NCBI RefSeq assembly: GCF_000515395.1
Contig: NZ_KI911782.1
Span: forward strand, 4,272,697-4,336,696
Reading direction: 5' to 3'
From: Jiangella gansuensis DSM 44835
GTDB lineage: Bacteria > Actinomycetota > Actinomycetes > Jiangellales > Jiangellaceae
Length of the DNA stretch: 64,000 nucleotides
Translations under genes and position numbers: made by a program
The notes under the pieces: generated by a model
The model's database searches: none
What the model saw: only the letters and a program-made list of their open reading frames with translations
Told to the model about the DNA's origin: nothing
In this document: positions 1 to 64,000 of the stretch, in pieces
Numbering within the stretch: the first letter of the stretch is position 1
How the letters are laid out: every line of letters begins with the position of its first letter

Positions 1-20
1 AACGGTGGATCTTGGTCTTG
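1..20 (+). repeat. Left terminal inverted repeat of the IS256-like element
   Basis: The first bases, AACGGTGGATC then TTGGTCTTGG, match the reverse complement of 1333-1352 apart from one small indel and a substitution. The repeat may extend left of the window. Confidence 0.7.
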
Positions 21-57
21 GTCTGACACGCCGAGCAGGGGTGCTTGGCGGAAAGGA

Positions 58-1326
58 TTGATCTTGACCGAGACACTGGAGCCCGTGGCGGACGAGGTGG
101 ATCAGCAAGCGCTGGCCGAGCAGTTGCTGGCGCAGGCCAAGGAGCAGGGCGTCGATCTGGTGGGTCCGAACGGGCTGCTCAACCAGTTGACGAAGAACGT
201 GCTCGAGACCGCTCTGGAGGCGGAGATGAGCGAGCACTTGGGCTATGAGAAGCACGACCGGGCCGGGCGGGACAGCGGGAACTCGCGCAACGGGACCCGC
301 ACGAAGACGGTGCTGACTGAGATCGGGCCGGTCGAGATCGAGGTCCCCCGCGACACCGAGTCCTCGTTCGAACCGCAGATCGTGAAGAAGCGGCAGCGCC
401 GCCTGAACGGGATCGATGAGATCGTGTTGTCGCTGACTGCCAAAGGCCTGACCACCGGTGAGGTCGCCGCGCACTTCGACGAGGTCTACGGCGCGAAGGT
501 GTCCAAGGACACGATCTCCAGGATCACCGACAAGGTCGTCGGCGAGATGACCGAGTGGTGCGCCCGGCCACTGGAACGCGTATATCCGGTGATGTTCATC
601 GACGCCATTCACGTGAAGATCCGCGATGGTCAGGTCACCAGCCGCCCGATCTACGTCGCCATCGGCGTCACCGTGACCGGCGAGCGGGACATCCTCGGGC
701 TGTGGGCCGGCGACGGCGGTGAAGGCGCGAAGTTCTGGCTGCAGGTGCTGACCGAGATCAAGAACCGCGGCACCCAGGACGTGTGCATCGTGGTGTGCGA
801 CGGCTTGAAGGGGCTTCCCGAGGCGATCACCACCGTGTGGGAGCTCGCGATCGTGCAGACCTGCATCATCCACCTGCTGCGCAACACGTTCCGGTACGCC
901 TCCCGCCGGTACTGGGACCAGATGTCACGCGAGCTCAAACCGGTCTACACCGCACCTTCGGAGGCCGCGGCCAAAGAACGCTGGAACGAGTTCGCCGCCA
1001 GCTGGGGGCAGCAGTACCCGGCCATCGTGCGGTTGTGGGAGAACGCCTGGTCGGAGTTTGTGCCGTTCCTGGACTACGACCAGGAGATCCGGCGGGTGAT
1101 CTGCTCGACCAACGCGATCGAGTCGATCAACGCCCGCTACCGACGCGCGATCCGCGCCCGCGGACACTTCCCCACCGAACAGGCCGCCCTGAAGTGCCTC
1201 TACCTGGTGACCCGGTCGCTGGACCCGACCGGCCGAGGCCGGGCACGATGGGCCATGAGGTGGAAACCGGCCCTCAACGCGTTCGCGATCACGTTCGAAG
1301 GCCGCATCACACCAACCGGAAACTAG
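58..1326 (+). CDS. IS256-family (Mutator-type) DDE transposase
   Basis: This 422-residue protein has the usual length of IS256 transposases, which cut and paste their element through a DDE RNase H-like core. Visible motifs are the first catalytic Asp in VMFIDAIHVKIRDG, the second in VVCDGLKGLPEAI, and the Glu near the C-terminus in STNAIESINARYRRA. The N-terminal part (LLAQAKEQGVDLVGPNGLL, then EMSEHLGYEKHD) is typical of the family. No ATG is available. TTG at 58 opens the frame, but TTG at 64 sits better behind GGAAAGGA at 50-57. The frame shows no damage. Confidence 0.93.
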   Translation: MILTETLEPVADEVDQQALAEQLLAQAKEQGVDLVGPNGLLNQLTKNVLETALEAEMSEHLGYEKHDRAGRDSGNSRNGTRTKTVLTEIGPVEIEVPRDTESSFEPQIVKKRQRRLNGIDEIVLSLTAKGLTTGEVAAHFDEVYGAKVSKDTISRITDKVVGEMTEWCARPLERVYPVMFIDAIHVKIRDGQVTSRPIYVAIGVTVTGERDILGLWAGDGGEGAKFWLQVLTEIKNRGTQDVCIVVCDGLKGLPEAITTVWELAIVQTCIIHLLRNTFRYASRRYWDQMSRELKPVYTAPSEAAAKERWNEFAASWGQQYPAIVRLWENAWSEFVPFLDYDQEIRRVICSTNAIESINARYRRAIRARGHFPTEQAALKCLYLVTRSLDPTGRGRARWAMRWKPALNAFAITFEGRITPTGN

Positions 1327-1332
1327 CCGATG

Positions 1333-1352
1333 CCAAGACCGGATCCACCGTT
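1333..1352 (-). repeat. Right terminal inverted repeat of the IS256-like element
   Basis: CCAAGACCGGATCCACCGTT lies a few bases after the transposase stop and pairs with the left end at 1-21. It marks the right boundary of the insertion sequence. Confidence 0.7.
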
Positions 1353-1380
1353 AATCAGACACACCCGGCAAAGAATCTGG

Positions 1381-1512
1381 GCGCTTCAGTACAGCGCGTG
1401 GTGGAACGGGCAGTGGCATGACTGGTTCCGGGTCGGCGCCGCGAAGTTCCCGGCGGGGACGCCCGTCGCGGCCCTGTCGCGGAAGCCGAACCAGATGGAC
1501 CTGCATGTGCCG
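1381..1512 (+). pseudogene. Fragment of a lectin-like beta-propeller protein
   Basis: Translated rightward, this stretch gives YSAWWNGQWHDWFRVG, then KFPAGTPVAALSRKPNQMDL. That Trp-rich repeat unit is typical of PLL/fucolectin-type beta-propellers, which bind sugars. Only about one repeat survives. Its upstream part is cut by the IS256-like element and the motif is lost after about 1512, just before the stop of the leftward aminotransferase gene at 1552. The remnant has no start codon of its own. The assignment rests on motif resemblance only. Confidence 0.5.
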
Positions 1513-1551
1513 CCGACGAATGCGTGCATCATCCTGCCGTTTGTCGCCGGA

Positions 1552-2820
1552 TCACGAGGTTGCCGCTGTCCAGGTGGCGATGGCTGTCTCGAAGCGTTCG
1601 AGTGCGTCGGCGAGTTCCTGCGGGCCGTGGGCGGCGGATGTGTACCAGATGCCGCGGCCTGTGACCCAGATGCCGTGGTCGACGAGGTGGTGGGAGAATC
1701 GGTCGTACTGGGCGAGGTCGAGCTGCTGCAACGATCTCCAGTCGGAGACTGCCGCGGCGCCGAAGGAGAGGTGGAACGCGGCGGGAAAGCCGTGGACGTT
1801 GAGGGTGTAGCCGTGGTCGGCGGCGATGCGGGGGAGTTGCCGCATGAGTGTCGTGCCGTGGTCGTGGATTCGTTCATAGGGAGGGTTGTCGCGCAGCTGG
1901 GCGAGAGTGGCGATGACGGCTGCGGAACCGATGGCGTTGCCGTTCAGGGTGCCGGAGTGGTTGACGCCGCTGGTGACGATGCGCTCCATGATGTCGCCGC
2001 GTCCGGCGAATGCTGCCACCGGAACTCCACCGGCCATGGCCTTTCCGTACGTGGCCAGGTCGGGAGTGATCTGGAAGGCTTCGGCGCCGCCGCCGAGGGC
2101 AAGCCGGAACCCCGTGATGACCTCGTCGAAGATGAGGAGGGCGTCGTGGTCGGTAGTGGTCCGTCGGAGGTGTTCGAGGTAGCCGGGCTGGGGCGGGATC
2201 GCGCCGGCATTGATCATCGCCGGTTCGGTGATAATCGCGGCGATGTCGTCGCCGTAGAGCTTGAAGGCGGCGTCGACGGCGCTGGTGTCGTTCCAGGGGA
2301 TGACGATGGTGTGGTCCAGGTCACCGCGGAGCTGTCCGGCCGATGCCGGGCCCCAGCGGCCGTTGGTGGGTGCGAGGAGAACGTTGTCCAGCCATCCGTG
2401 GTACTGGCCCTCGAACCGCAGGATTCGGCTGCGGCCGGTGTGGGCACGGGCGAGGCGGATTGCGGCTTGGACGGCTTCGGTGCCGGTGACCGTGAAGCGG
2501 ACCATGTCGGCCCAGCCGATCGTCGAGAGCAGTGTCTCGGCGGCTTCCAGTTCCAGGCGGTGCTGACCGCCGAAGATGATGCCGTCGCGGCTGGCCCGAT
2601 CGACGGCGTCCAGCACCGGCGCCGGGGCATGACCGAGGAAGTTCGGGCCCTGGCCGAGAAGGTGGTCGACGTAGTCCTTGCCGTCCACGTCCCAGAGGCG
2701 CGCCCCCGCGGCCCGGGCGATGAATGTGCGCGGACCGGCCAGGCGGACGTTGGAATGCACGCCACCAGGCGTCGAGCTCTCGGCGCGGTCGAGGAGATCG
2801 GTCGAGGTCGTGAGAGTCAT
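1552..2820 (-). CDS. Class III aminotransferase, glutamate-1-semialdehyde aminomutase-like
   Basis: A 422-residue PLP enzyme of the class III aminotransferase/aminomutase fold. The start resembles HemL-type proteins (STPGGVHSNVR). FTVTGTEAVQAAIRLAR binds the cofactor phosphate, LLIFDEVITGFR holds the PLP-binding Asp, and YGKAMAGG holds the Schiff-base Lys. It is the last gene of a leftward six-gene operon and overlaps the creatininase gene by ATGA. It sits among sugar-acid catabolic genes rather than heme genes. A role in moving an amino group on a keto-sugar or semialdehyde is therefore more likely than heme synthesis (inference). Confidence 0.85.
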   Translation of the reverse strand: MTLTTSTDLLDRAESSTPGGVHSNVRLAGPRTFIARAAGARLWDVDGKDYVDHLLGQGPNFLGHAPAPVLDAVDRASRDGIIFGGQHRLELEAAETLLSTIGWADMVRFTVTGTEAVQAAIRLARAHTGRSRILRFEGQYHGWLDNVLLAPTNGRWGPASAGQLRGDLDHTIVIPWNDTSAVDAAFKLYGDDIAAIITEPAMINAGAIPPQPGYLEHLRRTTTDHDALLIFDEVITGFRLALGGGAEAFQITPDLATYGKAMAGGVPVAAFAGRGDIMERIVTSGVNHSGTLNGNAIGSAAVIATLAQLRDNPPYERIHDHGTTLMRQLPRIAADHGYTLNVHGFPAAFHLSFGAAAVSDWRSLQQLDLAQYDRFSHHLVDHGIWVTGRGIWYTSAAHGPQELADALERFETAIATWTAATS

Positions 2821-3623
2821 GATCCGTTCCGTCCGTGTCGGGTGGGCGTGGGCGACGTGCTGGAGTGGTGGAAGCCGACGATGAGCCGCGCGACGGCGCT
2901 GCTGATGGCCTGCAGGGCGACGGCGCCCACCTCGGGGTCGGCGTCCGCGGAGTCGTCCGAGCAGCCGGCGCTGGCGTGCCAGATATCCGGCCGGCGGATG
3001 GTCGCCGTGGTAGTCGCGAGCTCGGCTAGGGGTCGTGGGGCGCCCTCAGGTGGCGGTCGCCGCTCCAACCGCACCTGGCCGGGCGCGATGGCGAGCAGGC
3101 AGGACGTCTCGAAGCCACCGGCATGTCCCGGGACGGGGCCATCGACCGCGAGGTCCAGGGCGGCGAGCTCGTCGGCGGCGCAGGTCCAGTACGACGTGCC
3201 CGCGACGTGCAGATCGAGGCCGCGTTCGTACAGGAGCCGGTCTCCGACTGCCCGGACGGCGGCGTCGTTGCCGCCGTGGCCGTTGAGGAACAGCACCCGC
3301 CGGAATCCCGATGCGTGCAAGCTGGCGCCGATGTCGGTGAGAACCTCGAGGTAGGTGACCATCCCGAGGCTGACAGTTCCGCCGAACGGCAAGTGATGGT
3401 GGGCGAAGCCGAACGGCAGTGTGGGGGCGACGACGGCGGACGCGGCGGCTGCCGCTTCGGTCGCCGCTCGCTGGGCGATCTCGGACACGATGGCGGTGTC
3501 GGTGCAGACCGGTAGGTGTGGCCCATGCTGTTCGGTCGACCCGAGGGGGACTACCACCGTCGTGTCCGCCGCCATCGCGGCGAGGTCGTCACGGGTCAGG
3601 TGCTCCAACAGGACGGTGCTCAC
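2817..3623 (-). CDS. Creatininase-family amidohydrolase
   Basis: A 268-residue member of the creatininase/MftE/ArfB family, metal-dependent amidases that open lactams or cleave formamide-type bonds. The metal ligands appear intact: GSTEQHGPHLPVCTD gives Glu, His and Asp, FLNGHGGND gives His, and GHAGGFETS gives Glu. The chosen GTG start at 3623 forms a GTGA overlap with the upstream epimerase stop; an upstream extension of the frame is not conserved-looking. The stop overlaps the following aminotransferase start. The substrate cannot be read from sequence. An amide or lactam intermediate of the pathway is inferred. Confidence 0.85.
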   Translation of the reverse strand: MSTVLLEHLTRDDLAAMAADTTVVVPLGSTEQHGPHLPVCTDTAIVSEIAQRAATEAAAAASAVVAPTLPFGFAHHHLPFGGTVSLGMVTYLEVLTDIGASLHASGFRRVLFLNGHGGNDAAVRAVGDRLLYERGLDLHVAGTSYWTCAADELAALDLAVDGPVPGHAGGFETSCLLAIAPGQVRLERRPPPEGAPRPLAELATTTATIRRPDIWHASAGCSDDSADADPEVGAVALQAISSAVARLIVGFHHSSTSPTPTRHGRNGS

Positions 3624-4357
3624 GCGTTGCCCGTCCTTCCCGCGTCGGAGGAACGCCGGGCCCGAGGCCGCCAGCCCAGGTCCGCCTCGGTGGCGGACCA
3701 ATCCAGCGTGCGTCCGTCGGCGTCACCGGTCACGAGGTACGTGTGGAAGCCGGGCCGCGGATGCTCGAGCGCTGCGAGGTAGGCACTGGCGACGTCGCTG
3801 CCGGCGGTGACGACGTCGCGGAGGGGGGTATCGTCGGCCTGCCACTCGTCGTCGGGCATCGGACCGACCAGGCGCAGGGCGGTGATCGACATGCCGTTCC
3901 TGCGGGCGGCTGCGGCGCACACCTGCTCGCCGAGCCGTTTGGACAGGCCGTAGGTGTCGTCAGCGTCGGGCTCGGGACCCGCAGCGTGGTCAAGGGCCGT
4001 GTAGTCGGCGAACACCGAGGCCGAGCTCGTATGGACGATCTGCGTGATGCCGGCCTCCGCGGCCGCCCAGAGGGTCAGGTGGACGCCCGTGACGTTGACG
4101 TCGAAGTTCGACGCCGCCCACGCGGCGGTGGTGCCCCAGCCCTGTTTGGACCCCATGGCCAGATAGACGATCGCGTCCCGCTGGCGTACGGCGGCGCGCA
4201 GCGCGTCGGGGTCAGTCACACTGCCCGGTACGTACTCACCGAGCACCGGCTCCGGTGGCGGGACGATGTCGAACAGGAGCAACTCGTGCCGCTCGGCCAG
4301 CGCCGGCACGACCAGGCGGCCGACGTCCCCTGATCCTCCGATGACGAGGAGCCGCAT
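3620..4357 (-). CDS. Short NAD-dependent epimerase/dehydratase-family protein
   Basis: A 245-residue extended-SDR protein. The Rossmann motif is LLVIGGSGDVGRLV at the N-terminus. HTSSASVFADY supplies the Ser and YGLSK the Tyr-x-x-x-Lys pair. It is shorter than typical sugar-nucleotide epimerases (about 310 residues), so it resembles sugar dehydrogenases such as uronate dehydrogenase, which oxidise a sugar or uronic acid (inference). It is coupled by GTGA to the creatininase gene and lies one base from the Gfo/Idh gene. Confidence 0.8.
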   Translation of the reverse strand: MRLLVIGGSGDVGRLVVPALAERHELLLFDIVPPPEPVLGEYVPGSVTDPDALRAAVRQRDAIVYLAMGSKQGWGTTAAWAASNFDVNVTGVHLTLWAAAEAGITQIVHTSSASVFADYTALDHAAGPEPDADDTYGLSKRLGEQVCAAAARRNGMSITALRLVGPMPDDEWQADDTPLRDVVTAGSDVASAYLAALEHPRPGFHTYLVTGDADGRTLDWSATEADLGWRPRARRSSDAGRTGNA

Positions 4358-4358
4358 G

Positions 4359-5318
4359 TCATGCCTCCGTCGTGGTGCTGAGTCGATCGAGCGCGCGCAT
4401 CGTCGGCAACACGTCCTGGACGGTGCACTCTGGGCGGCGGCCGTGGACGATGGCGGTGAGAAAGTCCTCGTCCTGACGGGTCAACCCGGCCCGTTCCATC
4501 GCCGCCGCGCTGCCGCAGTCGGCGATGACGCCGTCGGGTGAGAGCAGGCGCGGGCCGTCGATCCGCAGCGTGATGCCCTCGGCGATGATCGTCAGGTCGC
4601 GGGCGGCGACCCGCGAGTGATACGACAAGGCGATGGTGGCGACACCGCCGCCCGGGGCGCACAGCACGATGCCGGCGTCCATCGGCCGGCCGCTACGTGG
4701 CCAGGCCGGGCCCAGCTGCCCGGTGACCGTGGCGTCGTCGGCCGCCAGCAACCACAGAGCAGCGTCGACCGTGTGTGCCCCGTGATGCCAGCGGACGTCG
4801 TCGGTCCAGGTCCGGCGCCGGCCAGCAACGCCGGTGTTCTCTTGGCGCAGCATCAGGGTGCGGGCGACGATGTGCCGGATTTCGAGCCGGCCCGCGTCGA
4901 CGAGTTCACGAACCTGCCGGTACGGCGAGCAGTACCGCAATGTGTGGGCGACCGCGACCTGCAGGCCGGAGCGCACGGCCGCGTCGGCGACGGCCTCTGC
5001 TTCCGCCAGGCTCATGCCGACCGGGATCTCGGTCAGCACGTGCAGGCCCGCGTTCAGCGCGGCGATCGTCTGGGCGGCGTGCGTTTCGTTGGGCGAGGCG
5101 ACGACGACGGCGTCGATACCGGGGTGTGCATACAATTCCTGGGCGCTGCCGTATGCCGTCGCGGTGCCAGCACCAGCGCCGGCGGTGTCCGCGAGCGCGG
5201 CGGCGCGCCCGTGGTCGGGATCCGCGACGCCGACGATCTCCGCGCCGGCGTCGCGCATGGCGATGGCATGCTGTTCGGCCATCGCGCCGGCGCCGACGAT
5301 GCCGATTCTGGTCCTCAT
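4359..5318 (-). CDS. Gfo/Idh/MocA-family oxidoreductase, atypical active site
   Basis: A 319-residue NAD(P)-dependent oxidoreductase of the type that oxidises sugars, inositols or sugar acids. IGIVGAGAMAEQHAIAM is the dinucleotide-binding loop and HTLRYCSPYRQVRELVD the usual second-domain entry. Where the family usually has Glu-Lys-Pro, this protein reads EIPVGMS, so the usual catalytic Lys is replaced by Ile. It may be altered or act on an unusual substrate. ATG at 5318 overlaps the upstream amidohydrolase stop by ATGA; the longer frame is rejected. Confidence 0.85.
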   Translation of the reverse strand: MRTRIGIVGAGAMAEQHAIAMRDAGAEIVGVADPDHGRAAALADTAGAGAGTATAYGSAQELYAHPGIDAVVVASPNETHAAQTIAALNAGLHVLTEIPVGMSLAEAEAVADAAVRSGLQVAVAHTLRYCSPYRQVRELVDAGRLEIRHIVARTLMLRQENTGVAGRRRTWTDDVRWHHGAHTVDAALWLLAADDATVTGQLGPAWPRSGRPMDAGIVLCAPGGGVATIALSYHSRVAARDLTIIAEGITLRIDGPRLLSPDGVIADCGSAAAMERAGLTRQDEDFLTAIVHGRRPECTVQDVLPTMRALDRLSTTTEA

Positions 5319-6097
5319 GGCGTGGTCCTGGGCCAGCCGAAGAGCTCCCGTGCCGCCCCGCCGAGGATCCACGTTCTGTCCGCGGCGGTCAGGTACGGCC
5401 GCTCGGTCACGTGCCGGACCGCGGCGGCGTAGTGGCCCGGCGCGGGATCGGGCTGGTTCCAGTCGCCGCCCCAGGTGATCCGGCGAGCACCGAACGCGGA
5501 CACGACATCGCGGAGAAACGGATCAGCATCCGGATACGGATAGGTGGCGCCGCTATTGGCGTAGAAGCCGGACCACATCGTGTACACGTGCGCGCGGTCG
5601 GCGAGACCGAGGAACCGGTCGAAGTCCGCTCTGTCGGCCGCCGCGTCGGGATACTGGGTGAACCCAACATGCTCCAGCCGGATCCTCAGGTGGGGGAGCT
5701 CGTCGACGAGCTCGACGAAGGCCGGACGCGCGATGTCGGACAGCGGGCCACGAACGCTCGCCACCAGACCGTGGGTTGCGATCGCCCGCCACACCGCCAG
5801 CGGGTCGGCACCGGGCGACCTCGTCGACGCCCACAGCCGGACTCCGACGAAGGCGCCCGTGCGCGCGAGCCGGCCCACCTGCTCTACCGCACCCGGTGTG
5901 TCCTGCTCGACCATGGCGACCGCGGCGAACCGGTCCGGCGCGCCGGTGACGCACCTGGTGAGGTAGCTGTTGTCCGGGTTGCCCACGAACTGCACCAGCA
6001 CCGCGTGTGTCACACCGGCACCAGCCATGGCCGGCACGTAGTCCTCGACCGGCGGATACTTCCACGGCCCCACGTGGACATGAGAATCGATGATCAC
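5315..6097 (-). CDS. Amidohydrolase-2 family TIM-barrel hydrolase
   Basis: A 260-residue metal-dependent hydrolase related to sugar lactonases and PDC-type hydrolases. The N-terminal IIDSHVHVG carries the HxH metal motif, RLEHVGF a further His, and WGGDWNQPDP near the C-terminus the metal Asp. GTG at 6097 is preferred because it makes a GTGA overlap with the upstream dehydrogenase stop; GTG at 6106 is the alternative. Next to two dehydrogenases, a sugar-lactone hydrolase is the natural guess (inference). Confidence 0.82.
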   Translation of the reverse strand: MIIDSHVHVGPWKYPPVEDYVPAMAGAGVTHAVLVQFVGNPDNSYLTRCVTGAPDRFAAVAMVEQDTPGAVEQVGRLARTGAFVGVRLWASTRSPGADPLAVWRAIATHGLVASVRGPLSDIARPAFVELVDELPHLRIRLEHVGFTQYPDAAADRADFDRFLGLADRAHVYTMWSGFYANSGATYPYPDADPFLRDVVSAFGARRITWGGDWNQPDPAPGHYAAAVRHVTERPYLTAADRTWILGGAARELFGWPRTTP

Positions 6098-6972
6098 GCT
6101 GGCCACTCCGTGATAGCCGTGGCCAGTGCCTGGGTGCCGCGGTCGCCGCCACGCTGCTGGCGCACCGTGTCGACCAGCTCGGTGACGAGTGTGGTGCCGG
6201 GGAGCTCGGTGTCGCCCGCGGCCTCGATCACCAGGCCGAGGTCCTTGCGGAGGTGATCGAGTTTGAATCCCGGTTCGAGGTCGCCCGCACGGAGGCGAGA
6301 CCAGACGAAGTCGAACAGCGGCGATCCGGCCACGCCCGGGCGGACGGACTCCGAGACTCGCTCCAGGTCCAGCCCGCCGCTGCTCGCCAGCACGAACGCC
6401 TCGCAGGCCGCGAGGGTCACACCCGCGACGAGTGTCTGGTTGACCAGCTTCGCCAACTGCCCGGACCCGGCCGGGCCCTGGTGGACGACAGTGCCGGCGA
6501 ATATGTCGAGCACCGGTCGAACTCGCCGCAGGCCATCGGCGTCGCCACCCACCATGACCGAGAGCGTGCCCGCCTGGGCGCCCGCCGGGCCGCCGCTGAC
6601 GGGCGCGTCCAACACGGTCACGCCGCGTTCGGCACCTGCTTCAGCGAGCCGGCGTGCCAACGCCGGGGCCGATGTGGTCATGTCGATCACCACCGTCCCG
6701 GCCGCCGCGTTCGCCAGCACGCCGTCCTCGCTCAGGTAGACCTGCTCGACATCAGCGGGCGCCGAGACGATCGTAACGACGACGTCGGCGTCGCGGACGG
6801 TATCGGCGACGGTGCCCGCGGGCTTGGCGCCGGCCGCCGCCAGAGCGTCGGACCGGCCCGCCGTGCGTACGAAGGCCCTGACGTCGTGACCACCGGCGAC
6901 GACGTGGCGCACCATGGGCATGCCCATGAGGCCGGTCCCGATCCAGCCGATCCGGAACGTGCTCGTGCTCAC
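6094..6972 (-). CDS. 3-hydroxyisobutyrate dehydrogenase-like / tartronate semialdehyde reductase-like enzyme
   Basis: A 292-residue beta-hydroxyacid dehydrogenase. The Rossmann loop is IGWIGTGLMGMPMVRHV, the substrate-binding motif DAPVSGGPAGAQAGTL, and the catalytic Lys lies in GSGQLAKLVNQTL. The family oxidises or reduces three- or four-carbon beta-hydroxyacids such as 3-hydroxyisobutyrate, tartronate semialdehyde or 4-hydroxybutyrate. It is the first gene of the leftward operon. A CCTAGG palindrome lies about 90 bases upstream (7061-7074). Confidence 0.88.
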   Translation of the reverse strand: MSTSTFRIGWIGTGLMGMPMVRHVVAGGHDVRAFVRTAGRSDALAAAGAKPAGTVADTVRDADVVVTIVSAPADVEQVYLSEDGVLANAAAGTVVIDMTTSAPALARRLAEAGAERGVTVLDAPVSGGPAGAQAGTLSVMVGGDADGLRRVRPVLDIFAGTVVHQGPAGSGQLAKLVNQTLVAGVTLAACEAFVLASSGGLDLERVSESVRPGVAGSPLFDFVWSRLRAGDLEPGFKLDHLRKDLGLVIEAAGDTELPGTTLVTELVDTVRQQRGGDRGTQALATAITEWPA

Positions 6973-7060
6973 TACGCGCCCTCCACGTTGCTGTGGCCGT
7001 TCAAGAACGCCGCTTCGAACCGTTCGACGCGGACGGAGCTACGATCCACATCCTAGAGGA

Positions 7061-7074
7061 AGGACCTAGGACCT
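7061..7074. promoter_or_regulatory. Candidate GntR operator, dehydrogenase operon
   Basis: AGGACCTAGGACCT is palindromic except for its fourth and eleventh bases. It sits 88 bases before the dehydrogenase start at 6972. It shares the CCTAGG core with sites in front of the other seven transcription units of the island. Confidence 0.65.
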
Positions 7075-7230
7075 GGCCACGTATTGTTCTGTTCGTTCCG
7101 GAATGGCCTGTCAGTGAGCGACCTCGGCTGAAGTCGACGGCTGAAGTCCACGTGGCAGGACGTGGTCACCGGCGCCGGTCTCGGAGAGCCGTGGTGCCCT
7201 TTCGTTCGCGGCAGCGAGAGTGCGCATGGC

Positions 7231-7244
7231 TTAACCTAAGACCT
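7231..7244. promoter_or_regulatory. Candidate GntR operator, SGNH hydrolase gene
   Basis: TTAACCTAAGACCT is a weaker copy: the right half CTAAGACCT is good and the left half degenerate. An overlapping second core CCTATG follows at 7242-7247. It lies about 70 bases before the ATG at 7314. Confidence 0.45.
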
Positions 7245-7313
7245 ATGTAGCCGATGGACTTCGCCGCCAGGGCAGATTCCGGATCAAAGCCACGCCGAGA
7301 AGGGCAACGATTG

Positions 7314-8345
7314 ATGCAGCTGAACGACACGACGGGGCGCCCAGCAGAGACAATCGACCTCCGGGACGACCGTGTGACGTGGGGCGGGACGATCGAGGTG
7401 GAACACGGGCCAGGGTGGTCGCGGGGCTGGCGACTGCCGCTCAGCCGGATCGAGCTCTTCCCCGGTGATGGGCTGCGCAGCCGGGCGGCGATGCAGGCCG
7501 GCGTCCGGCTGGAATTCAGTACCGACGCGACAGTGATCAGTGGCTCGGCGACCGTCATGGACGAGGCCGACGCGACGATCGTCGATCTGGTCGTCAAAGG
7601 CACGTATCTGGCGTCGGCTCCCGTCCTCGGTGACGGCTCCTTCACCTTCACGGGACTGGCCCCCGTCATGAAAGAGGTGGAGCTGTGGTTGCCGCAGTAC
7701 GGAGACGTCCGGCTCACGAGCCTGGCGGTGAACGCCGGTGCGGACGTCCGGCGGAGTCCCGACACAGACCGTCCCCGGTTGGTGACGTACGGCAGCTCCA
7801 TCACGCAGTGCCGGGCCGCGGCGTCGCCGTCGAGAACGTGGCCGGCGCTCGTGGCAGCAGACCTGGGCATGGACCTGACCTGTCTGGGTTTCGGCAGCGA
7901 ATGCCACGTGGATCCGATGATCGCTCGCCTCATCCGGGACCGGCCGGCCGACCTCGTCGTCACCTGCCTGGGGATCAACGTCTACGGTTCCGGCACGTTC
8001 ACCGAGCGGTCGTTCCTCCCGGCCGTGCTGGGTTTCCTGAGCACCGTCCGAGACGGCCATCCCGGTACGCCGATCGTTGTGATCTCACCGATCGTCAGTC
8101 CGGATCGCGAAGCCGTGGCCGGACCCACCGGCATGACCTTGGCGGAGCTGAGGTCATATGTCGAGGAGGCCGTCGCCCTACTGGCGGAGCACGACGACGG
8201 CCTCCACCTGATCCGCGGGCTCGAGGCGTTCGGGCCGGACCAGGCGCATCTACTCCATGACGGCCTGCACCCCGGCCCCGACGGATACGTTCAGCTGGCC
8301 CGGTCAATTCTCGGCCGGTTGCGCGTAGTCCTCGACGGCGGCTGA
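7314..8345 (+). CDS. SGNH/GDSL-type hydrolase (sugar deacetylase-like)
   Basis: A 343-residue two-domain protein. Residues from about 20 to 145 form a beta-rich N-terminal domain. The SGNH domain follows: the Ser block is TYGSSIT, a Gly-x-Asn block appears as LGINVYG, and the C-terminal Asp/His block is DGLHPGPDGY. The family removes acyl, often acetyl, groups from sugars. There is no signal peptide, so it acts in the cytoplasm. ATG at 7314 is chosen behind AGAAGGG at about 7298; an upstream start at 7254 lacks a good site. The gene is alone and convergent with the DUF4838 gene. Confidence 0.85.
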   Translation: MQLNDTTGRPAETIDLRDDRVTWGGTIEVEHGPGWSRGWRLPLSRIELFPGDGLRSRAAMQAGVRLEFSTDATVISGSATVMDEADATIVDLVVKGTYLASAPVLGDGSFTFTGLAPVMKEVELWLPQYGDVRLTSLAVNAGADVRRSPDTDRPRLVTYGSSITQCRAAASPSRTWPALVAADLGMDLTCLGFGSECHVDPMIARLIRDRPADLVVTCLGINVYGSGTFTERSFLPAVLGFLSTVRDGHPGTPIVVISPIVSPDREAVAGPTGMTLAELRSYVEEAVALLAEHDDGLHLIRGLEAFGPDQAHLLHDGLHPGPDGYVQLARSILGRLRVVLDGG

Positions 8346-8353
8346 ACCGGCCC

Positions 8354-10867
8354 TCAGGAGGCCACGAAGATCGCTTCAGCGTCGTCGAACCAGACGTTGG
8401 CGCCCTCGGGGACTCCGGTCAGGACGGGGACGAACTGAGCGGTCGCCACGGCCCGCGCTGGGTCGGTGGGTGGGGCGAACTCCTCCACACTCGTGACCGG
8501 CCGCCAGGTGCCCTCAAGCGTTCTCAGCGCCAAGGATTCTCCGCGCACCGTTCCGACACGCTGGTTTGCGCTGTTGAAGAGGTTCAGGGCGAACTGGACG
8601 CTCGCCTCGCCCATGCCCGGATCGGCCTTCACCCAGAACTGCGATGCCAGGATCCCCGTCCCGACGGCGAGCGGCTGAATCGGTCCGCCACGCCCTACGG
8701 ATACCGACTGCAACGACTTGTTCCCGGAGCGGGATTGTGTGGTGGAGATGCTGAACTCGCCTGTATCGGTGACCCAGGTCGCCCAGCCGGCGAAGTCGGC
8801 TTCGAAGCCGGGGTTCGTGAAGATGTTGGCATCCGGCGAAAGGGCCGCCGTGATCACGTTGACCAGTCGTGTGAAAGACGGATGATCGTCGCTGTGGGCG
8901 GAGAGCCATTGGGTGACCTCGCCCCCAGATGGTTCGTGTGTTCGCATGAAGGTGATCAGCGCCCACACCGAATAGTGGTTGTACGCCGAGAGGCCGGTGA
9001 GTCCACCGCGGGTGGGATCGAGCGGTTGGACCAGCACGGGGTCGGTTCTTGCCTCGGCCAGCCAATCCGCGCGGCGGGTGACAAGTGCCTCACGGACGGG
9101 AAGCTCGTCGCGGACGGATTGGGCGAGTTCGAGCGCGGCGGCTGTGTCCCCGGGGACGGGTACCGGCCGGGGATACAGGCGTGCCGTGATGTCGTAGTAC
9201 TCGTGGGCCCTTGCGAGCGTCGTTGCGCGCTGTCGTTGGGCCGGCGGCGCCGTTTCGGCTGTGGCGACCACGTCGTCCATCAGAGACGCGGCTTGATCCA
9301 GGGTCGCGATGTCGACGCTGGAGAGGTAGCTGGGCGAGTCGAAGGGCTGATAGGTCCGGCGCCTGATGAACCATGGGCTCTGCGAGATCTGCGTCATCCA
9401 GACGTCTTCCCAGAGCCGGTAGTACGCGCTCAGCGACGCGGCGGCTTGATCGCCAACTGCCCGGCTGCACCATTCGTCGACCAGCGCGGTGACGTCGGCC
9501 CCGGGCTCCCAGAGCAGTCGCGAAACGACCCATGGCTTCGGGCCCTCACCCCAGTTGGGGTACAGCTCGCTGTAGTGATACCGCACGCCGACGTCGTGGC
9601 TTGTCGTGTAGACCTCACCCAGCAGCGACAGGTACATGCGAGGCACCGCGTACGGCGATCCGTAGAGGTAGTCGTAGGTGCCGAGCTCGGTGGCACGTTG
9701 CGACCACGCGAGCAGCTGGTCCTCCCGATACTGGCGCGTCACGGGGTCGACCCAGGCATAGCGATCCTCGGTGAGGAACGGGATCACCGACGGGTGGAGG
9801 TCGAAAGGCGGCGGCACTTCCAGCTCGTGGTAGGCGAGCAGGCCGAACTTCAGGTCCGGGTGCTGTGCGGTGACCCGTGACGTGACCTCGTTCACCCATC
9901 CGTAGTAGGTCTCCGGTATCGGCTTGCCGATCTCGTAGCTCGTGTAGGCGCCGTCGTTGACTCCCAGCGACACCGATCTGAGCGCCGGGTCCGCAGCTTT
10001 CATGGCGAGGATGTCGTCGACGACGATGTCAACGGTTTCAGGGTTGCTGAACGCAGGCTGCCAGCCGGTGACGACACCAGACGCGGGAACGATGCCGTTC
10101 GCGTACAGATCCGGCCGGTCGCCGTAGCGTGACACGGGGAAGAACGTGTGCAGGTTGTGATGGAACTCGACCGGCTTGTTGTAGTTGCCCTGGAGCCGAT
10201 TGCGTTGCGCCCACTCGTACTGTGCCGGGTACGGGCCACCAGTCCCGGGCTCGGCCAAGAGCGGGCTGAACATACGCTGGGAGAAGGCTGGCCGGGAACG
10301 CACGATACGAGGTGAGACCGAGATGGTCGATCTCTGGGGTACGTCCTCCCCGATGGCCGTCGGCATGAGCCAGGCGACGCCGACATAGCGCTCCAAGAAG
10401 TTGTAGACGCCGTTGAGCGTTCCCCATTCGTTGGCTCCCCTGATGGTGATGGTTCCGTCGCACGGCGCGATGACGTACTCGTCGTCGACGGACCTCCTCA
10501 GGAGCCCTGATAGCGCTGAATGCGAACTCGGCCCGGCGAAGCCGACGTAGATGGCGGTGAGGCCACCCGGCAGCGCGTCGGACGGCAGGCTGGCGGTCGG
10601 CAGAGTGACGCCGGTCGACTTGGCGATGAAGGTGACGAGCTCGTCAGCGGCGTGCCGCACCGCATCGGTCGCGTCGTCTTCGGTGACGACCACCGCTCGA
10701 GCCTCACCGCCGTCCACGACAAGCAGGTCAACGGCGGAGGTCGCGGCAGCGGACGTGGTGGTAGCGAACACGAGTCCGCTCGCAGCTGCCGCGGCCCCTG
10801 CTCCGCCGATGGCGAGGGCCTGCCGGCGGGAGAAGAGGCGGGGGCCGGATCGTGGATCGAGCGACAT
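8354..10867 (-). CDS. Tat-exported DUF4838 protein with C-terminal carbohydrate-binding-like domain
   Basis: An 837-residue protein. The N-terminus has a twin-arginine signal (FSRRQALAIGG, then an Ala-rich core), so it is exported folded. Residues about 45-160 resemble the non-catalytic N-terminal domain of GH20/GH67 enzymes. The middle is DUF4838-like (TYDYLYGSPYAVPR, SELYPNWGEGPKPW). From about residue 680, NPGFEADFAGWATW starts a CBM4/9-like beta-sandwich. It is paralogous to the protein at 17074-19620. GGAGGT precedes the ATG by about six bases. A CCTAGG operator lies 102 bases upstream. A glycan-binding or glycosidase role is inferred. Confidence 0.85.
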   Translation of the reverse strand: MSLDPRSGPRLFSRRQALAIGGAGAAAAASGLVFATTTSAAATSAVDLLVVDGGEARAVVVTEDDATDAVRHAADELVTFIAKSTGVTLPTASLPSDALPGGLTAIYVGFAGPSSHSALSGLLRRSVDDEYVIAPCDGTITIRGANEWGTLNGVYNFLERYVGVAWLMPTAIGEDVPQRSTISVSPRIVRSRPAFSQRMFSPLLAEPGTGGPYPAQYEWAQRNRLQGNYNKPVEFHHNLHTFFPVSRYGDRPDLYANGIVPASGVVTGWQPAFSNPETVDIVVDDILAMKAADPALRSVSLGVNDGAYTSYEIGKPIPETYYGWVNEVTSRVTAQHPDLKFGLLAYHELEVPPPFDLHPSVIPFLTEDRYAWVDPVTRQYREDQLLAWSQRATELGTYDYLYGSPYAVPRMYLSLLGEVYTTSHDVGVRYHYSELYPNWGEGPKPWVVSRLLWEPGADVTALVDEWCSRAVGDQAAASLSAYYRLWEDVWMTQISQSPWFIRRRTYQPFDSPSYLSSVDIATLDQAASLMDDVVATAETAPPAQRQRATTLARAHEYYDITARLYPRPVPVPGDTAAALELAQSVRDELPVREALVTRRADWLAEARTDPVLVQPLDPTRGGLTGLSAYNHYSVWALITFMRTHEPSGGEVTQWLSAHSDDHPSFTRLVNVITAALSPDANIFTNPGFEADFAGWATWVTDTGEFSISTTQSRSGNKSLQSVSVGRGGPIQPLAVGTGILASQFWVKADPGMGEASVQFALNLFNSANQRVGTVRGESLALRTLEGTWRPVTSVEEFAPPTDPARAVATAQFVPVLTGVPEGANVWFDDAEAIFVAS

Positions 10868-10967
10868 CGAGTACCTCCGGTGGTCTAGCGGCCATGGGTC
10901 TGTTGACGATGTGGCGTCGTGGTGGTGGGACTCGTGCCGTCCGCACCTAGAAGGTCGTGGTAGACAT

Positions 10968-10981
10968 AAGACCTAGGACTG
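10968..10981. promoter_or_regulatory. Candidate GntR operator, first DUF4838 gene
   Basis: AAGACCTAGGACTG, with the CCTAGG core at 10972-10977, lies about 100 bases before the DUF4838 start at 10867. Confidence 0.62.
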
Positions 10982-11192
10982 ATAGGCCCAGGACGCTATT
11001 GGGCGGATCCACGGCCGTCAAGGCCTGCGCGGCAACGGATTGCAACCGGTGGCAACGCTGAGGGATGGGCAGCAAGCCGGGTCCGGTGCGCTGTGCTGGG
11101 CCGCTCGTCAGGAGCGTGGCACTGATCGTCGACATCCTGAGCATCTGTGGCTGCTGGGGCCGCCGGCAGCTGGCGGGCTAGGAACCAACTTG

Positions 11193-11204
11193 AGACCTAG
11201 GTCT
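11193..11204. promoter_or_regulatory. Candidate GntR operator, dehydratase operon (perfect palindrome)
   Basis: AGACCTAGGTCT is a perfect 12-base palindrome 43 bases before the ATG at 11247. This is the best-formed copy of the island motif and is placed where a repressor would overlap the promoter or transcript start. Confidence 0.7.
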
Positions 11205-11246
11205 GATATGGTGACAACCTCTCAATGTCTTCGAGAAAGGCCCCGT

Positions 11247-12422
11247 ATGCGTGTCACTGCAGTCCGGAAGTGGGTTGCGGAGTTCGGGTACTACAACGCG
11301 ATCTATGTCCGGATCGAGACGGACGAGGGTGTTGTGGGGGAGTCCGAGGTGGCGATGCGCCGGCGGACCCGCACGGTCGCTGCCCTCATCGACGAGCTGG
11401 GCGAGTACCTAGTGGGGAAGGACGCGACCCGGATCGAGCAACATTTCGAGCGGATGTATCGCGACTCGTTCCTGGGCGGCACCCTGCTGACGATCGGCAT
11501 CTCGGCGCTCGACATCGCCCTGTGGGATCTGAATGCGCGCGCGCTGGGCGTTCCGGTGCATCGCATGCTAGGCGGGAAGTTCCGCGACCGGGTACCGGTG
11601 TACACGCACGCCCGGGCCACCGAGACGCCGGAGCTGTTCGCCAAGGAGATCGCGGATCGGCTGGAGAGCGGGTTCACCGCGATCAAGACGACGCTGCCCG
11701 GCTTTTACACGAAGGTGTCGAGCGTGCACCACGACACGCCGGCGGCCATCCCCGCCCGGCAGACCGAGACCGAGCTCTTGCCGAACTCGATCTGGCCGCT
11801 GATCGCCGAGTACTTCGAGGCGGCCCGGGAGGTGACGGGTCCGGACGTGCATCTGATGCTGGACTGCCACGGCCGGCTGAACGTCGCGAACTCGATCCGG
11901 CTGGCCGAGACGCTCGCGCCGTACAGGCTTACGTTCATCGAGGAGCCGACGCCGCCGGAGCGCCCGGAGTGGCTGGTCGAGGTCGCGCGCCGGTCGTCCA
12001 CGCCGATCGCCGCCGGTGAGCGTTGGGCGAGCCACTATGGCGCGTCGCCGTTCCTGGAGCAGCCGGCGGTGTCGGTCGCCCAGCCCGATGTCGTCTTCTG
12101 CGGAGGCATCACCGCGGCGAAGCGCATCGCGACACTCGCGGAGACGCATGGCGTGTCCATCGCTTTCCACAATCCGTTCGGACCCCTCGCCAGCGCGGCG
12201 ACCTGGCAGCTGGCGGCGACGCTGCCGAACTTCCTCATCTCCGAGTCCATGATCACGCCACAACAGATGGTCTATTGGGATCGGTACACCGACGGGGCAC
12301 CGCAGGTCTCCGGGGGAGAGTGGCTCGTCACCGACGAGCCGGGGCTCGGGCCACGATTGCGCGTCGACGACATCCTGAAGCACCCGTTCAAGCCGGAGTA
12401 CGACCGCGGCGGCACGCGGTGA
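11247..12422 (+). CDS. Enolase-superfamily sugar-acid dehydratase (galactonate dehydratase-like)
   Basis: A 391-residue member of the mandelate racemase/muconate lactonising group, which abstracts a proton alpha to a carboxylate held by Mg2+. IKTTLPGFYTK supplies the Lys region, MLDCHGRLN the first metal Asp, FIEEPTPPER the second acidic ligand, AAGERWASHYG the third, and IAFHNPFGPLAS the catalytic His seen in DgoD-type enzymes. ATG at 11247 follows GAGAAAGG; the longer frame runs through the operator and is rejected. It heads a three-gene coupled operon. The real substrate, some hexonate or uronate, is unknown. Confidence 0.85.
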   Translation: MRVTAVRKWVAEFGYYNAIYVRIETDEGVVGESEVAMRRRTRTVAALIDELGEYLVGKDATRIEQHFERMYRDSFLGGTLLTIGISALDIALWDLNARALGVPVHRMLGGKFRDRVPVYTHARATETPELFAKEIADRLESGFTAIKTTLPGFYTKVSSVHHDTPAAIPARQTETELLPNSIWPLIAEYFEAAREVTGPDVHLMLDCHGRLNVANSIRLAETLAPYRLTFIEEPTPPERPEWLVEVARRSSTPIAAGERWASHYGASPFLEQPAVSVAQPDVVFCGGITAAKRIATLAETHGVSIAFHNPFGPLASAATWQLAATLPNFLISESMITPQQMVYWDRYTDGAPQVSGGEWLVTDEPGLGPRLRVDDILKHPFKPEYDRGGTR

Positions 12423-13351
12423 GCTCGCCCTTCACCGGCATCTGGCCGGCTCCGCTGACGATGTTCGACCTCGACGGCCGGCTGGACGAGGAGGCCATGG
12501 CGGCGCACTTCGACTGGCTCGTCACTGCTGGTGTGCACGGGCTGGTCGTCAACGGCACCAGCGCCGAGTTCATCGCGCTGACCGATGCGGAGCGGCGCCG
12601 GCTGCTCGAGATCGCGATCACGGTCAGCGCCGGCCGGGTGCCGGTCCTGGCCGGCACGGGCCACTATTCGACGGCGGCCACCATCGAGGCGACCCGGCAC
12701 GCCGCGGACACCGGTGCGGCCGGCGCGCTGGTGGTGCTTCCGTACTTCCAGCGTCCCGCTCGGCCGGAGGTCCTGGACCACTACCGGGCGATCGCCGCGG
12801 CCGCCGGGGAGATCCCGCTCCTCGTGTACAACATTCCAGCCAATGCCGCGACGGCCGCGGTGTCGGTTCCGGACCTGGCAATGTTGTACCGCGAGGGCGT
12901 CGTCCGTGGCGTGAAGAGCACCGGGCCGGCGATACACCTGGTCAACGAGCTGCGCACGACGCTCGACGACGGGTTCCGGGTCCTCTACGGCGGTGCCACG
13001 GCCCCGGTGGAGGCACTGGCCGGCGGCGCGCACGGCTGGGTGAGCGGCCTGCTCAATGTCATTCCCGCCGAGGCAGTACGGATATGGGACGCGATGGGCC
13101 GCGGCGACGTCGAAGACGCGCGAGCCGAGTGGGCCCGGTTGTGGCCATACCGGAGGCTGCTGGTCGATCCACCGTTCCCGGACGCCAGCGACCTCGCCAT
13201 CTACCGTGGCCTGCTGCGCATCTGGGGGCGTCCGGCCGGCTACTGTCGACCACCACTGCGCGACCTCGACGCCGACCAACTGGCGGAGCTGGAGAAGCTG
13301 GCCCGGCTGACGGCCGCCACGGTCGGGTCGAGTGCAAGGAGTCGGGGATGA
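12419..13351 (+). CDS. DapA/NAL-family aldolase (dihydrodipicolinate synthase-like)
   Basis: A 310-residue Schiff-base aldolase or dehydratase of the DHDPS/N-acetylneuraminate lyase family. LVVNGTSAEFIALT is the substrate carboxylate-binding region, LVYNIPANA holds the catalytic Tyr, and VRGVKSTGP the Schiff-base Lys. GTG at 12419 overlaps the preceding stop (GTGA). Between two enolase-superfamily dehydratases it most likely cleaves or dehydrates a 2-keto-3-deoxy sugar acid rather than making lysine (inference from context). Confidence 0.87.
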   Translation: MSSPFTGIWPAPLTMFDLDGRLDEEAMAAHFDWLVTAGVHGLVVNGTSAEFIALTDAERRRLLEIAITVSAGRVPVLAGTGHYSTAATIEATRHAADTGAAGALVVLPYFQRPARPEVLDHYRAIAAAAGEIPLLVYNIPANAATAAVSVPDLAMLYREGVVRGVKSTGPAIHLVNELRTTLDDGFRVLYGGATAPVEALAGGAHGWVSGLLNVIPAEAVRIWDAMGRGDVEDARAEWARLWPYRRLLVDPPFPDASDLAIYRGLLRIWGRPAGYCRPPLRDLDADQLAELEKLARLTAATVGSSARSRG

Positions 13352-14634
13352 CGTTACGAGTGACCGGTGTCGAACGTTTTGTCGTCAACGTGCCGTTTCG
13401 GGAGCGGGTCAGGCCGTGGAACGAGCTGTTGGTGGCGAAGTGGGGCGTGATCGAGATCGTCAAGGTCACGACCAGTTCGAGGGGCATTGTCGGATACGGC
13501 GAGACCTTGGTGCATTACACCTGGGAGCAGGTGACCGACGCGGATGTGAACCGCGTGGTCGGCACGAACCCGGCCGAGCACCTGGCTGACGACTCATTGG
13601 GCGCAGGACTGCAGATGGCCCTGTACGACGTCGTCGGCCAGGCGCTGGAGGTGCCGATGTACCGGCTCCTCGGCGACCCTAAGATCCGCGACTGGTGCCC
13701 GATATCGTGGTGGAACACCAAGATGCCGCCCGGACTGCTCGCCCTCGAAGCGCGGGATGCGGTCGCCGAGGGCTACCTGGCCCACAAGATCAAGGCAAGG
13801 CCGTGGTTCGACGTGCGCGAACAGGTCGCCGCGATCAGCGACGTCGCCCCCGAGAACTATCTGATCGACATCGACTGGAACGGCATGCTGCGCAGTCCGG
13901 GAGAGGCACTGCCCGTGCTGCGTGAGCTGGACCAGTGGTCGCGGATCGGTCTGTTCGAGAGCCCGATCCGGCAGGACGACGTCATCGGCCATGCCCGTCT
14001 GCATGCTCAGTCGCCGCGGCCGCTGGCCGAGCACTTCCGCAAGGACCTCTTTCCGGTCTGGATGCGAGACGACTCGCTGGATGCCTTCGTGGTGTTCGGG
14101 GCAGGGGTCAGCGGCATGATGCGGCAGGGCCATCTCGCGGCGAGCTTCAACAAGAGTTTCTGGCTCCAGGTGGTCGGGACCGGGTTGACCACGGCCTTCA
14201 CGCTGCATCTGGGTGCCGTGCTGAGCCATGCGACCTGGCCCATGGTCACCGGGATGAACACCGTGGCCGACGATCTGATCGTCGAGCCGATCGAGATCCG
14301 CAACGGCCTGGCACGGACCCCTGAAATGCCCGGGCTCGGGGTCGCCGTCGACGACGACGCGCTCGAGAGGTACCGCGTCGACACCTCCGAGGTGCCGGCC
14401 ACGCCACGGCGGATCCTGGAGTTCGACATCGGCGACGGCCGGCGGCGGTACTACGCGGACATGCTCCAGCTATGGCGGGACTGCCGGGACGACCGGAACA
14501 TGCCGGTGCAGCCGCGGCATGCGACGTTGACCCTGCGCGACGACAACCACTCGGTGGAGTTCGACCAGATCCACCAGCGGCTACAGCGTGCGCCGGTGTG
14601 GGACATGGATCTCGCGCTCCCGAACTGGGAATGA
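13348..14634 (+). CDS. Second, divergent enolase-superfamily enzyme
   Basis: A 428-residue protein with the enolase-superfamily layout but only distantly like the gene at 11247. The N-terminal capping domain includes RPWNELLVAKWGVIEIVKV. In the barrel, HKIKARPWFDVREQ gives a Lys-x-Lys motif, YLIDIDWNGM a metal Asp and LFESPIRQDD a metal Glu. The C-terminal His block is unclear (FTLHLGAVLSHATW is a candidate). ATG at 13348 overlaps the aldolase stop by ATGA. It probably dehydrates or epimerises another acid of the same pathway. Confidence 0.8.
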   Translation: MTLRVTGVERFVVNVPFRERVRPWNELLVAKWGVIEIVKVTTSSRGIVGYGETLVHYTWEQVTDADVNRVVGTNPAEHLADDSLGAGLQMALYDVVGQALEVPMYRLLGDPKIRDWCPISWWNTKMPPGLLALEARDAVAEGYLAHKIKARPWFDVREQVAAISDVAPENYLIDIDWNGMLRSPGEALPVLRELDQWSRIGLFESPIRQDDVIGHARLHAQSPRPLAEHFRKDLFPVWMRDDSLDAFVVFGAGVSGMMRQGHLAASFNKSFWLQVVGTGLTTAFTLHLGAVLSHATWPMVTGMNTVADDLIVEPIEIRNGLARTPEMPGLGVAVDDDALERYRVDTSEVPATPRRILEFDIGDGRRRYYADMLQLWRDCRDDRNMPVQPRHATLTLRDDNHSVEFDQIHQRLQRAPVWDMDLALPNWE

Positions 14635-14673
14635 GTGGGTGACGGCGGCGCCGGCAGGACCACCTGGAGACTA

Positions 14674-14687
14674 GAGCCCTAAGTCTC
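14674..14687. promoter_or_regulatory. Candidate autoregulatory GntR operator
   Basis: GAGCCCTAAGTCTC resembles GAGACCTAGGTCTG at 11192. It lies 40-120 bases before the possible gntR starts. It suggests the regulator controls its own gene. Confidence 0.55.
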
Positions 14688-14805
14688 ACCTTGCGATAGG
14701 ATGGCTGAGATCTCCGGGTGAAGGGTGATGTGCGTGGTAGCGCAGAGGGCTGGTGCGGCGAGTGTCGACGCGGAGGAAGCTCGAGGCCGCGGCGAGCGAG
14801 TCCTC

Positions 14806-15477
14806 ATGGGCTCTAGCGTCGCGGACAAGATCACCGAGTATATCCGCCGAGAGTCGCTCGTCGAGGGTGATCCGCTGCCCTCCGAGTCCCGCCTCGCCGA
14901 CGAGTACGGCGTCAGTCAGCGGGTCGTCCGGGACGCGCTGCGGCTGCTGAGTCAGCAGGGCGTGATCTGGACCCGCCAGGGCAAGCGCGCGGTGGTCAGT
15001 AGCCTGCGCCCGGTCGGAGTTCTCGGCTACTTTCAGCATGCGGTGGCTGGTGACTCGGAGGCGATCCACGAACTGCTGGAGCTCCGTCAGGCCATCGAGA
15101 CCCGAGCGGCCGGGAGCGCTGCGCCGCGCCTGAGCGCCGAGGATCTCGCCAAACTGTCCGAAATTCTCGACCAGGCCGAGGCCGAGGACGTGACGTCCTC
15201 GTCGCGAGTCGATCTCGACCTCGCCTTTCACCGGTCCATCGTCCGGCATTCCGGCAACCGGTTCTTCGACGCGATCCTCGAAGTGCTCACCGCCACGCTC
15301 ACCGAGGAGCGGCGGCGCGGCCAGGAGCTGACCGAGCACGCCGGCGGCACCCACGAGATCAGCGACCGCGAGCACCGGTCGATTCTGCGGGCGCTGGAGG
15401 CTCGAGACAGTTTCCTGGCCGAGCAGGCCATGCGCGCCCACCTCGAGCGGGTGCGGCAGACCTTCCAGGCCATGTGA
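14806..15477 (+). CDS. GntR/FadR-family transcriptional regulator, likely controller of the island
   Basis: About 223 residues. Residues 1-70 form a winged helix: EYIRRESLVEGDPLPSESRL, then DEYGVSQRVVRDALRLLSQQGV and TRQGKRAVV. From about residue 85 a helical FadR-type (FCD) effector domain follows (LLELRQAIETRAAG, LDLAFHRSIVRHSGN, DREHRSILRALEARD) with the metal-binding Asp/His pattern. The start is uncertain: ATG 14806 gives a compact domain, while GTG 14734, ATG 14728 and GTG 14725 lie behind GAAGGG. FCD regulators bind short palindromes and respond to carboxylic or sugar acids, fitting the repeated CCTAGG sites. Confidence 0.88.
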   Translation: MGSSVADKITEYIRRESLVEGDPLPSESRLADEYGVSQRVVRDALRLLSQQGVIWTRQGKRAVVSSLRPVGVLGYFQHAVAGDSEAIHELLELRQAIETRAAGSAAPRLSAEDLAKLSEILDQAEAEDVTSSSRVDLDLAFHRSIVRHSGNRFFDAILEVLTATLTEERRRGQELTEHAGGTHEISDREHRSILRALEARDSFLAEQAMRAHLERVRQTFQAM

Positions 15478-15494
15478 CCTGTCGCGCCGATCTC

Positions 15495-15510
15495 CGCCCC
15501 ACACGGGGCG
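15495..15510. terminator. Short hairpin between convergent genes
   Basis: CGCCCC and GGGGCG are separated by four bases. The hairpin lies in the 42 bases between the gntR stop and the stop of the leftward oxidoreductase gene and could serve both. There is no clear T-run. Confidence 0.4.
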
Positions 15511-15519
15511 TGCGGACGA

Positions 15520-16857
15520 TCAGGCGGTCACGTGGTCGCTCAGTTCGATCCAGCGTTGTTCCCGCATCGACCGGTCCGCGGCGAATCCGAGCAGATGCCC
15601 GGCGACGGAATCGTCGAGTGTGGTGGCGGAGATCGACGGATCTTTGTGCCGGACGATGTCGACGAAGTCCTCGACGAGCCGCATATCGCCGCCGCCATGC
15701 ATCTCGCCCTTGATGTCGAAGCGGACGTGCTCCTCCGCGTACTCATGACCGGGCCTGGCGTCGAAGGTGCGCACGACGAAATGCCCATCCTCGAGAACGC
15801 CCTCGATCTCGCCTTTGGTGCCGACGATCTTGATGGTCCGGCACGGCTTGGCGGTGTTGCCGACGACGTTGAGGGTGGCGGTTGCCCCGTCGGTGAACTC
15901 CACCATGACCGATTGATGGTCGACGACCGTGTTGTCCGCATGCCACACGCAGCGGCCGAAAGGACTGTCGTTGCGCAGAGACGCCAGCTTGTCCTCGTAG
16001 GAGGGTTTGCCGTCCGGGCGTTCGATCGGTTGCCAGGCGTAGACGCCCCACAGGTCCTGGTCGATGTAGTTCTTGCGCGCCGAGTAGGGACAAGCGGACT
16101 CTATGGAGCAGTCGACCAGGCAGCGGGTCCCCGCGCCGGCAGGCGCCCGCTCGGCTCGGAAGTACGACCGGTCACCGAAGCTGGTGACCCGTCGCGGCGG
16201 GATCCCGCTCTTCATCCAGACCAAGAGGTCCAGGTCATGGCATGACTTCGCCATCAGCAGGGACGATCCGCTGACCTCCGCGTTGCCCCACTTGCCACGG
16301 ACGAAGCCCACGGCCATGTGGTGGTAGCTCACATGCTCGGCCAGCTGCATGTTGATGATGTCGCCGATCTCACCGGCGGCGAGTCGCTCCTTGATCCGCA
16401 CATAGAAGGGGGCGTAGCGCAGGACGTGGCAGATGAGCACTGTTCGGCCGTATCGGGTGGCTTCGCGCTGGAGGGCCATGACGTTTTCGGCGGACGTGCT
16501 GATGGGCTTCTCGAGCAAGAGGTCGTAGCCGCCCTTCAGTAAGGGAACGGCGGTCGCGAGATGAAGATCGTCCATCGTGGCGTTGATCGCGACGTCGGCG
16601 ATCTTGCCGTGCGCGATGAGTTCGTCCACCGAGTCGAACCGGTGGGCGGCCGGCACGCCGAAGCGTCTGGCGGCCTCGCTCTGCCGGAGGGGGTTGGGAT
16701 CGACTACTCCGACGATCGCGAGGTCGTCGGGCGCAGTCGTGGCGTACGTGGCGTAATGCAAGCCTCTGTGCCCGGCACCGACGATCACCGCCCGCAGCGG
16801 GCCGGTCGGCAAGCTCGACTCCGGCGGCCGGCGATAGGCGGTGAGTTCATTAGACAT
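15520..16857 (-). CDS. Gfo/Idh/MocA-family oxidoreductase
   Basis: A 445-residue NAD(P)-dependent oxidoreductase, longer than usual. AVIVGAGHRGLHYATYA is the nucleotide-binding loop and LLLEKPISTS the intact Glu-Lys-Pro motif. AKSCHDLDLLVWMKSG is the C-terminal catalytic His/Asp region. A Cys-containing insert (VDCSIESACPYSARKNY) follows and is common in sugar-degrading subgroups. ATG at 16857 is preferred, with GTGGAG about ten bases before it; the frame extends to 16908. It has its own promoter and a CCTAGG-type operator. Confidence 0.87.
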   Translation of the reverse strand: MSNELTAYRRPPESSLPTGPLRAVIVGAGHRGLHYATYATTAPDDLAIVGVVDPNPLRQSEAARRFGVPAAHRFDSVDELIAHGKIADVAINATMDDLHLATAVPLLKGGYDLLLEKPISTSAENVMALQREATRYGRTVLICHVLRYAPFYVRIKERLAAGEIGDIINMQLAEHVSYHHMAVGFVRGKWGNAEVSGSSLLMAKSCHDLDLLVWMKSGIPPRRVTSFGDRSYFRAERAPAGAGTRCLVDCSIESACPYSARKNYIDQDLWGVYAWQPIERPDGKPSYEDKLASLRNDSPFGRCVWHADNTVVDHQSVMVEFTDGATATLNVVGNTAKPCRTIKIVGTKGEIEGVLEDGHFVVRTFDARPGHEYAEEHVRFDIKGEMHGGGDMRLVEDFVDIVRHKDPSISATTLDDSVAGHLLGFAADRSMREQRWIELSDHVTA

Positions 16858-16913
16858 CGAAGGCTCCACTTCGGTTGGCAGATGACTGCGCCATGTCTGA
16901 ACGGACAAAAGGT

Positions 16914-16927
16914 AGGTCCTATGTTAG
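16914..16927. promoter_or_regulatory. Candidate GntR operator, second oxidoreductase gene
   Basis: AGGTCCTATGTTAG has a perfect left half (AGGTCCTA) and a weaker right half. It lies 57 bases before the oxidoreductase start at 16857. Confidence 0.5.
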
Positions 16928-16980
16928 CGGATGGCTCCGCCAAAATAGAGCGCAAGCACACTGAGAGTGGCGCCTGGTCG

Positions 16981-16994
16981 AGGACCTAGGACCC
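16981..16994. promoter_or_regulatory. Candidate GntR operator, second DUF4838 gene
   Basis: AGGACCTAGGACCC is almost identical to the site at 7061-7074. It is followed at once by TTGACG, a possible -35 element, and lies 80 bases before the ATG at 17074. Confidence 0.65.
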
Positions 16995-17073
16995 TTGACG
17001 TATCTAGAGCTCGCCCACATACTCGGGGATCGGCACGTACCAACGTGCCTCGGATCGATCGTGGGAGGTTGGG

Positions 17074-19620
17074 ATGGAAGCCGACGCTCAGGGCAGAAGT
17101 CGACCATCGCGCAGAAGCGTCCTGGTAGCCGGAGGCGTCGGCCTGGCCGCAAGTGGCCTGTTGGCGGGTGAGGCATTCGGAGCGGTACGCGACTCGAGCC
17201 GGAGTGCCGCCGCGCTCACCATCGTCGACGGCGGGCTGGCGTACGCAGTCGTGGTGGTGCACAGTGGCGCCTCCGCAGAGGTTCAGGAGGCAGCCGCGGA
17301 GTTGGTGTCATACGTCGAGAAGTCGACGGGCGTGACATTGCCGGCTGTTCGCTACCCGGACGAGCCGGTCCCGGAGGGTATGGTCAAGATCTACGTGGGC
17401 TTCACCGCTCCGGGCGCACATCCGTTGGGCCGGAGACTGCCTGAGCGAATTCGTCATGACGGCTTCTGCATTCTTCCCGCCGACGATTCGATCACCATTC
17501 TCGGATCGAGCGACTCACCTGACCTCGGCACTCGCAACGGGGTCAGGGCGTTCTTGGCGCGGTACCTGGACGTGGCTTGGCTGATGCCCACGGAGGTGGG
17601 CGACGATGTCCCCGAGCGGGACAGCGTGGTGGTGTCGTTGCGGCCGGTCCACGACGAGCCGGCCTTCGCGCAGCGCGTGTTCAGTCCGCTGAGCAGAGAC
17701 GATGGGCCATATACCGAGCAGTATCTGTGGGCGCGAAGAAACGGGTTGCAGGCTAGTGTCGGCGATGGGCGTCCTGATTACTTCATCGCCTTCCATCACA
17801 ACCTCTACAGCTTGTTCCCGGTCGACGAGTTCGGCGAAACCCATCCCGAGTTCTACCCGAACGGAAAGCCGCCTCCGCCCGGAAGTCATGCGGGGTGGCA
17901 ACCCGTGTTCTCCGAGCCCGGGACGATTCCGGTCGCGGTCGAGAAGATCAAGCAGCACTTTCGGGACAATCCGGCGTCCGCCTCGTTCTCCTTGGGGGTC
18001 AACGACAGCGGCGGATTCGCCGAGGTAGATCCTGTGGAGCCCTACTACAGCTGGGTGAACGAGGTCGTGACGCAGGTGACGGCAGAGTTCCCGGACAAAT
18101 GGTTCGGCCTGCTGGCGTACGTGCAGCTGGAGGAGCCGCCGCCGTTCGCCCTGCACCCGCGCGTCGTTCCGTTCTTCACCCAGGACCGACTGGTCTGGGC
18201 CGACGCGACGGCGAAGGCCGACGCCCAGGCCAAGTTGGATGTGTGGGCTGGGATCACGTCCCAGCTCGGGTTCTACGACTACCTCTACGGATGCCCATAC
18301 GTCGTACCGCGGGTCACTCCCCACCTCGGTCAGGAGGTCTACACCTATGCGAAGGAGATCGGCGTCATCGCTCACTACGCCGAGCTCTATCCGAACTGGG
18401 GAGAAGGCCCGAAGCCGTGGCTGCGGGCGAAGCTGCTGTGGAACCCTGCGCAGGACGTCGACGCCCTGCTTGACGAGTGGTGTATCCGGGCGGTGGGAGC
18501 CGAAGCCGCGCCACATCTTCGGGAGTATTACGCGAACTGGGAGAGCTTTTGGACCGAGCGGGCGGTGGCCACCGCGTGGTTCAACCCCAGTGCCACCTTT
18601 CAGGCGTTCGGTGACGCCTCCTACCTCGAGGCGGTCACCGATGCCGACATCGCCGAGAGCCGTCGTCTCATCGACGAGGTCGTCACACGAGCGGTCACCG
18701 CGCCGCAGCGCACACGTGCGGAGAAGCTCGCCCGAGCCCACGAGTACTACGACCTCAGCGCGCGGACATACCCACGCGCCGTCCCCGCGCCGGCCGACTC
18801 GGCGGCCGCGGTGACCTTGCTCGAGACCATCGAGGACACCTGGGAGGAGCGCCAACAGCTGGCTGAGCGCCGGTTGGACCTGATCGACGAGTACGACAGC
18901 GACCCCGTGCTGGCACACGTGTGGAAGCCGTCGGCCGTCGGCCTGCTATGGGGAGGCTGGAACAAGTCGGAGTTCTGGGGGCTCGCCGACTACCTGCGCG
19001 ATCACGAGCCGTCGGGTGGGGCAGCAACAAGCTGGCTGGAAGCTCGCGCCGGGTCGGAAGGGGCCAGTCAGTTCACGCAGTTCGCGCAGCTGTTGTTGGG
19101 TCTGCGGGCGGGGACGTTGTCTACGCTCACGCAGAACTGGTCGTTTGAAGACGGGCTCGGGCAACCGCCCGGCTGGAGCCTCTGGATTGCTCGGCTCGGC
19201 GCGAACGCCCGGTTCAGTGCGCAGGCGGGGGTAGCACACACCGGCACTGCCAGCGTGAACGCGCGAGCCATCGGCCGCGGCGGCCCGAACCAGGTGATCC
19301 AAGTCGTGCCCGGCCTCCTCGCCACCCGGGCACACGTGCTCGCCCCTAGCGGTACCGAGTGGCGAGGCACGGTGGGCGTCACGATGAATCTGCGGGACGA
19401 AGCCGGCACGCAGATCGGCCAGTTCCGCGGACCCATCATGCCCGTGGCGCCGCGAGCCGGAGCATGGTTCACCGTCGACAGCATCGATGTCGTTCCGGAG
19501 GATATCGACGGGCGGGCGGTCAAGGCGGTCCAGTACGTCCTCGTCATCGACGGCTTTCAGGACGACCCCGGATTCTTGTACATCGACGACATCGTCGCGT
19601 ATCAGGCGCCGGCGTTCTAA
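17074..19620 (+). CDS. Tat-exported DUF4838 protein with C-terminal carbohydrate-binding-like domain (paralogue)
   Basis: An 848-residue protein homologous along its length to the one at 8354-10867. Both share the Tat signal (PSRRSVLVAGG), the early DGGLAYAVVVV segment, HHNLYSLFPV, LGVNDSGG, YDYLYGCPYVVPR, ELYPNWGEGPKPW and DHEPSGGAAT. The C-terminal beta-sandwich begins near residue 685 with NWSFEDGLGQPPGWSLW. GGGAGG precedes the ATG by about six bases. Two diverged secreted copies under the same operator type suggest related but different glycan targets. DUF4838 proteins have no settled activity. Confidence 0.85.
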   Translation: MEADAQGRSRPSRRSVLVAGGVGLAASGLLAGEAFGAVRDSSRSAAALTIVDGGLAYAVVVVHSGASAEVQEAAAELVSYVEKSTGVTLPAVRYPDEPVPEGMVKIYVGFTAPGAHPLGRRLPERIRHDGFCILPADDSITILGSSDSPDLGTRNGVRAFLARYLDVAWLMPTEVGDDVPERDSVVVSLRPVHDEPAFAQRVFSPLSRDDGPYTEQYLWARRNGLQASVGDGRPDYFIAFHHNLYSLFPVDEFGETHPEFYPNGKPPPPGSHAGWQPVFSEPGTIPVAVEKIKQHFRDNPASASFSLGVNDSGGFAEVDPVEPYYSWVNEVVTQVTAEFPDKWFGLLAYVQLEEPPPFALHPRVVPFFTQDRLVWADATAKADAQAKLDVWAGITSQLGFYDYLYGCPYVVPRVTPHLGQEVYTYAKEIGVIAHYAELYPNWGEGPKPWLRAKLLWNPAQDVDALLDEWCIRAVGAEAAPHLREYYANWESFWTERAVATAWFNPSATFQAFGDASYLEAVTDADIAESRRLIDEVVTRAVTAPQRTRAEKLARAHEYYDLSARTYPRAVPAPADSAAAVTLLETIEDTWEERQQLAERRLDLIDEYDSDPVLAHVWKPSAVGLLWGGWNKSEFWGLADYLRDHEPSGGAATSWLEARAGSEGASQFTQFAQLLLGLRAGTLSTLTQNWSFEDGLGQPPGWSLWIARLGANARFSAQAGVAHTGTASVNARAIGRGGPNQVIQVVPGLLATRAHVLAPSGTEWRGTVGVTMNLRDEAGTQIGQFRGPIMPVAPRAGAWFTVDSIDVVPEDIDGRAVKAVQYVLVIDGFQDDPGFLYIDDIVAYQAPAF

Positions 19621-19669
19621 GTCCGGGCGTCGTCAGGTGTCTGAATGGTTCGGCCGCCGACGAAGAGTC

Positions 19670-19683
19670 TTGACCTAGGACCT
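19670..19683. promoter_or_regulatory. Candidate GntR operator, ABC importer operon
   Basis: TTGACCTAGGACCT carries the CCTAGG core at 19674-19679. It lies 187 bases before the first permease start, within a 249-base intergenic stretch that otherwise shows no gene. Confidence 0.62.
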
Positions 19684-19869
19684 CAGTTCGGCCATGATGT
19701 GGGTCACCCCGAGGCGCCGGAACGCTACCGATGCGTCTTCCCTGCCTGTTGAAGCCAGGAGGTTCCGAGTTTGAACGTAGCGCCTGTACCTCCACCGTGG
19801 ACTCGTGCCTTGTCGTGTACACCGATGGCCGCTCGTGATCACCGAGCCGGCGCGGATGGTGGGTGAACC

Positions 19870-20958
19870 GTGTTGGGATTCGTGGGTCGTCGGCTGGTTC
19901 GGCTGGTGGTGTCGTTGGTCGTGGTTTCGATCATCACGTTCGGCCTGCTGCAGTTGGTTCCGGGTTCGTTCTCGGAGCTGGCCGACGTGGGGTCGACTGC
20001 GCTGGGCGACTCGGCGGACAGCGGGACGGGTCTGGCAGGTCGCTACGGCGACGATGTGCCGGCATGGCAGCAGTACCTGCAATTCATGCAGGGCGTTGCG
20101 ACCTGGGATATGGGGCCGACGTTCAAATACCCGCAATCGTCGGTGGAGGGACTGATAGCTGAGGCGTTCCCGGTCTCGCTGTCGCTGGCTGTGCCCGCCA
20201 CGCTGCTCACGCTGATGGTGGCGATTCCGATCGGGATGCTGGCAGCGGTCAAGAAGGACAAGCTGGCCGACTACGGTTCGATCTTCACCCTCACCACGAT
20301 CCAGGCGCTGCCTGGATACCTGTTCGCGTTGATGCTGGTACTGGTCTTCTCAGTGGGGCTGGGGTGGTTGCCGGTTCGGGGCTGGGCCGGGCCGGAGTAC
20401 CTGATCGTTCCGGTCGTGGCGTTGGCGGTGCAGCCGACGGCGATGCTCGCAAGGTACGTGCGCTCGTCGATGTTGGAGGCGCTCCGCGACGACTACGTGG
20501 TCGCTGCCATGGCGAAGGGCGGAACGAAGCGGACCGTTCTGGTGTGCCACGTACTGCGAAACTCCTTGATTCCGTTGGTGACCGTCGTCGGACCGCTGTT
20601 CGCGGCCCTGGCAACCGGGACCGTGTTCGTGGAGGTCCTGCTGGGCATCCCTGGGCTCGGCCGGCTGTTCACGCTCGCGGCGCGGACACGGGACATGCCG
20701 TTGCTGATGGGGACGACGTTGTTCTTCGCGTTGATCCTGATGTTGATCAACCTGATCGTCGATGTCACCTACGGTCTGTTGGACCCTCGGATCGCGCACG
20801 AACAGCGCAAGGGTGGCGGCTGGCGGCGGTCGCGTCGCCCGGGGCTGCTGGGAGGCGCGCGCGGACTCCGGCCTATGCGTGGCCGCGATGACGATCCGGG
20901 CGGTGGGGCCGGTTCTTACGGTGACCGAGGTGCGTCGAATGTGGGGGTGTCGGCATGA
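19870..20958 (+). CDS. Oligopeptide/oligosaccharide ABC importer permease, DppB type
   Basis: A 362-residue inner-membrane permease. The N-terminal membrane helix (LVRLVVSLVVVSIITFGLL) and the large periplasmic loop are typical of DppB/OppB. Further helices follow from about residue 105. The coupling-helix region reads RYVRSSMLEALRDDYVVAAMAKG, and GIPGLGRLF is the family's end motif. The C-terminus carries an extra Arg/Gly-rich tail after about residue 305. GTG at 19870 is the start. It opens an eight-gene operon and overlaps dppC-like by ATGA. Dpp-type importers also carry sugars. Confidence 0.9.
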   Translation: MLGFVGRRLVRLVVSLVVVSIITFGLLQLVPGSFSELADVGSTALGDSADSGTGLAGRYGDDVPAWQQYLQFMQGVATWDMGPTFKYPQSSVEGLIAEAFPVSLSLAVPATLLTLMVAIPIGMLAAVKKDKLADYGSIFTLTTIQALPGYLFALMLVLVFSVGLGWLPVRGWAGPEYLIVPVVALAVQPTAMLARYVRSSMLEALRDDYVVAAMAKGGTKRTVLVCHVLRNSLIPLVTVVGPLFAALATGTVFVEVLLGIPGLGRLFTLAARTRDMPLLMGTTLFFALILMLINLIVDVTYGLLDPRIAHEQRKGGGWRRSRRPGLLGGARGLRPMRGRDDDPGGGAGSYGDRGASNVGVSA

Positions 20959-21872
20959 GCGCGGCAACGGCCACGCCGAACCAGAATTCTCCGATCGGCA
21001 CGCCTGCCACTCCGGCCAGAGCGCAGAGCGAGTTGGGGCGGGGTTGGGCGCGGTTCAGACGAAACAGGCTGGCGTTGGGCAGCCTGGTCTTCGTCGGTGT
21101 CCTCGTGGTGGTGGCGGTGGCGGCGCCCTGGTTGGCGCCGTACTCCTACACCGAGCAGGACCTCACTCAGCGTCTGCTGTCGCCGCTCAGTGACGGGCAC
21201 CTGCTCGGCACCGACCAGCTGGGCCGTGATGTCCTGTCGCGGTTGCTGTTCTCGTTGCGAACCGCATTGATGATCGGTTTCGCTGCCGAACTGGTCGCGC
21301 TGCTGGTCGCGCTGGCGATCGGGTTGTGGGCCGGATGGCGCGGCGGGAGGGCCGAGTCACTGCTGATGTCGTTCACCGACGTGATGTACGCGTTCCCGAG
21401 CTACCTGTTCTCTGTCCTGCTCGTCGTGGTCATGGGCCGGTCGGTGTTCGCGATCATCCTCGCGATCGGGATCGCCGGGTGGGTCACCCAGGCCCGTCTG
21501 GTCCGCGCTCAGGTGCTGAAGATCAAGACGTTCGAGTACGTCGAGGCGGCCCGATCGATCGGCACCGGTGGGTTCGCCATCACTGTCCGGCACATCCTCC
21601 CGAACGCTGTCGGTCCGCTGCTGGTGACCACCAGTTTCGGGATCCCGGGAGCGATCATCGCCGAGTCCGGCCTCGCTCTGATGGGTCTCGGTGTCGCGCC
21701 ACCCACGCCGTCGTGGGGCGGGATGATCGTCGAGGGCTATACCTACGTCCTCGCCCACCCGTTCCTGATCGCCGCACCCCTCGTCTTGTTCAGCCTGACC
21801 ATGCTCGCGTTCACCTGGATGGGTGACGGCCTGCGTGACGCGTTCGACTCCAGTGAGGAGGACCACGCATGA
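20955..21872 (+). CDS. ABC importer permease, DppC type
   Basis: A 305-residue permease. The N-terminal region GRGWARFRRNRLALGSLVFVG and the motif GTDQLGRDVLSRLLFSLR are typical of DppC/OppC, followed by five membrane helices. The coupling region includes KTFEYVEAARSIG. It pairs with the DppB-like protein, shares overlapping start and stop codons on both sides, and acts at the membrane with the fused ATPase encoded next. Confidence 0.9.
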   Translation: MSAATATPNQNSPIGTPATPARAQSELGRGWARFRRNRLALGSLVFVGVLVVVAVAAPWLAPYSYTEQDLTQRLLSPLSDGHLLGTDQLGRDVLSRLLFSLRTALMIGFAAELVALLVALAIGLWAGWRGGRAESLLMSFTDVMYAFPSYLFSVLLVVVMGRSVFAIILAIGIAGWVTQARLVRAQVLKIKTFEYVEAARSIGTGGFAITVRHILPNAVGPLLVTTSFGIPGAIIAESGLALMGLGVAPPTPSWGGMIVEGYTYVLAHPFLIAAPLVLFSLTMLAFTWMGDGLRDAFDSSEEDHA

Positions 21873-23722
21873 CGGCCGCCGCCCGTGACGACACAGCGTT
21901 CCCGAGCCCTGCCACAGAGCCGGGGCTCGCCCGGCCCCTGCTATCCGTGCGCGACCTCCGGGTGACGTTCATGCATCCTCGCGGTGGTGACTCGTCGACG
22001 GTCGTCGACGGACTGAACCTCGACGTGCGGCACGGTGGGTCGCTCGCCATCGTCGGCGAGTCCGGATCGGGCAAGACCGTGTCCATGCGTGCACTGCTCC
22101 GCGTGCTTCCCGAGACCGCACATGTCACCGGCCGCGCCATGCTCGGTGAACGGGAGCTGATCTCCCTGCCGGACGCCGAGCTGCGAGCCATTCGCGGTGC
22201 ACGGATCGGGATGGTCTTCCAGAACGCCATGTCAGCGCTCAACCCGACGCGCACGCTGAAGGTTCAGCTCACCGAGCACCTGCGCTGGCACGGCATCACC
22301 AGCCGCAAGGAGGCCGTTCGCCGGGCGGTCGAGGCGCTCGACCGGGTCGGCATCCCCGAACCGGCCAAGCGGCTGCGGATGTACCCGTTCCAGCTTTCCG
22401 GTGGTCAGCGCCAGCGCGCGATGATCGCGATGGCCATCGTCGCGCAGCCGGAGCTACTGATCGCCGACGAACCCACTACGGCACTGGACGTCACCGTCCA
22501 ACGTCAGGTGCTCGACCTGCTCCGGGACCTGCGCCGTGACGGACTCGCGCTCGTCATGATCACACATGACCTCGGCGTCGCCCGGTACCTCTGCGACGAC
22601 ATCGTCGTCATGCGCCACGGTCAGGTGGTCGAGACCGCGGCCATGGGCGCGTTCATCACGAACCCGCGGCACGAGTATTCGCAACAGCTTCTGAACGCCG
22701 CGCTCGACGTCACGACGCCGGAGCACGGCGGCGAGGCCGATGGCGCGTCGGCCACAGCGGATGCCACGCCTGCGACCCCGCCCCATGATCGTGGCGTTCG
22801 CGACCTCATGACGGTCTGCGACCTCGTCAAGGTCTTTCACGGCCGGGGAGGTGACGTCGCCGCGGTCAGCAACGTGGAACTGACCGTTGCAGCGGGTGAG
22901 AACGTCGGCATCGTCGGGGAGTCCGGCTCGGGCAAGTCCACGCTCGCCCGGCTGATCACCCGTTTGATCGAGCCGTCCTCCGGCACGGTGACGTTCGACG
23001 GCGCCGACGTGCTCAGCTTGACCGGTCCTGAGCTGAAAACATGGCGCCGCCGGGTCCAAATGGTGTTCCAGAACCCCTACGCGTCATTACTGCCACACCT
23101 GACCGTGGCCGCGAACGTCCTGGAACCCCTCCGCGTGCACCGGGTGGGCACGCAGGCGACGCGCCGCGCTCGCGCGATCGAACTCCTGGACCTGGTCGGC
23201 ATTCCGCGGTCTCGGATTGATCACTACCCCCGGCAGTTCTCCGGCGGGCAACAGCAACGCATCGCGATCGCCCGTGCTCTGGCCCTGGAACCCGACCTTC
23301 TGGTGTGCGACGAGCCCACCTCGGCCCTCGATGTCTCCATCCAGGCGCAGATCCTTGAGCTGCTCCAGCGCCTCCAGGGCGAGCTGGGCCTGTCGATGCT
23401 GTTCATCACCCACAACCTCGCTGTCGCACAACGCCTGTGTAATCGAATCGTCGTGATGGCGAGCGGGCGGATCATGGAAGCCGCTCCCACCGCCGATCTG
23501 TTCACCGCCCCCCAGCACCCCTATACCCAGGCGATGCTGGCCGCGGTCTTGCCCATCCACGGACGGCCCGGTGCACCCACCACCGTGGGGCTCACCGACC
23601 GCGCCGCCACGGACACGACTGGAGACTTGGTCGAAGTCAGTCCTGGTCATTGGGTCCGCACCTCCAACCAACGGCAGCCAACAGCCGCTCCGGCAACGTC
23701 AGGTCAAGGAGTCCACCGATGA
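21869..23722 (+). CDS. Fused DppD-DppF-type ABC importer ATPase
   Basis: A 617-residue protein with two complete ATPase domains in one chain. The first has GESGSGKT, LSGGQRQR and LLIADEPTTALD in residues about 25-270. After an Ala/Asp-rich linker near residue 290, the second has GESGSGKST, FSGGQQQR and LLVCDEPTSALD, ending with a DppF-like C-terminus. The fusion removes the need for two subunits. ATGA overlaps couple it to the permease before and the binding protein after. Confidence 0.92.
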   Translation: MTAAARDDTAFPSPATEPGLARPLLSVRDLRVTFMHPRGGDSSTVVDGLNLDVRHGGSLAIVGESGSGKTVSMRALLRVLPETAHVTGRAMLGERELISLPDAELRAIRGARIGMVFQNAMSALNPTRTLKVQLTEHLRWHGITSRKEAVRRAVEALDRVGIPEPAKRLRMYPFQLSGGQRQRAMIAMAIVAQPELLIADEPTTALDVTVQRQVLDLLRDLRRDGLALVMITHDLGVARYLCDDIVVMRHGQVVETAAMGAFITNPRHEYSQQLLNAALDVTTPEHGGEADGASATADATPATPPHDRGVRDLMTVCDLVKVFHGRGGDVAAVSNVELTVAAGENVGIVGESGSGKSTLARLITRLIEPSSGTVTFDGADVLSLTGPELKTWRRRVQMVFQNPYASLLPHLTVAANVLEPLRVHRVGTQATRRARAIELLDLVGIPRSRIDHYPRQFSGGQQQRIAIARALALEPDLLVCDEPTSALDVSIQAQILELLQRLQGELGLSMLFITHNLAVAQRLCNRIVVMASGRIMEAAPTADLFTAPQHPYTQAMLAAVLPIHGRPGAPTTVGLTDRAATDTTGDLVEVSPGHWVRTSNQRQPTAAPATSGQGVHR

Positions 23723-25515
23723 CGCGCACTACCCGCACCATCATCGACGAAGCGCCGCAACTCATGCGGCGGCGTACCTTCCTCGCCGCGACGCTCGCGA
23801 CCGCCGCGGGAGTGGCCACCGGTTGTGGCTTCTCCGGCGGCGGCGACGACGGCACCGAGGAGAGCGGCGACGAGGAAGGCGGCGGGGGCCAGCGTGGCGG
23901 CACGTTGCGGCAGTCGATGCTGCCAGTCACCCAACTCGACCCCGCCATCAACGGGAACTCCTCGTTCGGGCAGATCATCATGATCGGCCTGTGGGAGGGG
24001 CTGGTGGTCATCGACGCCGACGATCCCAGTCAGGTCCTCCCCGGTGCGGCGCAGTCGTGGGATGTGTCCGACGACGGCCTGGTGTACACGTTCCACCTCC
24101 GCCCGGAAGCCACCTGGTCCAACGGGGACCCGGTGACCGCGGCGGACTTCGAGTGGAACTGGAAGCGGATCCTCACTCCAGGGATCGCCGGGGAGAACGC
24201 ACCGTCCTACAACCCGGGCGTCGTTCAGGTGGCGGGCGCGGCTGCCTATATGGCGGGTGAGAGCGACGATTTCGCCACCGTCGGTGCCAAGGCCGTCGAC
24301 GACGGCACCTTCGAGCTCACCCTCGAGCGGCCCAACGCCGATCTGCTCATTCACCTGGCCGGCTTCTGGGCGCTGCCGCTGCATCCGCCCACGGTGGAGG
24401 AGCTCGGTGATGCGTGGCTGGACCCGGCGGGTTGGGTCAGCAACGGCGCGTACGTCCTGGACGACTTCAGAGTGAACCAGGGTGCCGTACTGATCCCGAA
24501 CGAGGAGTACTGGGACGCCGAGAGCTACTTCATCGACCGGTGGGAGGTGACCTTCAACGACGGTGGCACCACTGCGGACCTGCTGGCCTACCAACAGGGC
24601 GAGATCGACATCACCGGCCGTATCGAGGACGACCTCGAAGCCGTCACCACGTCCGACGTCGCCGACCAACTCCTGACGTCGCCCACCAACCAGGTCCGCC
24701 GGTTGATCGTCATGAACAGCCACCATCCAGCCTTGCACGACGTCCGCGTTCGCCATGCACTCGCCTTGGCCATCGACCGCGAGGCACTCGCCGGCGTCGC
24801 CGCGCCGGCCGTGGCCGGCAACTCTCTCGTTCCCACCGCCGTGACGGGGCACGAGGGAGTTCCCGGTATTGAGTTCGACGTCCAGCAGGCCAAGGATCTG
24901 CTCAATGCCGCCGGCTACCCCGATGGCGAGGGCATGCCCACCATCACCTTGCTCGACTTCCAGAACAGCCCCTGGGTCGAGGCCATCGCCCAGATGTGGC
25001 GGGACAACCTCGGCATCGAGGCCGAGCTGGATATCGTGGAGGTGGGTGTCTACGCGGAGAAGCGGAACCAGGTGCACGGCGAGGACTACACCGGGTTCTA
25101 CGTGCAGAACGGCGCGATCAACCCGCCCACCCTACTGGCCACGGCCCAGCAGATCATTCCTGCGGCGCCCGTCATCAACAACACGAACCTCATACCCGCC
25201 GATATCGCGGAGGACGTGCTCGCCGCGGCGGAGGGTGGGGCGTCTCCGGCCGACCAGTTCGCGATCATCGACCAGAACCGTCCCCCTGAGCTTCAGGCGT
25301 GCGTCGATCTCGTCCGGGCCGCCTTGGCCGAGACCGACCTCGACGCCCAGAACGACCTGGCAGTTCAAGCGGCTACGGCCTGGAACGAGACCTACGCCCT
25401 CATCCCGGTGCTCTGGGGCGGTTACAACCTCTTGGTCAAGCCCAGGATCCAGAGCCTCAAGCCCTGGTACTACGCGACAGTCTTCACCACAAAGGGCGTC
25501 ACGATCAGCGACTAG
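23719..25515 (+). CDS. Family 5 extracellular solute-binding lipoprotein
   Basis: A 598-residue binding protein for the Dpp-type importer. The N-terminus has a twin-arginine-like RRRTFLAA and a lipobox VATGC, giving a lipidated Cys near residue 36, then a Gly/Glu-rich linker. SBP_bac_5 features follow: QLDPAINGNSSF, YTFHLRPEATWSNGDPV, and a Ser-rich middle. ATG at 23719 overlaps the ATPase stop, so the longer frame is rejected. The ligand cannot be predicted. Its operon suggests the oligosaccharide or conjugate degraded by the island. Confidence 0.9.
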   Translation: MTRTTRTIIDEAPQLMRRRTFLAATLATAAGVATGCGFSGGGDDGTEESGDEEGGGGQRGGTLRQSMLPVTQLDPAINGNSSFGQIIMIGLWEGLVVIDADDPSQVLPGAAQSWDVSDDGLVYTFHLRPEATWSNGDPVTAADFEWNWKRILTPGIAGENAPSYNPGVVQVAGAAAYMAGESDDFATVGAKAVDDGTFELTLERPNADLLIHLAGFWALPLHPPTVEELGDAWLDPAGWVSNGAYVLDDFRVNQGAVLIPNEEYWDAESYFIDRWEVTFNDGGTTADLLAYQQGEIDITGRIEDDLEAVTTSDVADQLLTSPTNQVRRLIVMNSHHPALHDVRVRHALALAIDREALAGVAAPAVAGNSLVPTAVTGHEGVPGIEFDVQQAKDLLNAAGYPDGEGMPTITLLDFQNSPWVEAIAQMWRDNLGIEAELDIVEVGVYAEKRNQVHGEDYTGFYVQNGAINPPTLLATAQQIIPAAPVINNTNLIPADIAEDVLAAAEGGASPADQFAIIDQNRPPELQACVDLVRAALAETDLDAQNDLAVQAATAWNETYALIPVLWGGYNLLVKPRIQSLKPWYYATVFTTKGVTISD

Positions 25516-25618
25516 CGCCAAACCCGTCGAGGAGTCCGATCTCGCGACGTGGGCCGCCCGGGGTTGACGGCCCACCTCGCGGGTGACCGAACCGTGAACC
25601 AGGAGTCTGTCTCATCTC

Positions 25619-27898
25619 ATGCGATACGAAGAGTTCACTTCGGACATCGTGGTCGTCGGCGGTGGGCTGGCGGGATGCTGTGCGGCCATCGCTGCGGCTC
25701 GCCAGGGCGCGACCGTTGCCTTGGTCCAGAACCGGCCGGTGCTCGGCGGCAACTCGTCGAGCGAGGTGCGAGTTTGGGCCTGTGGTGCGACCGCGCACGG
25801 AAATCAGCACCATGCGCGCGAAACTGGGATCGTCGGTGAAATGCTGGTCGAGAACCAGTTCCGCAACATCGATGGGAATCCGTATTACTGGGACCTCGTC
25901 GTCTTGGAAGCCGTCCGGGCCGAACCCAATCTCACACTATTTCTCAACACCGATGTGCGGACCGTCGATGCCGTGGGACCCGATGACGACAGGTTCATCC
26001 GTTCGGTCACCGGCTGGATGGTGGGTTCAGAGCGGGAGATCAAGTTTCGCGCGTCGTCGTTCATCGATTGCAGCGGTGACGGGCTGGTGGGTCATCTGGC
26101 CGGGGCACGCTACCGCACCGGATGTGAGGGCGCGGACGAGTACGGCGAGTCCTGGGCCGTGGACGTCGCCAATGACAACACACTGGGCAGCACGATCCTG
26201 TTCTACTCCAAGGACGTCGGCCATCCCGTGAAGTACGTGCCACCCAGCTTCGCCAGAGACATCACCGCCACATCCATACCGGAGCGGCGCGTCATCCGGG
26301 AGGACCTCAACGGGTGCTCTTACTGGTGGATCGAGTGGGGTGGCGAGAAGGACGTCGTGCACGACAACGAGGAGATCCGCGACGAACTGCAAGCGGCGAT
26401 CTACGGAATCTGGGACTACATCAAGAACTCGGGCACATTCGACGCTGACAACCTGACGTTGGAATGGGTGGGATCGGTGCCCGGGAAGCGCGAGTACAGA
26501 CGTTTCATCGGCGATTACACGATGACACAGCATGACATCCTGGAACAGCCGTCGCAGCCGGACAACGTCGGTTTCGGGGGCTGGCCGATCGACCTACACC
26601 CTCCGGGTGGCATGTACGCGACGGAGAAGGGTTCGCGGCACTGGCATCCCGACGGCTGTTATGAGATCCCACTGCGGAGCCTCTATTCGCAGAACGTCCG
26701 CAATATGTGGATGGCCGGGCGCAACATGAGCTGCAGCCACGTTGCCTTCGGGAGTACCCGGGTGATGCTCACCTGCGGAGTTGCCGGGGAGGCTGCGGGT
26801 ACCGGCGCGGCGCTCGCGCTCCAGACCCGGACGACCCCGCGAGAACTCGTCGCCTCGCACCTGACGACAGTGCGCAACACGATGGTGCGTGCAGACGCCT
26901 CCATCCTGGGCGTGGCCAATACCGACCCGGACGACCTGGCCCGGACGGCGACAGTGACCGGCTCTTCCACCCTCCGCGCCTTGGCCGTGGAGGACTCGAT
27001 GGGCGCCATGCCGCTCGAGGCCGATCTCGGGATGGTCTTTCCGGTGAATCCCTCGGTCGACTACGTCGAGCTGCTGGTCGACGCGACTGCGGAAACAGAG
27101 CTGACTGTAGAGCTGTACAACACGGGGAAACCGCAGTGCTACCTCCCCCGCGATCTGGAGATCTCGGCTCGAGCGCCAGTGGCAGCGGGTCAGAAGCAGT
27201 GGGTGAGGTTTGATCTCCCCTGGGCACCAGAAATTCCGCGGAACGCATTTCTGATGATCCGGAAGAACCCGCGAGTGGCATTGCACCAGGCGTCCTATGC
27301 CGAGCCCGGGACGATCTTCTTCTTGCACCGCGACCCGCCGGCGGATGAGGAGTACCTGGAGCAATGGCGAGAGTGGAAGTATGCGCTCCATCGGCAGGGC
27401 ATCTGCTACCGGGTGGGGCCGCGGACGAATGCGTACGCCGCCGAGCTCATTGTCGGCGGATACGCGCGGCCGTTCGGCGGGCCGCAGATGTGGGTGTCGG
27501 AGTGGCTTGCATGGGATGAGAACCCGTGGGTCGAACTCACCTGGCCGGAGCCGGTCACGTTCGCGGAGATCGCCCTCGTCTTGGATGACGAGGTTCACGA
27601 AGACCTCATCAACCTTCATGCTTTCCGGACGCCCTTCGAGGTCCTTCCCGGCCTCATTCGCGACTATCGCGTCGAGGCCACCGTCGACGGCACCTGGACC
27701 GAGATCGTGTCCGTCATGGGCAACCGCCGTCGCCATCGCGTCCACGGCCTCGATCGTCCGGTCACGACTGACCGACTCAGGATCACCATGACAGCCACCA
27801 ACGGCGCCCCGCGCGCCCACCTTGTTGCCGCTCGCGTCTATCGCGATCGGGCTGGCCGGCGCCGGGCCTTCCAAGAGAGGTCTCATGATGCCCGCTGA
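25619..27898 (+). CDS. FAD-dependent oxidoreductase with C-terminal discoidin-like domain
   Basis: A 759-residue protein. Residues 1-430 are an FAD_oxidored-type flavoprotein: IVVVGGGLAGCCAAIAAARQ binds FAD, VLGGNSSSEVRV is the family signature, and MWMAGRNMSCSHVAFG lies near the end of the flavin domain. From about residue 610, PQMWVSEWLAWDEN and later SVMGNRRRHRVHGL form an F5/8-type C-like sandwich. No signal peptide is seen. This family often sits in polysaccharide loci, but reactions are rarely known. An oxidation of an alcohol or amine on the imported compound is inferred. Confidence 0.85.
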   Translation: MRYEEFTSDIVVVGGGLAGCCAAIAAARQGATVALVQNRPVLGGNSSSEVRVWACGATAHGNQHHARETGIVGEMLVENQFRNIDGNPYYWDLVVLEAVRAEPNLTLFLNTDVRTVDAVGPDDDRFIRSVTGWMVGSEREIKFRASSFIDCSGDGLVGHLAGARYRTGCEGADEYGESWAVDVANDNTLGSTILFYSKDVGHPVKYVPPSFARDITATSIPERRVIREDLNGCSYWWIEWGGEKDVVHDNEEIRDELQAAIYGIWDYIKNSGTFDADNLTLEWVGSVPGKREYRRFIGDYTMTQHDILEQPSQPDNVGFGGWPIDLHPPGGMYATEKGSRHWHPDGCYEIPLRSLYSQNVRNMWMAGRNMSCSHVAFGSTRVMLTCGVAGEAAGTGAALALQTRTTPRELVASHLTTVRNTMVRADASILGVANTDPDDLARTATVTGSSTLRALAVEDSMGAMPLEADLGMVFPVNPSVDYVELLVDATAETELTVELYNTGKPQCYLPRDLEISARAPVAAGQKQWVRFDLPWAPEIPRNAFLMIRKNPRVALHQASYAEPGTIFFLHRDPPADEEYLEQWREWKYALHRQGICYRVGPRTNAYAAELIVGGYARPFGGPQMWVSEWLAWDENPWVELTWPEPVTFAEIALVLDDEVHEDLINLHAFRTPFEVLPGLIRDYRVEATVDGTWTEIVSVMGNRRRHRVHGLDRPVTTDRLRITMTATNGAPRAHLVAARVYRDRAGRRRAFQERSHDAR

Positions 27899-28349
27899 GC
27901 GTCGCCTTGCCGAGATTCTGCCGACTCGGCCGGCGCCGGTGGACGCGGCGGCGCTCATCGAGGGCGTGGTCGTCGACGACGGGGTCGCGTACGTGTCCGG
28001 TGTCGTCGCGTTCAACGGCGCCGACGGACCCCGGACGGGGAAGGTCGGTGCCGACCTCACGGTCGAGGAGGCGTCCGCCGAGGCCGGGCAAGCCGTGGCG
28101 AACGCCCTGTACCGGCTGATCGCGGCGCTGGGGTCGTTGGACCGGGTCGAGCGGGTGCTGAAGCTGACGGTGTTCGTCAACGCGACGGAGTCACTGACCG
28201 AGCAGCCGGAGGTCGCCGACGGTGGCAGCCGCGTGCTGCTGCACGTCCTGGGGGAGCGGGGGCGCCACGCGCGGTCGGCCGTGGGTGTCGCGAGCCTTCC
28301 GCTGGGCGCGTCCGTCGAGATCGAAATGGTTGTGAGGGTCGCGTCCTGA
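27885..28349 (+). CDS. RidA/YjgF-family protein
   Basis: About 154 residues of the RidA/YjgF/YER057c/UK114 family, whose members hydrolyse reactive enamine/imine products of PLP enzymes or act on related amide intermediates. GVAYVSGVVAFNG, ANALYRLIAALGSLDRV, LKLTVFVNA and HARSAVGVASLPLGASVEIE follow the family pattern. AGAGAGG precedes ATG 27885 by four bases and ATG 27888 by seven, so the latter may be the true start. It overlaps the FAD gene end. Together with the aminotransferase and creatininase genes it hints at a nitrogen-bearing substrate. Confidence 0.85.
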   Translation: MMPAERRLAEILPTRPAPVDAAALIEGVVVDDGVAYVSGVVAFNGADGPRTGKVGADLTVEEASAEAGQAVANALYRLIAALGSLDRVERVLKLTVFVNATESLTEQPEVADGGSRVLLHVLGERGRHARSAVGVASLPLGASVEIEMVVRVAS

Positions 28350-29839
28350 TGCGGCTGGCCGCTGTTGGGTTCGGCCACGAGGCGAACTCGTTCGCGCCGG
28401 CGCGGGCGACCCTGAACGCCTGGCGGGCCGAGGGCATCCTGGAAGGCGCCGAGATCAGAGCGCGGCACCGTACGGCCGAATCGATCCCGTCCGGGTTCTT
28501 CGCGTACGAGGCGGAGCAGCCCGGCGTCGAGGTCGTGCCACTGGTGTACGCGTGGATCACCCCCACAGGTGCCAGCACGGCGGAGGCGTTCGAGCACCTG
28601 ACCGGCCGGATGATCGGCGCACTGCGGGCAGGTGGGCCGTGGGACGGCGTGCTCCTGCCCCAGCACGGTGCTGCCGTCGCGGACGGGTTCCCGGACGCCG
28701 ACGGCGAGTTCGTCCGCCGCGTCCGCGCCGCCGTGGGTCCGCAGGTGCCGATCGGGATGACGCTCGACCTGCACGCGAACGTCTCGGACCTCATGGTCGC
28801 CCATGCCGACGTCATCACCGTGTATCAGACGAACCCGCACGTCGACGCCGCCGCGCAGGGTCTGGCGTGCGCCCGGCTGATCGGACGTACCGCCCGGGGC
28901 GAGATCAGCCCGGCGATCGCATTGGCCGCCCCGCCGTTGGCGATCAACATCATTGCGCAGGGCACCGCCGAGGAGCCAATGGCCGGACTTCTCGCGCTCG
29001 CCCGGCAGGCGGAGCGACGGCGGGGTGTCTTGTCCGTCAGCGTCGTGGAGGGGTTCCCGTATGCCGATGTGCCCGAGATGGGCGTGAGCGTCGTGGCGGT
29101 CACGGACAATCAGCCTGACCTGGCCGCCGAGATCGCCGCGGACGTCGCTGGTGCGGCGTGGGCGTCGCGAGGAGACATGGTCGGTGACGCCCTCGGTATC
29201 GACGACGCGCTGCGTCAGGCGGCTGCCGAGCCCGGCGGGCCCGTCGTGCTGCTCGACATGGGAGACAACGTCGGTGGCGGCAGCCCCGGCGACTCCACGC
29301 ATCTCCTTCACGCCGCCCGGCGGTTGGGGATCACCGGCGTCGCCGTGTCGCTCTACGACGAGGTCGCGGTCGCCGCCTGCCATGCGGCCGGCGTCGGCGG
29401 CCGGGTCGGGGTGGCCGTCGGCGGGCGGACTGACGACCGGCACGGAACGCCCCTCCCCGTCACCGGGGAGGTGATCGCGCTGTCCGACGGCCGGTTCGAG
29501 GACTCGACGCCGACCCATGGCGGAGCCAGGTTCTTCGATCTCGGGCCCACCGCCGGTATCCATACCGACGACGGCCTCCTGCTCGCTGTGCATGCCCGTC
29601 CGGCCGCGACCCACAGTCAGGTACAGTTCCGCATCGCCGGTATCGAGCCACGAGAGGTGAGGATCATCGCAGCCAAAGGGGTTCACTCCCCGAGAGCTGG
29701 GTTCGAGCCGATCGCCAGCCGGCTGATCTGGGTCAACACGCCCGGCGCCACGAGCGCCGACCTGGCCACGCTCGGCTACCGCCTCCGCCGCAAGCCGATG
29801 TTCCCGTTCGAACCGGACACCGCCTGGGCGCCGCGATGA
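28349..29839 (+). CDS. M81-family metallopeptidase (MlrC-like)
   Basis: A 496-residue protein of the MlrC type, metal-dependent hydrolases named for microcystin breakdown but usually found in amide or lactone catabolism. Conserved stretches are VGFGHEANSFAP, LLPQHGAAVADGFPDADGEF, GMTLDLHANVSDLM, the metal-site region LLDMGDNVGGGSPGDSTH, and THSQVQF near the C-terminus. Its start shares one base with the RidA stop (TGATG) and its end overlaps the next gene by ATGA. It most likely cleaves an amide bond of an imported compound (inference). Confidence 0.87.
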   Translation: MRLAAVGFGHEANSFAPARATLNAWRAEGILEGAEIRARHRTAESIPSGFFAYEAEQPGVEVVPLVYAWITPTGASTAEAFEHLTGRMIGALRAGGPWDGVLLPQHGAAVADGFPDADGEFVRRVRAAVGPQVPIGMTLDLHANVSDLMVAHADVITVYQTNPHVDAAAQGLACARLIGRTARGEISPAIALAAPPLAINIIAQGTAEEPMAGLLALARQAERRRGVLSVSVVEGFPYADVPEMGVSVVAVTDNQPDLAAEIAADVAGAAWASRGDMVGDALGIDDALRQAAAEPGGPVVLLDMGDNVGGGSPGDSTHLLHAARRLGITGVAVSLYDEVAVAACHAAGVGGRVGVAVGGRTDDRHGTPLPVTGEVIALSDGRFEDSTPTHGGARFFDLGPTAGIHTDDGLLLAVHARPAATHSQVQFRIAGIEPREVRIIAAKGVHSPRAGFEPIASRLIWVNTPGATSADLATLGYRLRRKPMFPFEPDTAWAPR

Positions 29840-30834
29840 CCGCCGCGGCATGCTCCCTGCGGGAAGTCGGCCTCGACGGCGACCGAGTCCTGGTCGTCGA
29901 GGACGGCGAGATCCGGATGTCGATCAACGTCGACCATGGCGCGCACATCTTCGAGCTCGCCGACCTCCGCAGCGGGACGAACCTCCTGTACGAGGATCCG
30001 GACGGCTCACGTCACTACCGGGTGGGCGGCTGGTACGAGCTGTTCCCCAACGCCGGCAGCCCCTGCGTCGTGGACGGGAGCAGCCTCAGCTGGCACGGTG
30101 ACATCCAGCACCGGCCGTGGTCGTGGACGGTCCGCGCGTCCGGTCCGGAACGGATCGTGGTCGAGTTCGCCGCGCGAAGCCACGATCTGCCGTTCGCGAT
30201 CCGCCGGACCGTCGAGCTGGCCGGGGACGGCGATGTGCGCATCAGCGAGACGATCACGAACCTGTCCGACCGGGGGCTGCACTACTCGTGGGGGCACCAC
30301 GTCACGTTCGGAGCGGTGATGATGGGCCCGGGCTGCCGGATCGACGTGCCCGACGCCGAGTTCTCCGCCGAGCCCCGAGACAACCCGTCGGCGCCCTACG
30401 CCCCCGGCGCGCGGGGCACGGTCGATGCACTGCCCGGCCGGGACGGCGGCACCGTCGACCTCACCAGGTTCCCGGGCCGGCCGTTCAGCATGATGCTGTT
30501 CGCCGATCGCCTGCCTCAGCATCGATGCGGCATCTGGTCCGACGAGCTGCGGACCGGCATCGAGCTGGAATGGGACGGTGACGCGTTTCCGGCGCTGTGG
30601 ATCTGGGCCACGGACAAGGGCAGCGAGTCGCTCCCCGATGTGGTGGCGTGCGCGCTGGAACCACAGAGCTCCGCGGTCCACACTCTGTCCAGGGCCATCG
30701 AGGCAGGGAAGGCGCCCTTCCTGAGGGCCGGAGCCAGCCGCGACGCCTGGCTTCGGGCACGCATCCGCCATGACCCCGCCGCAGGCAACCGCCACGAGCC
30801 GGGGCCGCAAGGTAAAGCTGAATCTCACATCTAG
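29836..30834 (+). CDS. Aldose 1-epimerase-like protein
   Basis: A 332-residue beta-sandwich protein of the galactose mutarotase-like superfamily. GGWYELFPNAG, SWHGDIQHRPW, and SWGHHVTFGAVMMGPG with candidate catalytic His residues fit the family. It may interconvert sugar anomers before dehydrogenation. It is the last gene of the importer operon and overlaps the M81 gene. A small hairpin lies 100 bases downstream. Confidence 0.8.
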   Translation: MTAAACSLREVGLDGDRVLVVEDGEIRMSINVDHGAHIFELADLRSGTNLLYEDPDGSRHYRVGGWYELFPNAGSPCVVDGSSLSWHGDIQHRPWSWTVRASGPERIVVEFAARSHDLPFAIRRTVELAGDGDVRISETITNLSDRGLHYSWGHHVTFGAVMMGPGCRIDVPDAEFSAEPRDNPSAPYAPGARGTVDALPGRDGGTVDLTRFPGRPFSMMLFADRLPQHRCGIWSDELRTGIELEWDGDAFPALWIWATDKGSESLPDVVACALEPQSSAVHTLSRAIEAGKAPFLRAGASRDAWLRARIRHDPAAGNRHEPGPQGKAESHI

Positions 30835-30930
30835 GCATGAATCGGCGGTTGAGGCATTGATCGGCCCCTAGGTGCTGTGGAGTGATCGCGGGCTGCGTAC
30901 CCGCGTCATAGAGGTGGGCGTATGACCGGC

Positions 30931-30949
30931 GTGGCGGCGAAATCGCCAC
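30931..30949 (+). terminator. Possible weak terminator of the importer operon
   Basis: GTGGCG and CGCCAC are separated by seven bases and followed by GTCGTTT. It is the only hairpin noticed close behind the eight-gene operon. Confidence 0.35.
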
Positions 30950-31740
30950 GTCGTTTAGCGTGCTCGGTCGAGTTGAACGCGCTTTCGTCGTTCGTCGGTC
31001 ATCTGGCCCATGATCGTGTGCGATCTGTGTGACGATCTTGCATGGCAGGCCGGGTCAGGTGGGATTGGTCCGGGCGAGGTTGCGCCCCTGAGCTGTAGCG
31101 ATGTGATCCGGCGACGGTCAGGCGGATGTGGGTTCATCGTTCACACCGAAGAGGTCCCTGTTCAGGGCGTGTGGCGGTCGACGTACTACGAGCCCGGGTC
31201 GACAACTCGACAACTAAACCCTCACGGTGCGGGTCCTCGACGAATCCTGCTTCGGTAGCGCAGGCGGCAACCTCACGTACCGGATCGAGATCACGTCGCT
31301 GTACGTCGAAGAAGCGGATCGGCTGGCGGCCTACGAACTCATCTACGGAGTCCAAGGCGGCGAGGATGCCCGCGTCAACATCCTCACGGTCCAGGGCGAC
31401 GGCAAACGGTCAGCGTCGTCCCTGCCACGCCTGGGCGCCTCGTGTGTCCGGACGCACGAAACCGCCTCGCCCCGAACGAGAGTTCGGGGCGAGGCGGTTT
31501 CTGGTCCCCCAAATGAAGTCCAGCCCCCCAGCAGACTCAAGGTAGGGATCTTGATGATCTACGTCGTGACCGGCGCCGTCAAGGGTGTGATCGCAGAGCG
31601 GTGGTCCTCGACCTGGTCGACGTGGCCGGCGAAATCCGGATCGGCCGGACCATCGATCTGCCCAGCCGGCAACTGTACTGACACTCCGACGGACGCCATA
31701 CGCCCAGCGCATGGCTTCAGAGTGCACTGGGTAGTCGTCA
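30950..31740. other. Gene-poor stretch with one strong hairpin
   Basis: Open frames here lack recognisable domains, and their codon positions give no convincing coding pattern. A rightward frame at 31227-31440 reads GNLTYRIEITSLYVEEADR and could be a short degenerate tail, but I do not recognise it. The perfect terminator-like hairpin at 31458-31501 is the only clear structure. Confidence 0.4.
31458..31501. terminator. Perfect 20-bp terminator-type hairpin
   Basis: GAAACCGCCTCGCCCCGAAC is followed by the loop GAGA and its exact reverse complement, ending in GGTTTC. The A/T-rich stem ends make it usable in both directions. No intact gene now ends at it, so it may be left over from a decayed gene. 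Confidence 0.7.
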
Positions 31741-31789
31741 TTGATACCGACACTCAGCTTCCACGCCGCCAACGCTGGATGTTGGGCAC

Positions 31790-31970
31790 GCTTGTGTATC
31801 GCTTCCCGCAGGTGCACCTCGGTATCGGACTCCTGGGCAACGCACTGTTCGTCGTCGGCGCCATTCTCGTCATGTTCAACCATCAGGGCACCCGGGATCT
31901 GGTTCTTCCTCGTCGGCAGCTGCGGCATGCTCGCCGGGAGCCTCGGGGAGCTGGGTCGCCGACCAGGAAC
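31790..31970 (+). pseudogene. Frameshifted YrhK-like membrane protein remnant
   Basis: One frame reads VHLGIGLLGNALFVVGAILVMF. The continuation GIWFFLVGSCGMLAGSLGEL is in another frame, so a shift near 31885 splits the gene. The two-helix pattern, with FVVG then LVGSCGM, resembles YrhK-domain membrane proteins. No start or stop fits an intact gene. Confidence 0.5.
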
Positions 31971-32260
31971 TGTCCACCGATCACCCGTCGGCGGATAGCC
32001 AGACACAACCCTTCCGTTCCTAGCCCGGGACCGATGCCCAGCCCACCTTCACACGTACCAGAAGCTCCTAGGAGCGCACAACCCGTCCGCGTTCACCGCG
32101 GTGCTGCTGAATGTCCCGCGTCTTGTCCGCATTCGACAAGGGCGAGGTGGGCTAAGGCGTCGCTGTCCTGGCCGACGCCGCGAGCCGACGGCGGCGCTGT
32201 CGCGGTCTCGGCTGGCCTGGTCCTCAGCGGAGCTGGTGCCTGGTCAGTCGGCGTGCGGTG

Positions 32261-32715
32261 TCACAGCGGCCGATGCCGGGTCGTGGCGAGGGAGATGGCG
32301 CCGGCAGTAGCGAGCAGCGCCGCCGCGGCCAGGAGGCACCGAGAATGCCGGACCGCCTCGGCCTTACCCATGGCGAGATCGCCGGCCCACGGAGTGGACG
32401 GATGGCCGGCGCCGACAGCGGCGAGCTCCTCATTCAAGCGCTTGGCCGGCGTAGTCCGCACCACCGCGAGGATTTCATCGAGCGGACCGGTACGTTCCGG
32501 CGCCAGGAACTCCGGAACGTCTGCCATGCGCGGGCACCCGACCCAGCAGGGCACCTGCCGGGGCGGGCAGGCGGGTGCTGGAGGTTCGGCACAGCGTGCG
32601 GAACCCGCTCGCCGGGCGTTGGACGGCCTCGACGCTGCCGGCGACCTCACAATGGGAACGGCGCGTTGAACGTCGTGCGGGCCGAGTCGTTCACGTCGAA
32701 CCGCAATCGCAGCAT
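32261..32715 (-). pseudogene. Decayed ArsR-family regulator, possibly fused to an exporter tail
   Basis: Read leftward from 32715, MLRLRFDVNDSARTTF matches the usual start of a group of actinobacterial ArsR-type regulators with a long N-terminal domain. The frame then stops; a shifted frame continues EVAGSVEAVQRPA. A further frame gives DVPEFLAPERTGPLDEIL and HPSTPWAGDLA, also typical. The winged-helix part is missing. The sequence ends instead in CLLAAAALLATAGAISLA, a membrane helix like the end of an MFS exporter, so a deletion may have joined two neighbouring genes. Confidence 0.5.
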
Positions 32716-32836
32716 TCGGCGCCTCCCTCGTGTCGTCGCCAATTGATCCTGCGCCGAGCAGAGGTGTCGTGCAACCGGGATCGAGTGACGAAGCCGGCGA
32801 ATAGGTCGTACCAGCCCGATGACGGTGTGATTCCGG

Positions 32837-33232
32837 TCAGATGGAGGTGGCGGCGGTGACGGCGAGCGCGGTGCCGAAGGTGTACGTGCCAAGGGCGCCG
32901 GCTAGCCGCGGTGTCGATTCGGCGGCGAGGCTGGACGCGGTGAGCATGCCGAAGGCGTGCACCAGCCGTGCGGCGGTTGCGCCGATGATGAGCGCTGCGG
33001 ACCACCAGGTCGGTTCGCGGGCACTCACCAGGAGGAACAGGACGATGAGCGTGGGGACGTGCTCAGTGGCGTTGCCGTGCGCGCGGATCGCGATGAACAG
33101 CCGGTCTGCTGGATCTGAGGGGAGCTGGGAGCCACCGGACTTCGCTGTGACGCCGCGCAGGCGGGACACGTTGAAGCCGAGGGCGAAGACCAGTGTGGCG
33201 AGGATGGCCGTGCAGATGATGGCGGTGGTCAT
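32837..33232 (-). CDS. MAPEG-family membrane protein
   Basis: A 131-residue membrane protein with four predicted helices. The family motif RAHGNATEHVPTLIVLFLL follows the first loop, and FNVSRLRGV precedes it. MAPEG proteins include microsomal glutathione transferases and related enzymes. ATG at 33232 overlaps the GshB stop (ATGA). Lying last in an operon with glutathione synthesis genes, it is a candidate glutathione-dependent detoxification enzyme. Confidence 0.85.
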   Translation of the reverse strand: MTTAIICTAILATLVFALGFNVSRLRGVTAKSGGSQLPSDPADRLFIAIRAHGNATEHVPTLIVLFLLVSAREPTWWSAALIIGATAARLVHAFGMLTASSLAAESTPRLAGALGTYTFGTALAVTAATSI

Positions 33233-34200
33233 GCGGATCTCCTGATGTTGGGTGTGCCGAGCACGGTGTCCACCACATCGGCGCACAGCGACCAACCGAG
33301 CATCCCGTCGGCCTTGCGCAGAGCACCCGGGCTGGTCACGTTGACCTCGATGAGATAGGGGCCGATCACGTCTATGCCCGCCATCCGCACGCCATGCTGG
33401 GTCAGGGACGGCGCGAGCCGTGCGCAGATCTCGCGGTCGCGTGCCGTCACCGGCGCCTCGGCGCTGGGATCGCCGATCCGGAAGTCGCCCAGGGCGGGGA
33501 ATCGGTAGATCGCGCCGACGGGGGTGCCGTCGAGAAGGAAGATCCTCTTGTTGCCGTCGGCGACCTGGGGGAGGAAGGGTTGGAGCATGACCGCTGCGCT
33601 CCCGCCGCCGGTAGTCATCTCGATCAGCGATGGCAGGTTCCGGTCCTCGCCGTCCAGTACCAGCACGCCGCGCCCGGCGAAACCGTCGATTGGTTTCACT
33701 ACCGCGACTCGGTGGTCGGTGACGAACGAGCGGACGGTGCGGGGGTCCGCGGTGACCACGGTGGGCGGTATCAGGTCGGGGAAGCGCAGGGGGAGCAGGT
33801 GCTCACTGCAGGCCCGTAGCCCGGCTGGGCGGTTGACCATCGCGGTTCGGGACGGATCCACGACGTCGAGGATCAGGGTCGCCGCGAGGTATGACGGGTC
33901 GACCGGCGGCTCGGTGCGGATGAACACCGCGCTCATGTCGTCGAACCAGATGTGTTGCGGCTCGGATGCGGTGAACCAGCGTTCGGCCGCGATCCACCGG
34001 TGGTCTCCCGCGGGCTCTGAGGGGGCCAGGTGGACCTGGCGGGCCAGGCCACGGGCCCTGCCGTCGCAAGCTTCGAGCAGCCGGCCCTCGGTCACCCATA
34101 CCTCCGCCGAGCGGTCCTGCGCGGCGTGCATGAGGCCGACGCTTGTGTCGACGCTAGGATCGAGCGTTTCCAGCGGGTCGGCGACGAAGGCTACTCGCAT
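33229..34200 (-). CDS. gshB: Glutathione synthetase, GshB type
   Basis: A 323-residue ATP-grasp ligase that joins gamma-glutamylcysteine and glycine. It follows bacterial GshB closely: FVADPLETLDPSVDTSVGLM at the N-terminus, HIWFDDMSAVFIRTEPPVD, the ATP-binding VVKPIDGFAGRGVLVLDG, FLPQVADGNKRIFLLDG, GIDVIGPYLIEVNVTSPGA. ATG at 34200 shares one base with the upstream ligase stop. Such a gene is unusual in actinomycetes, which mostly use mycothiol. Confidence 0.9.
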   Translation of the reverse strand: MRVAFVADPLETLDPSVDTSVGLMHAAQDRSAEVWVTEGRLLEACDGRARGLARQVHLAPSEPAGDHRWIAAERWFTASEPQHIWFDDMSAVFIRTEPPVDPSYLAATLILDVVDPSRTAMVNRPAGLRACSEHLLPLRFPDLIPPTVVTADPRTVRSFVTDHRVAVVKPIDGFAGRGVLVLDGEDRNLPSLIEMTTGGGSAAVMLQPFLPQVADGNKRIFLLDGTPVGAIYRFPALGDFRIGDPSAEAPVTARDREICARLAPSLTQHGVRMAGIDVIGPYLIEVNVTSPGALRKADGMLGWSLCADVVDTVLGTPNIRRSA

Positions 34201-35231
34201 CAGGCGCCTCCTACGGTGCTGAGGTCGTGGGCGGTGAGCCGTCGGGCCATGCCGGCGCGGGCGATGGCGAGCACGTCGTCCGCGTGAGGTGCCGAGCCCG
34301 TGGCCGCCGCGAGCCAAGCCCGCTCCATGTCGCCGGCGTGGGGCAGCAGCAGGTCGAGGGCGTCGCGACGCGCTGTAGGGTCGTTGACGAGGGCGTCGAC
34401 GGTGGCGATCGCCTCGCCGATCCGCTCGATCGGCTGGGCGTCGAGGTAGCGCACCTCGAGGTATCCGCGGCGCGGCCGGACCGGCGGGAACAACGTGTTC
34501 AGGTGGTACTGCGGGTCCGCCGCTGCGGCGATGGGCAGACGCTCCGCGCGGGTCGCGAAGGCGGTGTATGCGCCGACCGGGTCCGCCGGGTCGAGGTGCC
34601 GGCCGTCGTAGCCGGTCCGTCGCAGGTCGACGCCGTGCCAGATGTGCGTCCTGGCACTGTCGAAGGCGACTCGCCGGCCGTCGAGATGGGGTGAGTTGGC
34701 GAAGGCGGCGGTCAGTGCGGGGCCGGCGAGGTTCGCCACCTGCCACTGCTCGTGGCCGGCGCGGCCGGGCAGCAGCTCGACGGCGACCTGCAACGACGCG
34801 GTGAGCCTCATCATGCGGCGGCCGTGCGGGCCGACCGTGTCGAACAGGCGCTGCATCGCCAGGTAGCGCGGTGTTCGCGCGCACAGTGGGACGTCCGCGC
34901 ACGAGTGGTATGGGTTCGTGCCGCTGGCCTCGAGCCGGATGCCGCGCTTCATCGCGATCCTGGCCGCTCGGTCAACGAGGCGCTCCACGTCGTCGATCAG
35001 TGCGGCGACCGTGGAGCGCGGTGGCGGGCTCAACTCCAGCTGTCCGCCCGGTTCGAAGGTCGGTCGTGCGGCGGCGACGAAACCGGCGTCGAACTCGGCG
35101 GCCAGCAGCGCCGGATCGGCCGGGCGCGGCGATCGGTCGTCCGTGACCGCGATCAGCTCGACCTCGGCACCAACCCGGCCAGGGCAGGCGCCCGGCATGA
35201 ACTGCCGCCGGACCGCGTCGGCGAGGGTCAT
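34200..35231 (-). CDS. Glutamate-cysteine ligase, GCS2/EgtA type
   Basis: A 343-residue ligase expected to make gamma-glutamylcysteine. GAEVELIAV holds the metal-binding acidic residues, PGGQLELSPPP the substrate Glu, RTPRYLAMQRLFDTVGPHGRRMM and TASLQVAVEL the family core, and GYLEVRYLDAQP the C-terminal motif. ATG at 35231 overlaps the VOC gene stop (ATGA). EgtA proteins of this family serve ergothioneine synthesis, but the coupled gshB gene here argues for glutathione. No other egt genes are nearby. Confidence 0.87.
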   Translation of the reverse strand: MTLADAVRRQFMPGACPGRVGAEVELIAVTDDRSPRPADPALLAAEFDAGFVAAARPTFEPGGQLELSPPPRSTVAALIDDVERLVDRAARIAMKRGIRLEASGTNPYHSCADVPLCARTPRYLAMQRLFDTVGPHGRRMMRLTASLQVAVELLPGRAGHEQWQVANLAGPALTAAFANSPHLDGRRVAFDSARTHIWHGVDLRRTGYDGRHLDPADPVGAYTAFATRAERLPIAAAADPQYHLNTLFPPVRPRRGYLEVRYLDAQPIERIGEAIATVDALVNDPTARRDALDLLLPHAGDMERAWLAAATGSAPHADDVLAIARAGMARRLTAHDLSTVGGA

Positions 35232-35686
35232 GATCCCGCGGCGTCCGCGACGGGGCGGCCGTAGCCGCGCCGAGCCGAATGATCGATGCCGTGCCCGGCC
35301 CAGGTGTAGAGATGCAGTTCGAGACCGTCCGGATCGTTGAACACGAGCAGCCACCCGATGGACGCCTCGATGATCGGTGAGTGCGGGACGCCGAGGTCGT
35401 CCAGGTGGGCGACCCAGTTCTCGGCGTCGGCATGGTCGGCGATGGCGAAGCCCACGGGATCGAACCCCCGGCAACCCTGCGCGGCCTGCAGGTTCTCGCG
35501 GAAGGCGACCAGCGTGTCGCCCAGCCCGGGAACCTGCCCGCCGACGCCGCGGATGACGCCGTCGTCGTCGGGGAACTCCATGGTGGCCCGGAACCCGAAG
35601 ACCCGTTCGTACCAGGGCAGCGATCGCGACAGATCGCTGACCGGGATCTTCACGTAGTGGACGCCGGCCAGTTCGAGCTGGGGCAT
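35228..35686 (-). CDS. VOC/glyoxalase-superfamily protein
   Basis: A 152-residue metal enzyme fold with paired beta-alpha-beta-beta-beta modules. VHYVKIPVSDLSRSLPWYERVFG opens the first module, and WLLVFNDPDGLELHLYTW supplies the second metal ligand region. GGAGG precedes the ATG at 35686 by seven bases. It heads the glutathione operon, so a glutathione-linked conjugation or lyase role is plausible. Confidence 0.85.
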   Translation of the reverse strand: MPQLELAGVHYVKIPVSDLSRSLPWYERVFGFRATMEFPDDDGVIRGVGGQVPGLGDTLVAFRENLQAAQGCRGFDPVGFAIADHADAENWVAHLDDLGVPHSPIIEASIGWLLVFNDPDGLELHLYTWAGHGIDHSARRGYGRPVADAAGS

Positions 35687-35703
35687 GATGACCTCCAATT
35701 TCG

Positions 35704-35720
35704 CCGCAGTGCAACTGCGG
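35704..35720. promoter_or_regulatory. Candidate TetR operator in the divergent promoter
   Basis: CCGCAGTGCAACTGCGG is a perfect inverted repeat with seven-base arms and a three-base centre. It lies within the 57 bases between the divergent VOC and TetR genes, where a repressor could control both. Confidence 0.65.
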
Positions 35721-35743
35721 CTAATGTTGATAGAATCCACGCC

Positions 35744-36385
35744 ATGGCCGAATCCGTCAAGCGGCAATACCGGGCGCCGGGACGTGCGGCCGCCGCCGCC
35801 GAGACCCGCGCCCGGATCCGTCGAGCGGCCGCCAGGCTGTTCGTCGAACGTGGTTATGCCGCGACGACCATGCGGGACGTCGCAGCGGCGGCCGGGGTGG
35901 GGGAGCGGACCCTCTACGACGCCTTCGAGAGCAAGGCGGCGCTGTTCGGGCACACCCTCGGGGTGGCGACGGTGGGCGACGAGGAACCGATCGCCGTCGC
36001 CGACCGCACGCAGATCCAGGCCGCGCGCGAGGAAGCGGACCCGGTCGCGGCCATCGCCACCATGGTCGCCTACGCGACCGACCTGCTCGAACGTGCCGGC
36101 GACCTCATCATGGTCAGCGTCGAGGCCGCCGGCAGCGACGCCGACATGCGCGCCGCCGCCGACGCCGGGGCCCGGGCAACCCATGAGGTGCATCTGGCAT
36201 TCACCAGCGCCCTGCACGCTCGTGGTGCCCTGCACGACGGCCTCGACGCCACCGCCGCCGCGGACATCCTCTATGCCCTCGCCTCGCCCCACCTGCATCA
36301 ACTCGTCCGCCGTCATCGAGGATGGAGCCGGGAGCGGTATCAGACCTGGCTCCAGCACCTCCTCGTCCACGAACTGCTCCGCTGA
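35744..36385 (+). CDS. TetR-family regulator divergent from the glutathione operon
   Basis: A 213-residue regulator. The helix-turn-helix lies in residues about 25-70 (ARLFVERGYAATTMRDVAAAAGVGERTLYDAF) after an Ala/Arg-rich N-terminus. The C-terminal ligand domain is helical and not assignable to a ligand. It most likely represses the divergent VOC-ligase-GshB-MAPEG operon and itself through the palindrome at 35704-35720. Confidence 0.88.
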   Translation: MAESVKRQYRAPGRAAAAAETRARIRRAAARLFVERGYAATTMRDVAAAAGVGERTLYDAFESKAALFGHTLGVATVGDEEPIAVADRTQIQAAREEADPVAAIATMVAYATDLLERAGDLIMVSVEAAGSDADMRAAADAGARATHEVHLAFTSALHARGALHDGLDATAAADILYALASPHLHQLVRRHRGWSRERYQTWLQHLLVHELLR

Positions 36386-36470
36386 GGGGCACCCAGGTCC
36401 GACTCGTCGTCGCGCGGGTCGATGAGGAACGAGGGCGGCGGACTCATCCGGACGACCGCTCGAAGGTCGG

Positions 36471-37139
36471 TCAGGGTGCCCGGTAGTTCGAGCGTTCGCC
36501 GCGCAGGGCCGCGAGGACGGCGAGCACGCGGCGATGGTCGTCGGGGGTCTCCTGCAGGCCGAGCTTGGTGAAGATGTTCGCGATGTGACTTTCCACGGTC
36601 TTGGTGCTCACGACGAGACGTTCGGCGATGGCGACGTTGGAGCGGCCCTGCGCCATGAGGGAGAGGACGTCGTGTTCGCGCTCGCTGAGCGATTGGACCG
36701 GGTCGTGGCGGGAGCGTGTGCGCATCAGGTGCCGTACGACGTCGGGGTCGAGCACCGTACCGCCCGCGGCGATGGTCGCGAGCGCACCCAGCAGGGTGGC
36801 GACATCGATGACTCGATCCTTGAGCAGGTAGCCGAACCGTTCAGGGTGTTTCTCCAGAAGGTGCGCGGCGAACTGCGTTTCGATGGCCTGGGACAGCAGC
36901 AGGACACCCAGCCCGGGGTAGCGTTCCCGCAGTTCGACCGCGACCGCGGCGCCCTCGTGCGTGAACGTCGGTGGCATCCGGATGTCGACGACGGCGACGT
37001 CGGGCTGGTGCGCCTCGACCGCTGCCGTGAGTGCGGAAGCGTCGGCGGCCAGGGCACTGACGGTGATGCCGACCTCACCGAGCAGCCGGGCCAGCCCTTC
37101 ACGCAGCAGGGCGGAGTCGTCGGCGATGACTACGCGCAT
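36471..37139 (-). CDS. NarL/LuxR-type response regulator
   Basis: A 222-residue regulator. The receiver domain has the acidic pair in VIADDSALLREGL, the phospho-accepting Asp in VAVVDIRMPP and the conserved Lys in YLLKDR. The DNA-binding domain is LSEREHDVLSLMAQGRSN, then TKTVESHIANIFTKLGL. ATG at 37139 overlaps the end of the kinase gene by ten bases, so the two are co-transcribed. No target site was recognised. Confidence 0.92.
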   Translation of the reverse strand: MRVVIADDSALLREGLARLLGEVGITVSALAADASALTAAVEAHQPDVAVVDIRMPPTFTHEGAAVAVELRERYPGLGVLLLSQAIETQFAAHLLEKHPERFGYLLKDRVIDVATLLGALATIAAGGTVLDPDVVRHLMRTRSRHDPVQSLSEREHDVLSLMAQGRSNVAIAERLVVSTKTVESHIANIFTKLGLQETPDDHRRVLAVLAALRGERSNYRAP

Positions 37140-39025
37140 GGCAACACCGCCCGCACTTCGGTCCCGGACGGTACACGCGGCCGCACGGTGAGGCGACCGC
37201 CAGCGGCCGCGACCCGGTCTGCCAAGCCCTGCAGGCCGTGCCCGCCGGGGTCGGCGCCGCCGACGCCGCGGTCGGTGACGCTCACGATCAGGTGTGCCTG
37301 GTCGCGGTCGACCTCGATGCCGACCGTGTCGCTCGATGCGTGTTTGACCGCGTTGGCGACGGCCTCCGCGATCACGAACCACGCGGTGCTCTCGACCGCG
37401 GCGTCGAACCGGTCCGGCGGAACCCGGTAGGTGATCGGCGCCGGGATCCGATCGGCGAGATCTGCGACCGCGGCGAGCAGACCGCCACCGGCCAAGGCCG
37501 CCGGCTGGAGTCCGGAGGCGAGGTCGCGGAGCTCCTGTACGGTGGCGCCGAGCTCGACGACGGCGCGGTCCGCCTCCTCCCGGAGCCGCTGGTCGGCGCC
37601 GCTGAGTCGTGCTGACTGCAGGTGCAGCGCGATCGCGAGTAACCGCTGCTGGGCACCGTCATGGAGGTCACGTTCCAGGCGCCGCCGTTCGTCGAGGTGC
37701 GCCGTTGCCAGCCGGGCACGCGACTCGGTGACCACCTCGACCTGGCGGGCGAGCTCGGCACGCAGAGCCACGTTGTCGATCTCAGCGCTGGCCTCGGCGG
37801 CAACGGCCGTCACGACGTCCTGACGGACGCGGGCCGGGTCGTACTCCAGCTTCGCCCCGCGCACGTCCACGACGTGCGGCCCGGGCTGGCCGCTCACGCC
37901 GTCCGCGGCGACCCACCCGCCCGGCGCGGGGTACAGCACGCGGGCAGAAGGGTCGCGCAGCGCCGCCCCGATCACCGAGTCCAGGTCGGTGTTGCCGGAC
38001 GCGGCCAGTCCCCGGCGCAACGCCTCGACGGCGTTGTGCCGGGTGGGGTCGAGCCGCTGCTCGACTGCCCGGCGGGCCCAGACATACGACAGGCGCGCCA
38101 CGACCACGCCGGCGATGGTCGCCGCGATGGTCGGAAGCTGCGAGCGCTCGCCGAGCGGCGTCGTGCGGCTGATGACCAGAACGACCGCTCCGAATGCTGC
38201 GACGACCGCTCCCGAGGCCAGCGCATAAGCCGCGGAGTCGGTGACGACACGCTCGACGTCGTAGAGCCGGTAGCGCAGCACGGAGAGTGCGGCCCCCGCC
38301 GCGAGCGCGACGAAGGCCAGGGCCAGCGGCCAGCCCGCCCACTCGCTGTAGCCGGTGTAGGACAGCACGAACGCGGCGGCGACCCCCGGCACCAGCGGCG
38401 AGGCACCGGCACCCAGCCAGAGCAGCCGGCGGCGTTCGTCCTCTCGGGCCACCCGCCAGGCCCGGACGGGGACGAGGACGGAGGCGATGGTGCATGCGCC
38501 CAATGCGAGCCCGACGCCGTACGACAGGTAGGTCGCGAGGTCGCCGTACGGTGACGGCAACGCCCATGGACTGTGCCGGCCCCTGAACGGGCCCTCCAGC
38601 GGGCTCGAGCGCACCAGTACGAGCACTTGAAGCAGGACACCGAGCACGAGGGTCAACCGCAGCAGCCGCCGGGGGCGCAGCGCCCGCGACGGTGTGGCCT
38701 GCAGCGCCAACGCCACGAGCACGAACCACCACACCCAGCTCGAGTCGGCCAAGGCCGCGACCAGCAGGTCGCCCTGCCGCAGTGCCAGCTCTTCGGCGAA
38801 GACGCTCCAGGCCATCGCGGTGCCGAGGCCCAGGAACGCCCAACCGGCGGGCTGGCGGAACGCGCGCCAGGTCAGGACGACGCCGACGAACCAGCAGCCG
38901 AGCATCGCCGCGGCGAACGGCGCGTCGCCCGCGCCGAACCCCGCGGTCGGCAGCGCGTACCCGGCGAGCCCAGGGCACAGCGACCACGACAGTGCCCGAA
39001 CGACGAACCGGGTGACCCGCGCCAT
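37130..39025 (-). CDS. Membrane sensor histidine kinase, NarL-partner (HisKA_3) type
   Basis: A 631-residue kinase. The N-terminal 330 residues hold about nine hydrophobic helices with no known sensor fold. The dimerisation helix near residue 450 is RRLERDLHDGAQQRLLAIA with the phospho-accepting His, and the ATPase domain has EAVANAVKHASSDTVGI and DRGVGGADPGGHGLQGLADRV. ATG at 39025 begins the conserved membrane region; the longer frame is low-complexity and rejected. It forms a two-component system with the next gene. Confidence 0.9.
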   Translation of the reverse strand: MARVTRFVVRALSWSLCPGLAGYALPTAGFGAGDAPFAAAMLGCWFVGVVLTWRAFRQPAGWAFLGLGTAMAWSVFAEELALRQGDLLVAALADSSWVWWFVLVALALQATPSRALRPRRLLRLTLVLGVLLQVLVLVRSSPLEGPFRGRHSPWALPSPYGDLATYLSYGVGLALGACTIASVLVPVRAWRVAREDERRRLLWLGAGASPLVPGVAAAFVLSYTGYSEWAGWPLALAFVALAAGAALSVLRYRLYDVERVVTDSAAYALASGAVVAAFGAVVLVISRTTPLGERSQLPTIAATIAGVVVARLSYVWARRAVEQRLDPTRHNAVEALRRGLAASGNTDLDSVIGAALRDPSARVLYPAPGGWVAADGVSGQPGPHVVDVRGAKLEYDPARVRQDVVTAVAAEASAEIDNVALRAELARQVEVVTESRARLATAHLDERRRLERDLHDGAQQRLLAIALHLQSARLSGADQRLREEADRAVVELGATVQELRDLASGLQPAALAGGGLLAAVADLADRIPAPITYRVPPDRFDAAVESTAWFVIAEAVANAVKHASSDTVGIEVDRDQAHLIVSVTDRGVGGADPGGHGLQGLADRVAAAGGRLTVRPRVPSGTEVRAVLPCA

Positions 39026-39158
39026 CTGCTCATGGTGGCAGGAATCAGCCGAGTGTGGCTCAGGGTCAGCCCTGATCGTGAACCGGTGCCTGCACCGTGG
39101 CGGCGAGCGTCGGCTCCGGCCGAAGGTGGAGCCCATCGCCGAACTACGAGGAGCTCTC

Positions 39159-39818
39159 ATGAGTGTCAACACCGTGCAGTCCGACAACCTGGTGACCAAG
39201 ACCGAAGGCAGGGTCGCAGCGGTGTCGGCGTTGATGTTCGCCGTCTGCCTGTTCTGGACCGTAGCCAGCGTCAACGTGCCCCGCGACGCCTCCGACACCG
39301 AACTCCTCGCCTGGTGGCAGGAGGCCGACAACCTGGTCAGCATCCTGGTCTCGAGCGTCTTCGCCGTCGTCGCCGCGGTGTTGTTCGCAGTCGTGGTCAA
39401 CCGGGTGCTACGCCTGCCCGCGGCGGGGCGTGCCCCTGCGTGGCTCGGGTTCGCACGATCGATGGGCGCCGCCTTCGTCGCGACGCTGCTGGTGACCGGG
39501 GCGACACGCGGTGTGATCGGTCATCTCGTCGAGCGGCTGGACGAGCCGCTGCCCTCGCTCGACGTGTTGCGCTACTCCACCGCGTTGAACTATCTGCTCC
39601 TGGATCTGCCCGTGATGACAGCGCTGGCGCTCACGATCGCGGCGATCGGTGTGGTCACGCTGCGCACGTCGGTGCTCCCGCGCTGGTCCGCCTACGTCGG
39701 GCTGGCTGCGGCGCTGGTCATCCTGGGCGCCGTCGCCGCCGGCATCGGCGCATACGCGACGCCCGCCGCTCTTCTGTGGGCCGTATGCCTGTCGGCCGTC
39801 CTCTGGCGGCGATCATGA
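39159..39818 (+). CDS. Six-helix membrane protein of unknown function
   Basis: A 219-residue protein with about six hydrophobic helices (for example VAAVSALMFAVCLFWTVA and ILVSSVFAVVAAVLFAVVV). The overall shape recalls DUF4386-type proteins, but I cannot assign it. GAGGAG lies six bases before the ATG at 39159. It is divergent from the histidine kinase gene and followed by a strong hairpin. A sensed or regulated partner of the kinase is possible but unproven. Confidence 0.75.
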   Translation: MSVNTVQSDNLVTKTEGRVAAVSALMFAVCLFWTVASVNVPRDASDTELLAWWQEADNLVSILVSSVFAVVAAVLFAVVVNRVLRLPAAGRAPAWLGFARSMGAAFVATLLVTGATRGVIGHLVERLDEPLPSLDVLRYSTALNYLLLDLPVMTALALTIAAIGVVTLRTSVLPRWSAYVGLAAALVILGAVAAGIGAYATPAALLWAVCLSAVLWRRS

Positions 39819-39875
39819 CGGCTCAGCGGGTGAAGCCGCCGTATCCGCCGTCACCCTTGATTCCTGTGTTGCCGT

Positions 39876-39909
39876 GGCGTACGCCGATTGGTTTCGATCG
39901 GCGTACGCC
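39876..39909 (+). terminator. 13-bp perfect hairpin after the membrane protein gene
   Basis: GGCGTACGCCGAT, eight bases, then its exact reverse complement, 58 bases after the stop at 39818. It probably ends that transcript. Confidence 0.65.
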
Positions 39910-40443
39910 GCTGGACTGAGCATCGATCACCACATTCGTTGTGATCCGATCGTTCCGATCGCCTAGATGCTTCTGGTGGCGACCGTTGGTCATCGGTGCC
40001 CATGTCGCCCTCGACAATGGCCCGATCATGATCACCAGGCCACCGCTCTGACGCGCAATGAGGAGTCCGGCGGTCTCTCTGCGGTGCTGGGCGGATCTCG
40101 CGGTGTGGTCGGCGTAGTGGTGAGCCGATGATGGAGTACGGCGTTCGGGCCGTCGGCGACGGCCGCTGGAATGGAAGAGACCCCTGCCGATGCACTCCTG
40201 TCGCGGCATGAGCTGGAAGACCACTTCCGCCTAGGCGCCGCCGCTGAGCGGCGAGGTCTGACCGTGGCGTTCGCCGCGGACGCCACCTGCATGCCGACTT
40301 CCTCTCCCGCGCCGTCCAGCTCGCTCACGACCAGGGCGCCACCGTGCTGGCGTCGGCTGCCGGACGCCGCGCCTTCCCCCATGCATCCCGACTACGCTGC
40401 GGCCCACGGTGCCGAGCTTGTCCGCGATGGGCGCGTGTGAGGG
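39910..40443. other. Non-coding or decayed stretch
   Basis: No intact gene seen. A rightward frame at 40171-40290 (GAAAERRGLTVAFAADATC), continued in another frame as AVQLAHDQGATVLASA, looks like a broken cysteine-hydrolase-type gene. The match is too weak to name. Confidence 0.35.
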
Positions 40444-41271
40444 TCAGCGGCTGGTCCGGCTGAACATCCGCACGGCCAGCGGCGCGAACACGACGGTGAG
40501 GGCGGCGGCCCATGTGAGGGTGAGCGCGACCTGACCCGTGACGGTCTGCCCGGGTGGAAGGGCGCCCTCGCCGAGCATCAGCCCGCGCAGCGCGCCGGCG
40601 GCGACGGTGACCGGCTGGTGGGTTGCGAACGGTTCGAGCCAGCCGGGCATGGTCTGGGCGGGGACGAAAACGGCGCTGGTGAAGCCGAGGGGGAACACGA
40701 CCATGTACACGGCGGCCTGGACGGCTTCGGCGGATCGGACGACGAGCCCGACCAGCGCCATGACCCACGACATGCCGTAGCTGAACGCGAGCGCGATACC
40801 CAGGCCGGCGAGTAGCCCGGCGAGGCTGGTCTGCCAGCGGAACCCGATGAGGATGCCGACCCCGAGCATGAGCGTGATGGTCACCGCGGAGCGGAACAGG
40901 TCGGAGAACGTGCGCCCGGCCAGGACGGCTAGCCGGCTCATCGGCAGTGAGCGGAACCGGTCGATGGTGCCGGAGCCGAGGTCGTCGGCCAGGCCGGCGG
41001 CGGTGGCGGCGCCCCCGAAGAGTGCGAACTGGGCGATCAGGCCGGGCACGAGCCAGTTGACGTACTCACCGGCGGCGGCCGCTGGCAGCACGCCCTCGAC
41101 GGCGCCGCCGAACACGAAGGTGAACATCAGGATGAAGATCACCGGCATCGTGGCCGACAGGACCAGCACCCCCGGGAGGCGCACGGTGTGGAGCAGGTTG
41201 CGGCGGGTGAGTGCCCAGATGTCGGCGCCGGTGCGGCGGGCGCCGGGTGGCCGGGTGACGGTGGTGGTCAT
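40444..41271 (-). CDS. ABC-2 type permease, DrrB-like exporter subunit
   Basis: A 275-residue membrane protein with six helices and the DrrB/ABC-2 layout: DIWALTRRNLLHTVRLPGVL at the N-terminus, GLADDLGSGTIDRFRSLPMSRLAVL as the conserved cytoplasmic loop, and FVPAQTMPGWLEPFATHQPV before the last helix. It pairs with the DrrA-like ATPase, sharing one base at their junction, and probably exports a drug or lipid-like compound. Confidence 0.9.
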   Translation of the reverse strand: MTTTVTRPPGARRTGADIWALTRRNLLHTVRLPGVLVLSATMPVIFILMFTFVFGGAVEGVLPAAAAGEYVNWLVPGLIAQFALFGGAATAAGLADDLGSGTIDRFRSLPMSRLAVLAGRTFSDLFRSAVTITLMLGVGILIGFRWQTSLAGLLAGLGIALAFSYGMSWVMALVGLVVRSAEAVQAAVYMVVFPLGFTSAVFVPAQTMPGWLEPFATHQPVTVAAGALRGLMLGEGALPPGQTVTGQVALTLTWAAALTVVFAPLAVRMFSRTSR

Positions 41272-42221
41272 CAGGCTGCCTTTCGGTCTGTGGCCTGGTG
41301 GCCCGTGAGTGACAGGAAGACGTCGTCGAGCGTGGGTCGGCGCAGGGCGACGTCTGTCACGTGAACGACGGCGTCGATCTCGCGCAGCACCCGCCGCAGG
41401 GTGTCGATCCCGTCGGTGGCGGGCAGGACGACCGTGCCTGCGCTGCGGTCGCTGGGCCGGGCCCCCAGGTGCCGGAGCTCCTCGAGGAGCCGGGCACGGT
41501 CGGCCGGCTCGACCGTGACCTCCACCGTCGCCGCCCCCACCGCCGTCTTGAGCTCGTCCGGCGTGCCATCACTGATGACTCGGCCGGCGTCGATGACGGT
41601 GATCCGGTCGGCCAGCTTGTCGGCCTCGTCGAGGTACTGGGTGGTGAGCAGCACCGTTGTGCCGTCGCGGACGAGCCCTCGGATCAGCTCCCACAGGTCG
41701 CGGCGGCTGGCAGGGTCCAGCCCGGTGCTGGGCTCGTCGAGCAGCAACACCAGCGGGCGGCCGACCAACGAGGCGGCCAGGTCAAGGCGCCGCCTCATAC
41801 CGCCGGAATAGGTCTTCACCTGGCGGCCAGCGGCCTCGGCGAGCCCGATGCGTTCGAGCATGTCCGTGGCCCGCCGCCGGCTCTCCGCCGGTCGGAGGCC
41901 GTAGAGCCTGCCGATCATCTCGACGTTCTCCCGGCCGGTCAGGTAGTCGTCCACCGCGGCATACTGCCCGGCCAGGCCGATCACCGACCGCACCGCGGCA
42001 GCATCCTGGCGCACGTCGAGACCGGCGATCCGCACCCGGCCCTGGTCGGGGGTCAGCAGCGTCGTGAGGACACGGACCAGAGTCGTCTTGCCCGCGCCGT
42101 TGGGCCCCAGCAGGCCGTGCACCGTCCCGGGCTCGACCGACAAGGACAACCCGTCCAGCGCACGCACGCCACCCGGGAAGGTCTTGCCCACCGCCTCGAC
42201 CCGAACGATCGGCTCGGACAT
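41271..42221 (-). CDS. ABC exporter ATPase, DrrA-like
   Basis: A 316-residue ATPase with Walker A GPNGAGKTT, signature YSGGMRRRLDLAASL and Walker B VLLLDEPSTGLD, plus the C-terminal DrrA domain with THVTDVALRRPTLDDVFLSLTG-type ending. It is the first gene of the exporter operon, read leftward and controlled from the divergent promoter shared with a TetR gene. Confidence 0.92.
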   Translation of the reverse strand: MSEPIVRVEAVGKTFPGGVRALDGLSLSVEPGTVHGLLGPNGAGKTTLVRVLTTLLTPDQGRVRIAGLDVRQDAAAVRSVIGLAGQYAAVDDYLTGRENVEMIGRLYGLRPAESRRRATDMLERIGLAEAAGRQVKTYSGGMRRRLDLAASLVGRPLVLLLDEPSTGLDPASRRDLWELIRGLVRDGTTVLLTTQYLDEADKLADRITVIDAGRVISDGTPDELKTAVGAATVEVTVEPADRARLLEELRHLGARPSDRSAGTVVLPATDGIDTLRRVLREIDAVVHVTDVALRRPTLDDVFLSLTGHQATDRKAA

Positions 42222-42250
42222 CTCCCGCTCCTTCAGATGTTGACATCAGA

Positions 42251-42272
42251 ATGTAGACACTAGTGTGTACAT
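42251..42272. promoter_or_regulatory. Candidate TetR operator, exporter/TetR divergent promoter
   Basis: TGTAGACACTAGTGTGTACA (42252-42271) is a 20-base palindrome with one mismatched pair and extends one base each side. A partial repeat GATGTAAAC follows at 42279. It sits midway in the 72 bases between the ATPase and TetR genes. Confidence 0.65.
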
Positions 42273-42293
42273 CCAGAGATGTAAACTCCGGCT

Positions 42294-42875
42294 ATGGAGA
42301 CGGCGACACAGCCCCGGCTGCCGCGGGCTCAACGGCGCGAGCAGATCATCGCGGCCGCTACGAGGGCGTTCGCCGCTGAGGGGTTCGCCGGCACCGGCCT
42401 GGACGGCATCGCCGCGGAGGCGGGCGTCAGCCGTGCCATCCTCTACCGGCACTTCGAGTCCAAGACCGATCTCTACCGGGTCGTCCTCGACCGGGTCTGC
42501 GAGCGGCTCGGCGCTGTCGTGGGGGAGCGGCCCGGCGGTTTCACCGAAGCCGCCGTGGACGGCCTGATCGCCGGCGCGGCGGCCGACCCCGACGGCTTCA
42601 GGCTGCTGTTCCAGCACGTTGCCAGGGAGCCGGAGTTCCGGGACTTCGCCGACCGCTTCAGCACAGGAATGACCTCGGCTGCGTATCAGCAGATCGCCGC
42701 CGTGGTGCCCGATCCCGCCTGGGCGCGATGGGCGGCCCGACTGGCTCCGATCGTCGCCATCGAATCCGTCATCGCCTGGCTCGACGCCGGCCAACCCGAC
42801 GCCGACACAGCGAGCGAGCGAGTCATGCAGGCCGTCGGAGGCATCATCGCCGCTGCCCAGAGGCGGCCGGACTGA
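42294..42875 (+). CDS. TetR-family regulator of the DrrAB-like exporter
   Basis: A 193-residue regulator with helix-turn-helix FAGTGLDGIAAEAGVSRAIL followed by YRHFESKTDLY, and a helical ligand domain. It is divergent from the exporter operon with a palindrome in between, the classical layout of a drug-responsive repressor. Confidence 0.9.
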   Translation: METATQPRLPRAQRREQIIAAATRAFAAEGFAGTGLDGIAAEAGVSRAILYRHFESKTDLYRVVLDRVCERLGAVVGERPGGFTEAAVDGLIAGAAADPDGFRLLFQHVAREPEFRDFADRFSTGMTSAAYQQIAAVVPDPAWARWAARLAPIVAIESVIAWLDAGQPDADTASERVMQAVGGIIAAAQRRPD

Positions 42876-43153
42876 CACCCTGACGGGGTCGGGACCCATA
42901 GGTGCGTCAATCTGTGTTTGCGGGAGCGCTGCCAACTGCATGGGACACGGCAGATTCGCTCCAAGCGACTCGGCAAGATCGAACGTGTCTCATCGCTCAG
43001 GAGTTCGAGGATGTCGAGGTTCTGATAGCAGAGCCCGTCCTGTGGGAATGGCGAACACGACCACCGCGACCCCAAGCGAGCTGCGGACGAACACGACGCC
43101 GCCACGCGCGCTCGCCAGGCACAGCTAACCAGGATCCCCAATGCTGTCCGTAT

Positions 43154-43188
43154 CGCCCCGGACGTCGAGCCTCTCGACGTCCGGGGCG
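43154..43188. terminator. 16-bp perfect hairpin beside the IS256 fragment
   Basis: CGCCCCGGACGTCGAG, loop CCT, then the exact reverse complement. It ends two bases before the transposase fragment and may be the terminator of a lost gene. The preceding 280 bases after the TetR gene show no gene. Confidence 0.6.
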
Positions 43189-43189
43189 A

Positions 43190-43433
43190 GAAGCGGCAGC
43201 CCGCATGAACGGGATCGATGAGATCGTGTTGTCGCTGACTGCCAACGGCCGGACCATCGGTGAGGTCTCCGCGCACTTCGACGAGGTCTACGGCGCGAAG
43301 GTGTTCAAGGACACGATCTCAGGGTCGCGGACAAGCTCGTCGGCGAGATGACCGAGTGGTGCGCCCGGCCACTTGGCTCCGTGTATCGGGTGATGTTCAT
43401 CGACGTCATTCACGTGAAGATCCGCAATGGTCG
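43190..43433 (+). pseudogene. Degenerate fragment of an IS256-type transposase
   Basis: The fragment reads NGIDEIVLSLTANGRTIGEV, then HFDEVYGAKVFKDTIS. These match residues about 120-190 of the intact transposase at 58-1326 with high identity. A one-base loss near 43320 shifts the frame; the continuation TEWCARPL and VMFIDVIHVKIRNG lies in another frame. Both ends of the gene are missing. The fragment abuts the stop of the leftward HxlR gene. Confidence 0.85.
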
Positions 43434-43435
43434 GC

Positions 43436-44098
43436 TCAAGCGCCGTGTCGGTGGCGATCACCGGCGACGTTGAACCAGCGCGGAAACGCTGCAGCGAGCT
43501 CGCGGTTTCCGCTCACCCGCAGCGAGCCGAAGTGCAGGATGTGCTGCCACGTCGTGTCCCCGCCTACATAGGCGGCCAGGCACGAGGCGTCCACGGTCAT
43601 GGTGAGATCGACGTCGTGGCCGGGGTCGCTGATGCAGAGGTCACAGGTCCCGAGCTGGCCGTCGATCACCATCCAGAACCGGCTGAGGCCGTCGGCGGAG
43701 CCGGCGACCCGAAACGCGACCACCACGCGTCGTGCCGGTACATCGGTGAGGACCGCCTGCTGTCGAAGCGTCCACAGCAGGTCGCCGGCGTTCAAGGTGT
43801 CGGTCTCGCAGCTGAAGCGGTTACCCCACGCGGTCATGGCATCGAGCACCGGCTTCAACTGCTGCCCTGAAGGGGTCAACGCATAGCCATGATCGGAGCG
43901 GGTCACCACACCCACCCGTTCGAGGTAGCGCAGGCGGCGGAAGAGCACGGTCGGCGACATCGTCGGCAGGGATCGGCGCAGGTCGTTGAAGCGGCACCGC
44001 CCGTGCTGCAACTGGTGGACGATCGGCACGGTCCAGCGTTCGGCCAACACGTCCGCACAGGTCATCACGGCGCAGAGCTCGCCGTACTCCTCCTCCAC
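43436..44098 (-). CDS. HxlR-family regulator with SCP2-like C-terminal domain
   Basis: A 220-residue protein. Residues about 10-95 are an HxlR winged helix (CADVLAERWTVPIVHQL, RFNDLRRSLPTMSPTVLFRR, LERVGVVTR). The C-terminal part from about 125 (RFWMVIDGQLGTCDLCISD, then DASCLAAYVGGDTTW) resembles sterol carrier protein 2 domains and may bind a small lipid-like ligand. GTG at 44098 is chosen because the upstream frame is unrelated to the family. Its 3' end touches the transposase fragment, so its last residues may be altered. Confidence 0.82.
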   Translation of the reverse strand: MEEEYGELCAVMTCADVLAERWTVPIVHQLQHGRCRFNDLRRSLPTMSPTVLFRRLRYLERVGVVTRSDHGYALTPSGQQLKPVLDAMTAWGNRFSCETDTLNAGDLLWTLRQQAVLTDVPARRVVVAFRVAGSADGLSRFWMVIDGQLGTCDLCISDPGHDVDLTMTVDASCLAAYVGGDTTWQHILHFGSLRVSGNRELAAAFPRWFNVAGDRHRHGA

Positions 44099-44207
44099 GC
44101 CTCCACGGTAGAACCGGTGCACGGCATGTACCAGTACACGTCGTGCACTTCCTCGGCCGGCGGAAACGGCGAATCCTGAAAGCAGGCACGAGTCAGGAGG
44201 AAGCAGA

Positions 44208-45017
44208 ATGACCATCGACCGCGAACTGCAAGACATCGCCCGCCGCACCTGGTCGGCCGGCAACTGGGACAAGGTCGCCGACTTCATCGGCAACGCCGGA
44301 CCTCGTCTCCTCGACGCCCTTGACGTCTCGGCGGGCATGACCCTGCTCGACGTCGGCGCGGGCAGCGGCGGCTCGGTGGCTATCCCGGCCGCGCTGCGCG
44401 GCCTGGACGTCACCGCCACGGACCTGGTGCCCGATCACTTCGACGCGGGCCGCCAGCGTGCCGCGCAGGTGGGGGTGTCGCTGGATTGGGTGGAGGCCGA
44501 CGCCCTCGACCTCCCCTTCGAGGACGAGTCCTTCGACCGGGTGACCTCCACCTTCGGGCACATGTTCGCCCCCGACCACGCCCGGGCGGCGAGCGAACTG
44601 GTCCGCGTCTGCAAGCCCGGCGGCCGGATCGGGCTGGCATGTTGGTCGCCGCAGGGCACCATCGGCCGGTTCTTCGCACTGACGGGTGAGTTCCTGCCGC
44701 CGCCTCCACCGGGCTTCGTCCCGCCGGTGGCCTGGGGCTCCGAACAGTACGTGCGCGAGCTCCTCGCCCCGTACGGCCTGGATCTGGCCTTCCAGGAACT
44801 GTTGAACACGTTCATCGACGAAAGTCCCCAACACTATGAGGACTTCATGTTCGCGAACTTCGGGCCGCTGGTCACCGCCGTCGAGGCTCTGGGCGAGCGG
44901 GCCGACGAGTTCCGGGCCGCCAACCTCGCGCTGTACGACGACATCAACCAAGCCACCGACGGCACCCTGCGCTACGAGGGGCAGTACCTCCAGACCATCG
45001 CCGTCAAACCAACATGA
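44208..45017 (+). CDS. SAM-dependent class I methyltransferase
   Basis: A 269-residue enzyme with the SAM-binding loop LLDVGAGSGGSVAIP, the acidic VTATDLVPDHF strand, ADALDLPFEDESFDRV and the LVRVCKPGGRIGLACW post-motif. The acceptor is not predictable. It is divergent from the HxlR gene, which may control it. GGAGG precedes the ATG. Confidence 0.9.
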   Translation: MTIDRELQDIARRTWSAGNWDKVADFIGNAGPRLLDALDVSAGMTLLDVGAGSGGSVAIPAALRGLDVTATDLVPDHFDAGRQRAAQVGVSLDWVEADALDLPFEDESFDRVTSTFGHMFAPDHARAASELVRVCKPGGRIGLACWSPQGTIGRFFALTGEFLPPPPPGFVPPVAWGSEQYVRELLAPYGLDLAFQELLNTFIDESPQHYEDFMFANFGPLVTAVEALGERADEFRAANLALYDDINQATDGTLRYEGQYLQTIAVKPT

Positions 45018-45484
45018 GGATCCAACGACGCATCGACGCCAGGCTGCACGCAAGCAGGCCGGTTCGAGGCTACGCAGCATGGCCGGGCTCAACGATTGGT
45101 GCCGGCTGCACTACTGCGGTGCGGGCCGGCTAGCCCCCACCGCAGTAGTCCGTGAGAGCTTCATGCGAAAGTGCCGCGATCGCCCCGTGGCGCGCCACCT
45201 CTCGAACGCCGGCCGGGATCGGCCGCGGCAGCGACCGAGCGGTGGTAGTTGTCGGGTGCCCCGGCGCCTACGCGAGGCTCGGGCTCCCACGGCTCGGGAC
45301 GCATTCCTCCAATTGAGAATGGGTCTTCGTGCAGACCTCTGACACGATGTCGAAGTCACCCGATGAGCAACGCTGATTGCGGTGGACGGATCATCGCACT
45401 GGGATGAACACATCATCGGTTCAGCATGTTCGCAGTGGCGCCTGACCTTGCCCGTCGTGTTGCCAGTGAGCTGGGCCTCAACAG
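45018..45484. other. Intergenic stretch with a long hairpin
   Basis: No coding signal was recognised. The only clear structure is the 12-bp-arm hairpin at 45110-45149. Confidence 0.4.
45110..45149 (+). terminator. Terminator-type hairpin after the methyltransferase gene
   Basis: ACTACTGCGGTG and CACCGCAGTAGT are exact reverse complements separated by 16 GC-rich bases that can pair further (GGGC with GCCC). It lies 92 bases past the methyltransferase stop. Confidence 0.6.
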
Positions 45485-45997
45485 TCACCCGCGGTCCGCA
45501 GTGCGTCGGTGGCTGCGCGCCTCGGGAAACGTCGCCACAACTACGACGACGACTGCGAACACCGTCAGCGCAGCCAATGTGCGCAGCAGATTCCACTCGT
45601 TCCACGGATCCTCGAACGCCGCCCGCGCTTCGACCAACGCCGCCGAGGAGGGATCGGTCCGCTCAGCGAGTTCGTCGTTCAGGGGCACATTGACGAGGAA
45701 CGTCACGCCGAGGACCCCGACCGCGTAGATCGCCGTCGCCACGGCCAATGCCACACGAGCGGCGACACCGGACACTGTGACGGCAGCCAGGGCGAGTAGC
45801 GGCGCGCTGCCGAAGAAGAACGCTGCGAACCATCCGGTACGCACGGTCGCATTGATGCTCTGCATCGCCTGCACGTACGTGGCGTCGTCCACCACCGCCA
45901 ACCCTCGGGTGACAGAGATCGTGTAGGTGACGAAGAATCCCGCCGCCAGGCCGGTCGCAAGCGTGGCCAGTACGGCGACAATGCGTGGGAAGGTCAT
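45485..45997 (-). CDS. DUF1772/anthrone-oxygenase-like membrane protein
   Basis: A 170-residue membrane protein with four helices (ATLATGLAAGFFVTYTISV at the N-terminus). VNVPLNDELAERTDP and WNEWNLLRTLAAL are typical DUF1772 motifs. ATG at 45997 follows GGGGTG; a TTG four codons earlier is less likely. It is divergent from a TetR gene that probably controls it. Confidence 0.85.
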   Translation of the reverse strand: MTFPRIVAVLATLATGLAAGFFVTYTISVTRGLAVVDDATYVQAMQSINATVRTGWFAAFFFGSAPLLALAAVTVSGVAARVALAVATAIYAVGVLGVTFLVNVPLNDELAERTDPSSAALVEARAAFEDPWNEWNLLRTLAALTVFAVVVVVVATFPEARSHRRTADRG

Positions 45998-46019
45998 GAC
46001 ACACCCCAAAAGTAATCGA

Positions 46020-46029
46020 ACCGATCGGT
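46020..46029. promoter_or_regulatory. Candidate TetR operator
   Basis: ACCGATCGGT is a perfect 10-base palindrome in the 69 bases between the divergent DUF1772 and TetR genes. A second repeat, ACCGTA with TACGGT (46039-46058), follows. Confidence 0.5.
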
Positions 46030-46066
46030 ACGCTTGTTACCGTATGCGCTGGTACGGTTTGGGTCC

Positions 46067-46687
46067 ATGGCAGGAGCAACACGGCGTCGAGGCCGCCCAC
46101 CGGCCGCCGATGCACGCGCACACCGCAACCGAGTACTTGGCGCCGCGCGAGATTGCCTCGCCGAGCATGGTTACGAACGCACCACGATGCTCGCGATAGC
46201 CCATCGCAGTGGCTCCTCGAAGGAGACCCTCTACCGTTGGTTCGGCGACAAGGCCGGACTGTTCCGAGCGCTCGTCGAGGACGAAGGGGCGCGGACGGTC
46301 CAGAGCCTGCGTCGTCATCTGCGGGCTGACGACGAGCCCCTGAGGGTCCTCACCGATTTCGGGGTCAGCCTACTGAAGCTGCTCACTGGCGACTGGTCAC
46401 TTGCCGCGAACCGCGCCGCGATGTCATCACCTGAGCTGGCCGGCATCGTCCTCGCCAATGGCCGGCACGCGGTAGGGCCGGAAGTCGAGGCCTACCTGGC
46501 CGAGCTCGACGCCCGCGGAGTACTCATTGTCTCCAACCCGGGGGAGGCCTTCACACTGCTGTATGGCTTGATCGTTCGCGATACGCAGATCCGGGCGCTA
46601 CTTGGCGAGCGCTCGCCAACACCGCATGCGTTGCGCAGACAAGCCGAACACGGCGTCCGGGTGTTCTACTCGCTACACGCCGCCTGA
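46067..46687 (+). CDS. TetR-family regulator
   Basis: A 206-residue regulator with the helix-turn-helix YERTTMLAIAHRSGSSKETL and WFGDKAGLF after an Arg/Pro-rich N-terminus, and a C-terminal domain of the TetR_C type (NRAAMSSPELAGIVL). ATG at 46067 is preferred over an upstream frame start at 46034 that overlaps the promoter repeats. It probably represses the divergent DUF1772 gene. Confidence 0.88.
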   Translation: MAGATRRRGRPPAADARAHRNRVLGAARDCLAEHGYERTTMLAIAHRSGSSKETLYRWFGDKAGLFRALVEDEGARTVQSLRRHLRADDEPLRVLTDFGVSLLKLLTGDWSLAANRAAMSSPELAGIVLANGRHAVGPEVEAYLAELDARGVLIVSNPGEAFTLLYGLIVRDTQIRALLGERSPTPHALRRQAEHGVRVFYSLHAA

Positions 46688-46756
46688 TCGGAGACCTGCC
46701 GGGTAGCGAGGTGTTCCCGGCGACGGCGGCAAGCTGATTCGTGTCGCACCGATCGA

Positions 46757-46930
46757 CTGACCGGCTGCGCTCACACCGCCTCGGCCGAGATCCTCGTCAG
46801 CCACACCGCCGCCATCCTGCAGCGGCTGGAACTGGCCGAATCGGACACGATGGCATCGTTGGACGAGGCGACCGGCACCGTTCGGATAGCCGTATTCCAG
46901 TCGGTCGCTATTGCGCTGATGCCCGAACCG
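46757..46930 (+). pseudogene. LysR-family regulator remnant
   Basis: The frame ASAEILVSHTAAILQRLEL, then TGTVRIAVFQSVAIALMP, matches the junction between the DNA-binding and effector domains of LysR regulators. No helix-turn-helix part and no effector core remain. It fills the 276 bases between the TetR gene and the SelA-like gene. Confidence 0.6.
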
Positions 46931-46963
46931 GGAGGGTACTCGGTGGTAGTGCGTCGCTGCAGG

Positions 46964-48076
46964 TCAGAGTGTCGTTGTGAGGTGATCGCGTAGCCGCTCG
47001 GCGACGTCCGGGACGTCAGCGTCGCAGAGGTTGAACGGGTTGACGACGAGTGCTCCTGGCGGCGGTTCTTGGTGGAGGGCGATGGGTGGGTCGGCGTCGA
47101 TGAGTCCGCGCTGGACGGCGGCCGCGATCGCAGTCGCGTTCTCGTGGTCGATGGTGACGAGGATGCTGGGGATGCGGAAGGTGTGGTCGTCGTGTTCGAT
47201 GGTGGCGGTGACGTGGGGGAGCCGGGTGAGACCGGCGACGATGGGTTCGAGGCGTGCGCGGTAGGTGCTCATCAGCCCGTCGTGGTCGGTGTTCAGTGCC
47301 TCTCTTACGGCGGCATGGAGTCCGGCGATGGTTTCGCGGCTGACCTTGTGCGGTCTTCCGAGTTCGATGTTGGGGCTGGCGAGCGTGCGGGCGATCTCGA
47401 TGAGGTCGCGTCGGCCCGTGAGGATGCCGCTGTTCTGCGGGCCGCGGAGGTACTTTCCGCCACTGAACTGGACGAGATCGGCGCCGCTGGCGGTGAAGGC
47501 CGTCAAGTTCGCCATGGGTGGCAGGGCGCCCGCGGCGTCGACGATGACGGGCAGGTCGTGTCGGTGGGCGACGCGGACCATGGTGTCGAGGTCGAGGCCG
47601 CGGGATGGGCCGGAGACCACGTGGAGCACTGCGATGGTGCTGGGGTCGGCGGCGGCGTCGAGGTCTGCCGGGCTGGTGTGCTCGGCGGTGCCGATCCAGC
47701 GCAGGTGGGCGCCGGCCAGGGTGGGTAGCCGCGTGAACGGGTTCTGGTGGGCGCGCTGCACGATGACGTGGTTGGGCGGGCGGGTGTGGCCCGGGAGGGC
47801 GCGAACAGCGGCGGGGTCGTGCCGGGCCAGGCAGGCGGCGGTGGCCAGGACCACTGCGCTGGCCGCGCCGCTGGTGACCATGGCGGCTTCGGCGCCGGTG
47901 ACGGTGGCCAGGTAGCGCCCGACGGCGTCGTTGAGTTCGGTGACGTCGACAAAGTCGTGAGAGGCGTCGATCATGGCCGCTTGGACGGTGTCGGTGAGCC
48001 GGGATCCCCCGTATCGGGTGTTGGTCCCGGCGGCGTTGATGACGCGCCGTACGGCCAGGTCGTCGTAGATGGTCAT
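46964..48076 (-). CDS. SelA-like PLP-dependent enzyme
   Basis: A 370-residue PLP enzyme related to selenocysteine synthase SelA and DgaE/D-glucosaminate-6-phosphate ammonia-lyase-type proteins. RRVINAAGTNTRYGGS opens the protein, GAEAAMVTSGAASAVVLA binds the phosphate, VIVDAAGALPP holds the PLP Asp and VQFSGGKYLRGPQNSG the Schiff-base Lys. No selC-type gene or selenoprotein was seen nearby, so an amino-acid or amino-sugar lyase role is more likely. It follows a truncated sugar permease by seven bases. Confidence 0.85.
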   Translation of the reverse strand: MTIYDDLAVRRVINAAGTNTRYGGSRLTDTVQAAMIDASHDFVDVTELNDAVGRYLATVTGAEAAMVTSGAASAVVLATAACLARHDPAAVRALPGHTRPPNHVIVQRAHQNPFTRLPTLAGAHLRWIGTAEHTSPADLDAAADPSTIAVLHVVSGPSRGLDLDTMVRVAHRHDLPVIVDAAGALPPMANLTAFTASGADLVQFSGGKYLRGPQNSGILTGRRDLIEIARTLASPNIELGRPHKVSRETIAGLHAAVREALNTDHDGLMSTYRARLEPIVAGLTRLPHVTATIEHDDHTFRIPSILVTIDHENATAIAAAVQRGLIDADPPIALHQEPPPGALVVNPFNLCDADVPDVAERLRDHLTTTL

Positions 48077-48083
48077 TCGATGG

Positions 48084-48647
48084 TCATCCTTGGAGTCCGG
48101 AGCGAACGAAGGCGGAGATGATGGAGCGCTGTGCGACGAGGTAGAGCAGGAGTGGTGGGAGCAGTGTCAGCAGGGTGGTGGCCATGAGCTCGCCCCACAG
48201 TTGTGCTCCTTCGAGATCCGACGCCATGAACTGCAGGCCGATGGGCAGCGTGCGGGTGTCGATGTCGGTGAGCACAGTGAGCGGCCACAGGTAGGCGTTC
48301 CAGCCGGAGACGAAGTAGATGACGGTCACGACGGCGATGGCCGGCCGGGTGATGGGCAGGATGATTCGCCACAGGGTGCTCCAGCTGCCGGCTCCGTCGA
48401 GGTGGGCGGCCTGAACGAGGTCGATGGGGATCTGCAACATCGCCTGGCGCAGGAGGAAGATCCCGAAGCCGCAGAACGCGAGGCTGGGCACGATGACGCC
48501 TTGCGGTGTGTTCACCCAGCCGAGGTGGGAGATGGTGACGAAGTTCGGGACGAGTGTGACGATGCTCGGCGCGATCATCGTGCCGATGACCAGCAGGAAC
48601 AGGAGCCGCTTGGCCGGGAGGGTGAAGAACGCGAAGCCGTGGGCGAA
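48084..48647 (-). pseudogene. 5'-truncated sugar ABC importer permease (UgpE/MalG type)
   Basis: About 188 C-terminal residues of a CUT1-type permease remain: LFLLVIGTMIAPSIVTLVPN, FLLRQAMLQIPIDLVQAAHLDGAGSW, the EAA-like loop, and FVSGWNAYLWPL. The N-terminal 80 or so residues are missing. The frame runs in phase into the tail of a serine recombinase at about 48648, so a chimeric start exists but is unlikely to give a working transporter. The binding protein and partner permease are absent. Confidence 0.8.
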
Positions 48648-48654
48648 TCCCTCC

Positions 48655-48953
48655 TCGGACACGCCCAAACCCCCGCCTTGGTCAACATCTACTCTGACCA
48701 GGCGCGGGGTTGGTTCATAAGTCAGTCGTAGGCGAGGGCGTCGTAGATTTCGACGCGTTCCTCGGCCGTGGCGCCGCCGAGGGCCTTCGTGATTCCACGA
48801 GCTGATCGACAAATGTCGCGATGTCGGCCTCGGTCACATCTTGGAGTTTGCTCGTAGCTTCGTCGCATTTCAGCGTGCGCTGGTCGATCTAGCGGTCCAG
48901 GTCGCTGATGCGTTCTCGCAGGTCCGTCACTCGGGAGTTGTGGGTTTCGGCGT
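48655..48953 (-). pseudogene. C-terminal remnant of a large serine recombinase
   Basis: Read leftward, RVTDLRERISDLDR (then a stop) and DEATSKLQDVTEADIATFVD give the coiled-coil part. A shifted frame gives AEERVEIYDALAYD, and another LRLTYEPTPRLVRVDVDQGG. These are typical of the C-terminus of serine integrases. The catalytic domain is missing and at least one stop and two frameshifts are present. It adjoins the truncated permease, marking an old insertion. Confidence 0.65.
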
Positions 48954-49204
48954 CCTGCTGCCCGCTGGTGTGAAGCGTCCCGGGTTCTCTGCCGCTCTTG
49001 TGCGGGTTGCGGCTCTTGGTTGAGCAGCGTAGCGCCCCGCCACCTTGCAGCAGCGACGCACCTTCACCACCGCACGTTGGTCTTCTCGAACACGCTCTCA
49101 GTCCGGAACGCGAGGGCTACGTGCGGACACAGGTCGCGCACCGATTAGGTTCTCGCGTCGCGCCCGTCGGTACGTGTGACATCGACTCACGGGAGGCTGA
49201 CGCC

Positions 49205-49789
49205 ATGCGGAAACTGACCTTTGGCATGAATGTGACCCTGGACGGCTACATCGCCGCGCCCGGCGACGACCTCGGCTGGAGTGGGGGTGAGGGACCGGAC
49301 TCGTCGCCGAGCGACGAGCTGTTCCAGTGGTGGTCCGACCGGGTGGCGGCGACGGGCCTGGCGCTGTATGGGCGCAAACTGTGGGAGACGATGAGTTCCC
49401 ACTGGCCGACCGCCGACCAGCAGCCCGGCGCCACACCGGCGGAGATCGAGTTCGCCGGCCGCTGGCGGGACATGCCGAAGGTGGTGTTCTCCTCGACGAT
49501 CGACAAGGTCGACTGGGACACCCGTCTGGTCGCCGGCGACGCGGTCGCCGAGATCACCAGGCTCAAGGCCGAGGACGCCGGCCCGATGGACATCGGCGGC
49601 GCGACGCTCGCCGGGGCGGCGATGCGGGCCGGGCTGATCGACGAGTATGTGCTGGTCACCGTGCCGGTCTTGGTGGGCGGCGGCACGCCGTTCTTCACCG
49701 CGCTGGACAGCTGGGTGAACCTGAGCCTGGTGGAGACGCGGACATTTTCCGGCGGCGTGGTGCTGACCCGATACGAGACGAGGCGCTGA
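49205..49789 (+). CDS. Dihydrofolate reductase/RibD C-terminal-family protein
   Basis: A 194-residue protein of the deaminase-reductase family, common in actinobacteria and of mostly unknown substrate. KLTFGMNVTLDGYIAAPG opens it, TGLALYGRKLWETM and MPKVVFSSTIDKV follow, and IDEYVLVTVPVLVGGGTPFF is the reductase end motif. GGGAGG lies eight bases before the ATG. It is convergent with the sigma factor gene. Confidence 0.87.
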   Translation: MRKLTFGMNVTLDGYIAAPGDDLGWSGGEGPDSSPSDELFQWWSDRVAATGLALYGRKLWETMSSHWPTADQQPGATPAEIEFAGRWRDMPKVVFSSTIDKVDWDTRLVAGDAVAEITRLKAEDAGPMDIGGATLAGAAMRAGLIDEYVLVTVPVLVGGGTPFFTALDSWVNLSLVETRTFSGGVVLTRYETRR

Positions 49790-49876
49790 GCACGGGCCAG
49801 ACGAGTGCTCGTTCCGCGGTGATTTCGGTGACGGCGGCCCGTGCGCTGGACTCGTCGACGATGGGGACATGTGTGA

Positions 49877-50869
49877 TCACAGTGTCGGGGGCAGGTCCAG
49901 CCATGGTTTGTCGGTGGCGTCGAATCCGGTGAGCTCGGCGATCTTCCCGTCGGCGATGTGCAGGACCGCGATGGCGAATAGCCGGTACTCCGGGTCGTCG
50001 GGGGTGCGCAGGTACAGCACGGCGGCAGGCATGCGGTTGACCGTCGTGGTGGTACCGCGCCAGTCGTCGTAGCCTCGCTGGAAGAGCCCACCGGAGACCC
50101 AGCCGTCCACCGCATCCTTGGCCGTCGTGGTCAAGGTGCCCGGCTCGGGCAGCATTGCGAAGCGCAGGTCGTCGCGCAGCAGGGACATCAGCCCGTCGAG
50201 GTCGTTGCGCTCATGGGCGTCGATGTAAGACTTGACCACGCCGCGCTCGTCGTTCGACAGCTCGGGGCTCCGCCAGTCGAGGCGGCGGTCGGGCAGCTGC
50301 TCGTGCATCGTCACGCGCGCCCGCTGCAGTGCGCTGGTCACCGATGCGACGGTCAGCTCGAGGGCGTCGGCGGCCTTCGACGCCGGCCAGCCGAGGACGT
50401 CGCGCAGGATGAACACCGCCCGCTGCCGCGGCGGCAGGTGCTGGACGGCGACGATGAACGCCAGCTCGATCGTCTCCCGCGCCACCACCGATTCCTGCGG
50501 GTCCTCGGGGAGCATCCGGTCGGGGTACGGCTGCAGGTAGAGCACCTCCGACAGCTCGGACGGCACGGGTGTGCGGTTGTTGCGCTTCTCCAGGAAGTCG
50601 AGGCAGGCGTTCGTCGCGATGCGGTACAGCCACGTACGCAGCGCAGCGTGGCCCTTGAACGACTCCCGCTTGTTCCACGCTCGCAGGAACGTCTCCTGCG
50701 TCATGTCCTGGGCGTCCTCGTAGTTCGCGAGCATCCGGTAGCAGTGCACCTGCAGCTCACGCCGGTGGCGCTCCGTGATGAGCGCGAACCGCGCCGTATC
50801 GCCTGAGCGAACCGCCGCGATGAACGTGGCCTCGTCGGCGCCCAGGGGTCTAGCGTCGGTCATGGTCAT
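49877..50869 (-). CDS. ECF sigma factor with SnoaL-like C-terminal domain
   Basis: A 330-residue extracytoplasmic-function sigma factor. Region 2 is YRMLANYEDAQDMTQETFL and RTWLYRIATNACLDFL; region 4 is LPPRQRAVFILRDVLGW and ALELTVASVTSALQRARV. From about residue 205 a SnoaL-type fold (YIDAHERNDLDGLMSLL, DWRGTTTTVNRMPA) replaces an anti-sigma partner, as in large ECF groups. ATG at 50869, or 50863, follows GGAAGG. The open frame extends upstream into an SDR remnant but that part belongs to another family. Confidence 0.88.
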   Translation of the reverse strand: MTMTDARPLGADEATFIAAVRSGDTARFALITERHRRELQVHCYRMLANYEDAQDMTQETFLRAWNKRESFKGHAALRTWLYRIATNACLDFLEKRNNRTPVPSELSEVLYLQPYPDRMLPEDPQESVVARETIELAFIVAVQHLPPRQRAVFILRDVLGWPASKAADALELTVASVTSALQRARVTMHEQLPDRRLDWRSPELSNDERGVVKSYIDAHERNDLDGLMSLLRDDLRFAMLPEPGTLTTTAKDAVDGWVSGGLFQRGYDDWRGTTTTVNRMPAAVLYLRTPDDPEYRLFAIAVLHIADGKIAELTGFDATDKPWLDLPPTL

Positions 50870-50929
50870 CAATCCTTCCACCGGTGCGAGAGGGCTACCA
50901 GAACTGACGACGTGGCGGAGGACTTCTGA

Positions 50930-51142
50930 TCGGTGAAGGCCGCTCGATCCCGGCGTTGTCGACCCGATGTCGATCGGGCCGAGCGCGTCGACGGCGGAGA
51001 CGACGGCGTTCGCGACGTTCTGGCTGTCGGTTACGTCGCAGAGCGCGACGTGCGTCTTCCGCTCAGCGGTGGCCCGACCGATGCAGCTGCCGGCTCCCGT
51101 GATGAACACGGTCTTGTCGGTGAAGTCGAAGGTGATGGGCAT
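50930..51142 (-). pseudogene. Short-chain dehydrogenase remnant in frame with the sigma factor
   Basis: FDFTDKTVFITGAGSCIGRA is an SDR cofactor loop; THVALCDVTD and VSAVDALGPIDI follow with internal deletions, and the catalytic Ser/Tyr/Lys part is absent. The frame stays open into the sigma factor gene at 50869, so a computed gene call could fuse the two. Confidence 0.6.
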
Positions 51143-51208
51143 GAGGTGCTTCTTTCGTTCTGCTTCGGTGGTGATCGCGCGACCGGGCCGTTCGCCAGGG
51201 CGTGAGCG

Positions 51209-51376
51209 CCCGAGCCCGGCGAGATCGGCTACTACGCCTCGGGCGCTTGCCTGGTCCTCTACTACGCCAGCCTGGGCCGGTGGCCGGGACTGGTCCGTGT
51301 AGGCCGCTTCGACTACCCGTTGGACGAGTTGCGGTCACTGCCCGACGGCACGCGCATCCGCATCGCCGCGGGCTAG
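51209..51376 (+). pseudogene. Cyclophilin-like protein remnant
   Basis: GEIGYYASGACLVLYYASLG and RWPGLVRVGRFDYPLDEL, ending at a stop at 51374, match the C-terminal half of small cyclophilin-like proteins. There is no start or N-terminal half in the same frame. Confidence 0.5.
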
Positions 51377-51449
51377 GCCTTCCCGCCCCTCGTCGCGGGC
51401 CGCATAGCGTGAATGACGTGAACGGCACCGCCGCGTCGACCTGACCAGG

Positions 51450-51655
51450 CTCGGTCACCCGCCGAGCTGACCGAGGTGGGCATCACCGCCCGCGGCTACG
51501 CGGCGAACGTCCGCGACCCCCAGGCACTGCGCGCAGCCCTCGACGCCGCTGCCGAGGATCTCGGCTTTATCGAGGTGCTCCAGTACGGCCCGGTCCCTGC
51601 CGCGAGCTCATGAAGCCGGTACTCGAGGCTGCGGCTGCGGACCTCGTGGGCCCGA
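51450..51655 (+). pseudogene. Second short-chain dehydrogenase remnant
   Basis: ELTEVGITARGYAANVRDPQ and AALDAAAEDLGFIEVLQYGP resemble the second and third strands of an SDR. A frameshift near 51605 leads to MKPVLEAAAADLVGP in another frame. Both ends are missing. With the preceding fragments it makes about 500 bases of decayed genes upstream of the LacI gene. Confidence 0.5.
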
Positions 51656-51705
51656 GGCCTGCGACATCGCGCGCGTCGTCCTCGCACCTCGAGGGCGCTC
51701 TCGCG

Positions 51706-52809
51706 TCAGGTATGGCGCCGGTTGCGCGTCGGGCCGGTGCTGCCGCGGACGATGAACTCGACGGGTGGCAGGTGGACGGGGGGCGGTTGTTTCCCTTCGA
51801 CCAGTGCGACGAGGGTCTGCGCGGCGGCGGTGCCCCACGCGACGACGTTCTGCCGGACCGTGGTGAGGGGCGGTACCGCGTACGCTGCGAGCGGGATGTC
51901 GTCGAACCCGACGATGGACAGGTCGTCCGGCACTCGGATCCCACGGTCGGTTGCGGCGGAAATGCCGGCGATGGCCATGAGGTCGTTGCCGTAGACGATG
52001 GCGCTCGGTGGCTCGGGCAGATCGAGGAGCTCGTGCGTCGCCCGGGCACCGGACGCCCCGGTGAAGTCCGCGGTCACGACCGTCCCGGCGGGCAGGCCGA
52101 GTGCGACGAGCGTCTCCTGCCACGCGCGGAGACGTGCCGCGGTGTGCACGTAGCCGGGGGCGCCCGTGACGTGGGCGATGCGCCGGTGCCCCAGCGAGTT
52201 CAGATGGTGGACCGCGCGCCGGACGCCGGCGTCGTCGTTCATCCCGATTGCGACGCCGCCACCCGGATCCGCACCCTCGGGCGCGACGACGACGGTGCTC
52301 AGGCCGAGCTCGTGGGCGTCCTGCGGCCGGGTGTCCCCCACCCGCACGTCGGTGAGGAACACGCCGTCGACGCGGGACTCGCGGGCGAACCGCTGATAGG
52401 CGGCTCGCTCGGACTGCTCATCCCCGACGACCTGCAGGACCAGCGAGTAGTCCTGGGTGGACAGGCCGATCTCGACGCCCGCCACGAACTGAGGGAAGAA
52501 GGGATCGGTACTGAGCAGCTCGGGGTTGCGCCGGATGACGAGACCGACCGCCTGGGTGCGGCTGCGCGACAGGGCGCGGGCGCGGGCGCTCGGCTGCCAC
52601 CCGAGTTCGTTCGCGGCGCGGAGGATGCGTTTCCGGGTCGACGTGCTGACGCCGGGGCGGTCGTTGAAGACGAAGGACACCGCGCTCTTGGAGACGCCGG
52701 CACGGGCCGCGACGTCCCCGATCGTCACGTGCTTGCGAGGGTTCGGCTCGACGTCTGCAGCCCCGGGGGGCGAGGGCTCCATGGCGTTCACGGCAGAAGG
52801 ATAGCGCAT
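51706..52809 (-). CDS. LacI-family regulator of the polysaccharide locus
   Basis: A 367-residue repressor. The helix-turn-helix is VTIGDVAARAGVSKSAVSFV, with the hinge helix in ANELGWQPSARARALSRSR. The periplasmic-binding-protein-like domain follows, with YGNDLMAIAGISAATDRGI and VPDDLSIVGFDDIPLA near the end. Starts at 52809 or 52782 are possible; neither has a strong ribosome site. It is divergent from the importer operon, whose promoter region carries a LacI-type palindrome at 52981-52992. Confidence 0.88.
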   Translation of the reverse strand: MRYPSAVNAMEPSPPGAADVEPNPRKHVTIGDVAARAGVSKSAVSFVFNDRPGVSTSTRKRILRAANELGWQPSARARALSRSRTQAVGLVIRRNPELLSTDPFFPQFVAGVEIGLSTQDYSLVLQVVGDEQSERAAYQRFARESRVDGVFLTDVRVGDTRPQDAHELGLSTVVVAPEGADPGGGVAIGMNDDAGVRRAVHHLNSLGHRRIAHVTGAPGYVHTAARLRAWQETLVALGLPAGTVVTADFTGASGARATHELLDLPEPPSAIVYGNDLMAIAGISAATDRGIRVPDDLSIVGFDDIPLAAYAVPPLTTVRQNVVAWGTAAAQTLVALVEGKQPPPVHLPPVEFIVRGSTGPTRNRRHT

Positions 52810-52980
52810 GGTTTACCAATTGTTTAGTGCTGGCGATCCAGCATCCAGGCGGACTTTGGACCTCGATGGACGGTCCCGTCAGCAGCGTTCCTGCTGATCT
52901 TGGGCCCTTTCAGCCTGAGCGAGGCGGCAGCACCCGGGGAGGATTACGGCCATGAATCCGTCATCTTGACGACCCTTCTA

Positions 52981-52992
52981 TAAACCGGTTTA
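52981..52992. promoter_or_regulatory. Candidate LacI-family operator
   Basis: TAAACCGGTTTA is a perfect palindrome with the central CG typical of LacI-family sites. It lies 67 bases before the binding-protein start at 53059 in the 249-base divergent region. Confidence 0.65.
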
Positions 52993-53058
52993 ATCGCCGA
53001 TGTCGACGACGGAGTAGCGACCAGAGGGCCGGTGCGGCCTGGATGAGGAGAGAGCGCG

Positions 53059-54369
53059 ATGAGGCGTAGGGCACGAATGATGGCGCTTGCAGCGGTCTCG
53101 GCGGTGGCGCTGCCGCTCGCCGGGTGCGGGTCCGAGGGCCCTGACGAAGCGAGCGGCGACTCCACGGAGCTCACGAGCGGACCGATCGAGATCTGGTACT
53201 CGACCAACGAGCAGGAGATCGCCTGGGGGGACCAGGTCGTCGAGGCGTGGAACGCCGAGCACCCGGACGAACAGGTGACGGCACAGCCCATCCCGGCCGG
53301 AAGCTCGTCCGAGGACGTCATCGCGGCATCGATCACGGCGGGCAACGCGCCGTGCCTCGTCTTCAACACCGCACCCGCGGCCGTCCCCATGTTCCAGCGG
53401 CAGGGCGGACTGGTGAACCTCTCGACGACGTTCGAGGACGGCGAGGAGTACATCACGTCGCGTTCCGGGACGGCGGCGGACGGCTTCCGCAGCGCGGACG
53501 GTGACCTCTACCAGCTGCCCTGGAAGACGAACCCGTTCATGCTCTACTACAACAAGGACGTCTTCGCCAACGCCGGACTCGACCCCGAGAACCCGCAGCT
53601 CGAGACGTACGACGACGTGCTCGCTGCCGCGAAGGCGATCAAGGACTCCGGCTCCGCGGACGTCGTGATCTACCCGCCCGCCACCGCGGACTACACGAAC
53701 GTCAACTTCGACTTCTACCCGTTCTTCCTCGCCAACTCGGACGGCACTCAGCTCATCGAGGACGGTCACGCCACCATCGCCAGTGAGCAGGGCATGCAGA
53801 CGCTCCAGTTCTGGCAGACCCTGTACGCCGAGGGGTACTCGTCCGCCGAGGCATACAGCGGCGACATGTGGGCGGGGCCGTTCGCCGACGGTGTCGCGGC
53901 GATGGGCGTCGCCGGGCCGTGGGGCAAGGGCCAGTTCGACGGCAAGGTCGACTACGGCGTCGTGCCGCTCCCGACGGCCGACGGCAAGGCAGCCGACACG
54001 ACGTCGACGTTCGCCGATTCCAAGAATGTCAGCCTGTTCACGGCATGCACGAACCAGCAGACGGCCTGGGATTTCCTGAAGTTCGCGACGAACGACGCGA
54101 ACGACCTCGCGCTGCTCGAGATCACGGGACAGTTCCCGACGCGCACCGATGTGCCGGAGCTCGCGGCCGACTTCCTCGCCGAGAACGAGTTCTTCCAGCC
54201 GTTCGCCGCGTCGGTCCCGCTCGCCGTCGACGTGCCGACCGTGGACGGTCTCGCCGAGAAGATGCAGGTGTTCCGCGACGCGTGGACCGGCGCCGTACAG
54301 TCCGGTGACGGTGACCTGACGAGCACGTTCGAGGACGCGGCGGCCAGCATCGACGGAATCTCGGGCTGA
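53059..54369 (+). CDS. Family 1 extracellular sugar-binding lipoprotein
   Basis: A 436-residue binding protein. The signal peptide ends in the lipobox PLAGC, lipidated at Cys near residue 23. IEIWYSTNEQEIAWGDQVVE and DLYQLPWKTNPFMLYYNKDVF are typical of SBP_bac_1 proteins. GGAGAGAG precedes the ATG. It feeds the two permeases encoded next; no ATPase gene is present, so it likely uses a shared MsiK-type ATPase elsewhere. Confidence 0.92.
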   Translation: MRRRARMMALAAVSAVALPLAGCGSEGPDEASGDSTELTSGPIEIWYSTNEQEIAWGDQVVEAWNAEHPDEQVTAQPIPAGSSSEDVIAASITAGNAPCLVFNTAPAAVPMFQRQGGLVNLSTTFEDGEEYITSRSGTAADGFRSADGDLYQLPWKTNPFMLYYNKDVFANAGLDPENPQLETYDDVLAAAKAIKDSGSADVVIYPPATADYTNVNFDFYPFFLANSDGTQLIEDGHATIASEQGMQTLQFWQTLYAEGYSSAEAYSGDMWAGPFADGVAAMGVAGPWGKGQFDGKVDYGVVPLPTADGKAADTTSTFADSKNVSLFTACTNQQTAWDFLKFATNDANDLALLEITGQFPTRTDVPELAADFLAENEFFQPFAASVPLAVDVPTVDGLAEKMQVFRDAWTGAVQSGDGDLTSTFEDAAASIDGISG

Positions 54370-54391
54370 CGAGGGCTGACGAGGTAGCACC

Positions 54392-55366
54392 ATGTCCACC
54401 CTCCGAGACGCGGTGCCGGGCGCGGACCGCAGCGCCCGGCACCGCGACCCCAACGCCCGCAGGCCCGGCACCCGTCGCCGCAGCCGGCGCGTCGAGCGAC
54501 TGCTCGGTGAGCACCCGCTGGGGCTGCTCCTCAGCAGCCCCTATGTGGCGTACGTCCTCGTCGTCTTCCTGATCCCCTTCGGGTTCGGGGTGTGGATGGC
54601 GTTCCACGACTTCTTCTTCACCGCTCCCGGCGTCCAGGTGCCGCATCCCTTCGTCGGGTTCGACAACTTCGGGCAGGTGCTCGGTGACCCGGCGGTCCGG
54701 CAGGCATTCGGGAATCTGCTGGTCTTCCTGGTGATCAACGTCCCGCTGACCGTCGTGCTGGCGCTGCTGTTCGCCTCGGGTCTCGATGCCGTCGTCCACT
54801 GGAAGGGGTTCTTCCGCGTCTCCTACTACATCCCGTACGTCACGGCCTCGGTTGCCACGCTCACGGTGTGGATCTTCATGTTCAACGGCAACGGGGTGGT
54901 CAACAGGGTGCTCGGCGACCTGGCGCCGGACCCGACGTGGCTGGCGAACCAGAACCTCATCATGCCGCTCATCGCGGTCTACGTGACCTGGAAGAACCTG
55001 GGGTTCTACGTGCTCCTCTACCTGGCGGCGCTGCAGAACGTCCCTGCCGAGTTGCACGAGGCCGCTCAGATGGACGGCGCCGGCAAGTGGCAGAGGTTCC
55101 GCGCGGTGACGCTGCCCGGCGTCCGCCCGGTCACGTCGCTCGTCGTCCTGCTCACGATCATCATGACCGGCCAGATCTTCACCGAGCCGTACCTGCTCAC
55201 CGGGGGCGGGCCGGACGGTGCGTCGATGACCCCTGCCCTGTTGATGTACCAGAAGGGCATCCAGCAGGGGCAACCCGATGTCGCGGCGGCGATCGGACTG
55301 CTCCTCGTGCTCGCCGTGATGATCCTGTCGCTCGCCTCGCGGCGCCTCACCGAGAGGAAGGGCTGA
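54392..55366 (+). CDS. Sugar ABC importer permease, MalF/UgpA type
   Basis: A 324-residue permease with a charged N-terminal tail, then six helices starting at SSPYVAYVLVVFLIPFGFGV. The coupling loop reads ELHEAAQMDGAGKWQRFRAVTLPG-like sequence. It lies 22 bases after the binding-protein gene and one base before its partner permease. Confidence 0.92.
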   Translation: MSTLRDAVPGADRSARHRDPNARRPGTRRRSRRVERLLGEHPLGLLLSSPYVAYVLVVFLIPFGFGVWMAFHDFFFTAPGVQVPHPFVGFDNFGQVLGDPAVRQAFGNLLVFLVINVPLTVVLALLFASGLDAVVHWKGFFRVSYYIPYVTASVATLTVWIFMFNGNGVVNRVLGDLAPDPTWLANQNLIMPLIAVYVTWKNLGFYVLLYLAALQNVPAELHEAAQMDGAGKWQRFRAVTLPGVRPVTSLVVLLTIIMTGQIFTEPYLLTGGGPDGASMTPALLMYQKGIQQGQPDVAAAIGLLLVLAVMILSLASRRLTERKG

Positions 55367-55367
55367 C

Positions 55368-56222
55368 ATGCCGAGCACCGCCAACCGCGCCACCGGCCTG
55401 CCCTCCGTCCTGCGGTTCGCCGTCCTGTTCGTCGGCGCGCTGGTCGCGCTGGTGCCGTTCTACTACATGGTCATCGGCTCGCTGCAGCGGGAACGAGACA
55501 CCAGCCTCGGCGGCCTCCTGCCGCTGCCGGGCAACCTGACGTTCGACAACTTCGTCGGGGTCAACGAGTCCATCAACCTGCTCCGGGCACTGCTCAACTC
55601 GCTGATCATGACGGCCGGCGTCGTGGGCTGCACTCTCGTCCTGGGCCTGCTCGTGGGCTATGCGCTCGCCGTGTTGTCCTTCCGCGGCCAGGGCCTCGTC
55701 TTCGCGCTCGTCCTGCTGGTCCAGGCGATCCCGTTCCAGCTGCTCATGGTCCCGCTGTACGTCATGGTCGTGCGCTACTTCAACCTGGCTGACAGCTACG
55801 CCGGGATGATCCTGCCCTTCGCGGTCAACTCGGTCGCCGTCCTGATCTTCCGGCAGTACTTCCTCCAGATCCCGCGGGACGTGTTCGACGCGGCCCGCAT
55901 CGACGGGGCGAGCGAGGTGCGGATCCTCAGATCGATCGCGGCGCCGCTCGTGCGTCCGGCGATCCTCACGGCGATGCTCGTGACGTTCATCGGTCCGTGG
56001 AACGAGTTCCTGTGGCCCTTCCTCGTCACGAAGGACGCCTCCATGCAGCCGTTGGCCGTGAGTCTCGCCAACTTCTCGCAGGCGAACTCGACCTTCCAGG
56101 CCAACCCCATGGGCGCCGTCCTGGCTGGGGCGTGCGTCCTCGCGATCCCCGCCGTCGTCCTCTTCCTCATGTTCAAACGGCACTTCACGTCGGCGAACCT
56201 CGGATCGGCCATCAAGGGCTGA
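55368..56222 (+). CDS. Sugar ABC importer permease, MalG/UgpE type
   Basis: A 284-residue permease with six helices. IPFQLLMVPLYVMVVRYFNL and DVFDAARIDGASEVRILRSI (the ATPase-coupling loop) and WNEFLWPFLVTKD are typical of the CUT1 family. With the preceding gene it forms the membrane channel of the LacI-controlled importer. Confidence 0.92.
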   Translation: MPSTANRATGLPSVLRFAVLFVGALVALVPFYYMVIGSLQRERDTSLGGLLPLPGNLTFDNFVGVNESINLLRALLNSLIMTAGVVGCTLVLGLLVGYALAVLSFRGQGLVFALVLLVQAIPFQLLMVPLYVMVVRYFNLADSYAGMILPFAVNSVAVLIFRQYFLQIPRDVFDAARIDGASEVRILRSIAAPLVRPAILTAMLVTFIGPWNEFLWPFLVTKDASMQPLAVSLANFSQANSTFQANPMGAVLAGACVLAIPAVVLFLMFKRHFTSANLGSAIKG

Positions 56223-56267
56223 GCGCGGTTCTCTCCGTCACCCTCCACGACACCTCAAGGCTAGGCG

Positions 56268-57356
56268 ATGACCCAGACGAACCAGATCAGGCACGTTTCG
56301 ACCGTCCCCTATCGGCTACGCAGAGTCGGCACGATCATGAGCCCCGAGCCGGGCAACCCGCTCGAGGCGGAGGGCGTGCTGAACCCCGCGACGGCATGGG
56401 GGCCGGACGGCCGGCTCTACCTCTATCCCCGCCTGGTGGCGCAGGGGAATGTGTCGCGCATCGGTCGTGCCCGTGTCGTCGTTTCCGACGGTGTCCCTGT
56501 CGGGGTCGAGCGACTCGACGTCGTGCTGTCCCCCGACGAAGGATGGGAACACGGCCGGTTCAACGCCGGGGTGGAGGATCCGCGGATCACCTTCGTCGAG
56601 CCCCTGGGTCTGCACGTCATGACCTACATCGCCTACGGCGCGCTCGGCCCGAGGCCAGCGCTCGCGGTGTCGTCGGACACGGTGACGTGGCGCCGGCTGG
56701 GGCCGCTCCGCTTCGCCTACCAGCCCGAGCTGGACACGGATCTCAACCTGTTCCCGAACAAGGACATCGTGTTCTTCCCCGACGCGGTCCCGGGACCGGA
56801 CGGACGGCCGGCGCTTGCCCTCCTGCACCGCCCGATGTGGGACCTGGACTGGTTGCGCCCCGGCGAAGGCGCTGCGACACCTGCCGGGATCGAGGACGCC
56901 CGTCCCTCGATCTGGATCGGCTACGTCAACCTTGACGAGGCATCGCGCGACACCGCCGCGCTCACGTACGTGCAGGCGTCGGCGCTGCTCGCCGCACCTG
57001 AGATGCCGTTCGAGGAGTCCAAGATCGGTGGCGGGCCGGCACCGGTGCGGGTGCCGGAAGGGTGGCTCGTGATCCATCACGGGGTCACCGGAGCGAACGT
57101 CAAGGGTTTCGAGCTGGCGCACGGAGCCTGCTACACCGCGGGGGCGATGCTGCTCGACCCCACCGACCCGGGCCGGGTGCTGGCGCGTACGCCCGAACCC
57201 CTCCTCGTTCCCGAGACCGAGGAAGAGTTGCAGGGGACGCTGGGCAACGTCGTCTTCCCGACGGCGATCGAGAAGATCGACGGCCGCAGCTTCGTCTTCT
57301 ACGGCATGGCGGACTCGAAGATCGGTGTCGCCGAGCTCGAGCGTTCAGATGGCTGA
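56268..57356 (+). CDS. GH130 family glycoside phosphorylase (beta-mannoside phosphorylase-like)
   Basis: A 362-residue five-bladed propeller enzyme. NPATAWGPDGRLYLYPR, FNAGVEDPRITFVE with the catalytic Asp region, KIGGGPAPVRVPEGWLVIHH and FYGMADSKIGVAELE are GH130 signatures. Known members use phosphate to split beta-mannosides, releasing mannose 1-phosphate. The next gene, a phosphohexomutase overlapping by eight bases, would convert that product to mannose 6-phosphate. No signal peptide, so it acts on imported oligosaccharides. Confidence 0.88.
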   Translation: MTQTNQIRHVSTVPYRLRRVGTIMSPEPGNPLEAEGVLNPATAWGPDGRLYLYPRLVAQGNVSRIGRARVVVSDGVPVGVERLDVVLSPDEGWEHGRFNAGVEDPRITFVEPLGLHVMTYIAYGALGPRPALAVSSDTVTWRRLGPLRFAYQPELDTDLNLFPNKDIVFFPDAVPGPDGRPALALLHRPMWDLDWLRPGEGAATPAGIEDARPSIWIGYVNLDEASRDTAALTYVQASALLAAPEMPFEESKIGGGPAPVRVPEGWLVIHHGVTGANVKGFELAHGACYTAGAMLLDPTDPGRVLARTPEPLLVPETEEELQGTLGNVVFPTAIEKIDGRSFVFYGMADSKIGVAELERSDG

Positions 57357-58824
57357 CGTCCCGACGGCCGAGGCGGCGCTCGACCGTGTCGTCAAGGCGT
57401 ACGACGTCCGCGGGCTGGTCCCCGACGAGCTGGGTCCCGACATCGCGCGCGCTCTCGGCTCGGCCTTCGTCGACGCGGTGGTGGCCCCTGCCGCCTCTCC
57501 GGCGCCGCCGCGGGTGGTCGTCGCGCGGGACATGCGCGACAGCGGCCCGGAGCTGGTCGATGCGTTCGTGTGCGGTGCGACGGCGGCGGGTGCGGACGTG
57601 CTGGACGCGGGGGAATGCTCGACCGACGAGTTGTACTTCGCGTCGGGGCTGCACGACGCCGCCGGTGCGATGTTCACCGCGAGCCACAACCCGGCACGGT
57701 ACAACGGCGTGAAGCTGTGCCTGCCCGGTGCCCGGCCGGTGGGTCAGGACACCGGGCTGCGTGCTGTGCGCGAACGCGCCGTCGAGCTGCTCGTCGACCC
57801 TGGGACGCCGGCCGGGCGGACCGGAACGCTCGAGCGCATCGATGTGCTGGGTGCCTACGCGACCCGGTTGCGCTCGCTGGTGGACCTCTCGTCCGTGCGC
57901 CGGCTGCGCGTGGCGGTCGACGCAGGGAACGGCATGGCGGGCCTGACGGTCCCAGCGGTGCTGGGCAGCCAGGGCGGGCTCGACCCGCTCCCGCTGGAGA
58001 TCGTCCCGCTCTACTTCGAGCTCGATGGTACGTTCCCGCACCACGAGGCCAACCCGATCGATCCGGCGAACACGGCCGACCTGCAGGAGGCGGTGCTGCG
58101 CCATCGCGCCGACCTCGGTCTCGCGTTCGACGGCGACGCCGACCGCTGCTTCGTCGTCGACGAGCGCGGTGAACGCGTCGATCCGTCCACGGTGACCGCG
58201 CTCGTCGGACTGCGGGAGGCGGCGCGCGAACGCGCAGCCGGTCGTCGGCCGATCGTGCTGCACAACGCCGTCACGTCGCGCGCGGTCACCGAGATCTTCG
58301 GCATGAACGGGGTGCGCACCGTACGCACGCGCGTGGGTCACTCGTTCATCAAGGCGGAGATGGCCGACCGAGGCGCGGTGTTCGGCGGAGAGCACAGCGG
58401 ACACTTCTACTTCCGCGACTTCTTCGGGGCGGACTCGGGTCTGCTCGCGGCGATGCACGTCCTGGCAGCCCTCGGCGAGCAGCCGGAGTCGTTGTCCTGG
58501 CTCGTCGCCGGCCTCGACCCCTACGTGCGCTCCGGCGAGGTCAACGTGGTGGTGGACGACGTCGCGGCCGCGCAGGAACGCGTGGTCGCGGCACTGACCG
58601 AGCGCGCAACTCCCGAGGTGGACCGGCTCGACGGTCTGACGGTGTCGCGGTGGCGCGACGAGCGCTGGTGGTTGAACCTGCGGCCCTCCAACACCGAACC
58701 GCTGCTGCGCCTGAACGTGGAGGCGGCGGACGGGGCGGTCATGCGTCGCGTTCGTGACCACGTCCTGGCGGTCCTGAGCGCGCCGCCCGCCGACGTCGGA
58801 ACGGCGGTGGTAGCCAGCGTCTGA
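57349..58824 (+). CDS. Phosphomannomutase/phosphoglucomutase
   Basis: A 491-residue alpha-D-phosphohexomutase. KAYDVRGLVPDELG opens domain 1, MFTASHNPARYNGVK holds the phosphoserine, AFDGDADRCFVVDE the Mg2+ loop, GGEHSGHFYFRDFFGADSG the sugar-binding loop and LRPSNTEPLLRLNVE the phosphate-binding loop. All four functional loops are intact. ATG at 57349 overlaps the GH130 gene. It links the phosphorylase product to glycolysis. Confidence 0.92.
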   Translation: MADVPTAEAALDRVVKAYDVRGLVPDELGPDIARALGSAFVDAVVAPAASPAPPRVVVARDMRDSGPELVDAFVCGATAAGADVLDAGECSTDELYFASGLHDAAGAMFTASHNPARYNGVKLCLPGARPVGQDTGLRAVRERAVELLVDPGTPAGRTGTLERIDVLGAYATRLRSLVDLSSVRRLRVAVDAGNGMAGLTVPAVLGSQGGLDPLPLEIVPLYFELDGTFPHHEANPIDPANTADLQEAVLRHRADLGLAFDGDADRCFVVDERGERVDPSTVTALVGLREAARERAAGRRPIVLHNAVTSRAVTEIFGMNGVRTVRTRVGHSFIKAEMADRGAVFGGEHSGHFYFRDFFGADSGLLAAMHVLAALGEQPESLSWLVAGLDPYVRSGEVNVVVDDVAAAQERVVAALTERATPEVDRLDGLTVSRWRDERWWLNLRPSNTEPLLRLNVEAADGAVMRRVRDHVLAVLSAPPADVGTAVVASV

Positions 58825-58984
58825 GCAGCCCGACACCGACGCCCGCCGAGGCCACCGGCCCGACAGCACCGCCCACGAGAGGACTTTCGATGTCGAGAGC
58901 ACGGTCCGCCGCTCGCACCGGGTGGCATCCACGCATGACCGGCGCCGGTGCGCTGGTCCGTCCCGATCAGCGAAGGAGCTGAAC

Positions 58985-61900
58985 ATGAGACGCATCAGAG
59001 CACTGATCGCGGTCGCCCTGAGCCTGGTACTCGCCGGCGCCGGGCTCGTTACGCTGCCGGCATCAGCCGCACCTGGAGCGGACGACGTCAACACGATCGT
59101 CTCGCGTCTGCAGGAGTACTACCTGGGGCAGGGCGACGAGATCATCATCGCCAACGGGATCTATCTGGCGCGCACGTCGGAAGCGCTCGAGTACGTCGCG
59201 TCGCAGGAGGACGACGGCTCGTGGGCCGACGTGGACTACGCCGACCGGACGAGCTCGGCCAACGGGGCGGTGTGGTCGGCGTACATCGCGCTCTACCGGA
59301 TGCTCGCGCTGGCGCACGCCTACCGTGACCCGTCGGCCGCGGGCTACGAGAATCCTGACGTCCTGGCTGCTCTCGAGCGCGCGCTCGAGTACTGGGACGT
59401 CGCCGACCCGGGGAACACGAACTGGTGGGAGACGGAGATCGGCGAGTCGCTCGCGATGGGACGCATCTCCGTTTTCGTCGGTGACGTCCTCAGCGAGAAC
59501 GCGCGTGAGGTCGCCCTGAAGCACAACACCGGCAAGCTCGACCCGGTTGGCGCGAACGGCTCTTGGCGCACGACCAACTACCTCTTCGAGGCGATCGCCA
59601 CCGGGAATGTCGAGAACATCACCGCCGGGTTCGACACGATGGTCGAGACGGTCACCGTCGACGCGTCCGGCGCGGTGCGTGAGGCGGTCCAGCCCGACGG
59701 CAGCTTCTGGGCGCACGGCGCCCAGCTGTACAGCGAGGGCTACGGCATGGTCCTGTTCACCTACGTCGCCCTCTGGGCCGACGTTGCGCGCGGAACCGGC
59801 TTCGCCTTCAGCCGCGACCACCTGGACACGATCGCCTTCTACATCGTGAACGGCACCCGATGGATGATCCGCGGCGAGATCGGCATGCTCTACCTCAACT
59901 ACCGGCCACCGAAGACCATCGACGGCGTCACGAGCCACAGCTCGGAGTTCATCGAGCCGCTGAACCGGATGGTGCGCGCCGATCCGCTGTACGCCAGTGC
60001 CTACCGCGCCCTCGTCGACAGCATCTACGGCGCCACCCGGTCCAACGGACTGACCGGCAACAAGTACTTCTGGCGCTCCGAATTCTCCTCCCACCTGCGC
60101 GACGACTACGGGATCTTCACCCGGCTGAACTCCAGCAGGACCGTCGGCAGTGAGTACCGCTCCACCTTCCGGCCCGAGGTCGGGAACGAGATCGTCTGGA
60201 ACAGCGCCGGCGCCACCGCGATCCAGGTCAACAACCGCGAGTACCTGGACCTGGGGCCCGCGTTCGACTGGTTCCACTACCCGGGAGTGACCGCGCCGTA
60301 CGTCAAGGAGCAGACCCGGGGCTCGACGGGTAACGGGGGCAGCTTCACCGGAGGCGTCTCCGACGGCACCTACGGCGCCAGCGTCTACACCCTCGATCGC
60401 GCCGCGACGAAGGGGAACAAGAGCTACTACTACTTCGACGACGAGATGGTCGCGCTCGGCGCAGGTATCACGTCCACGTCCGACGCGGCCGTCCACACGA
60501 CCGTCAACCAGGCCGCCGCGAAGGACAACGCCTCGGTCGACGGCACGCCCGTGCCGGCCGGGACCGACTCCGACGCCGTCGACGGCCCGTCCTGGGCCCA
60601 CAACGACGAGGTCGGTTACGTCTTCCCGTCGGATCAGCGCGTGCTCGTGTCGAACAAGACGCAGACGGGCAACTGGCTCGATCAGGACCCGGCGAACCGA
60701 GACGCCTTCACGCTGTACTTCGACCACGGGGTCGAACCGAGCGACGCCGGCTACGAGTACGTGGTGCTCCCGGGGAAGGACGCCGACGAGGTCGAGGCGT
60801 ATGCCGCCGACCCCGCGGTCGAGGTGCTGCGCAACGACGGCGAGATCCAGGCGGTCCGGCACGCCGGGCTGGAGCGGACCATGGCGACCTTCTACCAGGC
60901 AGGACAGCTCGACCTGGGGGAATCGCGGACGCTCGAGGTGAGCCAGCCCGCCATCGTGATCCTCGACGAGTCCGGTGACGAGCCCGTCGTGAGCGTGGCC
61001 AGCCCCAGCCAGCCGGGCCTGGTGGTGCACGTGGCCCTCGAAAGTACCGACGAGGCGGCACGTGGCGTCTTCGCGCTCGGTTCCGGCGCGGACCTCGGCA
61101 GGACCGTCACCGCCGAGCTGGTGCCGAGCGGGCCGGGCGAACGATCGGCCTACACGGCGAGCGGCTTCGAGGAGGGCGGCGAGCCCGAACTCGCCGGCGA
61201 CGGGGACGACGCGACCGCCTGGCGCTCCGGGGCGGACGGGACGGCCTGGCTGATGAAGGAGCTCGAGCCCGGGTCCTTCCTCACCGGTGTCACGGTCTCG
61301 TGGGGTGACCAGGTGGCGAAGCGCTACCTGCTGCAGACCTCCCTGGACGGTGAGGTGTGGACCGACCAGCAGTTCACCCAGGACGGGACCGGGGGGAGCA
61401 TCGACCTCGAGATCGCGCCGACACCGGCCACCTTCGTCCGAGTGCTGATGGTCGAGAGCACAGGCGGGGACGGGTACTCCGTCCGGGAGCTCGCGACGGA
61501 GGCGAGCGTCAACCGTGCACTCGCCGCGCCGGTGACGGCGTCCGGCTCGTCGGGTGGGAGGCCCGGCGCGGTAACCGACGGCAGCATGGAGACCCGGTGG
61601 AGCGCGAATTCCTCCGATACCGCCTGGGTCCAGGTCGACCTGGGGTCGGTCCAGCCGATCCGCACCGTCCGGCTGTGGTGGGAGGCGTCCTACGCCAAGC
61701 AGTACGTCATCCAGGTGTCCGACGACGGCCGGACGTGGCGGGACGCCTATGCCACGAGCGGTTCCGGGTCCGACGGCGGGATCGACCTCGTCGAGGTCGA
61801 CGAGACAGCGCGATACGTGCGCATGCAGACCGTCGCACGCAGTAGTACACAGTGGGGCGTGTCGCTCTGGGAGCTGGAGGTGTTCGACGACGACAGGATC

Positions 61901-63343
61901 ACCGACGCACCGCCCGCCGAGGGCGGCCGGGAGAACCTCGCGCTTCACCAGCCGATCAGCGCCGACTCGGAGTACAACGCCACGTTGGCGGTGACGAACG
62001 CGAACGACGGCAATCCGACCACGCGCTGGGCTTCGCAGCGGCAGTCGGCCCCGTACACAATCGAGCGCTGGCTCCAGGTCGACCTCGGGGAGATCCGATC
62101 GGTCAACCAGGCCGTCGTGACCTGGGAAGCGGCAACGTCGAACGATTACCGGATCGAGGGGTCGGTCGACGGCGAGAACTGGACCGAGCTGGCTCGCGTG
62201 CGGAAGTCGTCCGACGATCTGCGCAATGTCGTGGACCTGGACCAGGCGGACGTCCGGTACGTGCGGGTGATCGGTCTACCGGCCACACAGTATGGCCTGT
62301 CGATCTTCGAGTTCGAGGTCTACGGCGGGTACACCCTGCGCTGTGACGCCTCGCCGCTGCGGGTGGAACCGGACAGCACAGCCGTCGCCACGGCCTTCAT
62401 CTCGCCTCGCGATCCGGACGACGAGGTCCGAGTCGTCTCGCTGGACGAGGACGTCGTCGCGATCTCCGGCACCCCGCGGGTGGACGATGCCGGCCGGATC
62501 GACGTCGATCTCGCGACGGGGGAGTCGGGCACCACCTCGCTCCTCTTCACGCACGCCAACGGTGACGAGCACCTCCTGTGCCCGGTGACCTTCACAGTCA
62601 CCACGGCCGAGCTGGAGCGTCTGATCGAGCGTGCCAACGCGCTGGAGAGTCTGAAGTACACGCCGTCCAGTTGGAGCCCGCTGCTGCCGGCGCTCGAGGC
62701 AGCCAAAGCGACGCTTCGCTCGGCGGAGGCGACGCAGGCCGAAGTCGACGAGCGTGCCGCCGCCCTCACTGAGGCGATGGCAGGTCTCGTCGAACAGGAA
62801 GTGGACACGACTGCTCCCACCATCACCGTGAAGGATGAATCACGCGGGCGAGACGGCGTCTACAGCGAGGTGAGCTTCAAGCTGTACGACGAAGGGCTGA
62901 TCGACAAGGCGGTGCTGAACGGTGTCGTCAAGGACCTGACCGACGACACATGGTCGGACCTGAACGGCGTCAAGCCCGGCGTCTTCGGCGCCGTAGAAGG
63001 GGCGAACACCCTCGAGGTGTACGACCGGGCGGGCAACCGCGCCGTTCTCGAGTTCGTCCTGGACACGGAGACGCCGACCGTGACCATCAAGGACGGTGAC
63101 CGCTACACGATCGGCACCGAAGCGGGCTACGAGAAGGTCTCGTTCACGTTCTACGACGCCGGCAAGGTCGACAAGTTCGTGCTGAACGGTAGGGCCAGGG
63201 ACCTGACGGACGCCGTGGGGTCGGACCTCGACCACATCCGCCCTGGCGTGCGAGGAGCGGTGCTGGGCAACAACGTCCTCGAGGTGTACGACGTCGCAGG
63301 AAACGTGACCACCATCGAGTTCACGTTGGTCAGGAAGCGCTGA
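58985..63343 (+). CDS. Very large secreted PL8-type polysaccharide lyase with accessory domains
   Basis: A 1452-residue exported protein. The signal peptide (ALIAVALSLVLAGAG, ending ASAA) is followed by an alpha/alpha-toroid lyase domain to about residue 370: NTNWWETEIGESLAMGRIS, QPDGSFWAHGAQLYSEGYGM with candidate His and Tyr, then beta-sandwich domains to about 720. Two or three discoidin-like domains cover about 720-1115 (ENLALHQPISADSEYNATLA). A helical FIVAR-like stretch near 1200 and two repeats of about 85 residues (1275-1450) end the protein, which lacks a sortase signal. AAGGAG precedes the ATG. Family members cleave hyaluronan, chondroitin or xanthan. Confidence 0.85.
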   Translation: MRRIRALIAVALSLVLAGAGLVTLPASAAPGADDVNTIVSRLQEYYLGQGDEIIIANGIYLARTSEALEYVASQEDDGSWADVDYADRTSSANGAVWSAYIALYRMLALAHAYRDPSAAGYENPDVLAALERALEYWDVADPGNTNWWETEIGESLAMGRISVFVGDVLSENAREVALKHNTGKLDPVGANGSWRTTNYLFEAIATGNVENITAGFDTMVETVTVDASGAVREAVQPDGSFWAHGAQLYSEGYGMVLFTYVALWADVARGTGFAFSRDHLDTIAFYIVNGTRWMIRGEIGMLYLNYRPPKTIDGVTSHSSEFIEPLNRMVRADPLYASAYRALVDSIYGATRSNGLTGNKYFWRSEFSSHLRDDYGIFTRLNSSRTVGSEYRSTFRPEVGNEIVWNSAGATAIQVNNREYLDLGPAFDWFHYPGVTAPYVKEQTRGSTGNGGSFTGGVSDGTYGASVYTLDRAATKGNKSYYYFDDEMVALGAGITSTSDAAVHTTVNQAAAKDNASVDGTPVPAGTDSDAVDGPSWAHNDEVGYVFPSDQRVLVSNKTQTGNWLDQDPANRDAFTLYFDHGVEPSDAGYEYVVLPGKDADEVEAYAADPAVEVLRNDGEIQAVRHAGLERTMATFYQAGQLDLGESRTLEVSQPAIVILDESGDEPVVSVASPSQPGLVVHVALESTDEAARGVFALGSGADLGRTVTAELVPSGPGERSAYTASGFEEGGEPELAGDGDDATAWRSGADGTAWLMKELEPGSFLTGVTVSWGDQVAKRYLLQTSLDGEVWTDQQFTQDGTGGSIDLEIAPTPATFVRVLMVESTGGDGYSVRELATEASVNRALAAPVTASGSSGGRPGAVTDGSMETRWSANSSDTAWVQVDLGSVQPIRTVRLWWEASYAKQYVIQVSDDGRTWRDAYATSGSGSDGGIDLVEVDETARYVRMQTVARSSTQWGVSLWELEVFDDDRITDAPPAEGGRENLALHQPISADSEYNATLAVTNANDGNPTTRWASQRQSAPYTIERWLQVDLGEIRSVNQAVVTWEAATSNDYRIEGSVDGENWTELARVRKSSDDLRNVVDLDQADVRYVRVIGLPATQYGLSIFEFEVYGGYTLRCDASPLRVEPDSTAVATAFISPRDPDDEVRVVSLDEDVVAISGTPRVDDAGRIDVDLATGESGTTSLLFTHANGDEHLLCPVTFTVTTAELERLIERANALESLKYTPSSWSPLLPALEAAKATLRSAEATQAEVDERAAALTEAMAGLVEQEVDTTAPTITVKDESRGRDGVYSEVSFKLYDEGLIDKAVLNGVVKDLTDDTWSDLNGVKPGVFGAVEGANTLEVYDRAGNRAVLEFVLDTETPTVTIKDGDRYTIGTEAGYEKVSFTFYDAGKVDKFVLNGRARDLTDAVGSDLDHIRPGVRGAVLGNNVLEVYDVAGNVTTIEFTLVRKR
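62805..63340 (+). repeat. Two tandem C-terminal repeats in the lyase
   Basis: The first repeat (from PTITVKDESRGRDGVYSEVS) and second (from PTVTIKDGDRYTIGTEAGYE) share VSFKLYDEG/VSFTFYDAG, KAVLNG/KFVLNG, DLTDDTWSDL/DLTDAVGSDL, GVFGAVEGANTLEVYD/GVRGAVLGNNVLEVYD and a GN ending. They look like Ig-like wall- or sugar-binding modules. Confidence 0.75.
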
Positions 63344-63388
63344 AGCCAGCGCAGGTCTCGCAGCGCCGCGAGGCGTGACGCAACACCG

Positions 63389-63426
63389 GACGGCGGGCCC
63401 CCGCGAGATCGTGGGAGCCCGCCGTC
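63389..63426 (+). terminator. Terminator-type hairpin after the lyase gene
   Basis: GACGGCGGGC and GCCCGCCGTC are exact reverse complements flanking an inner stem (CCC with GGG) and an eight-base loop. It starts 46 bases after the lyase stop and closes the polysaccharide operon. The remaining bases up to 63624 show no gene. Confidence 0.65.
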
Positions 63427-63624
63427 GATCGGTGGCACTCGTCGAGGGCGACCCTTGGTCTCGATCCTCGTCGGTGAGTTCGTTCCTGACATCCTCGATG
63501 AGGGTGGTGACACCGCGCGCTGGCCAGCGCTTTGCATATCCTGACTCGGAATCCGGCCCACCTGCTCGGACAGCAGCATGCAGGTCGGACCTGGGGAACC
63601 GCGCAGGGAATGTGGAGGAGCGAC

Positions 63625-64000
63625 GATGACGTCACCGCCGGCCACCGCCGCGCAGATCACCCGGGTACGCGATCTGCTGGTGTTCGACGACTCGGGGGTG
63701 CGCCTGGTCGTGGCCTGCGACTCGGTGGGCGGCATCGGGCCGAAACCGGCGGACACCGTTCCGGTCGATGCCACCTGCACCGGGTATTTCGCCGCCCGCG
63801 TGCCGCTGCTGGAGGTGCTCTGCGCCGGTGCGCAGCCTGTCGTGGTGGCCAACAACCTCTGCGTCGAGGCGGAGCCGACCGGGCGGGAGCTGACCGAGGC
63901 GGTCCGCGCCATCGCCGCGAGCGTCGGCGTTCCGGCCGCGAACGTCACCGGCCTGATCCACGACGCGGTGCCGGTCGGATCGAAGGGACTGGCGTGGGAG
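63625..64000 (+). CDS. AIR synthase-related protein, CblS-like (partial)
   Basis: The first 125 residues are present and the gene runs off the window. LVFDDSGVRLVVACDSVGGIGPK, then AARVPLLEVLCAGAQPVVVANNLCVE and EPTGRELTEAVR, match the N-terminal PurM/AIR-synthase-like domain. Proteins like this include alpha-ribazole kinase of cobamide salvage. GGAGGAG precedes the ATG by six bases. With only the first third visible, the activity is uncertain. Confidence 0.7.

Follow-up and report, generated by a model that had tools for sequence, protein, structure and literature searches.

A headless CUT1-type permease beside a serine-integrase attachment core in Jiangella gansuensis: a probable internal boundary of a decayed tRNA-Leu(GAG) island array

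In the stretch of the Jiangella gansuensis DSM 44835 genome analysed here (the window, 64,000 nucleotides, C1:4272697-4336696), an integrase remnant, the tail of a permease and, after 7 nt, a gene for a 370-residue SelA/DgaE-like protein follow one another on the minus strand (Table 1). This arrangement raises the question of what event took the front of the permease and left its end in frame with a recombinase. The original prediction held that a recombinase event had beheaded a sugar transporter operon, leaving a fossil of integration or excision and an enzyme without its importer. Comparison with related genomes favours a different history, in which the stretch is probably an internal boundary of a decayed tRNA-Leu(GAG) island array, with the permease stub fused to it by a deletion inside an attP arm.

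Table 1. Features of the permease-integrase junction and the adjoining gene, in window coordinates.
Feature	Coordinates	Strand	Basis
SelA/DgaE-like PLP enzyme, apparently intact	46964..48076	-	TIGR01437, NF047797 and PF03841 scores; invariant D180 and K208
UgpE-like (CUT1) permease, C-terminal ~184 residues and stop, headless	48084..48638	-	PF00528, UgpE model, homologue starts
Putative attP left-arm remnant, 15 nt, GTGGGCGAATCCCTC	48639..48653	+	Identical to the arm of the first G001 junction (L056)
Attachment core CTCGGACA, common to the tRNA-Leu(GAG) 3' end	48654..48661	+	Comparison with relatives
Large serine integrase, decayed C-terminal end	48655..48916	-	blastn and tblastn against relatives

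The surroundings of these features include other fragments. At 43189-43438 there is a fragment (about 250 nt) of a transposase gene of the IS256 (Mutator) type, 91% identical to the copy at 58-1326. Beside the enzyme gene, a scrap at 46772-46942 (plus strand), which we take to resemble part of a LysR-type regulator, has no Pfam match. An ECF-type sigma factor with a SnoaL-like domain is encoded at 49877-51142 (minus strand), and its frame stays open upstream, where a putative short-chain dehydrogenase would begin.

The permease tail matches PF00528 (E 7.5e-16) and positions 99-279 of the 281 in the UgpE profile (NF008210), so that about 98 N-terminal residues are absent by this model; its score of 123.9 bits misses the curated UgpE cut-off of 297. 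It thus resembles UgpE/CUT1 permeases over the C-terminal two thirds, but differs from them in having neither head nor partner genes: no full-length CUT1 permease with a partner permease and a binding protein is present at the locus, and what lies upstream is integrase debris. Permease homologues, with a match in 41 of 393 genomes, were examined at the loci of 29 (those listed are 39-46% identical), and in these the homology begins at about GFAFF (48638). Together with the two profile matches, these starts bear out the predicted truncation of a CUT1-type permease. The last 184-188 residues do run in frame with the integrase tail, as had been proposed, in an ORF at 48084-48812 (minus strand) whose 242 codons are open from a TTG at 48812 and span both the permease tail and the integrase debris.

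Intact transporter genes joined elsewhere to the missing permease start would give the break another meaning, and these were sought with a permease-head model built from 14 sequences and run against the organism's own genome. The model identified 53 places, 52 of them with a tail in the list and the last with a tail found by reading. As all 53 heads have tails, no spare head was found in the genome at the sensitivity of this model. An apparent orphan head at C1:1791380 was rejected, since its own tail follows directly (the PF00528 list covered 150 of 174 candidates). Viral contigs contained no relatives of the permease.

The integrase scrap matches no Pfam model; resolvase, recombinase and zinc-ribbon domains are absent, and the C-terminal end alone is left. 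Its identity is instead given by relatives. Of 59 relatives, nine contain integrases that align with the scrap once its breaks are bridged (lowest E 3e-16), and window 48639-48829 has 70-79% DNA identity to integrase 3' ends at eight of nine relatives' loci (blastn; the shortest match is 63 nt, and L047 has no DNA match), which confirms the recombinase remnant that had been predicted. A full-length relative from G017 (L048, 559 aa, with PF00239, PF07508 and PF13408) matches window 48647-48916 weakly by tblastn (32%, E 5e-4), and searches against plasmids and phages gave no matches to the scrap.

The integrase end can be recognised by eye to about 48950. Because the scrap is in three pieces, with a TAG, a TGA and frame changes, the integrase is dead, and judged by its sequence it is a remnant and not a functional member of the large serine integrases. 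Just before the attachment core the window is 2 nt shorter than four relatives' loci (L054, L055, L056 and L058), and this difference puts the reading frames of integrase and permease in register. Their fusion in frame looks like an accidental by-product.

The position of the junction can be defined from the relatives. A core, TCCC.CCTCGGACA, is common to window 48648-48661 and to the relatives' junctions of integrase and tRNA-Leu(GAG); at L055 (G006), L048 (G017), L050 (G012) and L047 (G016) the integrase genes abut the tRNA 3' end at this core. In the window, the integrase gene likewise abuts a core like that at the relatives' tRNA-Leu(GAG). Rfam gave zero matches over the window at gathering scores; the organism's own tRNA-Leu(GAG) is found at C1:4262607-4262692 (plus strand), and the window core, at C1:4321350 (plus strand), lies 58.7 kb downstream of it in equal orientation. 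A second integrase C-terminal remnant is present at the own tRNA (L174:8651-9028; 38% to residues 431-559 of the L048 protein). It reads into the tRNA, and the two together occupy C1:4262607-4263030 (L174:8608-9028), 10 kb to the left of the window. Pfam detected no conjugation genes beside this tRNA. Close behind it are two DUF4838 proteins (L174:12523-15120 and 15434-17956), to which the window ORFs at 8354-10867 and 17074-19620 look similar by eye, as a candidate likeness, and close behind the tRNA-adjacent integrase remnant is a DNA alkylation repair enzyme (PF08713; L174:9984-10652).

The same layout recurs in five relatives. Non-tRNA junctions are located downstream of tRNA-Leu(GAG) at 20.6 kb in G001, 23.4 kb in G009, 7.9 kb in G002, 9.0 kb in G021 and ~8.7 kb in G015 (this last distance being derived from where the match falls, on the assumption that the locus has its usual 1,500-base flank). 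Their orientation equals that of the tRNA in six of six genomes, the own genome included, and the own spacing is larger than the 7.9-23.4 kb of the five relatives. The core is therefore repeated in one orientation, with an integrase beside each copy, both at the own tRNA and junction and in the five relatives. More broadly, integrase sequence occurs within 500 nt of tRNA-Leu(GAG) in 11 of 16 flanks (tblastn), comprising eight of 12 from the genus and three of the four from other genomes of the family (G012, G016, G017 and G021); the flanks without it are those of G001, G003, G005, G008 and G021. For G015, G018, G019 and G020 the tRNA was located, with the flank outside the 16-flank count. Up to C1:4395700 there is no further exact CTCGGACA core, and when the tRNA flanks of relatives were set against the own region, no common native right flank emerged. 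The GC content of 4-kb blocks differs little, being slightly lower between tRNA and junction (0.64-0.71) than outside (0.68-0.73). This small difference, the lack of a further core, the larger own spacing and the absence of conjugation genes beside the own tRNA weigh against the array reading.

On these comparisons, tRNA-Leu(GAG) is a serine-integrase hotspot with tandem accretion, in the genus and in its family. Given that the relatives' core abuts tRNA-Leu(GAG), and that the own tRNA and five relatives show an equal layout, we take the junction most probably to be an att site in the interior of a tandem serine-integrase array that has decayed.

The sequence between core and permease has a counterpart in one of the relatives. 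The 15 nt to the left of the core are all identical to the arm of the G001 junction (L056), with 15 matches in the last 20 nt; farther out, at positions 21-46, agreement falls to 8 of 26. The next-best place for the G001 arm in the window, on either strand, matches over 9 nt. Each of the seven remaining non-tRNA arms agrees with the window at 6-11 of the last 20 positions, and the tRNA itself at 9, in an ungapped comparison in which the G009 arm lacks one base. The reading as a putative arm remnant thus depends mainly on one of eight non-tRNA arms, and its part outside the tRNA-core-like stretch is GTGGGC alone. The left arms of G001 (L056) and G009 (L057) resemble each other along 46 nt (78%, E 3e-4), and past that length no convincing similarity is seen. 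In reverse they appear similar to the P' side at the tRNA, as the two halves of an attP would be.

The residues encoded at the joint indicate where the permease ends and the arm begins. The window permease frame reads Gly-Phe-Ala-His before GFAFF, where homologues have, for example, Leu-Thr-Ala-Tyr. The residue directly before GFAFF is Tyr in 29 of 29 homologues and His in the window; the second before it is Ala in 28 of 29, and also in the window. Gly (-4), Phe (-3) and His (-1) are seen in none of the 29 homologues, and all three are encoded by the arm. Because of these three residues, the permease DNA most likely starts at 48638, just outside the arm remnant; the homology may extend one to two codons into the arm, as the Ala at -2 fits. 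The 15-nt arm identity, with permease sequence right beyond it, favours a deletion inside the arm over a clean integration into the permease.

The main rival, and the account closest to the original prediction, is nonetheless direct integration at a pseudo-attB in the permease gene, which would join a permease half to a P' half, with the remaining element and operon lost later. Serine integrases are described as using pseudo-attB sites, as PhiBT1 does in Nocardia, in an excerpt of PMC5937489. Such an event would account for a permease break that falls at the att core and for the Ala at -2 that agrees with the permease consensus, and it gains from the fact that the left half is matched well by the attP arm of one relative alone. 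It would also predict that the native permease carries GTGGGCGAATCC, or something near it, at the joint codon. The identity of that half to the G001 arm, where the tRNA attB agrees at only 9 of the last 20 nt, tells against it, as do the misfitting residues at -4, -3 and -1 and the place of the junction in tandem behind tRNA-Leu(GAG), like those of five relatives. We regard this account as rather unlikely, at something above one chance in five.

Deletions are common in such islands, and the fragments nearby (the IS256 piece and the scrap beside the enzyme) would suit a chance deletion that joined the permease stub to integrase debris with no link to an attachment site. The break, however, lies no more than 15 nt from an att core whose definition came independently, from relatives, and coincidence of this kind is distinctly improbable. 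An artefact of assembly deserves almost no credence in a one-contig genome of 5.59 Mb that is 99.93% complete with 1.3% contamination.

A history that begins with elements bearing a large serine integrase is therefore to be preferred, on balance, and may be proposed as follows. Such elements would have entered in tandem at the 3' end of tRNA-Leu(GAG), and the integrase gene of each would have come to lie immediately next to an attachment core. The ~58.7 kb between the tRNA and window position 48654 would then represent the proximal element or elements, if their limits are drawn correctly, and the integrase scrap from 48655 onwards would be the start of the next. The permease tail and the SelA-like gene would be cargo carried at the far end of the proximal element, where a deletion may have taken the rest of the sugar operon together with the outer attP arm, fusing the permease stub to the att site. 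The end of this deletion would be ~12-15 nt from the presumed crossover centre. One speculative route, to which we give little probability, is that the joint was an integrase double-strand cut left unreligated, trimmed by a dozen bases and end-joined to a distant end. If that were true, serine integrases would have a means of removing adjacent cargo and eroding tandem arrays; among the papers listed for deletion and end joining at serine-integrase attB sites, none concerns a bacterial array.

The predicted link between the fossil and integration is thus upheld, since the permease break is at an integrase attachment site. The beheading of the operon stands in part: the scar is integration-linked, but a single insertion into a living operon is not supported, and in view of the core, the tandem tRNA layout and the arm it is replaced here by wear at an array boundary.

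The SelA-like gene is intact, as was originally stated, being full length with the SGGK motif kept and with D180 and K208 invariant in a 12-row family alignment. The protein exceeds the cut-off of the broad PF03841 model (50 bits, cut-off 22.8), and falls under those of TIGR01437 (184.6 bits, 385.3), NF047797 (155.9 bits, 600) and TIGR00474 for SelA (60.5 bits, 267.9), so that by these thresholds it does not qualify as DGL, as a member of the wider DgaE family or as SelA. Among solved structures, 8t7j (E 1e-40) and 7lc0 (E 6e-33) are closest to it in sequence; both are members of the SelA-like PLP family with near full-length alignment, in which the SGGK-type lysine is aligned with a lysine. 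K208, presumably the PLP lysine, aligns with Lys-213 of 7lc0; the DGL paper, as excerpted, names Lys-217 (PMC9529869). In contrast to DGL, the enzyme does not conserve His-162/His-163 or the Arg-301/332/346 cluster (alignment to 7lc0), the three arginines of which were placed near the phosphate by docking in that paper. A DGL function was rejected on the cut-offs and on these residues, and by sequence the enzyme belongs with the SelA/DgaE-like PLP enzymes.

An intact counterpart of the pair was sought among the enzyme's relatives. A search of genome contigs with exact 8-residue patterns gave 40 pattern matches and no tblastn relative, and hence no close relative, and an alignment scan gave at least 541 relatives, and the top 80 of these (32-46% identical) were retained. 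With 13 others these provided 93 loci, many of them short contigs, and 15 of the 93 have a permease match at E 1e-5 or better. Among them, L131 alone has a co-directional permease match whose end is no more than 100 nt upstream of the enzyme relative; within 3 kb upstream, L088 and the locus of the organism's own paralogue (L028) also do. None of the 93 loci contained an intact orthologous permease-enzyme operon.

The genome contains two paralogues of the enzyme, 40% identical to it. One of them, DgaE-like and situated at C1:2703618, comes after genes for a solute-binding protein, two permeases and a member of the enolase superfamily; its locus (L028, C1:2698413-2710600) encodes the solute-binding protein, the permeases, the MR/MLE enzyme, the paralogue, a GH4 protein and two BadF-type ATPases. 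The claim that the enzyme was left without an importer is accordingly right for the locus itself, where there is none, and does not extend to the genome, since this paralogue has a binding protein and two permeases at C1:2.70 Mb. PF00528 is matched at least 150 times in the own genome (of 174 candidates, 150 were scored); given these matches and the paralogue's transporter genes, the substrate may enter otherwise.

The locus has parallels among known systems. With the integrative elements of the Mycobacterium group (PMC3218068, in part) it shares a serine recombinase and a tRNA-Leu target, and it differs in showing integrase scraps and cargo, with no replication or transfer genes seen; the likeness is at the level of tRNA-Leu and of serine recombinases in general. 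Tandem AICEs in Frankia and Streptomyces, described in the same source, and SGI1 arrays, which arise by tandem accretion at one site (excerpt of PMC2297512), likewise have several att cores in one orientation with an integrase beside each. Here, by contrast, the array is decayed and the permease-att joint apparently lies inside an attP arm. A search for literature combining serine integrase, tRNA-Leu, genomic island and tandem found no paper; no claim to a first report is made.

Tandem tRNA integration and serine recombinases in tRNA-Leu are, from the excerpted account, already known in actinobacteria (PMC3218068), to which this locus adds one more example. Integration of serine recombinases into tRNA genes was called rare there in 2011, and a tRNA-Leu(GAG) serine-integrase hotspot is for that reason of some note. 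The enzyme shows why caution is due before SelA/DgaE-like proteins are annotated as glucosaminate lyases. The locus itself is an ordinary genomic-island scar that is unusually easy to read, and in place of a vague fossil it offers a placed event, with the break in an attachment site that is definable from relatives.
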